Virus record (IMG/VR): IMGVR_UViG_3300035189_000012
Coordinates: 1 to 29,002 of that record
Reading direction: 5' to 3' (one strand)
Length of the DNA: 29,002 nt
Source of the DNA: a virus
Part shown: positions 1 through 29,002 of the stretch, one piece after another
Position numbering within the stretch: position 1 is the first letter of the stretch
Layout of the letters: each line of letters starts with the position of its first letter
Notes under the pieces: model-generated
Told to the model about the DNA's origin: nothing
Seen by the model: only the letters and a program-made list of their open reading frames with translations
Databases searched by the model: none
Program-made: the position numbers and the translations under genes

Positions 1-347
1 CAAGCAGAATTTTCGTCGCTTTTTAGTGTTCGTTCTGCATACCGCAAGTTCTCCGAAATCAGGTCAAAAAGATTCCCTTCAAATAAACCTGCGGGAGCAT
101 CATCGCGACATAGAATAGGGGTGTACTTCTCCAAAGCCGTAGTAAGCTGAAGAAGGTTTTTGTTGATTTTATCTGCCAGCAACTGAACCTTGAGAGAGCC
201 TTCGTCTACCGATGCTTTCTGTGGTGGTTGAGTTTTAGGGCCAAGCATATCGTGTTCGTAAGCAATGCCGACACATACTGATGCGATGGCTGCAGCGAGG
301 GTAAGGCTTGCCCAAGTACCTTTGGACCGCATTACGGTTGTGGTCAT
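1..347 (-). CDS. Membrane-anchored or secreted protein of unknown function, 5' part only
   Basis: The gene starts with ATG at 347 and stays open for 115 codons to the left edge, so its C-terminus is outside the window. A strong AAGGAGG ribosome site sits four bases upstream. Residues about 11-29 form one hydrophobic segment after a basic N-terminus (MRSKG), so the product is probably exported or anchored by its N-terminus. The rest seen is hydrophilic and partly helical. I do not recognise the family. It lies where lambda-like phages carry tail-tip gene J, after gpI, but has its own promoter at 416-443, which fits an independently expressed moron. It does not resemble J, a spanin or an endolysin in the part visible. 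Confidence 0.7.
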   Translation of the reverse strand, partial: MTTTVMRSKGTWASLTLAAAIASVCVGIAYEHDMLGPKTQPPQKASVDEGSLKVQLLADKINKNLLQLTTALEKYTPILCRDDAPAGLFEGNLFDLISENLRYAERTLKSDENSA

Positions 348-415
348 AAATCCTCCTTGATGACTCTGCGTACCGAGCATTTCTGCTCGCCACCTGCAGT
401 CAAATTTGGATGCGA

Positions 416-443
416 ATTATCGTCATGTCAACCTGACTGTCAA
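416..443 (-). promoter_or_regulatory. Sigma70-type promoter of the left-edge gene
   Basis: On the minus strand a perfect -35 TTGACA (438-443) is followed after 16 bases by GATAAT (416-421), a 5/6 match to the -10 consensus. Transcription would start near 409 and give a leader of about 60 bases. This is one of the best constitutive promoter matches in the window and lies inside the late operon, so the gene can be expressed from the prophage without late induction. Confidence 0.6.
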
Positions 444-629
444 CCAATAATGGCCATTCGATACTGAATACGGGCCCTTACACGGCGATCCTCACAATGC
501 TTCCGACAGGCGGCATCACCCAAAGGCTCCAAGGAAATAATCAGGCCAAGAAACCGAGGCAATTAGCCCAGAATTGCGTAAGAGAAAGCTTACAAGCCGC
601 TTGCTATGAGCTTCACCGTCTCAAAATAG

Positions 630-1208
630 CTACACTTGGTCTTCAGCGTAGATCGACGCCGAGATGATCGCTCCGCCCCAGCGGCGCTCGCCGATGCAGA
701 TCGGTACCGGGCTGCCGCTGGCCGTGGTGTTCTTGGCGCTGCCAAAGGCATAGGACGGCATGTTGTCGGGAGAGGCGCTTTGCTTCAGACCGGACGCCTG
801 GGGGCTGAGCATCTGGATTACGCCGCCGGCGAGCAGCGCGATACCCGCCGGTGCCGTCGGTGCGCCGAAGTAGCTGGCAGCGATCAGCACGACGCCCAGT
901 ACGATCTGCAAAATCCCACCGCGCTTGCTGCCTTCTACGACTGGAATGATCCTGATCTCCCTGGCGCCGCCCATGCCGAACTCGCCCGGCCCGACGTTTT
1001 TACGGTTTCGGAAGATGGCAAAGCGCAGACCGAGCCGGTTAAGACGGCGGATCTCGGCCTCGAACCCCTCAATGGTGGCCTTCAGAGCCCGGAAAATTTC
1101 CCAGATGTCGCCGGTGCCAACCTGGCGGCGGTGCAGTCTGCCGAACTTCTGAGCCAGCGATCCCGACAGCTTGATCACAGTCATCGGCGAATAAACGATG
1201 GCACTCAT
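630..1208 (-). CDS. Tail assembly protein, lambda gpI-like
   Basis: 192 aa, shorter than lambda gpI (about 220). The first ~110 residues are the soluble part. A Gly/Ala-rich hydrophobic stretch (about residues 98-132, GGILQIVLG...LLAGGVIQM) and the C-terminal segment with ICIGERRWGGA are typical of the phage tail assembly protein I family. These act in building the tail tip and may not stay in the virion. The start overlaps the stop of the gpK-like gene as ATGA (1205-1208), indicating coupled translation. Gene J should follow at once but does not. Confidence 0.88.
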   Translation of the reverse strand: MSAIVYSPMTVIKLSGSLAQKFGRLHRRQVGTGDIWEIFRALKATIEGFEAEIRRLNRLGLRFAIFRNRKNVGPGEFGMGGAREIRIIPVVEGSKRGGILQIVLGVVLIAASYFGAPTAPAGIALLAGGVIQMLSPQASGLKQSASPDNMPSYAFGSAKNTTASGSPVPICIGERRWGGAIISASIYAEDQV

Positions 1209-1960
1209 CGGGCCTCCTTGTGTCGAAGAATTAATCGGGTGCGCTGAAGCCAGGGCCCACCGTAGACGATTACCTCAGATGGCCGGCCGTAAAGGTGGTG
1301 TAGAACGAAAGGCCCTGGGCCAAAGACGCCGGACTCTTCGCCTGGCAGCGCAGGGTCAGTTCCCAGGTAAATCCCGGCGTGGTTCAGGTGAGCTGTGCGG
1401 CCCACCTCCATCACGATCAGGTCGCCGCGCCGCGGACTGTCAACTTGCTCGAAGCCTGCGGCCGCGTAGTTCGCCTCATACAGGCTGTTGCTGTCTGCGC
1501 TCTCCCACCAGCCGTCGACTCGCTGGAAGGCTTCGAACTCAAGCCTCCACTCGCGCTTGTACCAGTCTGCGCAGACCTGCCAGCAGTCCCAAGCGCCGTG
1601 CACGAAGGGCCTCCTGAGCAATGGCGTGCTGCCCGCAGGCATGATCGTGCGTAGATCGCCCTCAGGCCAACTCAGGATGTGCCAGGGCAAGGCCGTGGCC
1701 TCACACATAGCCAGGTCCCGTGGAGACGGCCTGCTGGTGGCGTCTGGGTGCGAGTGCACAATGCCGATCACCTTGCCTATATCCTCGCCTGCGGCGTAGT
1801 CCTCGGGGTCGAGGCGAAACTCTTCCTTCGGCTCCGTGGCGATGTTCCGGCACGGGAAGTATTGCTGCTTGCGGCCTACGGCCAGGACCAGGCCGCAACA
1901 CTCTTTCGGATACTCCGCCGCCGCATGCACCTGGATCGCGCTCAGGATGTGTTTGCGCAT
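1205..1960 (-). CDS. Tail tip assembly peptidase, lambda gpK-like (JAMM + NlpC/P60)
   Basis: 251 aa with two hydrolase domains. The N-terminal JAB/MPN domain has the JAMM zinc set: E20, H69-x-H71-P, S79 and D82. The C-terminal NlpC/P60 domain has Cys126 in WDCW, His194 in NHAGIY, and a third polar residue near H221/H222. In lambda, gpK acts with gpI, gpL and gpJ at the tail tip; the NlpC part is thought to cut peptidoglycan. All catalytic residues are present, so the protein looks intact. It lies between L and I, as in lambda. Confidence 0.93.
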   Translation of the reverse strand: MRKHILSAIQVHAAAEYPKECCGLVLAVGRKQQYFPCRNIATEPKEEFRLDPEDYAAGEDIGKVIGIVHSHPDATSRPSPRDLAMCEATALPWHILSWPEGDLRTIMPAGSTPLLRRPFVHGAWDCWQVCADWYKREWRLEFEAFQRVDGWWESADSNSLYEANYAAAGFEQVDSPRRGDLIVMEVGRTAHLNHAGIYLGTDPALPGEESGVFGPGPFVLHHLYGRPSEVIVYGGPWLQRTRLILRHKEAR

Positions 1961-1962
1961 GG

Positions 1963-2712
1963 TCAGCTCCGGGCAATCAGGGAAACGGCTGGGTATCCGC
2001 CGAAGGGGTAGGCATTACCCTCGCCAAAGCGAGGGATGCAGCCACGGCCCAAAGTCGCGTCACACTCATCCTTCTCCGGGTTATCGGTCGGCATGCCGTC
2101 CTTGTCGACATAGCCGCCGGTGTACCCGCAGTTCGGCCCTCGGTAGCCACCGGTGAGGCACCAGTGGCACAGGGTCGTCATCTGGCGGCCAATAGACTCT
2201 CCGCCGACATCGCCCGGGCTGGCCAACTCCCAACTGACGGTTTCCCCATCCTCATTCGCCTTCTGGTCTATGTACCAGACCTCGATCGACTCCTGAGTTG
2301 GATCGGCCTCTGGGTTGCCATCCGGGAAGTTCTGCGCGTCCAGGTACCGGCCCAGTGTGTGATGCATCGTCAACTTGAACTCGAGCAGGTCCTCGAAAGC
2401 CAGGCACAAGGCCGTGATCCTGCCGTTGACATTGCCAACCGCGACCTTCGGGCGGACCGCTGTGCCGTCGCCGTTAGCCTCGATGCCTTCAATCTGCATC
2501 GGCCAGGCGCCGTACTCCTGGCCCTGCCACCAGATCGCCTTGGCCGGAAGCTGATCGGCATCGGCGCCGGCCGCGATGATCTCGGCCGCCGTGTGCGGTA
2601 TTGCGTGCCCGTGGAACCGGAGAACGTCCGCGCCGTAATCCGAGCCGTCCAGCTCAAACAGCAACACTTCGCTACCAGGCTCCAGGGTCTGGATGTCCGT
2701 GATTAATCCCAT
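1963..2712 (-). CDS. Minor tail protein L, probable Fe-S tail tip protein
   Basis: 249 aa, close to lambda gpL (232). The N-terminal part (about 1-165) carries the L-family pattern, including the AFEDLLEFK segment. The C-terminal part has four well-spaced cysteines: CHWC near residue 184, C in GPNCGY, and CDATLGRGC. In lambda gpL these bind an iron-sulfur cluster in the tail tip. The gene sits between M and K, starts with ATG at 2712 and ends two bases before the gpK start. Confidence 0.92.
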   Translation of the reverse strand: MGLITDIQTLEPGSEVLLFELDGSDYGADVLRFHGHAIPHTAAEIIAAGADADQLPAKAIWWQGQEYGAWPMQIEGIEANGDGTAVRPKVAVGNVNGRITALCLAFEDLLEFKLTMHHTLGRYLDAQNFPDGNPEADPTQESIEVWYIDQKANEDGETVSWELASPGDVGGESIGRQMTTLCHWCLTGGYRGPNCGYTGGYVDKDGMPTDNPEKDECDATLGRGCIPRFGEGNAYPFGGYPAVSLIARS

Positions 2713-2721
2713 GGGTTTACC

Positions 2722-3057
2722 TCAGGGGTGAAAGACTTGCTCAAATGTGGCCGATAGGGTGAACACCTTGCCGCCCTTTGGCGCCGGCTTGTAGCCATTG
2801 CACTTGTAGAATCCGACCTCACCCAGGGGCGGCGTCCAAAGAAAGGACTTGGCCCCCTGGTGGCGGTCGAGAAAGGCCATGATCTCCTTGATCCTGGCTT
2901 CGCTTGCGGTATGGGAGAACGGCCACGACTGGGATTTGTTGTTGATCCCGTCCGCGACCGTTTGGGCATATCCATCGCCAAACTTCGTCGTCCTGGTGGC
3001 CTGCTTGATCTCCCCTTCCCCGCGCTCCGTCTGCCAGGTGAATGTTTCAATCGCCAT
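2722..3057 (-). CDS. Minor tail protein M
   Basis: 111 aa from ATG at 3057; an in-frame GTG at 3063 would add two residues. I prefer 3057 because GAGG lies at a normal distance before it. The protein has the gpM/phage minor tail features: a short N-terminal strand with FTWQTERG, the GDGYAQTV motif, SFLWTPPLGE, and a C-terminal ATFEQVFHP. gpM caps the tape-measure end in the tail tip complex. The 5' end overlaps or nearly abuts the tape-measure stop at 3060. Confidence 0.9.
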   Translation of the reverse strand: MAIETFTWQTERGEGEIKQATRTTKFGDGYAQTVADGINNKSQSWPFSHTASEARIKEIMAFLDRHQGAKSFLWTPPLGEVGFYKCNGYKPAPKGGKVFTLSATFEQVFHP

Positions 3058-3059
3058 GG

Positions 3060-6000
3060 TCACCTCGCATTGATCACTCTCCAGATGTTGCCGCCGGGCT
3101 GGAGCCCTTTCCGGATTGCCGACTCGGCCTCAACCTTGGCGGCGTCCTGAACGGCCTTGCCGAATGCCGCAGCATCCTCGTCGGTGCCGGCACCACCATT
3201 CCCAGAAGCGTCGACTTGCACCGTTATGGGGAAGCTGAGCGTGCTGCCGCCGGAACCACCACCGCCGACAGCCATAACACCAAGCTTTCCGCCCGCAGTG
3301 CGCGTCAGGGGCATGATCGCCTCCGGCCCTGCCTCGCCCATCACCCCCGGCTTTCCGCCGGCCATGCCGAACGCCGTGGGCTGGCTGACGATGGAGTTGG
3401 TGAAGGCACCACCATTGGCGAACATCTGCGCGCCGCCCGACCATGCACCACCCTTGGCTTGCGGAAAGTACGAACCGGAGTAGCCACCAGCTGACGCGCC
3501 AAGGTTTGACGATGCAGCACCGGCAGAACCGGCCGCCAATCCGTTGCCACCGGAGGCGCTACCACCGAAGTAGCTTGTCGCTACACCAACCAGACTGCTG
3601 AGCAGAGACGAACTGGCCTGGCGTGCAGCAATCCGGGCCATATCCGCCAGAATCGATTTCGTGAAATCAGCAAACGACAGCTTCCCGGTTATGGCGAAGT
3701 TGGCGACAGCGTCCTCCATGGAACTGAAGGCGTTGGTGAACAGGCTCTTGGTCTGACCGGCGACATCCCTGGCGCCGTCCAGGTAGTTGGCGCAGGCCGA
3801 CGAGGCACCCTTGGTCCAGTCACCCTGTGCAGCCTCAACATCTGCGTAGTTCTGCCGGATCTGGTCGGTCGCGGCCTTGTTCGCGTCTGCGAGGGCTTGC
3901 GACTTGCGGCGAAACTCTTCGGGGTCCATTTTTCGCGACGGGGCGGATTGCTGATTTGCAAGCTCCAGCGACTGCTGCGCAAACCGGTCCTGCTGTGCAT
4001 TCAGCTCGGCGGACAGGGCTTTCTCACGATCACCCTGGCCAACCCCAACAACGGCGCGCTGGCCGGCCAGGGCCAGGGCTTTCTGTTGCTCGCCAAGCGC
4101 CTCGACGTACCTCTTGACCGCGAACTCTTGCTTCTCAAGGCGCCCCTTTTCGTTCGTGGCCAGAACGGCCAGCTCGCTGTCGGAGTCCTTCTGTGCCTTC
4201 ACCATTGCGGTGCGAGCATCAGCGATTTTCTGATCAAGCTGGATGCGCTGGGCTGCTGATGTGCTGGTCTTGCCCTTCGTAGCCTCAAGCGCAGCGATTT
4301 CCGCCTCATAGCCGGCGGTCACCTCGTCGCGCTCATTGCCGATCATTGCTTGACGCTTCAGCAGGTAATCGGCCTGAGAAACGAGCCCGGCTTTCTGTGC
4401 AGCATCCAGTTGTTTCTGGGCGTTCTTGTACTCGTCGACAATCCCGGCCAGGTTGTTTTTTGCGTCGTTGAAAGCTGTCAGATCGACCGCGGTGGATGCG
4501 GCCTTCGGATCCTTGAATCGGTCGTTGATGCTCGCAATGTTCCTGTCGATGACGGACTGATTCAGTCGTTCGTCATTCGGACTGGCCTTGCGTATGTCAT
4601 CAAGCTGGCGTTTGTACTCTTTGATCGCATCAGCACGCTTTTGCTCATTGGTCATCGAAGACTTGGTGAGCGTATCGACCTTCTCCTGGGCCTCCATCGC
4701 GGCTTTCTGTGCAACGGCCTGATCACCAAGATATTTGCTCTGCCGCTTCTCGATCTCGATGTACGACTCGAGCAAGTCGAGTTGCTTTTGATCCTCCTCG
4801 CGAGATCTTCCGACCTTCAAAAGGTCTGGATTGTCCTCACCAAATATGGGGAGGGTCGAGTAAGCGCCTGGGCTTGACAGCTTTTCACGCAAAGCCTGTG
4901 CCTGTTGAGTCAGAGTCTCCTGCCGACCAACATTCAGGGTTGCATCAAGGGCGCCTTTGGCGGCATCGCGCACCAGGTTCCATCCCTTCTCAATGATTCC
5001 GAGACTCTGGGATATTTGCCCTGCACGAACCTTTACGGTGTCGGCGTATGTGTCGGTAAGCAGCTTTGCGGCACCAACGGTATCGCCCTGCTCCTTCAGC
5101 GCGACAATCTGCGAGTACACCGAGGCGGTCAGGAAGTGGTACTGATCATTCAACGACTTCGCAGCGGCCACTGGATCGTCGGCAATCTTGACGAACTCAG
5201 CCACGGTTTCGTCGACGGATTTGCCGGTGGCTTTCTGCATCGCAAGCGCAGCTTCGGATATCTCGACGAAACTGCCGCTGGCAAGCTTTCCGTTTCCAGC
5301 CAAGGTGGCGAGTACCTCGGCGGCCGCCCCTGTGGTTCCGACCGTTGCGCTGATCTGGCGTGCCATGTCAGCAAGCTGGCCGGAACTGGTACCGGCGTAG
5401 TTACCGGTCAGGATCAACGACTTGTTGAACTCCTGTCCCTCCTGGCTCCCCTTGGAGTAGGCATAGGCCAGGCCCGCGACGGCACCAGCCACCGCAGCAA
5501 TCGGGCCGACGATAGCAAGGAGGCTTGCAGCGCTGACGCCTGCGCCTGCTCCAAGCCGTGCAACTGCGCGAGCGCCACTCGCAAAATCACCAGAGGTCAG
5601 TGCATTGCCGAGCTGAGACAAGCTCTCCTTAGCTCGACGGCTCCCGAGATTCAGAGCCTCGATGCCTGTGGCGGTCTTTTCTATACCGGCCCGATCCTTG
5701 CCGATCATTGCCAGTCTTTCTGCATAAGCGGCCGCGTCAATCCCACCAGCCTTGTGCAGGTCGTTTAGCGCCTTCTCCTTGGCCTCCAGCTTGGCGAGTT
5801 GAGCCACGAGCGGATCGATGCTGTTGACGGTGCGCTTGAGTGCCTCGATTCGACGGTTTTCAGCCTCGATCTGCCTCTGCTTTTGCGCTGCCTCCTTGGT
5901 TTCGGCCTTCTCAATCTTGTCGTAAGCCTTGCCGAGCTGATCCTGATAGCGGGCCTGCTCCTCAATCGTGACCAAACCACCCTTCCGGGCGCGCTCCAGC

Positions 6001-6350
6001 AGTCCTTCTGCTTGAATCAGCGACTCCATGCTGCCGATGTTGCCCGTCATCGCCCTGTCGAGCTGGCTGATGATGGCGATTTCGCTGATAGCGCTTTCGG
6101 TGGCTCTTCGGGTTGCGCCAGCCTGGCGCTCACGGGCACCGGTAGACTTGTCGATGCCCTGGGCGGCATCCGATTCAGCCTGGGAGATTTTCTTGCCGGT
6201 GTTGGCCAGGCCATCACCGGCCTTGCCGAGATCGACGACGGCCTTCTCTGCCCCCTCGGCCGCGTCGACCAGCTTATCCAGGTCATCAGCAGCCTTGACG
6301 GCCTGGGACGACTCAACCGAAATGCCCAGCGAAGCAAAGGTAGTACTCAT
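3060..6350 (-). CDS. Tail tape measure protein, lambda gpH-like
   Basis: 1096 aa. The N-terminal third is helical and coiled-coil rich. A hydrophobic segment at about residues 270-296 (LLAIVGPIAAVAGAVAGLAYAY) is typical for tape measures, which are thought to cross the inner membrane during DNA entry. Residues 460-850 are highly charged coiled coil. The C-terminal ~230 residues contain the lambda TMP C-domain (NYLDGARDVAGQTKSLFTNAF region) followed by Gly/Ser-rich sequence. At about 0.15 nm per residue it predicts a tail near 160 nm (inference). The start overlaps the G-T stop as ATGA. Confidence 0.96.
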   Translation of the reverse strand: MSTTFASLGISVESSQAVKAADDLDKLVDAAEGAEKAVVDLGKAGDGLANTGKKISQAESDAAQGIDKSTGARERQAGATRRATESAISEIAIISQLDRAMTGNIGSMESLIQAEGLLERARKGGLVTIEEQARYQDQLGKAYDKIEKAETKEAAQKQRQIEAENRRIEALKRTVNSIDPLVAQLAKLEAKEKALNDLHKAGGIDAAAYAERLAMIGKDRAGIEKTATGIEALNLGSRRAKESLSQLGNALTSGDFASGARAVARLGAGAGVSAASLLAIVGPIAAVAGAVAGLAYAYSKGSQEGQEFNKSLILTGNYAGTSSGQLADMARQISATVGTTGAAAEVLATLAGNGKLASGSFVEISEAALAMQKATGKSVDETVAEFVKIADDPVAAAKSLNDQYHFLTASVYSQIVALKEQGDTVGAAKLLTDTYADTVKVRAGQISQSLGIIEKGWNLVRDAAKGALDATLNVGRQETLTQQAQALREKLSSPGAYSTLPIFGEDNPDLLKVGRSREEDQKQLDLLESYIEIEKRQSKYLGDQAVAQKAAMEAQEKVDTLTKSSMTNEQKRADAIKEYKRQLDDIRKASPNDERLNQSVIDRNIASINDRFKDPKAASTAVDLTAFNDAKNNLAGIVDEYKNAQKQLDAAQKAGLVSQADYLLKRQAMIGNERDEVTAGYEAEIAALEATKGKTSTSAAQRIQLDQKIADARTAMVKAQKDSDSELAVLATNEKGRLEKQEFAVKRYVEALGEQQKALALAGQRAVVGVGQGDREKALSAELNAQQDRFAQQSLELANQQSAPSRKMDPEEFRRKSQALADANKAATDQIRQNYADVEAAQGDWTKGASSACANYLDGARDVAGQTKSLFTNAFSSMEDAVANFAITGKLSFADFTKSILADMARIAARQASSSLLSSLVGVATSYFGGSASGGNGLAAGSAGAASSNLGASAGGYSGSYFPQAKGGAWSGGAQMFANGGAFTNSIVSQPTAFGMAGGKPGVMGEAGPEAIMPLTRTAGGKLGVMAVGGGGSGGSTLSFPITVQVDASGNGGAGTDEDAAAFGKAVQDAAKVEAESAIRKGLQPGGNIWRVINAR

Positions 6351-7044
6351 TTGTTGTCTCTCTGTTCCGCCATGACCTGCAGGGCTTCAGCCTCCATCTG
6401 CCGGATATCGTGGAAGATGCATTGCCGATCGCCGGCGGGCACGCCACACATTCGGATTACGCTGGGCAGCACGCCGTAGTCCAGGCCGGTAGCGCCGCAC
6501 GCGCCCACACGCCACTGGGTGGCCATTGCCTCGAAGACAGTGAATGCAGGCCAGTTGTCTGGCCACACCCCAACCTCTTCGACAGGAACGTCTTTGCGCG
6601 ACAAGCCGAACGCCGCCAGATCTGCATCTGACGGGCCTGGCTCATAGAGGGCTCGCGCGGCGCTTAGGAGTTTCCCAGGCGAGCCTGGCTGAATGCTTCG
6701 GCATGGGCCTGCAACACCGCCGTGGGTGTCGAGACAATCGAGCTGACGAGCACCCGGATGTTCTGGTCGGTAAATTCTTCTTCGAATCCCCAACCGACTA
6801 CCACGGCCTTGATCTGATCCACTTGCAGGTCGATCTGGGCAGCGGTGAACTCCTTCAGGCTCATCTCCTCGGCCTTCTGACCAAGCTCCTTGTTGCGCTC
6901 ACCCCACTCGGCGTAGAGCTCGGCAAGGGCGGTGCGGTCGAGATACTTGAACTCGAACCCCACCTTCACCGGCTCGCCCCCCACCTGCGGGATGAATACG
7001 TCGGCCTTGAAGGTCGGGTTCTGGATCAGCGTGAACTTGGCCAT
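6347..7044 (-). CDS. Tail assembly chaperone G-T fusion made by -1 frameshift
   Basis: Reading starts at 7044 in the G frame, slips back one base on GGGAAAC (6670-6676), and continues in the frame that ends at 6347. The predicted product is 125 residues of G plus 107 of T, about 232 aa. The T part begins LLSAARALYEPG and matches the DUF1799 type (PDNWPAFTVFEAMATQW). In lambda, gpG and the rarer gpGT bind the tape measure and recruit tail tube subunits; only their ratio matters, so a low slip rate is expected. The open T frame starts upstream of the slip site and has no good start of its own. Confidence 0.85.
6664..7044 (-). CDS. Tail assembly chaperone G
   Basis: 126 aa, the unshifted product. 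It starts MAKFTLIQNPTFKADVFIP and has the small tail-assembly-chaperone fold pattern, with TALAELYAEW and a helical C-terminus ending ARLGNS. It lies between the tail tube protein and the tape measure, as in lambda, and stops two codons after the slippery heptamer. The protein is an assembly factor absent from finished virions in lambda. Confidence 0.9.
   Translation of the reverse strand: MAKFTLIQNPTFKADVFIPQVGGEPVKVGFEFKYLDRTALAELYAEWGERNKELGQKAEEMSLKEFTAAQIDLQVDQIKAVVVGWGFEEEFTDQNIRVLVSSIVSTPTAVLQAHAEAFSQARLGNS
6670..6676 (-). other. Slippery heptamer GGGAAAC for programmed -1 frameshift
   Basis: On the minus strand the G frame reads CTG GGA AAC TCC TAA, so the heptamer G GGA AAC fits X XXY YYZ exactly. 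Slipping to GGG AAA gives CTC CTA AGC and opens the T frame. Lambda uses GGGAAAG at the same place. I see no obvious strong pseudoknot just downstream, as in lambda. Confidence 0.88.
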
Positions 7045-7047
7045 GGG

Positions 7048-7704
7048 TTACACCACCGCCGCGTAGCGAGTTGGGCGGCCGGTCAGCGCAACGCTGATAA
7101 CGCGGGTCATCAGGTTGTTGCGCGACATGGTCGGGGTCGCAGTGATCGACACATAACCGTTGTAGATGATTCTGTCGCCGCCGGGCAGGTTCAGGACCAA
7201 GACACGAGGCTGCTTGTCGTCGTCCGCTTCCTCGCAGACGGCTACATACGGCTTCGACGCATCGTCAGCCACAGTGATGGTGACGGTGATCGGGTTCTTG
7301 GTGGTGGGCATCTGGCGGTCGTCATCGTCAGCCAGGAAGCCGTAAGTCAGGAACTGCTGGTCGCCACCACTCGAAGCGAGCTCGGTGATTTGCGAGATCT
7401 CGGTGAACGTGGTCACCTCGCGAACGGAGCCAATGCCAGAGCCTGCCGGGTACTGCTGGGTGTTGGTGGTGTTGATACCACCCAGGGCGAAGGTGCCGCT
7501 GGCGATCTCGCCGACCATCAGGGCGCGCTCGTTGAGTCGGGTCCAGCCGGAGCTGACCACAATGATATCGCCCTCGGCCAGGCCATGGGCGGCCGCGGTG
7601 GCGACGGCAGGTTTTGCATTGGTGAGCGCAGTGAACGGAATCGCAGTGCCGTAGGCAGAAGCGATTTCGAAGGTAGCGCCGTTGGGCATTTTGATGCCGG
7701 CCAT
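7048..7704 (-). CDS. Major tail tube protein
   Basis: 218 aa. It starts MAGIKMPNGATFEIASAYGTA and is rich in beta-strand and small residues, with an acidic loop (LADDDDRQMP) and a C-terminal half of alternating strands. This is the pattern of lambda gpV-like tube proteins of Pseudomonas siphophages. The position, directly upstream of G/G-T and after the tail terminator, supports this. A terminator-like hairpin lies just upstream (7731-7753), so it may be transcribed at a different level from the genes before it. Confidence 0.88.
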   Translation of the reverse strand: MAGIKMPNGATFEIASAYGTAIPFTALTNAKPAVATAAAHGLAEGDIIVVSSGWTRLNERALMVGEIASGTFALGGINTTNTQQYPAGSGIGSVREVTTFTEISQITELASSGGDQQFLTYGFLADDDDRQMPTTKNPITVTITVADDASKPYVAVCEEADDDKQPRVLVLNLPGGDRIIYNGYVSITATPTMSRNNLMTRVISVALTGRPTRYAAVV

Positions 7705-7730
7705 GGGGGTTTTCCTCGTTGCAGAAATGA

Positions 7731-7753
7731 CAAAACCCGCTCAATGGCGGGTT
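7731..7753 (-). terminator. Intrinsic terminator-like hairpin before the tail tube gene
   Basis: On the minus strand AACCCGC and GCGGGTT form a 7-bp stem around a 6-base loop, followed by a short T-run. It lies between the tail terminator gene and the tail tube gene inside the late operon, so it must be leaky or overridden by antitermination. Confidence 0.6.
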
Positions 7754-7778
7754 CAGTGGTTTTGCCCAATGGGCGGAA

Positions 7779-8195
7779 TCAGTCGGTGTCGGCGCGGTAC
7801 TGGAAGGACAATGGCACCGTATAGGTGGTGTCGCCCGGAATGCCCGGGCCCTGATCGGGCGGCGTCAGGATCACGACAGTCAGGCCGTTTTTCGTGTTGC
7901 GCTCGTACAGTGGGAACAGTGTTGTGATCTCGTCGGCCAGGGTGCCGGCCGGCCCGCGGAACTTACCAGATGGCGTCACGATACTGACCTGGAAGACTCC
8001 GGTGTACAGCCGATGGTCGCCGCCCAGGGTGTTGCTCGCGGTGTCGGCCGGCAACGTGAAGGCCCGAAGGTAGGTTTCGCCGTCCTTCGGTGCATAGGCT
8101 TCGTTCTCGACTACCACCTTCAGCGGTACAGCCCTCGCTTTCGCCCAGGCGATCACCCGGGCCTCGTAGATCGAGGCAATGACGTTGTGGCTCAT
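7779..8195 (-). CDS. Tail terminator protein, gpU/DUF4128-like
   Basis: 138 aa. The N-terminus (EARVIAWAKARAVPLKVVVENEAYAP) and the core GVFQVSIVTPSG...EITTLFP, with TYTVPLSFQYR at the end, match phage tail completion/terminator proteins of the DUF4128 type. Such proteins form a ring that stops tube growth and joins tail to head. The start overlaps the stop of the gp10-like gene as ATGA (8192-8195). Confidence 0.8.
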   Translation of the reverse strand: MSHNVIASIYEARVIAWAKARAVPLKVVVENEAYAPKDGETYLRAFTLPADTASNTLGGDHRLYTGVFQVSIVTPSGKFRGPAGTLADEITTLFPLYERNTKNGLTVVILTPPDQGPGIPGDTTYTVPLSFQYRADTD

Positions 8196-8827
8196 ACCTG
8201 GTTGTTCCTGATGGCTTCGTCGACGATCTGCTGGAACCGGGCCAGCGTTATGCGGACCATTCCGCCAGGGGCCTGCTTGGAGTGCCCGTATTCGAGCGGG
8301 ATGCCGTAGGGCAGATTGTTCACGATATAGGCCGTCTGGCCGGCAGTCAGTGACTGCACTTGGGTACGCAAAACCGCGATGGTTACATTGCCGGAAGGGT
8401 CTATCTGATCCAGCACACCATCTGCCGGTGCATCGACGCTGAACTGCCAGTTCCCCCGGAACCGCCCGCCGACATAGTTCTTGCCGGCCACCAGCCCGTT
8501 CACGTTGAAGTTCTGGTCGCGCTCAGCCTTCGTCAGTGGTTTGGCGTACTTCACGCCGCGCTTCAGCTTCCCTGCTTTGGTGAAGTTGCTTTCGTCCAGA
8601 TTGATCAGCGTATTGCGGATGGCCACCTTGAAGTCGTAGCCATCGGCGGCCCTGGTGTTGGCCTGGCGGTGCACGACGTTGGCTGCCCAGATCTCAGGGT
8701 TACCCACGGGCGACATGCGAGTCACGCTGCTGCCGATCTCGATAACGATCTCTCGGAAGGTCGCATCAATGCCCTGAGCAGCTTGCTCGGCGAACTGCCG
8801 GATGTTCTCGGCAAAGCTGCCATTCAT
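8192..8827 (-). CDS. Neck/tail-completion protein, HK97 gp10-like
   Basis: I start this gene at ATG 8827 (MNGSFAENIRQFAEQA), giving 211 aa. The open frame extends 46 codons further, but that part is proline/arginine-rich and overlaps the upstream gene in another frame, so it is rejected. The product has an N-terminal helix and a body with TRMSPVGNPEIWAAN and RGNWQFSVD. It ends with the PYGIPLEYGHSKQAPGGMVR motif, characteristic of the HK97 gp10-like neck family. It likely acts at the head-tail junction. Confidence 0.8.
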   Translation of the reverse strand: MNGSFAENIRQFAEQAAQGIDATFREIVIEIGSSVTRMSPVGNPEIWAANVVHRQANTRAADGYDFKVAIRNTLINLDESNFTKAGKLKRGVKYAKPLTKAERDQNFNVNGLVAGKNYVGGRFRGNWQFSVDAPADGVLDQIDPSGNVTIAVLRTQVQSLTAGQTAYIVNNLPYGIPLEYGHSKQAPGGMVRITLARFQQIVDEAIRNNQV

Positions 8828-8841
8828 GCCCGCGTAACGGC

Positions 8842-9210
8842 TCACGACCGCACCTGAAGCTCGTACAGGAGCGGAGTGCCGGCCGGGTTGATCTCTTTCA
8901 GCGGTGGCACGATGGACCAGGCACGCCCCTGGATAATCACCTTGTTCAGCAGGCCTGGCGCCCACTCAAGCCCCTGCGCGGCGATCTTGAGCTTTTTGTC
9001 GCCCTGCTTGATGAGGCTGTTGTTCTGGAATTCCTGACCAGTGAAGTCGAGTAGGATGCCTTGGGCGGTTTGCTCGACGGTGGCACCTGGCGCTTCGCCG
9101 CCCGTCTCCGGGTCGTACTCTCCCGACTCCGTCTTGCTGATGGTCACAGGCTGGCCGAACTCTGTGATCATCTCCAGAGCCATCTCGGCCATTTCGTCGT
9201 AGAAGGCCAT
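8842..9210 (-). CDS. Head closure/head-tail joining protein
   Basis: 122 aa from ATG 9210 (MAFYDEMAEMALEMITEFGQPV), with GGAG upstream. An upstream extension to 9264 would read through a terminator hairpin and is unlikely. The body (DPETGGEAPGATVEQTAQGILLDFTGQEF) and the C-terminal strand-rich LLYELQVRS end resemble small beta-barrel stopper or head-closure proteins. Position between the adaptor and the gp10-like gene fits. The specific family is not certain. Confidence 0.7.
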   Translation of the reverse strand: MAFYDEMAEMALEMITEFGQPVTISKTESGEYDPETGGEAPGATVEQTAQGILLDFTGQEFQNNSLIKQGDKKLKIAAQGLEWAPGLLNKVIIQGRAWSIVPPLKEINPAGTPLLYELQVRS

Positions 9211-9226
9211 GGGGGCTCCAGATGTG

Positions 9227-9252
9227 AAAAGCCCAGCACTATGGCTGGGCTT
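9227..9252 (-). terminator. Intrinsic terminator after the 60-aa gene
   Basis: On the minus strand AAGCCCAGC and GCTGGGCTT form a perfect 9-bp stem with a 6-base loop, followed by TTTT. It lies just downstream of the 9274-9456 gene and ahead of the head-closure gene, inside the late operon. Confidence 0.75.
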
Positions 9253-9273
9253 AAAATGCTGCATTAGTTCAAA

Positions 9274-9456
9274 TCAAGAACCTAAAATTAAATGCTTTTG
9301 TGCTTTAAAAACAAAAAGAGCCCTGTCTGCAACTGTCTTAGCATGATCTACCGTTGCTTGGGCAGACTTCAGATGCGGGCTCACCCCAGACAGTGCCGAA
9401 ACCAGAGCCGCAGTCCAAACTTCTAATTCAAGCTCTTTTTCACCCTTGACGCTCAT
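9274..9456 (-). CDS. Small AT-rich protein of unknown function (moron candidate)
   Basis: 60 aa if begun at ATG 9456, which has GAGGTG five bases upstream. The upstream ATG at 9468 lacks a spaced ribosome site. The product (MSVKGEKELELEVWTAALVSALSG...) is mostly helical, with no recognised domain. Its DNA is clearly more AT-rich than the head genes on both sides, and it is followed by its own strong terminator. These are the marks of a moron inserted among the head genes. Its function is unknown. Confidence 0.6.
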   Translation of the reverse strand: MSVKGEKELELEVWTAALVSALSGVSPHLKSAQATVDHAKTVADRALFVFKAQKHLILGS

Positions 9457-9495
9457 AAAACACCTCATCTTCCTGATTGAGGGTCGAAGTTATCA

Positions 9496-9999
9496 CTAGG
9501 CTCTTACAGCAAACAACCCCCGCTTTAGTAGGTAATCGGCAAACTGCGTGGCGCTCGGCCGGTCCGGAGCCGCCGGCAGCAGCCGGTTGCTGGTGCTGGG
9601 AATAGCCGCATACTGCCGCGTCACCGCCCCCTCAACACGATCCAGCAACACAGCACCTTTGCGCTTCTCCACCGGGTCGATATCGTCCTGATGGATCTCA
9701 GCGGCCAGGGCCATCTGACCATACTGGATGCGTGCAGGCAGGTAGTTGTTCGGCTTGATCTCCTGATCAAGCAATACCTCTCGGCGCGGCCAGGACAGGG
9801 CCTGATCACTGTTGGTCTTACGCCCTTTCCAGGTCATGCCATCCATCGCCAGGGCGGCCCGGCGCAGCAAAGACTCTTGCGCGGGGACGTCAGCAGGAAT
9901 GACCGTGCCGAATTTCACGGCATACAGGGCCAGGTCCTCGGCGCTCGCGTAGCTTTCGGCGTCAGGCTTGCCGGTGCCGTCCTCGATGATGAGTGTCAT
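9496..9999 (-). CDS. Head-tail adaptor region protein, DnaT-like annotation family
   Basis: 167 aa. It begins MTLIIEDGTGKPDAESYASAEDL and has a helical body with the AALAMDGMTWKGRKT and SWPRREV motifs. Close relatives in Pseudomonas phages are often labelled 'DnaT-like ssDNA-binding' (family memory). However, its place after the capsid and before head closure makes a gp6-like head-tail connector role more likely. I infer the adaptor function from position and small helical build. Confidence 0.65.
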   Translation of the reverse strand: MTLIIEDGTGKPDAESYASAEDLALYAVKFGTVIPADVPAQESLLRRAALAMDGMTWKGRKTNSDQALSWPRREVLLDQEIKPNNYLPARIQYGQMALAAEIHQDDIDPVEKRKGAVLLDRVEGAVTRQYAAIPSTSNRLLPAAPDRPSATQFADYLLKRGLFAVRA

Positions 10000-10058
10000 G
10001 CGTCAACTCGCTGGAAGTGTTTCAAGTTCGACTGCCGAATCACCGGCAGCCAGCAGTA

Positions 10059-10646
10059 TTACGCCTTGGGCAGCTCAGCGACGAGCTTTTCCAGGGATTC
10101 TTTCGAGGCGTTGGCGCGGTAGCTCACCTTGGCCTCGTCGAGCTTCGCTTTCAGTGCCTCGATTTCAGTGGCATCGCCAGCCGACTGATTGGCAGCTGCC
10201 TTCAGCGCTTCGACTTCGTCACGCAGTGAGTCTACGGTAGTGCGCAGACCGTCACGCTCAGCGGTCAACTCGACAACTGACGCATGGATGGTGCCGAGCA
10301 CTTCAAACAGGCGTAACGCCAGATCGCCAGACCCAGGGCGGTGAATCTCGCCAGCGCCCATGCCATCAATCAGGAGATTGATCTCTTCGTTTTCAGCCAG
10401 CAGCTTGGCGAGCTTTTCAGTGAGTTCACCAGGCACCGGCGCTTGCAAGGTGAAGGCAGCAGGACCTGGAGCCTCGACTACCGAAACCTCAACATTAGCC
10501 GCCTCATAAGCGGCGACGATCTCAGGGTAATCGCCAACAATAACCACCGCTGTTACGTCACGCTCAACGCTGCGGAACAGGCTCGGAACCCGGTAACGCT
10601 TGTCCGGGTCGAAGTTCTCAAGCTGGTTCGTGTAAATCAGTTCCAT
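10059..10646 (-). CDS. Phage protein with C-terminal HeH/LEM-like domain
   Basis: 195 aa from ATG 10646 (MELIYTNQLENFDPDKRYRVPSLF), with GGAG upstream. The longer frame to 10703 crosses a hairpin and the capsid gene end. The N-terminal third is compact. Residues about 125-165 form a coiled coil (ELTAERDGLRTTVDSLRDEVEALK). The last 30 residues (AKVSYRANASKESLEKLVAEL) look like the HeH/LEM or SAP-like helical pair seen in phage head-region proteins. It follows the capsid gene. Its role is unknown; decoration or DNA-end contact are possibilities only. Confidence 0.7.
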   Translation of the reverse strand: MELIYTNQLENFDPDKRYRVPSLFRSVERDVTAVVIVGDYPEIVAAYEAANVEVSVVEAPGPAAFTLQAPVPGELTEKLAKLLAENEEINLLIDGMGAGEIHRPGSGDLALRLFEVLGTIHASVVELTAERDGLRTTVDSLRDEVEALKAAANQSAGDATEIEALKAKLDEAKVSYRANASKESLEKLVAELPKA

Positions 10647-10659
10647 GGGAATCTCCGTA

Positions 10660-10677
10660 GCGGCCATCGCTGGCCGC
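10660..10677 (-). other. Short perfect hairpin between capsid and HeH-like genes
   Basis: GCGGCCA and TGGCCGC pair perfectly around a 4-base loop. There is no T-run on either strand, so it is not a classic terminator. It overlaps the region just upstream of the HeH-like gene start and may act on RNA stability. Confidence 0.4.
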
Positions 10678-10692
10678 ATCCTCGGGCGAGTA

Positions 10693-11655
10693 TCAGCCGC
10701 CAACTGGTGGCGTGGTAGTCAGGTTGATCATCACGCCAGCGGTGACCTTGTCACTGGAGGAATGCTTGGCCCAGTTGGCTGCCGAACCGACGGCGGCCAG
10801 AGTTGGGTTGGCACCGCCGGCAGTTTCCTTCCAGCTGTAGCCCAGGACGTCGATGTTGACGGTGCCTTCAGCGCGGTAGCCGATGCCCAGGTTTTCCTCG
10901 TCGTTCACAGGGTACGAGCGGAAGCCTGGCGCCTGAGACTCGGTGATGACCACTGCGTTCGGCAGCAGGCCGAAGATCACGCTCGCCGGCGCGGTATCGG
11001 TCACCAGCACAGGCTTGCCCAAGGTGCCCGGCAGGCCGCCGTAGATCACGACACCAGCCTCTTCGTAGATCTTGTTGGTGATCGCCTCGTCGACGATGTC
11101 GAAGTAGGCGCTGGAGTGCATGACCCACAGGGCAATGCGACCGAACTTGTCGCCGAACTTGCGCATGCCGCGGGTCAGCGTCTTCTTGCCGTCGGTTTCG
11201 ATATTGGCCGAGACAACCATGCCGGCGTTGGAACCGATAGACGCGCGAAGCGCAGCGGTGGCGTACTGGATGAAGCCTTCCAGGGTAGCGTCTGCAACGT
11301 CGGCGCCGATGATCTGGGAGAACTCGTCAACCGGACGACCGCGGCGCTTGAACGCCTCTTCGGTGGTCTGGTACGGGCCGTACTTCCACGGAGCCTTGAC
11401 GCCAACTGCCTCACCGGCACCGATCTTTTTGGCGGTCACCTTGTCAGTGGAATTGACGTCGCGATGCTCCAGAGAGCCGCCGACTTTGTAGAAGGCGCGC
11501 TTACGGAAGTCACCTTCGATCAGTTCGTTGTCGAGGACGATGGCGCCATTGGACGAGGCGTTGAACACATCCAGGTTGTCCTGGACGCGCTCCAGGTATG
11601 CGGTTTGCGCCTCATCGTTATAGATGATCAGGTCGCTGTTTACAGTCGTTGGCAT
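10693..11655 (-). CDS. Major capsid protein, gp13-like
   Basis: 320 aa. It starts MPTTVNSDLIIYNDEAQTAYLER after an AAGGGG ribosome site. The protein has the pattern of the gp13-like branch of HK97-fold capsids: RGRPVDEFSQIIGADVADATLEGFIQ, then FGRIALWVMHSSAYFDIVDEA (P-domain helix), then LPGTLGKPVLVTDTAP. No N-terminal delta domain is evident; a separate scaffold gene lies directly upstream, consistent with assembly on that scaffold. The gene looks intact. Confidence 0.9.
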   Translation of the reverse strand: MPTTVNSDLIIYNDEAQTAYLERVQDNLDVFNASSNGAIVLDNELIEGDFRKRAFYKVGGSLEHRDVNSTDKVTAKKIGAGEAVGVKAPWKYGPYQTTEEAFKRRGRPVDEFSQIIGADVADATLEGFIQYATAALRASIGSNAGMVVSANIETDGKKTLTRGMRKFGDKFGRIALWVMHSSAYFDIVDEAITNKIYEEAGVVIYGGLPGTLGKPVLVTDTAPASVIFGLLPNAVVITESQAPGFRSYPVNDEENLGIGYRAEGTVNIDVLGYSWKETAGGANPTLAAVGSAANWAKHSSSDKVTAGVMINLTTTPPVGG

Positions 11656-11667
11656 GGGTGAATCCCC

Positions 11668-12396
11668 TTACTTGGGCAATGCGAGATATGCGGTTTGGCC
11701 GTGCTTGCGCTGGAAGTCGCGCTTCTGCTCGGAGGTCATTTCGGAGCGCTTGAATGCAGCCTGGCCGCCACCCCCGCCCGGGGCTTGTGTCCCTGAAGCC
11801 CTTGGCCACAGGTGAGGTGCGCTTTCGCGCAGTGACTCCGCCCATTCGAGCGGGGTCAGAGGGGTCTTGCCGTCTTTGCCGAGGATGGTCTGGCCGGACT
11901 CATCAACAGCGACTGCTTCACCGTCTTCGTTCAGGGTGAACACGCCTTTGGCGCGCAGGATGATGTCGTCTGTTGCTTCCGGCAGCGCGCCAGCTTTCAG
12001 TGCGGCACCGCGCACCGAGTCGCCCAGGACTTTGCCCTGGAACTTTGCGGCGAAGGCTTCAGCCTTCTCGGCGCGGCCGGCGAGCGTCTTCAGCTGCTTG
12101 TCGTGCTCGCCACGCAGACGCTCGGTGCGCTTGTTGAACACCTCGTCCACCTTGCCCTCAGTCAGCAGCTTGGTTTCTTCGTCCTGGCCCGCCCGGCTGA
12201 GCAGGCCTTTAACGGCATCGATGTCGATGCCTTCGAACTGAGTTTCGAACTGGGTCAGCTTGCCGGAGGTTTCCTTCAGCTTGCCCAGCAATTCCGAGTT
12301 CTTGGTTTTCAAACCCGAAACGGATGCTTCAACGGCAGTCGCGATAGCGGCCTTGATTGCCGGATTTTCCAGGTCGATTTCGTTCTCTTCTGCCAC
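11668..12396 (-). CDS. Capsid scaffolding protein
   Basis: 242 aa, beginning with GTG at 12396 (GTG GCA GAA GAG) about 10 bases after AAGGGG. It is strongly helical and charged through residues 20-130, with a coiled-coil stretch KTKNSELLGKLKETSGKLTQ. The middle part ends in LTPLEWAESLRESAPHLW, and a GGGGG linker leads to a C-terminal basic helix (SEQKRDFQRKHG). This is the DUF6651-type phage scaffold pattern. The location directly ahead of the capsid gene is diagnostic. Confidence 0.85.
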   Translation of the reverse strand: MAEENEIDLENPAIKAAIATAVEASVSGLKTKNSELLGKLKETSGKLTQFETQFEGIDIDAVKGLLSRAGQDEETKLLTEGKVDEVFNKRTERLRGEHDKQLKTLAGRAEKAEAFAAKFQGKVLGDSVRGAALKAGALPEATDDIILRAKGVFTLNEDGEAVAVDESGQTILGKDGKTPLTPLEWAESLRESAPHLWPRASGTQAPGGGGGQAAFKRSEMTSEQKRDFQRKHGQTAYLALPK

Positions 12397-12439
12397 GTTG
12401 ATGCACCCCTTGGGTTTGGTCTGCCCGCTTTGCAGGCAA

Positions 12440-12461
12440 TAAAAAACCGCCCGGAGGCGGC
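12440..12461 (-). terminator. Intrinsic terminator between minor head and scaffold genes
   Basis: On the minus strand CCGCC and GGCGG flank a 4-base loop, followed by TTTTTTATT. It is a strong terminator inside the head operon and implies antitermination or a separate transcript start for scaffold/capsid. Confidence 0.72.
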
Positions 12462-12478
12462 TGATTGAATGTTTCCGG

Positions 12479-13564
12479 TCAGATTCCGGCGCGTTGGAAC
12501 GCCAAAGGCTCCAAACCCTTCATTTGCGCCAGGGTCAGCGGCTCGAAGTTTCGATCAAGCTGCAGTTCAGCGAACCGCTGCACGCTCAATCCGCCCTCAC
12601 GGAACAGCTTTGCCCGGACAGGGCCGATTGCCACGTCCTGGAACGCTGCTGGCTGAAGTTGGAGCCACTGGTAGTAGTCAAGACTTGCGCTGACCTGCTG
12701 CGGTCCGTCATCACCAACAGAAGCCCGCGTAGCGCCCTTGGTGAACGTCTCGCTGAGTTTGGTCAGCAGAATGAACGTGGTGCGGCAGTTCGGGTGAAAT
12801 GGCGGCCGCGGTCCAGAATCGACCGGGAACCTTCGCTTGTCCATCGAGCGGCAGGTCTGGCTGGTCTTGCTGTCCAAGGTGGCGACCATTTCGATCTCGG
12901 TCACCACATCGGTGTTTTCTTTCGCGACCTCCATGCGTGCCTGGGACGACACATGCTGAATCGCCGTATGCACGATGGTGCTGGCATTCCGGTTGGTAAC
13001 GGCCAGGATGCCGTCCTTGTAGCCCGCCGCCTTGGTCCCGCGAATGTTGCGGATGATCTGAAAGTTCGTCTGCCCTTCGAAGAAGCCCTGCCGGATCGTG
13101 CCAGTGACCCGATCACGCTCGGCCTGGGCCCAGCCATCAATGAACGACTTCAGCAGCTTGCCGCCACCAATGCCTCGCACGCTGAGCGGGTTCGTGAGTA
13201 CCGCCGCCCTGATCGCTGTCGCTGTGGGCACCGCTAGATCAAGCGAGACACCCGCGGGCGCCGACCGGGCAAGGCTGGTTGCTTCGAACTCGGCCTCGTA
13301 GTTGGCGATGTCGATCAGGTCCAGGTTCAGCTTTTCGCTGTAACGGTCGAAAATGCCCAGCAGCAGGCTGTCAACCTCGCCGAGCAGCGCCTCAAGTCGC
13401 TTGACGTTGTACTCAGTCAGGTCCGACTGGGTGAGCCGGTCCCGAATCGACCGGTCAATCTCCTTGAGGAAGGGGGCGAACTTGCCCGCCTCCCCCGCCT
13501 TCAGCTTTTCGAGAAAGACCGCGTGCCGGATTGTGGCATCAAGGATTGCCTGGTTTGCTGCCAT
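12479..13564 (-). CDS. Minor head protein, SPP1 gp7/Mu F-like morphogenesis family
   Basis: 361 aa. The N-terminal half is helical. The C-terminal half contains the family core RTKAAG-type turn (IRGTKAAGYKDGILAVTNRNASTIVHT) and the motif with TSQTCRSMDKRRFPV then RPPFHPNCRTT. Its Cys/His residues are typical of Mu F-like head morphogenesis proteins. These proteins are minor capsid components near the portal. The start overlaps the portal 3' end by 26 bases, so translation is coupled. Confidence 0.85.
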   Translation of the reverse strand: MAANQAILDATIRHAVFLEKLKAGEAGKFAPFLKEIDRSIRDRLTQSDLTEYNVKRLEALLGEVDSLLLGIFDRYSEKLNLDLIDIANYEAEFEATSLARSAPAGVSLDLAVPTATAIRAAVLTNPLSVRGIGGGKLLKSFIDGWAQAERDRVTGTIRQGFFEGQTNFQIIRNIRGTKAAGYKDGILAVTNRNASTIVHTAIQHVSSQARMEVAKENTDVVTEIEMVATLDSKTSQTCRSMDKRRFPVDSGPRPPFHPNCRTTFILLTKLSETFTKGATRASVGDDGPQQVSASLDYYQWLQLQPAAFQDVAIGPVRAKLFREGGLSVQRFAELQLDRNFEPLTLAQMKGLEPLAFQRAGI

Positions 13565-14297
13565 TCAGTGTCTCCAGATTATCCAGGCCCAGGCCGTCGG
13601 CCTGCTCGCTCAGTTCGCCGTCGATCTGCGCGTCAGTGCGCTCCGGAGCAATCAACCCCAGCTTGCGCAGGTAGGCGCGCAGGTCAGCCTTCGCGAACCC
13701 ACCGTTCTGCCAGAGCCCGACAAGCGCGGTGATCATCTGCGGATCAGCCGTCAGCTCTAAGAACTCCTGGTTGATCTGGTAGGCAGCCTTGTCGGTGCTG
13801 CCCATGTACTGACCGCACCACATGATCGCCCGGGTGTATGCCTCGCTGACGTTTGCCACGCACCCGGCAAGGACCGATGTCGATGCCGACTGATCGCCGC
13901 GAGACTCGGTAGCGGTCTTGGTGGCAAGTGACGCCACCACCATCCGAGCGCCCAGCTCGATCATCATCTGGTTCTTGTCGTTAAGCGCTTCCTTGACCAG
14001 CGTATTGGGCAATGGCTGTGCATAGCCGAACTGACCACCGGCCGGCAGCATCATCGGCGCCCTGGAGCCGACATAGACGCCGTTCTTCTCCATCCAGTCG
14101 CGCCACTGCTCGTCCAGGCCAGAGATCCACGGCTGAGCCTGGCCACACCAGAAGACGCTGTCCTCATAGTCAGCGCTGTTCCGGTAATGGCCCAGGTTGA
14201 TCATGGCAATGTCGTAGAGCGGCGACTCATCGATGCTTGGGTCGTTGTTCTGCGCACCGACGAAGGTGAAGGGGATCTCCTTGAGACGCCCCATCAC
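13539..14297 (-). CDS. Portal protein, C-terminal fragment
   Basis: 252 aa if begun at ATG 14297, 16 bases past the amber codon. A GGAAGG stretch lies four bases before this ATG, so reinitiation is possible in principle. It holds the back half of the portal: IPFTFVGAQNNDPSIDESPLYDIAMINLGHYRNSADY, the tunnel-region helices, and a C-terminal acidic helix. It is in the same frame as the N-terminal fragment. A two-part portal has not, to my knowledge, been shown in this family. Confidence 0.72.
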   Translation of the reverse strand: MMGRLKEIPFTFVGAQNNDPSIDESPLYDIAMINLGHYRNSADYEDSVFWCGQAQPWISGLDEQWRDWMEKNGVYVGSRAPMMLPAGGQFGYAQPLPNTLVKEALNDKNQMMIELGARMVVASLATKTATESRGDQSASTSVLAGCVANVSEAYTRAIMWCGQYMGSTDKAAYQINQEFLELTADPQMITALVGLWQNGGFAKADLRAYLRKLGLIAPERTDAQIDGELSEQADGLGLDNLETLNGSKPGNP

Positions 14298-14312
14298 ACC
14301 TTCCGGCCGGAA

Positions 14313-14954
14313 CTATTCGGTGACCACCAGCGGCCCGCCATTCTCCGGCCCGGCCCGGCGCCAGACTCTGCAAACAAAGCCATCGTCCTCCAGCGCCAGT
14401 TCCCGGTACTGCTCAACCGTCTTGAAACCGAAGCCGTCGGGAATCTCTGGCGACTCGCGCAACACCACCAACGTCAGCACGCTGTGGCCGTTCACCATGC
14501 CCGTGCGCCAGTTGATGATGTCTTCGGCGCAGTAGGACAGGATCACCGAGTGCCCGCCGACGCCGTCGTCCTGGTGATAGTCGACGTACAAACCGTGCCG
14601 GCCAGCCTCGAGCACCTTCTCCAGCGTGCCTTGGGAATGCTGGTAGATGCTCACCCCAGAACCGTTGGCGTTGTCTTGCAGGTACTCCATCTTCTTCGGG
14701 ACAGCTAGCGTCGGGTCTTTGTGAAAGGCCAAGCCGAGCAACCCGTTACGGGTATGCCCCGTCGCGTTCTTGAATACCGCGCGCTCACGATAGGCCCTGT
14801 TCCGGTCTACGTTCTCTGGCGACTTGTCGTGTGAGTTGATGTACGGCAGCCGCGAAACAACCCGGTGCTGTCCAGCACAAACGTCACGAACGGTCGCCCA
14901 TCGGTCCAGCGTTTCGATGTAATCCGCCCGCTTGAAGGAAACGTCGTTGCTCAT
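14313..14954 (-). CDS. Portal protein, N-terminal fragment
   Basis: 213 aa. It starts MSNDVSFKRADYIETLDRW with an ATGA overlap to the terminase stop. It carries the front half of the DUF4055 portal fold: RGLLGLAF-type segment (ARNGLLGLAFHKDP as seen in TRNGLLGLAFHKD), GRHGLYVDY and YCAEDIINWR. It ends at the amber codon after GGPLVVTE. Alone it lacks the helical tunnel and C-terminal part, so it should not build a functional ring. Confidence 0.75.
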   Translation of the reverse strand: MSNDVSFKRADYIETLDRWATVRDVCAGQHRVVSRLPYINSHDKSPENVDRNRAYRERAVFKNATGHTRNGLLGLAFHKDPTLAVPKKMEYLQDNANGSGVSIYQHSQGTLEKVLEAGRHGLYVDYHQDDGVGGHSVILSYCAEDIINWRTGMVNGHSVLTLVVLRESPEIPDGFGFKTVEQYRELALEDDGFVCRVWRRAGPENGGPLVVTE

Positions 14955-16252
14955 CGGGCGAATCCCATTTTGATAGCGGTGACCGGTTTGATGATCGGGT
15001 ACTCGCGGTGGATGAAGTAGCCGCCGGCGTCGTTCGCGTGATCGATGCCAGCGGTTTTATCTGGCTCCCCGTTCGCGCCCCACACCTGCTGCTCCAGGCC
15101 ATCGGCGTAGGTTGGGCAGGTGAAAGGGTTGATCAGGTAGCGGCGCTCGCCCTGCGCGTTGCAGAAGACGGCATTCATTGCGTTGATTCGGTCCTTCACC
15201 GGCGGGTTTGCCGCTGGAGCAATGACCGAGAACCCGGCCTGTTTGAGCATGGCCAGGTCGGTGATGCTGGCGTTCACGGACTTGCGCGAATCGCCCGAGG
15301 CATCCGGGTAGATCCTTATTTCGCGCGTCTTCTTGAAGTCGTTGCCGTCGTGCTGCCAGTAGCGTTCCTTGATGCGGCGGATCATGTCCGGCGTGTCGTA
15401 GCCATCGATCAGCTCATCCACCGCCCTGGGCAGCCCCTGGTCGCGCTTGACGTGGGTGATAGCCGCCATCTTGCCGACGTTGAAGTCCATGCCGATGAAC
15501 AGAGGCTCGCCGGGCTGCACGGTGTCAAAGCACCCGTTCAGCTTTCGGTCGTAGGCCGTGTAGATCGTGCCGGACGTCAGGTTGACGAACTGGCCTTTCA
15601 GGTACGCCAGGATCAGCTGTGGCGGGTACGACTCCATCAGCGATGCGATGTAGTCGTCCGGCAGGTTCAGCTCGTTGTCGAACGTGCTGGCCTGCACCAG
15701 GCCGTACATCTCGTTGAGCGATGGCTTGTCACGGAGCTGCTTCACAAACTGCTGGAAGACGAACTTGAAGCCTTCTGGCGTCGTGGTGACGTCCACCCCG
15801 TTCTTCAGCCCGGGCAAGTTGTACCGCATCCGGGCAATGATCTTGCGCCAGGCCTGCTGCGCCTTGATTGCGGTCAGCACGTCCAGCTCATCCACCAGGG
15901 CATGACCGATCTTGAAACCCACAATGGTCTGCGGCTTCTCCATCGACCGGCAAATCACAGTGCCGCGGTACTGCCGGCCGCTGTAGATGTGAACCTCGTG
16001 GTTCGCCTGGTTGATCTTGGTCTTCAACCCCCAGTCATAAGCCACCTCATCCATGGTCGGATAGAAGATGTCCCGGATCTGCGGGTAAGTCGGGGCGAAG
16101 TAGCCGGCGTTGACGCCAGGCCACTCCATGAAGTGCTTGCTCAGCGCCGAGCAACCCACCCAGGTCTTGCCTGAGCCGAACCCGGCAACGAACGCACGGA
16201 ATTTGTGGGGTAGCGTGAGGAACTGAGCCTGCGGAACGTTAAGGCTCGGCAT
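14951..16252 (-). CDS. Terminase large subunit
   Basis: 433 aa from ATG 16252 (MPSLNVPQAQFLTLPHKF), preceded by GAGGAAG. A 33-codon extension overlaps TerS in another frame and is rejected. The ATPase has Walker A GFGSGKT (K29) and Walker B ALVDELD. The C-terminal RNase H-like nuclease shows Asp in GMDFNVGKMAA, DASGDSRK and GIDHANDAGGYF, the expected three acidic positions. It packages DNA into the prohead with TerS. It overlaps TerS by 14 bases and portal by ATGA. Confidence 0.95.
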   Translation of the reverse strand: MPSLNVPQAQFLTLPHKFRAFVAGFGSGKTWVGCSALSKHFMEWPGVNAGYFAPTYPQIRDIFYPTMDEVAYDWGLKTKINQANHEVHIYSGRQYRGTVICRSMEKPQTIVGFKIGHALVDELDVLTAIKAQQAWRKIIARMRYNLPGLKNGVDVTTTPEGFKFVFQQFVKQLRDKPSLNEMYGLVQASTFDNELNLPDDYIASLMESYPPQLILAYLKGQFVNLTSGTIYTAYDRKLNGCFDTVQPGEPLFIGMDFNVGKMAAITHVKRDQGLPRAVDELIDGYDTPDMIRRIKERYWQHDGNDFKKTREIRIYPDASGDSRKSVNASITDLAMLKQAGFSVIAPAANPPVKDRINAMNAVFCNAQGERRYLINPFTCPTYADGLEQQVWGANGEPDKTAGIDHANDAGGYFIHREYPIIKPVTAIKMGFAR

Positions 16253-16700
16253 TCGGCTTCCTCGCATCCACCACATCGACCTGAATGCGGGTCGGGATCG
16301 CCGGCTCGTCGTCCGGCTCATCCTTCCGAGCACGGTTGACGTACATGTCACCGGTTTCTTTCGCCGCCTGCTCCAAGATCTGCATGGCCAGGACGATGTT
16401 CTTCATCGTCTCGGCCTTCTCCACGAAGCGGTTCATGGCGCGGAGCCGGAATGCGCGGTTCGCGATCGGGATCTCAGCCGTCTCTTCGCGAAAACGCTTG
16501 CGGGTGTCATGGAACAGGATCGCCCACTTCTTCGCCAGATCTCGGCCGGCGCGCTTCGTTGGGTCGTGCGCCTCACACTGCTGACGGGTCACCTCAATGG
16601 CAAACTCCTCTCTGACAGCCGTTGCGACTTGCGACGGAGTGTCAAAGCACGCCAAGGCCTGAACGATGAAGCCTTTCACCTCATTGTTCAGGGCTGCCAT
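16239..16700 (-). CDS. Terminase small subunit, DUF2280
   Basis: 153 aa. The N-terminal ~60 residues (NNEVKGFIVQALACFDTPSQVATAVREEFAIEVTRQQ) form the DNA-binding helix-turn-helix of the DUF2280 small terminases. The rest is helical and basic (KRFREETAEIPIANRAFRLRAMNRF), with an acidic tail. It recognises the packaging site and loads TerL. The ribosome site before ATG 16700 is weak. Confidence 0.9.
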   Translation of the reverse strand: MAALNNEVKGFIVQALACFDTPSQVATAVREEFAIEVTRQQCEAHDPTKRAGRDLAKKWAILFHDTRKRFREETAEIPIANRAFRLRAMNRFVEKAETMKNIVLAMQILEQAAKETGDMYVNRARKDEPDDEPAIPTRIQVDVVDARKPNAEP

Positions 16701-16731
16701 AGGGTAAATACCGTCTTAAGTCTGTCTGGGG

Positions 16732-17346
16732 TCAGGCCGATCTGAGCAGACAGGTTCCGCAGGCCCTCGCAATGTTCAATTTCCCCACCTCGGCAGGACT
16801 GTTTGCAGCATCCACCAGAGCCTGCACTTCTCGGCTGGCACCATAGCGACGGACCACACCGACGAACTCCTCGACGTCATGGCCTTGAAGCTTCAGCTTG
16901 GGGGCGCCGTCCTGAGTGAAGGCTGGCTGACCGTACTTATCGGTCGCCTGGGCGATGTGATAAAGCTCGTGCTCCAGGAGTGCGCAGAACTCTTCGTCGC
17001 TGCACTGGGCGCAGTAGTCAGCCGCCAAGGTGATGATGAAAGCCGGCACATCGCCAAACCAATCACGCATCTGCTGCTCCATCCGGGCCTTCTGCCAACC
17101 TCCGGCACGAAACGCTACTTGCTCGGCCTGACCAAGAACCACCCGCACCTGCTTCTCGAAGCTCGACGACGCCCACATGACCCGGATGTCTGCATCCACC
17201 AGGTGGGCATGGTCTTCGTTGTGAATGCTGCCGGTGTCGGCAAGGATCTCGGCTTGGAGCCACTCCCACACCTCAGGGGCTGGAGTCAGGCGGATACCGA
17301 AGTCAGCCAGATCAACCACTGACGAGGACGGATATGGCCTGTCCAT
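16732..17346 (-). CDS. Phage metallopeptidase-domain protein
   Basis: 204 aa. The zinc motif HELYH is at residues 126-130, preceded by LAADYCAQCSDEEFCALLE. This matches the putative phage metallopeptidase family found next to terminase genes in Pseudomonas phages. A good AAGGAG lies eight bases before ATG 17346. Its substrate is unknown. The C-terminal cysteines (ARACGTCLL) may be structural. It lies between crcB and TerS. Confidence 0.82.
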   Translation of the reverse strand: MDRPYPSSSVVDLADFGIRLTPAPEVWEWLQAEILADTGSIHNEDHAHLVDADIRVMWASSSFEKQVRVVLGQAEQVAFRAGGWQKARMEQQMRDWFGDVPAFIITLAADYCAQCSDEEFCALLEHELYHIAQATDKYGQPAFTQDGAPKLKLQGHDVEEFVGVVRRYGASREVQALVDAANSPAEVGKLNIARACGTCLLRSA

Positions 17347-17387
17347 CGAATACTCCTTGCTGATTTTCGGCCTGGTCGTTTAAAGGC

Positions 17388-17765
17388 TCAATCCAGTGCC
17401 GTCACCAGACCAAAGCCGATGAAGGTCATCAACAACGACCCCACGACATGTGTGAGCACCGTAGCAGCAGCCCAGCCGAATCTACCCTCTTGCAGCATGA
17501 ATACGATCTCAGCGGAGAACGTTGAAAAGGTAGTCAGCCCACCACAGAAGCCCGTGGTCACTAGCAATCGCCACGCAGGATCGAGATCCGGCATCTTGAT
17601 AAAGAACGCCATGGCGCACCCTATGATGAGCCCGCCAATCAGGTTAACGAGGAGCGTACCCAGCGGCATGCTGGGGAACGCACCATTGAACTTCAAGGCA
17701 AGCGCCCACCGAAGCACACAACCGAAGCTGCCACCAATGATTACCGCTAAGAGAGACTTGTACAT
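17388..17765 (-). CDS. crcB: Fluoride channel CrcB/Fluc
   Basis: 125 aa, the usual size. Four hydrophobic segments are seen (about 3-25, 34-56, 66-85, 97-121). Family signatures include [20 protein letters not shown] (conserved Asn) and the [16 protein letters not shown] motif with the Phe residues of the fluoride pore. Dimeric Fluc exports F- passively. The gene has its own sigma70 promoter and a fluoride riboswitch upstream, so it is a complete fluoride-response unit. Genes on both sides are phage genes on the same strand, so this is cargo. Confidence 0.93.
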
Positions 17766-17792
17766 TCGAGACTTCCAAAGAGATCTGAGGAT

Positions 17793-17846
17793 CCCTATGG
17801 AAAGACAGGCGAACGCCTACGCACCCTCCATAGGGTTTGCGTAGGC
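17793..17846 (-). promoter_or_regulatory. Expression platform of the crcB riboswitch with competing hairpins
   Basis: In the RNA, the aptamer 3' end GCCTACGC (17839-17846) pairs with GCGTAGGC (17815-17822). The loop holds ACCCT/AGGGT. The same CCCTATGG (17829-17836 area) can instead pair with CCATAGGG at 17793-17800, closer to the crcB start. A further small hairpin (AGGCG-CGCCT, 17807-17818) lies between. The two long pairings exclude each other and use the aptamer's own 3' arm, which is how such a switch would couple ligand binding to gene expression. Confidence 0.55.
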
Positions 17847-17894
17847 ATCATCAGCCAGAAGGCGGTTATGAGGAGGAATGCCATCTCCTACCCG
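17836..17894 (-). promoter_or_regulatory. Fluoride (crcB) riboswitch
   Basis: The minus strand shows the conserved aptamer pieces in order: GGAGATGGCATTCCTCC, then ATAACCGCC, a short TTCT loop, then GGCTGATGATGCCTAC. This is the crcB motif known from Pseudomonas. It sits about 70 bases upstream of the crcB start and just after a promoter, so transcription should begin near its 5' end. An open frame in this region (17817-18032) is a shadow of this RNA. Confidence 0.93.
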
Positions 17895-17895
17895 A

Positions 17896-17924
17896 ATCAT
17901 ATGACAACAGGCAAAAAGCCTCAA
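17896..17924 (-). promoter_or_regulatory. Sigma70 promoter of the crcB unit
   Basis: TTGAGG (17919-17924), a 17-base spacer, and TATGAT (17896-17901) on the minus strand. The start point would fall at the first bases of the riboswitch. This makes crcB independent of the late promoter. Confidence 0.65.
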
Positions 17925-17983
17925 CACAACTGAAGCAGAGACTGCTTGCCTAAAGCTGAATTTCCCACGCCCTTGATCAATAC

Positions 17984-18005
17984 GTGCCGCACTAACCTGC
18001 GGCAC
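17984..18005 (-). other. Perfect hairpin after the Ntn hydrolase gene
   Basis: GTGCCGCA and TGCGGCAC form an 8-bp perfect stem with a 6-base loop, four bases past the hydrolase stop. It lacks a clear T-run, so it is at best a weak terminator. It marks the junction between the hydrolase gene and the crcB unit. Confidence 0.45.
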
Positions 18006-18009
18006 ACCT

Positions 18010-18450
18010 CTACCCAGGCTTGGCCGGATCAATGATCACCGCGCAGACCTTGCCACCGGTGTAGATATCTCGCTTCATGGCGGCACGCACCGCCTCTTCA
18101 GCGCTTGCCCCCATATCCATTGCAGCCAAGGCATATGCAGCGCCACTGCCGATGGCGTCAGGGTTGGACAGCTCAAGCTCCTGCTTCCAGATGCCTGTCT
18201 TGTCGTCATGACCGACCATCATCAGCTTTCCACCATCGACGACAAAGCCCGAGCACTCCACGGGAGCCGGTGACGACGTTCCGAAGTAGGCAGAGATCAA
18301 GGCTTTCTCATCGCATACAGCGCCCGACAGGAAGAAGCTGACCCCATCGACAACCTGGCACTTAGGTGCGGTGTCAGAAACGATGCGATCGCTTCGGGTC
18401 TGGCGACCGTCATAGGCGATCACACCGTCTTTGTAGGCAATGGTCGTCAT
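18010..18450 (-). CDS. HslV/proteasome-like Ntn hydrolase
   Basis: 146 aa from ATG 18450, with GAGG six bases upstream. The long upstream extension of this frame is discarded because it overlaps the membrane gene. The start MTTIAYKDG mirrors HslV (MTTI...), so removal of Met would expose Thr as nucleophile. Asp14 in AYDGRQT and Lys30 in APKCQVV align with HslV Asp17 and Lys33. The later GSGAAYALAAMDMGASAEEAVRAA matches the HslV GSGG-Y-A-A helix region. At 146 aa it is shorter than HslV (about 175). No HslU partner is visible. Substrate and oligomeric state are unknown. Confidence 0.8.
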   Translation of the reverse strand: MTTIAYKDGVIAYDGRQTRSDRIVSDTAPKCQVVDGVSFFLSGAVCDEKALISAYFGTSSPAPVECSGFVVDGGKLMMVGHDDKTGIWKQELELSNPDAIGSGAAYALAAMDMGASAEEAVRAAMKRDIYTGGKVCAVIIDPAKPG

Positions 18451-18467
18451 CTGAACCCTCATGATTA

Positions 18468-18504
18468 CGCGCCACGATTTGACGCATTCGAAAAACGTGG
18501 CGCG
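18468..18504. repeat. CGCGCCACG inverted repeat, copy A
   Basis: CGCGCCACG (18468-18476) and CGTGGCGCG (18496-18504) pair perfectly around 19 bases. It fills most of the 56-base gap between the membrane gene and the Ntn hydrolase gene. A very similar element occurs at 24430-24465. Confidence 0.7.
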
Positions 18505-18506
18505 AA

Positions 18507-18851
18507 TTACTTGCTCCGGCGATCGATACCGCCAGGCGCCTTGTCGCAGTGCAGGCAGTGCTCGCAGTTCAGCGTTCGGCAAAGCCACGCTTTCACCGGT
18601 TTCCAGTACGTGACCATGAAGATGTGCCGAGCACCGGCCAGAGCCAGGGACACATGCAGCGTCAGGCCGGCGGTGGTCGGACCGAAGAAGATTTCTTGGT
18701 TGCGGCTCATCACGACAAACCCGCTGATGGCGATCGTCGAGTAAATCAGCTTCCCAAGGATGCCGTCCCTCACCTTCCCGCTCAATACACACCAGGTAGC
18801 CCACAAGGCGATCAGGCCGCAGGCGATGGAGTTGATCAGTTCAAGATTCAT
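18507..18851 (-). CDS. Small phage membrane protein with C-terminal Cys cluster
   Basis: 114 aa with three hydrophobic segments (about 7-25, 33-50, 62-84), then a short cytosolic or exposed tail with NCEHCLHCDK. Its gene overlaps the holin-like gene by ATGA (18848-18851), so the two are co-translated and likely work together in lysis, as holin/antiholin or a spanin-type helper. The C-x-x-C-x-x-C cluster is unusual for a holin and might bind a metal. The family is not recognised with certainty. Confidence 0.7.
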   Translation of the reverse strand: MNLELINSIACGLIALWATWCVLSGKVRDGILGKLIYSTIAISGFVVMSRNQEIFFGPTTAGLTLHVSLALAGARHIFMVTYWKPVKAWLCRTLNCEHCLHCDKAPGGIDRRSK

Positions 18852-19186
18852 GGTGGATTGCCTCCCCCGAACCGCTGGCGGATGAGCGCCCAGAGGTCAG
18901 CGGATTTGATGGCTCGGTTGATGGCCGCCAGGAGCGAACCGCCGAATGCGCCCAACAGGAAGCCGATGCCGGCGACAATCTTCGGTTCGGTCACGCCCAG
19001 GTAGGTGCTGACCATGCTCGTCAGATAGATCGAGCAGGCCATCCCTGTGATAAGGAAGATCAACCAGGCACGCCAGTCTGTCAGGTCGTCCTTGTGCCAC
19101 CAACTGGCAACCACGGCGCCAACGAAGCCCGCGATCAGCAATTCAAACCTGTCGATCTTGTCGAGCAGGCGCTGCAAATACTCCAT
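18848..19186 (-). CDS. Holin-like membrane protein
   Basis: 112 aa. Three hydrophobic segments (about 14-30, 40-60, 71-90) with a short N-terminus and a basic C-terminus, the class I holin layout. GGAG lies nine bases before ATG 19186. It follows the Q-position gene and a convergent insertion. No endolysin is next to it; in related Pseudomonas phages the lysin often lies after the tail genes, outside this window. The holin call is from topology and position. Confidence 0.7.
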   Translation of the reverse strand: MEYLQRLLDKIDRFELLIAGFVGAVVASWWHKDDLTDWRAWLIFLITGMACSIYLTSMVSTYLGVTEPKIVAGIGFLLGAFGGSLLAAINRAIKSADLWALIRQRFGGGNPP

Positions 19187-19254
19187 GCGCTCGACTCCGT
19201 GGGCATGAGAAATAAAAAATCCGATCAGTGGCGGACAGATGGCTCCGTGATATC

Positions 19255-19277
19255 GTCACGATCTCTACGATCGTGAC
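19255..19277 (+). promoter_or_regulatory. 9-5-9 palindrome upstream of the Sel1-like gene
   Basis: GTCACGATC and GATCGTGAC are perfect inverted repeats with 5 bases between them. The right arm ends 13 bases before the GTG start. It could be an operator for a dimeric regulator or an RNA hairpin near the ribosome site. I see no convincing -10/-35 pair close by. Confidence 0.5.
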
Positions 19278-19290
19278 AAAGGACGAATAC

Positions 19291-20055
19291 GTGGCAAAAA
19301 AAAACATCAAACACTTCGCACTAGTATTTCTGGTCTTCTGCACAGTATGCGCAAACGCAGAAAAACTTAAAATTACTCCAGAAAGCGAAGTACTGTACTT
19401 CAAAGCGCTACCTTACCTTGACGGTGTCGACAAAGAAGACAACGAGTTCTTCAAAAAATATCCTCCTAGCTCTACTGAAGTGAAACCTTCAGAAGAGCAA
19501 AAAAAACAATACAGGGAGCGATTGCAGTCACTTCTCAGCGAAGGAATCCCCCTGATAAAGCAATCAGCTGAAGCAGGGAATCCAGCTGCGCAGTACCGAC
19601 TAGCGTGGATATGGTCGCGTTTTGTCCCTCGCGACCAAGTTGCTGATAAAGTCTGCTCTCTTCTAAGGTCCAGCCTGAGCCAGGGTTTTACTCCTTCAGG
19701 CTTCCAAATGATATTCTACTGCTTCGATGAAGTTAAAACTCCTAAATTCCGATCATTAATCGACGCACTGCCTGAAAATGAAAACTTTTATAGCAAGTAC
19801 TACCCACAACCCTTGATAATGCCAAGTTGTGATTGGCGCAACACTTCCCACGCAGATTCAATTGTACTGTTCAATGATAAAAGCTTTCGCGCCGAACTCT
19901 ATATGAGCTTTGCAACTCAAATGTCAACACAAAACCTAAAACAAGAACAGCTTCGCTATCTCAATAAAGCCGCCGAGTATGGATGCGCCCGTGCGATAGA
20001 AAGAATTAAGTTAAATCACACAATTGAGGCTCGGGCTGCCGGAGCTGCTCCGTAG
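19291..20055 (+). CDS. Secreted protein with Sel1-like repeats (moron)
   Basis: 254 aa from GTG 19291, with AAGGA at proper distance. An upstream ATG at 19228 would add 21 residues ahead of an obvious signal peptide and is rejected. Residues 1-23 (basic AKKNIK, hydrophobic core ALVFLVF, then ANA cut) form a signal peptide. The helical body has Sel1/TPR-like units, GNPAAQYRLAWIW near residue 100 and YLNKAAEYGCARAIERIK at the end. Sel1 proteins mediate contacts in envelope or regulatory processes. It is AT-rich, on the opposite strand to its neighbours, and splits the Q-position gene from the lysis genes. Confidence 0.8.
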   Translation: MAKKNIKHFALVFLVFCTVCANAEKLKITPESEVLYFKALPYLDGVDKEDNEFFKKYPPSSTEVKPSEEQKKQYRERLQSLLSEGIPLIKQSAEAGNPAAQYRLAWIWSRFVPRDQVADKVCSLLRSSLSQGFTPSGFQMIFYCFDEVKTPKFRSLIDALPENENFYSKYYPQPLIMPSCDWRNTSHADSIVLFNDKSFRAELYMSFATQMSTQNLKQEQLRYLNKAAEYGCARAIERIKLNHTIEARAAGAAP

Positions 20056-20128
20056 CACAGCACGTTCCGACTTATCAGTGCCCAGACCTCCCCGAAGTCT
20101 GATCTGGATGCAGTAAATCGAAGGCAGC

Positions 20129-20156
20129 AAAAAGCCCGACGCAGTGGCCGGGCTTT
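20129..20156 (-). terminator. Convergent terminator between Sel1-like and Q-position genes
   Basis: AAAGCCCG (20131-20138) and CGGGCTTT (20149-20156) pair around a 10-base loop. In the minus direction it ends in TTTTT, downstream of the 20231-20812 gene. In the plus direction a shorter TTT follows, so it may also end the Sel1-like transcript. Confidence 0.75.
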
Positions 20157-20230
20157 ATGTTTACTTCTGTAAAGTTGCCAAAGGCAAAACTCTAACCGTG
20201 GAGAAACTATGCCGTCAGCCGCACGGGAAG

Positions 20231-20812
20231 TCAAGCAGCCTCTTTCATCTCGTAAATTACCGCCGCTATGGGGCTCAGTGCGCGCCGATCCAGATCCTCG
20301 CAGCACTCGAAAATCAGCTGCAGCACACCACCCCAATCCCGCTCCCAGTTACACGACTCCAAGCGCACTTCATAGATCTGCCACATCCAGGCCCGGAACT
20401 TCTCGGCATTGGCCAGTGGATCTTCATTGGCTGATTGGCCGCCCTGGTGCATGTGGCGGTACCGGCGCATCACGCCCTTCACCACAAACTCCAGCTTCTC
20501 CCGCTTGGCGGCCGTCATTCGTGGTGACTTGCCCTGCACCATCAGGAACACCACCTCTTCCGCCGCCTCTCGGATATCGTCGTCCTGGTCAGCGGCATAC
20601 ATGAAGTCACCGAAAACGCGGATCTGCGGGCGAAGTCGGGCGATCGCCGACTGGATGTGTCCAGCCAGAGCCCCATGCACTGCGTGATCCGCGGTTGGGC
20701 CACGCTCGGTTTTCTGTACCACCACCCCCAACTGGGCCGCATCGGAGGTTTGGCCCGGGGCCGGGTTGTAATTGCAGTCATGCCATGCCTGGCGCGCTGA
20801 ATTGATTTTCAT
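20231..20812 (-). CDS. Phage protein at the antiterminator Q position
   Basis: 193 aa. N-terminal MKINSARQAWHDCNYNPAPG, then a helical body (VHGALAGHIQSAIARLRPQIRVFGDFMYAA, AEEVVFLMVQ, KREKLEFVVKGVMRRYRH). I do not see a defined domain. The place between NinG and the lysis genes is where lambda carries Q, so a late regulator is a reasonable inference, not a proven one. The start overlaps NinG's stop (20809-20812). Confidence 0.6.
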   Translation of the reverse strand: MKINSARQAWHDCNYNPAPGQTSDAAQLGVVVQKTERGPTADHAVHGALAGHIQSAIARLRPQIRVFGDFMYAADQDDDIREAAEEVVFLMVQGKSPRMTAAKREKLEFVVKGVMRRYRHMHQGGQSANEDPLANAEKFRAWMWQIYEVRLESCNWERDWGGVLQLIFECCEDLDRRALSPIAAVIYEMKEAA

Positions 20813-21414
20813 GCTGCGTGCCCCCTCTTCAACTCTCTGGTCTTTACCCGATACTCGGACTTGATGGCCTTGATCTCTTCGACGGTGTACTTGCGCACCT
20901 CATGCGGCCCTTCCAGCCAGGCCACCTGGTCGGCACCGATCCGCAGCACCAGCCGGATGCGGTACTCGACCGCGTTGCCGGACAGGTTGCGATTGCACTT
21001 CACGCACTGGCGATGGATGTTCAGCGGTTCGAAGCGCAGCTCCGGGCACGCCCCCACCGATCGGTAGTGGCCCGCATCCCACCGGCTGCCGGTGATCAGG
21101 TCATGATCACTGGGCACCGAGTCACAGCTGATGCAAGGCAGGTGCGCGTCGCGCAGGCGCACGAACTCGTTTACCGCGGACTGAGCCTCGCGAAGATGGT
21201 CGGCCCGGCCCTTCAGCTTCTCCTTGCGGACCTTTATCTCTCGGCGCTCAACCTGAGCAAGCGACTTGCGCGCCTTCTCCTGGTTCACATGCTTCATGGC
21301 CAGGCCGCACAAGGGGCTACAGACCGCCTGCCCAAGGCGCCGCGGCGTAAAGCTGGTATCGCATGCTGGGTTCTTGCACTTTTTCAGGCGTGGCTTCTTG
21401 GCAGTGAGGCTCAT
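20809..21414 (-). CDS. ninG: NinG/Rap recombination protein
   Basis: 201 aa. The N-terminus has a zinc-binding pattern (CKNPACDTSF, then CSPLCG), followed by a charged helix (residues 45-80). The C-terminal HNH-like core has CISCDS, WDAGHYRSVGACPELRFEP and NIHRQCVKCN. This is the NinG/Rap structure; in lambda it cuts recombination intermediates. All core residues are present. It is coupled by overlap to the DUF1367 gene upstream and the Q-position gene downstream. Confidence 0.92.
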   Translation of the reverse strand: MSLTAKKPRLKKCKNPACDTSFTPRRLGQAVCSPLCGLAMKHVNQEKARKSLAQVERREIKVRKEKLKGRADHLREAQSAVNEFVRLRDAHLPCISCDSVPSDHDLITGSRWDAGHYRSVGACPELRFEPLNIHRQCVKCNRNLSGNAVEYRIRLVLRIGADQVAWLEGPHEVRKYTVEEIKAIKSEYRVKTRELKRGHAA

Positions 21415-21998
21415 GCAAAGCTCCCCATCTGGTCGGCGGCCGACAAGGCGTCCTGCTCAGTTTCAAAATGCGCGGACAACACCAGACGCCAGCAGGCGTT
21501 GAAGACGTCGCGGTACAGGGGCTCAAAGGCTGTGTCGTCCATGCGGGCCCAACTGATCGACTTGGCTTCTTTGCGCACGCCGTCCGGGGTGCGCACAAGG
21601 TGGAAGTGGCCGGCCTCGATGGTCACCCAATCACGAAAGGCTTCGCGACTCTTGTCGACCGCGGGGAAGCGTTCGGCGCGGGCCTGCTCAAGACCGCTGA
21701 TATAGGCCGCGACCGCATTCGACAGCTGCCCAGGCTTGCCGCTCTGCGCCTCGAAGAATTTCGCCAAACCACGGATGCCACGCATCTCCTGGCGCGGGAT
21801 CAGACCGCCAACCGGCTCCCAGTAATCCCATGCCAGATCAAGCATGGCGAAGAACTTGCCGTGGAACCGCGGGTTGCGCATGCGGGTGAATTTGCCGTGG
21901 ACCACCTGTCCGGACTTCCAGCCCTGGATCGTTTCCCGGTCGGCATCGGTGGCCGGCACCAGGCCCTGGGCGGTGCGAATAAGTGCGAGCTCAGCCAT
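21411..21998 (-). CDS. DUF1367 phage protein
   Basis: 195 aa from ATG 21998, with GAGGG upstream; a TTG two codons earlier is less likely. It has the DUF1367 pattern: MAELALIRTAQGLVPA, HGKFTRMRNPRFHGKFFAMLD, WDYWEP and the C-terminal FNACWRLVLSAHF. Members lie in nin-like regions next to NinG. The function is not known; a role in recombination is inferred from neighbours. Confidence 0.82.
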   Translation of the reverse strand: MAELALIRTAQGLVPATDADRETIQGWKSGQVVHGKFTRMRNPRFHGKFFAMLDLAWDYWEPVGGLIPRQEMRGIRGLAKFFEAQSGKPGQLSNAVAAYISGLEQARAERFPAVDKSREAFRDWVTIEAGHFHLVRTPDGVRKEAKSISWARMDDTAFEPLYRDVFNACWRLVLSAHFETEQDALSAADQMGSFA

Positions 21999-22028
21999 GG
22001 GCAACCCTCTTCAGTTCGAAGTGAACGA

Positions 22029-22535
22029 TCATTGCGAAATCCCCTTCAGCAGATCTTGCAGCTGCTTCAGCTTGCCAACGGCTTCGGCATTGCTCTCGCG
22101 CTCTGCCTCCACAGACAACGCGACCTCTTCGATACGGCCGGCCAATGCCTTCATGCGCTTGCTGATCTCTTCGGCCAGGCTGACCACTTCGCCTGAAAGG
22201 CTGGCCAGGACATCCAGGGCGCCAGTGTCTGGCTTAGTGGCAGAAACAACGGCCTGATGGGCTGGCTTTGGCATGGTTTTCTCACTCTTGGTTTTGGTGG
22301 TTGCTGGGTCGCGCTGGAAGTGGCCATTGACCGGCTCGCGGATCAGGCCGTGTTCTTTCAGATCACTGAGACATGCACGGACGACCGGGAACTGGGCGCT
22401 GCTGGTGTTGGAGGTCCGCAACGCGTTATGGATATCGAGCGCGGTCCAGTGCTGTTGGATCGGGACGACCTCGAAGACCTTGCGGGCCAAGGCCGTTTGG
22501 CCGGCGAGCATCTGCTGTTGCCTGGACTCATTCAC
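22029..22535 (-). CDS. Helix-turn-helix/coiled-coil phage protein of unknown function
   Basis: 168 aa. Residues about 15-75 look like a winged helix (WTALDIHNALRTSNT, VRACLSDLKEHGLIREP). A polar linker follows, then a C-terminal coiled coil from about 110 to 165 (SLAEEISKRMKALAGRIEEVALSVEAERES). It overlaps the upstream gene by eight bases in the replication block. It may be a DNA-binding accessory factor, but the function is not known. Confidence 0.7.
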   Translation of the reverse strand: MNESRQQQMLAGQTALARKVFEVVPIQQHWTALDIHNALRTSNTSSAQFPVVRACLSDLKEHGLIREPVNGHFQRDPATTKTKSEKTMPKPAHQAVVSATKPDTGALDVLASLSGEVVSLAEEISKRMKALAGRIEEVALSVEAERESNAEAVGKLKQLQDLLKGISQ

Positions 22536-23328
22536 TGATCAACTCCTTGGCCTGGAGGGCTGCAATCTGGCGGCGGAAGAGACGCCGACGCAGATAGGTT
22601 TCGACTCGCGCGACCTGGGCCTTCTTCAGCCGCTGGCGGTCCTGTTGTTTTTTTGCGTCCTGGACGATGGCTCGGACTTCGGCCAGCTTTTCGCGCAGAT
22701 TCGGCGATGGCTCGACCACGTTGCCAGTCAACAGCCCAGCAACGGCCCGACCGTCATCAGTGATCGGCGCAATGCGCAGGTCGGCGAGGTACTGGGCGCC
22801 CTGCTCTTGCGGGATCAACTTCATCCGTACGGCCGACTCGATGGCGGTGACGCGGCGCACCGGGTCGAAGCCCAGCGATACCCGCCAGGACACCGGGGCA
22901 GCTTCCGCCCGGGCCTGGGTAACCAGTCGCTCGTAGGCACTGATGAACGCCATCCGTGCGCCGACCTTGTCGCCCAGGGCCAGAACCGGCTGTGCGGCCG
23001 TCATGGCCTGCTGGATCTCGGCGGTCAGCACAACGGTTTCGCTCTCGTCGTGACCGCTCAGGGCGATCGACCAGGCCTCGTCCTTCCCTGGCCTGCCATC
23101 TACTGCCTGGACACGCAGCAGAATGTCCGCCATGGCCAGCTTGCCCTTCACTTCAAGCCGGCAGGTCTTCAGCGCAGCACGGACCACAGGCACCGGGTAA
23201 ACACAAAGGTCCTCAGCCATGATCGCCGCGGTACCCGGGCTCATTTCCTGACCCATGGCTTCTGCCGTGGCGATGATGGCCGATGCCAAGCCGGCGGCCT
23301 GGGCGTCGTTCATTTCAAAGGTATTCAT
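22528..23328 (-). CDS. Replication-region protein at the lambda P position
   Basis: 266 aa, helical, with ATAEAMGQEMSPGTAAIMAEDL near the start and a basic C-terminal tail (KKQQDRQRLKKAQVARVETYLRRRLF). It follows the O-like initiator with a 14-base overlap. This is where helicase loaders sit, but no Walker A is seen, so it is not DnaC-like. A loader or primosome role is inferred from position only. Confidence 0.72.
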   Translation of the reverse strand: MNTFEMNDAQAAGLASAIIATAEAMGQEMSPGTAAIMAEDLCVYPVPVVRAALKTCRLEVKGKLAMADILLRVQAVDGRPGKDEAWSIALSGHDESETVVLTAEIQQAMTAAQPVLALGDKVGARMAFISAYERLVTQARAEAAPVSWRVSLGFDPVRRVTAIESAVRMKLIPQEQGAQYLADLRIAPITDDGRAVAGLLTGNVVEPSPNLREKLAEVRAIVQDAKKQQDRQRLKKAQVARVETYLRRRLFRRQIAALQAKELISE

Positions 23329-24292
23329 TGCGCTCTCCCGACTGGCGCCTGGTCAGAACCAATTGAGCAGCCTGCTCAGCAGCGGAAAGGTTCGCCTCGG
23401 AGCGCTCCATCTGGCGGGCAGTGGTGCCGTTGATGCGCTGACCGGTCACCCACTGGGTGTGGTAGCTCTCGGCGTTGACCAGCAGCTCGTTGAGGCTGTG
23501 GCATTTGCGCAGAACAGCGGCATCGCTGGTTTTCAGGTAATGGGCGGCTACGTGGTGGGCGACATCAGCACCGAGGCGGTCGACCAGTTGGCCGAGCTGG
23601 CCACCAACCTTGGCGTTCCACACCGGCCAGGCGCTGTAGCGTTTGCGGTAAGCCATGGCGTAGTTCGCCCAAGCCTTGAAGGTTTTGCAGGTCTGGTCTT
23701 TGGGGCCAGGCATGTCCGCGGGGATCTCAACCCGTGGAGTGTCGGCGCGATCCACCACCAGGACCAAGCCGTAGGACTGAGCCGGCTTGCCGGTGGCGTC
23801 CTGCAAGTCCTGACTGGTGTCCTGATCTGTATCCTGATGATTGGTATCCTGATTTGTCGGAGATTTTTCCGACCCTTGCTCGGAGATTTTTCCGACCATG
23901 CTCGGATTTTTTTCCGAGGTAGATCGGATTTTTTTCCGACCCTTATTACTTGGTGGGGTCGGATATTTTTCCGACCCGTCCAGCTTCTGGTTCCACTCAA
24001 CGGCCTTCTCCGTCAGCCGAAAAAGCGTGATGTTCGAAGTGCTGGAAAGCTCAATCAAACCGGCCTCTTCCAGGGCCTTCAACATACGGTAAGCGGTGTC
24101 TGGCTTGTCGGTGAGCAGCGGTAGCTCCTCGATGATCTTGGCCTTGCTCAGCGCGAAGAAGATCCCGTCATCGGTCTTGATTGGCTTGGTCCAACTCGGG
24201 CAGCCATAGACAAAGGCGAACAGCAGGGCCTGCTGAGAATTCAACCCCCACTCCAACGCTTTCACCTGGTTAATCGTGACGGTGTATTGCAT
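23315..24292 (-). CDS. Replication initiator, lambda O-like, with internal origin
   Basis: 325 aa. Residues 1-105 form a winged-helix domain (QALLFAFVYGCPSWTK, DTAYRMLKALEEAGLIEL), as in O-type initiators. Residues about 105-165 are low complexity with repeated S/EK and QDT units, because the DNA there holds the iterons. A second helical domain follows (TFKAWANYAMAYRKRYSAWPVWNAKVGGQL), which probably contacts the helicase or its loader. The start is one base after the stop of the 70-aa gene, so translation is coupled. Confidence 0.85.
   Translation of the reverse strand: MQYTVTINQVKALEWGLNSQQALLFAFVYGCPSWTKPIKTDDGIFFALSKAKIIEELPLLTDKPDTAYRMLKALEEAGLIELSSTSNITLFRLTEKAVEWNQKLDGSEKYPTPPSNKGRKKIRSTSEKNPSMVGKISEQGSEKSPTNQDTNHQDTDQDTSQDLQDATGKPAQSYGLVLVVDRADTPRVEIPADMPGPKDQTCKTFKAWANYAMAYRKRYSAWPVWNAKVGGQLGQLVDRLGADVAHHVAAHYLKTSDAAVLRKCHSLNELLVNAESYHTQWVTGQRINGTTARQMERSEANLSAAEQAAQLVLTRRQSGERNEYL
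23808..23974. repeat. Iterons of the putative phage replication origin
   Basis: Five 16-bp units of TCGGA-N-N-TTTTTCCGA type lie at 23857, 23880, 23902, 23924 and 23959. Each is a near palindrome with TCGG/CCGA ends and an AT core. The first four are spaced 22-23 bases apart, about two helix turns. A second set of four TCCTGA direct repeats at 23808, 23820, 23832 and 23847 lies beside them at 12-15-base spacing. Both sit inside the initiator gene, as in lambda ori. Confidence 0.85.
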
Positions 24293-24293
24293 G

Positions 24294-24506
24294 TCAGGCG
24301 TTCCCGGCCATTGCCGTAATCATGCGGAGGCGACCCACGTACCAATGTGATGAACCTGACTCGCTAATGCTGTCGTCAATAAAACAGATCGGGGGGGCGT
24401 ATAAATTGAATGGGGTAACCGGTTTGATCCGCGCCACGTTTTCTGAGATCGCAAAACGTGGCGCGTGACTGTTCGGGGTATTGCTTGAAATGGCTTGGCT
24501 CTGCAT
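24294..24506 (-). CDS. Small early protein of unknown function
   Basis: 70 aa (MQSQAISSNTPNSHAPRF...), with GAGAGG seven bases before ATG 24506 and the initiator start one base past its stop. No domain is recognised. The codons for SHAPRFAISENVARIKP hold the second copy of the CGCGCCACG hairpin, so protein and nucleic acid constraints overlap here. An alternative 100-aa frame over the same DNA (24320-24622) is Arg-rich and looks like a shadow. Confidence 0.65.
   Translation of the reverse strand: MQSQAISSNTPNSHAPRFAISENVARIKPVTPFNLYAPPICFIDDSISESGSSHWYVGRLRMITAMAGNA
24430..24465. repeat. CGCGCCACG inverted repeat, copy B
   Basis: CGCGCCACGTTTT (24430-24442) and AAAACGTGGCGCG (24453-24465) form a perfect 13-bp stem around 10 bases. 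It lies in the early operon downstream of cro, within the 70-aa gene. Both arms match copy A at 18468-18504. Confidence 0.8.
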
Positions 24507-24531
24507 AATTGGGCCTCTCTAGTTTTGCGAA

Positions 24532-24696
24532 TCAGCCGACCTGCCCGTCGGCTTTTTTGTGCCTGAAATTCGGCGCTTGATGCGCGGGCTTCCCGCCCTC
24601 TCCTTCCATATCTCCCATCCAAAAATCCACTGGATGAATCACCAGCGACCTTGGGCTTCTTTCTGCGCAGACCGGATAGGCCGATACTGGCTTCAT
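24532..24696 (-). CDS. Possible small early protein, 54 aa
   Basis: An ATG-started frame (MKPVSAYPVCAERS...) ends at TGA 24532-24534 and fills the cro to 70-aa gap, where lambda has cII. I see no good ribosome site. Its last codons (HKKADGQVG) run through the hairpin and A-run of the plus-strand terminator. It does not look like CII. It may be a real small gene or chance; I rate it low. Confidence 0.3.
   Translation of the reverse strand: MKPVSAYPVCAERSPRSLVIHPVDFWMGDMEGEGGKPAHQAPNFRHKKADGQVG
24534..24558 (+). terminator. Strong plus-strand terminator antisense to the early operon
   Basis: GCCGAC (24535-24540) and GTCGGC (24547-24552) pair around 6 bases, followed by six T. It would end RNA made on the plus strand from about 24.4 kb. 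Nothing annotated on the plus strand lies upstream for kilobases, so it suggests an unseen short antisense transcript. Confidence 0.72.
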
Positions 24697-24719
24697 GGAT
24701 CGGCGGGCGGATTCGCCAG

Positions 24720-24926
24720 TTACGCTGCCTGCTTTTTTGTCTGGTTCTGCGATGGAAACGGCCTAACTTCTTCGGCTTCGCATCGCCCGTCCGGATAAGG
24801 CGTGACGTAAATATCGCGCCCTACTCTTATCGCCTTGCTAAGCGCGCCCTGCGTCATTTTCAGCAGGGCGGCTGCGTCGCACTGCCCGAGACAGTGAGCA
24901 AAATCAGTAATGTGAATTCGGTTCAT
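24720..24926 (-). CDS. cro: Cro repressor
   Basis: 68 aa. It aligns along its length with lambda Cro in pattern: ITDFAHCLGQCDAAALLKMTQGALSKAIRVGRDIYVTPYPDG (shown here as the helix-turn-helix AALLKMTQGALSKAI), then the strand part RDIYVTPYPDG and EEVRPFPS near the end. It binds the operators between itself and cI and favours lytic growth. GGAG lies before ATG 24926. It is divergent from cI, as expected. Confidence 0.92.
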   Translation of the reverse strand: MNRIHITDFAHCLGQCDAAALLKMTQGALSKAIRVGRDIYVTPYPDGRCEAEEVRPFPSQNQTKKQAA

Positions 24927-24956
24927 GGGAGAGCTCTCCGCGGTTCTTTATGCAGA

Positions 24957-24985
24957 ATATTACCTATGGCATTTTTGAAAGTAAA
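24957..24985 (-). promoter_or_regulatory. Early promoter PR for cro
   Basis: TTTACT (24980-24985), a 17-base spacer, and TAATAT (24957-24962) on the minus strand. The -10 lies in the cro-proximal operator and the -35 touches the middle operator, so repressor bound there would block it, as in lambda. Confidence 0.6.
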
Positions 24986-25023
24986 TGCCTATGGCATTTG
25001 TGGCGATATTACCGATGGGAATA
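24958..25023. promoter_or_regulatory. Triple operator between cro and cI
   Basis: Three 17-bp sites share the xATTxCC-TAT/GAT-GGxATx form: 24958-24974, 24983-24999 (a perfect palindrome) and 25007-25023. Their centres are 25 and 24 bases apart. The middle site is the best match and probably the strongest for at least one of the two repressors. This is the lambda OR arrangement in mirror image. Confidence 0.82.
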
Positions 25024-25033
25024 CGATTCGGGG

Positions 25034-25804
25034 ATGAGCAAAAAGCCCTTACCGCAAGACAAGAAAGATGAGTGCCTTCGACTGAAGGCCATCTTCAATT
25101 CGAAAAAAAATGAGCTTGGGTTGACCCAGGAGAAGCTTGCACACGCTCTGGAAATGAACCAGAGCTCGGTGAGCCACTACCTCAATGGCGTCAATCCTCT
25201 CAATTCATCTGTTGCTGCCTCATTCGCGAACATATTGAAAGTGGATGTCCGCGAGTTCAGCGAACGGCTAGCTGATGAGATGTCAAAAATTGCACAAGCC
25301 ATAGGATCGAGCGGTGCCAAGGAAAGCAATGTGATTGCAATTGATTCACGCAGGAAAACTCCAGACTCAAGCTTCGTCACCATCCCCCACCTAGACATCA
25401 TTGGCTCCATGGGAGGCGGTCGTACACCGCCGGAACACCATGTTGAAGTGATACGGGACATGACGGTCCACTTGGACTGGTTGCGCACCCAAGGCCTGAG
25501 CTATTCGAAGCTGGAAAACCTGGCAATCATCACCGGCGACGGCGACAGCATGTCCCCCACGTTCAGCGACGGCGACTCACTGCTCGTTGACCGCGGGATC
25601 ACTGAAATCCGCACCGATGCCGTCTATGTGTTCACCCTGGATGGAGACCTTTTCATCAAGCGGCTTCAGCGCATGACCGGCGGATCGCTTCGGATGATCT
25701 CCGACAACTCTGCCTACCCGCCAATCATGATTGAGGGGGCTGAGCTCGAGAAAGTGCACATTCAGGCAAGAGTGCTCCTAGTGTGGAACGCACGGAAGCT
25801 GTAG
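25034..25804 (+). CDS. CI-type repressor with S24 (LexA-like) peptidase domain
   Basis: 256 aa from ATG 25034; an upstream start at 24950 would place the operators inside the gene and is rejected. The N-terminal helix-turn-helix is at about 15-70 (LGLTQEKLAHALEMNQSSVSHYLNG). The C-terminal S24 domain has Ser172 in GDSMSPT and Lys209 in FIKRLQR, the self-cleavage pair. The linker has IIGSMGGG at 122-129, not the Ala-Gly site of lambda CI. It keeps the prophage silent by binding the three operators, and RecA-driven cleavage would induce it. Confidence 0.92.
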   Translation: MSKKPLPQDKKDECLRLKAIFNSKKNELGLTQEKLAHALEMNQSSVSHYLNGVNPLNSSVAASFANILKVDVREFSERLADEMSKIAQAIGSSGAKESNVIAIDSRRKTPDSSFVTIPHLDIIGSMGGGRTPPEHHVEVIRDMTVHLDWLRTQGLSYSKLENLAIITGDGDSMSPTFSDGDSLLVDRGITEIRTDAVYVFTLDGDLFIKRLQRMTGGSLRMISDNSAYPPIMIEGAELEKVHIQARVLLVWNARKL

Positions 25805-25845
25805 GAGCTGTCAGGCATCACATCCAAGGATATGGACAAATAAGC

Positions 25846-26421
25846 ATGAGATTTCAAAAGCGGATTCAGATACTGCCGTGGGTTTGGCTGAACATCAGCA
25901 AGTCTGGCTTCAGCTTTTCATTCGGCCCGCCAGGGCTAAGCGTCAATCTCGGCAAAAAAGGAACCAAGATTACCGCCGGCGTGCCCGGCACGGGGCTGTC
26001 AGCAAGTCATATGTTTAAGCATGAGCTGACCAACGACCAAGGGCGCGATGAAGCTCATGCAAGAGCCTTGGCAAATGCAGACCAGACAATCGCCGAAATT
26101 GACGTGTTGCTTGCCGAGTGTCGCTTCGCCGGATGGCTGGAGAACTACCTGGATCAGGACAGTTATGCAGCGGATCCAATGTACGGCAGAGCCGTAATTG
26201 CAACCCTCACGGGAAATCACCTAAGCCCGGCCTATGTCGCCAACCATCTGAAAGTTAACGTGGCTCGCGGTAAAATGCTGGTCGGACTGATGGCGGCCGA
26301 TGGAATTGTTCCAGAAGAACAAGGCTCGATCACCCCAAAGTCGACTTTGGATATAACCGCGCTCAAAGAGGCATTCGATAGATATGAGCGAGAGTCAGGC
26401 GAATGGCCGTCTACGCACTGA
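25846..26421 (+). CDS. DUF4236 protein with C-terminal FtsK-gamma-like winged helix
   Basis: 191 aa from ATG 25846. Residues 1-55 are DUF4236 (MRFQKRIQILPWVWLNIS, FGPPGLSVNLGKKGTK, GTGLSA). A helical linker follows. Residues about 110-157 (DPMYGRAVIATLTGNHLSPA, then HLKVNVARGKMLVGLMAADGIV) align well with the DNA-binding gamma domain of FtsK. FtsK gamma reads KOPS and activates XerCD. The gene lies 42 bases after cI on the same strand, so it may be expressed from the lysogen. Its function is unknown; DNA binding is inferred. Confidence 0.8.
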   Translation: MRFQKRIQILPWVWLNISKSGFSFSFGPPGLSVNLGKKGTKITAGVPGTGLSASHMFKHELTNDQGRDEAHARALANADQTIAEIDVLLAECRFAGWLENYLDQDSYAADPMYGRAVIATLTGNHLSPAYVANHLKVNVARGKMLVGLMAADGIVPEEQGSITPKSTLDITALKEAFDRYERESGEWPSTH

Positions 26422-26555
26422 CCGCTGAGGCGGACGCCGCTCAAGCCGTCGTGGCAGGGCAAGCTGAAAGGGTATGCGGATGAGGTGAAGTCGGGAAGGA
26501 TTGTATGGAGCAAGCCTAGATGGGTGCTGCACTTCTATATTCATTCGCGTATATA

Positions 26556-26582
26556 GGTTGAGGCGCAAAAAGCGCCCCAACC
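26556..26582. terminator. Hairpin between convergent genes
   Basis: GGTTGAGGCGC and GCGCCCCAACC pair with one mismatch around AAAAA. It lies between the plus-strand DUF4236 gene and the minus-strand XRE-ImmA gene. There is no trailing T-run on either side, so termination is only likely, not clear. Confidence 0.4.
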
Positions 26583-26595
26583 CCAGGACTGGCAC

Positions 26596-27783
26596 TTACC
26601 CTTTCTTCTTAAACTCGAATATATTAGAACGAGAATCGTCTTGGGCGCTCTTAAGCGTAGGAAGAGGATTGTTAATTATTTTTGGCTGAAAAGCGAGAAA
26701 ACCGTCAGCCAAGCCACATAGCTGCTCAACATCTTTTACAGGCATCATCAGATCGCGAACTATTGAAACCTTTGTTTTTATTTTCGCATCCAGAAGGGCA
26801 TTTATTGCCCTCGGCATTAATCGAACGCTCTCTAACTGAGAGTCGTTGTCGAGCGGCTCTCCCTTCATCCATCCACGTGCTGAATAGCTTTTCCTAAGTC
26901 TTAAAGCCTCTTGCTCACCAATCAACAACATCTTTTCCGCTCTATAAATGATTGCCGCAACAGAAACATTCCAGCGGCGCTTCAATGAAAGCAAATTTTC
27001 TAAAGATGGATATCTTGGAAGCTCTATAGACAGAAGTTCCTCAGGAAGCAACAAGCAACTCGCAAAATAGTTTGCCTGCTTTTCAATTTCTTTGAGGTGC
27101 AAAATATCAAATGTCTTGATATTCTTGTGAAGAACCACATGCCCTATCTCATGTGCAAGATCGAATCTAGAGCGATAGTAATTACTCTTGTCATTCGAAA
27201 GCAAAATGAACGGTCTTTTTTGGGACTCATCCCACTGAGATAGTCCGTCCATTTTTGTATTACCTTGATGGACATGCGCACAAATTATCCCCGCCCCTTC
27301 TGCTGCCATGGAAAGATCGGCAATTGGCCCTAAACCAAGCCCCCACATCTCCCGGCACTTTAATGCGGTCCTCGCTATTTCTGGAAAATCAAGCTCTCGA
27401 TGATCAGTGATTTCGTGGGTAGGCAGATTCAATTCTGGCCAATCAAGCCAAGTGGAAAGATACCCTGCAATTTCCTGCAACCAATCCATCTTTGTACCAG
27501 CTTTGCCACGCAGATCACCGCTTGTACTAGCCAATGTCCTATAGAAAACGGGCGATGGCGGCTTGCTTGAGGTCGGACGAGTAAACCAGGCTACTGGAAA
27601 ACCGAGTACAAAAGAGATGCTTTCGAGAGCCTCTGACTCGGGAGCGCTCTCCCCTTTCTCCCATCGAGAAATAGAAGACGAGGATTTTCCGATGCGTTCG
27701 CTCAACTCAAGCCTGGTCAGTGACGCCAGTACTCGAGCCTGGGTGAGGCGAGCAGGGACAAAGCCCGAAACTCCAACTCTCAT
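26596..27783 (-). CDS. XRE-ImmA/IrrE metallopeptidase fusion
   Basis: 395 aa. Residues about 10-65 are an XRE helix-turn-helix (LTRLELSERIGKSSSSISRWEKG). The ImmA/IrrE (COG2856) domain spans about 150-300 with zinc motif HEIGH at 211-215 and downstream EKQANYFASCLLLP. A C-terminal helical tail follows. ImmA cuts phage repressors in ICEBs1, and IrrE cuts DdrO in Deinococcus; this is the same enzyme class. It overlaps the upstream gene by ATGA. The DNA is more AT-rich than the phage core. Confidence 0.9.
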   Translation of the reverse strand: MRVGVSGFVPARLTQARVLASLTRLELSERIGKSSSSISRWEKGESAPESEALESISFVLGFPVAWFTRPTSSKPPSPVFYRTLASTSGDLRGKAGTKMDWLQEIAGYLSTWLDWPELNLPTHEITDHRELDFPEIARTALKCREMWGLGLGPIADLSMAAEGAGIICAHVHQGNTKMDGLSQWDESQKRPFILLSNDKSNYYRSRFDLAHEIGHVVLHKNIKTFDILHLKEIEKQANYFASCLLLPEELLSIELPRYPSLENLLSLKRRWNVSVAAIIYRAEKMLLIGEQEALRLRKSYSARGWMKGEPLDNDSQLESVRLMPRAINALLDAKIKTKVSIVRDLMMPVKDVEQLCGLADGFLAFQPKIINNPLPTLKSAQDDSRSNIFEFKKKG

Positions 27784-28475
27784 GATTTATCTCTGGATTC
27801 CGACGCTTCGATTTCGTTAATAACTTCTTTCAATCTAATTATCGCCTTATCTGTCGGAGCGACTGCCTCTTCTACAGCCGGGATATCGGAATACTTCATA
27901 AGGACTTTCGAACATGGCTGAAGATAGTGCCATCCTGATAGGTCGCTATAAGGAACGCCGACTTGAAGGTCTAACATACGATCTTGATCGAGATTTTGCT
28001 TAGGATTTACATTGACCAAAAGCAAGCCAAGTGTACTTGAAGGAAGCATATGCACAGTCGGAGAAAATAAGTCGTGCGTCACTCCCTCCAGCCTTGCATT
28101 CAATGCGGCAATCAAAGCTCGATGTTTAGCCCCTCTAGGTAAGGAACTGCCTTGATTCACACCAATTCGACCAAGCTGCAGAGGTCCGGATCTTAGCACA
28201 ACGTAGTTTTCACCCGAGTTATCTGCCTTTAGATCTAGCACTTCGAGGCCTGACGACTCAGCAATGCTTCGCATGGTCGAGCTAAGCTTGTAGTGCCGGG
28301 CCTGAGGCAGGGCCCTAACGAGCTCATGCTTATGAAGCTGCAAACGCACGGTCATAGTGTCATACGCCATACCATATGCCGCATGCAGATCGTCCAGAGC
28401 CCTCACCCAAAAATCTCTCGGGAAGTGAGCCACCAACAAGCTTTCAACCTCTTCCTGAATATCAATTTTGGCCAT
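27780..28475 (-). CDS. Unknown protein coupled to XRE-ImmA
   Basis: 231 aa. No family recognised. The N-terminal part is acidic and helical (MAKIDIQEEVESLLVAHFPRDFW). The middle has strand-like segments (NYVVLRSGPLQLGRIGVNQG) and LLLVNVNPKQNLDQDRMLDLQVG. It ends in a charged helix. It is the first gene of a two-gene unit and overlaps the metallopeptidase, so it is probably its partner: substrate, antitoxin or toxin, all inferred. The region has its own promoter and reduced G+C. Confidence 0.7.
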   Translation of the reverse strand: MAKIDIQEEVESLLVAHFPRDFWVRALDDLHAAYGMAYDTMTVRLQLHKHELVRALPQARHYKLSSTMRSIAESSGLEVLDLKADNSGENYVVLRSGPLQLGRIGVNQGSSLPRGAKHRALIAALNARLEGVTHDLFSPTVHMLPSSTLGLLLVNVNPKQNLDQDRMLDLQVGVPYSDLSGWHYLQPCSKVLMKYSDIPAVEEAVAPTDKAIIRLKEVINEIEASESRDKS

Positions 28476-28528
28476 ATTTTGATCAATTCCCGCAATCTGG
28501 ATTTTTGTGATTTTTTCACCGTTAATCG

Positions 28529-28556
28529 ATCATAGCACGCCCCAACGCAGCGACAA
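28529..28556 (-). promoter_or_regulatory. Sigma70-type promoter of the XRE-ImmA operon
   Basis: TTGTCG (28551-28556), 16 bases, then TATGAT (28529-28534) on the minus strand. The leader of about 45 bases holds a short GTGA-N5-TCAC repeat at 28507-28519 that could be an operator for the XRE domain. Confidence 0.55.
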
Positions 28557-28875
28557 GTCGTCACCCAAAATTTTCGTTCCTGCAAGGGGATCCCCGGCCC
28601 AGTGGCGAGCTTTTCGCTCCTGCGTCAGTCCCAATGTCGCTTGCTGACAAACAGCAGCCGATTACGACACGTTCTGGCTTTCCGCTACCGACCGTCTGGT
28701 TACTGCCCTACACTCAGACCAGCTGACGGATCAGCGCCCCCCTCTTGAAATAGCCCGGCCCCGTGCCGGGCTTTTCGTCTCTGCCCTTCCCTCCTGCTAC
28801 GCTTTCCATTCCCCGACTGGAATTGAAGCCATGCCCCACCTCGAACACCCTCTTCCCGATGTCCTTGAGCGTATG
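28557..28875. other. Intergenic stretch with a possible cut-off gene start
   Basis: No full gene is seen. It holds the terminator at 28752-28775. After it, a plus-strand ATG at 28831 (MPHLEHPLPDVLER), with GGAATTGAAG upstream, opens a frame that soon enters the IS-like end, so it may be a gene broken by that element. I cannot name it. No attachment site or tRNA is recognised here. Confidence 0.35.
28752..28775 (+). terminator. Intrinsic terminator near the right edge
   Basis: AGCCCGGC and GCCGGGCT form an 8-bp perfect stem with a 5-base loop, then TTTT on the plus strand. No plus-strand gene is seen just upstream. Confidence 0.65.
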
Positions 28876-29002
28876 TGTCAACACCGGTTGAAAACTGACC
28901 CACCCTACCGAAGTAAAACTGATCCACCCCGGCGGTGATTTGAGTCTGTTTATGGTCGTGGCGAGGCCGTTTCTCGCGGTACCACCTGACCCGATTTCAG
29001 CT
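28876..29002. mobile_element. Probable end of an IS21-family-like insertion sequence, cut by the window
   Basis: From TGTCAACACCGG the sequence has two close repeats, AAAACTGACCCACC and AAAACTGATCCACC, about 30 bases apart. A TG start and repeated AAAACTGAYCCACC units are typical of IS21-family ends. No istA/istB is visible because the window stops. The other end and any target duplication lie outside. Confidence 0.55.

Follow-up and report, generated by a model that had tools for sequence, protein, structure and literature searches.

Does a fluoride riboswitch lodged among the late genes of a virus belong to a working fluoride-resistance cassette, and would the late transcripts that pass it answer to fluoride? 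The question is raised by a 29,002-nt stretch of DNA, hereafter the window, which comes from a single virus record of IMG/VR that has no host genome behind it. On its minus strand (17388-17924), a promoter-like TTGAGG-17-TATGAT, an aptamer, a 69-nt platform and the gene crcB follow one another 5' to 3', and the same-strand surroundings comprise holins (18507-19186), an Ntn hydrolase, a metallopeptidase, a DUF2280 protein, terminase and portal. A sequence-only reading had described a complete fluoride-sensing moron (promoter, riboswitch and crcB) inside a late operon. Our analysis makes it quite probable that a lineage of temperate Pseudomonas phages has a cassette for fluoride resistance in a variable slot, flanked by the holin genes on one side and by the metallopeptidase/terminase genes on the other, with the promoter, aptamer, translational switch and channel arranged as set out below.

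An intact channel gene behind a fluoride aptamer

The covariance model RF01734 matched positions 17835-17897 (minus strand) with 55.6 bits (E 4.9e-13) against a gathering score of 34, in agreement with the aptamer that the sequence-only reading had recognised, and the crcB ATG lies 69 nt past the end of this match on the same strand. The expression platform is exclusive with the aptamer, as had also been claimed: GCCUACGC (17839-17846, minus strand) is common to the aptamer, as its 3' strand, and to an anti-aptamer hairpin, as its 5' arm.

The promoter-like site (17924-17896, minus strand), with its -35-like hexamer TTGAGG at 17919-17924 and its -10-like hexamer TATGAT at 17896-17901, has 9 of 12 matches, a score that is not significant alone, given a mean of 0.6 such sites in the shuffled 1.2-kb region. 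It stands directly 5' of the aptamer, and the -10 with 15 nt of its surroundings is kept in diverged relatives (GTTGTCATATGATTC is the same in 6/6 aligned contigs); five of the six -35 bases are retained in L008 and L009. What endures of the promoter first proposed is thus a conserved site in the right place, its score being no better than chance.

A Shine-Dalgarno (SD)-like GGAAG (17772-17776, minus strand) precedes crcB (17388-17765, minus strand), which is intact and encodes 125 amino acids. Its product matches PF02537 over the whole profile (1-103 of 103; 101.2 bits, cut-off 32.9, E 4.7e-29), and residues 1-124 match solved Fluc chains, among them 5a43 (E 1.4e-46), presumably the Fluc-Ec2 structure, which bears out the assignment of an intact Fluc gene. 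N41, F80 and F83, together with a 12-residue motif, are invariant among 15 CrcB homologues, and we take these three to be the conserved Fluc pore residues (the Asn of TM2 and the Phe-box). The phage CrcB, which matched no PHROG v4 family at E 0.001, is predicted to be a fluoride-selective dual-topology dimer channel.

Three competing helices point to translational control

Three helices compete in the leader, all on the minus strand. The anti-aptamer hairpin (-22.1 kcal/mol) is closed by the 3' arm GCGUAGGC (17815-17822) and has an inner pairing of ACCCU (17832-17836) with AGGGU (17823-17827). The ON helix joins the SD-mimic strand CCCUAUGGA (17827-17835), its 5' arm, to the anti-SD strand UCCAUAGGG (17793-17801), its 3' arm. 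The latter overlaps the 5' arm CCAUAGGGAUC (17790-17800) of the OFF helix (-12.4 kcal/mol), whose 3' arm GAUCUCUUUGG (17775-17785) lies over the start of the SD and hides it.

On stepwise folding of the free RNA, the anti-aptamer hairpin formed first and the OFF helix next. When the aptamer was blocked, the best fold at lengths of 102 to 120 nt, before the full SD emerges, was the ON hairpin, and OFF overtook it only after the whole SD was out (-28.3 at 126 nt). At equilibrium in the full-length leader, the SD-hiding helix was still slightly favoured with the aptamer strand blocked, and hence ON requires either a particular order of folding or a stabilisation that the model does not include. 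In these models, therefore, the OFF state without fluoride is strong and the ON state with fluoride depends on folding order.

An intrinsic terminator was scanned for in the window's platform and none was found, nor does a U-tract follow either platform hairpin; control is therefore most likely translational. Weak matches in the terminator scan fell within crcB, in a variable loop or over the -35, the last in a form lost in L008 and L009, and were discarded; the one at 17826-17811 takes in the variable loop, at which L006, L008 and L009 all differ. PMC13273304 employs the fluoride riboswitch of P. syringae as a translational control.

Of 30 distinct leaders, drawn from phages and bacterial chromosomes (32 loci entered, one skipped and one duplicate), all had both platform helices, with mean energies of -17.2 and -14.0 for their own strands versus -9.7 and -7.5 for shuffled ones, and their anti-SD strands vary (UCCAUAGGG, CCAUGGGG, CCCACAGGG, CUUUCCAG and CCUGUCC). 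A strand-swap control gave a weaker contrast (means of -13.6 and -11.1), and in it 7 of 29 foreign strands, near-copies of its own included, paired equally well with the window's for each helix; many leaders being close relatives, this control is weak and covariation read from it is confounded by relatedness. The MAFFT leader alignment misplaced the anti-SD strand in several rows.

We envisage the switch as follows. A sigma-70 promoter would start the RNA just 5' of the aptamer. Without fluoride, the aptamer 3' strand would go into the anti-aptamer hairpin (17815-17846), and the freed anti-SD strand (17790-17801) would pair with the SD region (17775-17785), leaving crcB untranslated. Fluoride would lock the aptamer pseudoknot, its strands becoming protected and UUUGGAAG opened, so that the SD-mimic (17827-17835) could capture the nascent anti-SD strand before the SD appears and CrcB would be translated. 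The dimeric Fluc channel would then let fluoride leak out of the cell. In a lysogen, tolerance would come via the cassette promoter; in an infected cell, the same product would come from late transcripts, still gated by fluoride. Both the fluoride response and fluoride resistance are what we infer from aptamer, leader and channel gene.

The cassette recurs in related phages and is under selection

The same cassette occupies the same place in four further IMG/VR contigs (L006, L007, L008 and L009), and L091, a contig that ends within the leader, has the leader only. In the window, the upstream neighbour is a gene for an Ntn (HslV-type) hydrolase (18010-18452, minus strand) and the downstream one a phage metallopeptidase gene (16732-17346, minus strand), as originally described. 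L006 and L007 have the neighbours found in the window on either flank, among them the Ntn gene. In L008 and L009 the holin side and the metallopeptidase side are retained, but a different sequence stands where the window has the Ntn gene, and similarity to the window extends to 17927, just ahead of the -35; the hydrolase thus accompanies only some cassettes. Three relatives, Medea1 (whose annotation includes a cI repressor), phiAH14a and MT838239, have a crcB-free slot at the same place.

L008 sits in a 72-kb contig (G001, carried by IMG genome 2684623237). The left 5-6 kb of this contig match Pseudomonas chromosomes (95% over 5.35 kb, and 92%) and an integrase gene comes next, which marks the phage there as a prophage. 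In the Pseudomonas genome G269 (L301, about 8478-10498), a stretch 75% identical to the G001 integrase region lies beside the same chromosomal flank and hence probably belongs to a related prophage in the same position.

Between the window and L008 or L009, crcB gave dS of 0.21 and 0.24 and dN/dS of 0.035 and 0.046, respectively, values indicating that the gene is under strong purifying selection. From aptamer to ATG, 2 of 124 leader sites differ (-49 and -48) between the window and L008/L009, whereas the synonymous rate of crcB predicts 22.4 and 25.1 differences (P 5e-8 and 4e-9); four more changes lie immediately 5' of the aptamer. By this comparison, the aptamer-to-ATG leader is constrained beyond crcB itself. 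The L009 portal is only 45% identical to the window's, indicating that the cassette was kept through mosaic exchange.

The window's own portal gene (13539-14954, minus strand) has an in-frame TAG at 14313-14315 that is absent from the matched stretch in L003, L004, L005, L006, L007, L008 and L009; the window's phage may thus be defective, or the TAG may be a base error. Other features were seen in passing. L008 has an insert of ~1 kb relative to the window, near its locus positions 7600-8613 and near the terminase start (window 16171-16176). A Proteo-phage-1 RNA (RF03044, 48 bits) lies 5' of the holin genes at 20034-20113 (minus strand), and a strong hairpin with no T run, GTGCCGCA/TGCGGCAC (17946-18019), stands between the Ntn gene end and the cassette promoter.

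Chromosomal relatives in Pseudomonas

A riboswitch match over the cut-off was found in 43 of 298 Pseudomonas genomes, and the nearest whole cassettes (leader plus crcB, 69-71% nucleotide identity) are chromosomal (G119, G111, G143, G179, G156, G370 and G408); none closer than about 71% turned up in two overlapping sets of 298 and 398 Pseudomonas genomes. These chromosomal cassettes share the three-strand platform of the phage cassette but differ from it in their platform letters, and no phage genes were apparent by eye among the neighbouring ORFs inspected. The terminase genes of other Pseudomonas phages had been suggested as a place to look for crcB; the cassette does recur near them, and stands at about 70% nucleotide identity to its chromosomal counterparts.

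The phage CrcB is at most 74% identical to any chromosomal CrcB found, the closest by protein being L010 and L011 (73-74%), ahead of whose crcB no riboswitch matched at the gathering score. A CrcB tree, built on 103 rows from 107 extracted sequences, unites the four phage proteins in a single clade (100/97) inside an otherwise Pseudomonas CrcB group (98/85), with poorly supported sister-group nodes (90/56 and 92/28).

In P. fluorescens-type chromosomes, the riboswitch SD precedes an ORF of ~30 codons, starting with TTG, ATG or GTG and ending in a TGA that overlaps the ATG of crcB (CCATGCTGA; L058, L084 and L087 about 3900-4005, also L144, L113 and others), an arrangement that suggests a leader peptide with translational coupling.

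A second phage lineage and the wider survey

Riboswitch and CrcB scans of IMG/VR disclosed a second carrier lineage, represented by the 34-kb G461 (L286 with flanks) and the 7.9-kb L287, with full aptamers of 61.5 and 55.1 bits, respectively. The CrcBs of L286 and L287 share 70% identity, and their identity to that of the window is 31-36%. The gene for the terminase small subunit and a ParB-like gene enclose the cassette of L286, and genes for the terminase large subunit and the portal enclose that of L287, each cassette being on the strand opposite to those neighbours. L286 has a strong terminator-like hairpin and T run ahead of crcB and L287 an 11/12 promoter match ahead of the aptamer; the switch in this lineage may hence be transcriptional. 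In the L286 leader (7867-7976), GGCGGGATTTTTTATACCCGCCATTGGCGGGTTTTTTT makes up two terminator-like units with common strands, possibly a tandem transcriptional switch.

Altogether, an Rfam-grade fluoride riboswitch occurs in at least nine viral contigs (the window, L006, L007, L008, L009, L091, G461, L287 and L253), a lower bound since pattern scans recover only loci that fit the pattern; seven continue into crcB, L091 is cut off, and L253 leads into a ppaC-like gene. A loose riboswitch pattern had returned 83 stretches from IMG/VR (78 new loci and 5 known), which by eye and a simple test were mostly chance matches, Rfam being run on L239, L253, L212, L091 and the cassette loci only; of 14 stretches from a tighter pattern, 8 were real and 6 failed Rfam. 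On the viral contig L253 (571-1624, minus strand), the riboswitch is followed by the ppaC-like gene, for a DHH pyrophosphatase, and by one for a Usp protein; the contig also has umuDC-like and invertase genes (named by eye), and the locus resembles the crcB-gpmA-eno-uspA-ppaC mobile element described in PMC5971314.

CrcB matches were found in 1195 of 72,556 plasmid records and in 4 of 50,697 INPHARED records (H1-H4). Of the two inspected, H1 and H3, both were rejected as phage crcB, with bacterial chromosome genes around the gene; H2 bears the organism name of H1, and H4 is unannotated. MG543995.1 and CAKLQH020000005.1 are phage records with bacterial genes round crcB (leucine-tRNA ligase, ferrochelatase and others).

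Late transcription and alternative explanations

No terminator was found in the window scan within the 41-nt gap between crcB and the metallopeptidase gene or on to the terminase on the same strand, nor by eye in the corresponding gap of L006, L008 and L009; transcripts begun at the cassette promoter can therefore continue into the late genes. For this reason 'complete' says too much of a moron that, in contrast to the textbook kind, has no terminator of its own, while the rest of that description, an accessory cassette in late-gene orientation, agrees with the absence of crcB from three relatives. Late transcripts would indeed cross the riboswitch, as the sequence-only reading had it, but its suggestion that fluoride conditions them is weakened: with a translational-looking switch and no U-tract terminator, fluoride need not gate late transcription. 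Judging from the leader, fluoride should alter crcB output in both transcripts and not the passage of polymerase, an indirect Rho-polarity effect on untranslated crcB RNA being possible.

Gating of late-operon transcription by fluoride, the leader being either a terminator or a point of Rho polarity that crcB translation relieves, would suit a cassette co-oriented with the late operon around it and transcripts that can reach the terminase genes; untranslated RNA can moreover invite Rho, and untranslated crcB RNA could do so here. Against it are the platform hairpins, which no U-tract follows, the position of the weak 17826-17811 match over a variable loop, and the usual antitermination of late transcripts in lambda-like phages, and we regard such gating as unlikely. 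A bolder proposal, that at least two phage captures were kept at packaging genes and that in the Pseudomonas lineage fluoride-dependent crcB translation sets lysogen read-through into late genes via Rho polarity, seems to us quite unlikely; if true, the lytic programme would take an inorganic toxin as one of its inputs. It is somewhat unlikely, too, that regulation is as described but CrcB serves the phage and not the lysogen, guarding the energy metabolism of the infected cell (enolase and pyrophosphatase) late in growth where fluoride is abundant: the slot belongs to the late operon and the cassette is co-directional with the lysis and packaging genes around it, but it keeps its own conserved promoter-like site before the aptamer, which late expression alone would not need.

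Two further explanations deny the cassette a role in the phage. A crcB locus of the usual host kind, placed next to phage genes through misassembly or as prophage flank, might be suspected from the homologous riboswitch-crcB cassettes of Pseudomonas chromosomes and from INPHARED phage records whose crcB lies in bacterial stretches; with the same junctions in four other contigs, relatives with an empty slot, and a phage CrcB that forms its own clade at no more than 74% identity to chromosomal ones (nearest cassette about 71%), this is barely conceivable, in line with the initial view that the locus belongs to the phage. The portal nonsense codon, which may place this copy in a decaying prophage, could also speak for a recent non-functional passenger whose gene and leader are decaying, but the low dN/dS (0.03-0.05) and the constraint on the leader hold across three phage backbones that have diverged, that of L009 having received another portal, and make this highly improbable. 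A phage-borne cassette conferring fluoride tolerance on the lysogen is the reading we prefer, and tolerance to fluoride is thus a candidate lysogenic-conversion trait. With an intact phage-borne riboswitch, an obvious regulated product and a cheaply dosed ligand, the locus offers a clean case for studying the behaviour of a riboswitch that is read both from a lysogen promoter and by late transcripts. The presence of the riboswitch-crcB pair beside terminase genes in two unrelated lineages suggests that, in some habitats, fluoride stress is of consequence for phages and their hosts.

Comparison with known systems

We found no report of a phage-borne crcB or fluoride riboswitch in the literature searched, most subscription papers lying outside it. 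The phage leader shares with the translational Pseudomonas fluoride riboswitch the aptamer sequence, the pseudoknot strands, the anti-aptamer hairpin, the opposition of an SD-hiding to an SD-mimic helix and the lack of a U-tract; it differs in lying in a phage genome, within a late operon, and in its platform (UCCAUAGGG/CCCUAUGGA), which is unlike the chromosomal versions found. Its channel has in common with the Fluc/CrcB family (PF02537) the full-length match and a signature that includes N41, F80 and F83, and is set apart by being phage-borne and by forming its own clade beside the chromosomal Pseudomonas CrcB. Fluoride exporters on mobile elements have precedents in the R4' element of pPV989-94 and in crcB on Listeria plasmids (PMC5971314 and PMC9680904, respectively); as described there, these reside on plasmids or integrase-bound islands, in contrast to the phage late operon here. 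The manA and wcaG motif RNAs carried by cyanophages (PMC2864571) are likewise structured leaders before auxiliary genes, but differ in ligand, hosts and regulated gene. The riboswitch, the channel and the three-strand mechanism were known already; the difference lies in their setting, in temperate-phage genomes, captured at least twice and placed beside terminase genes.
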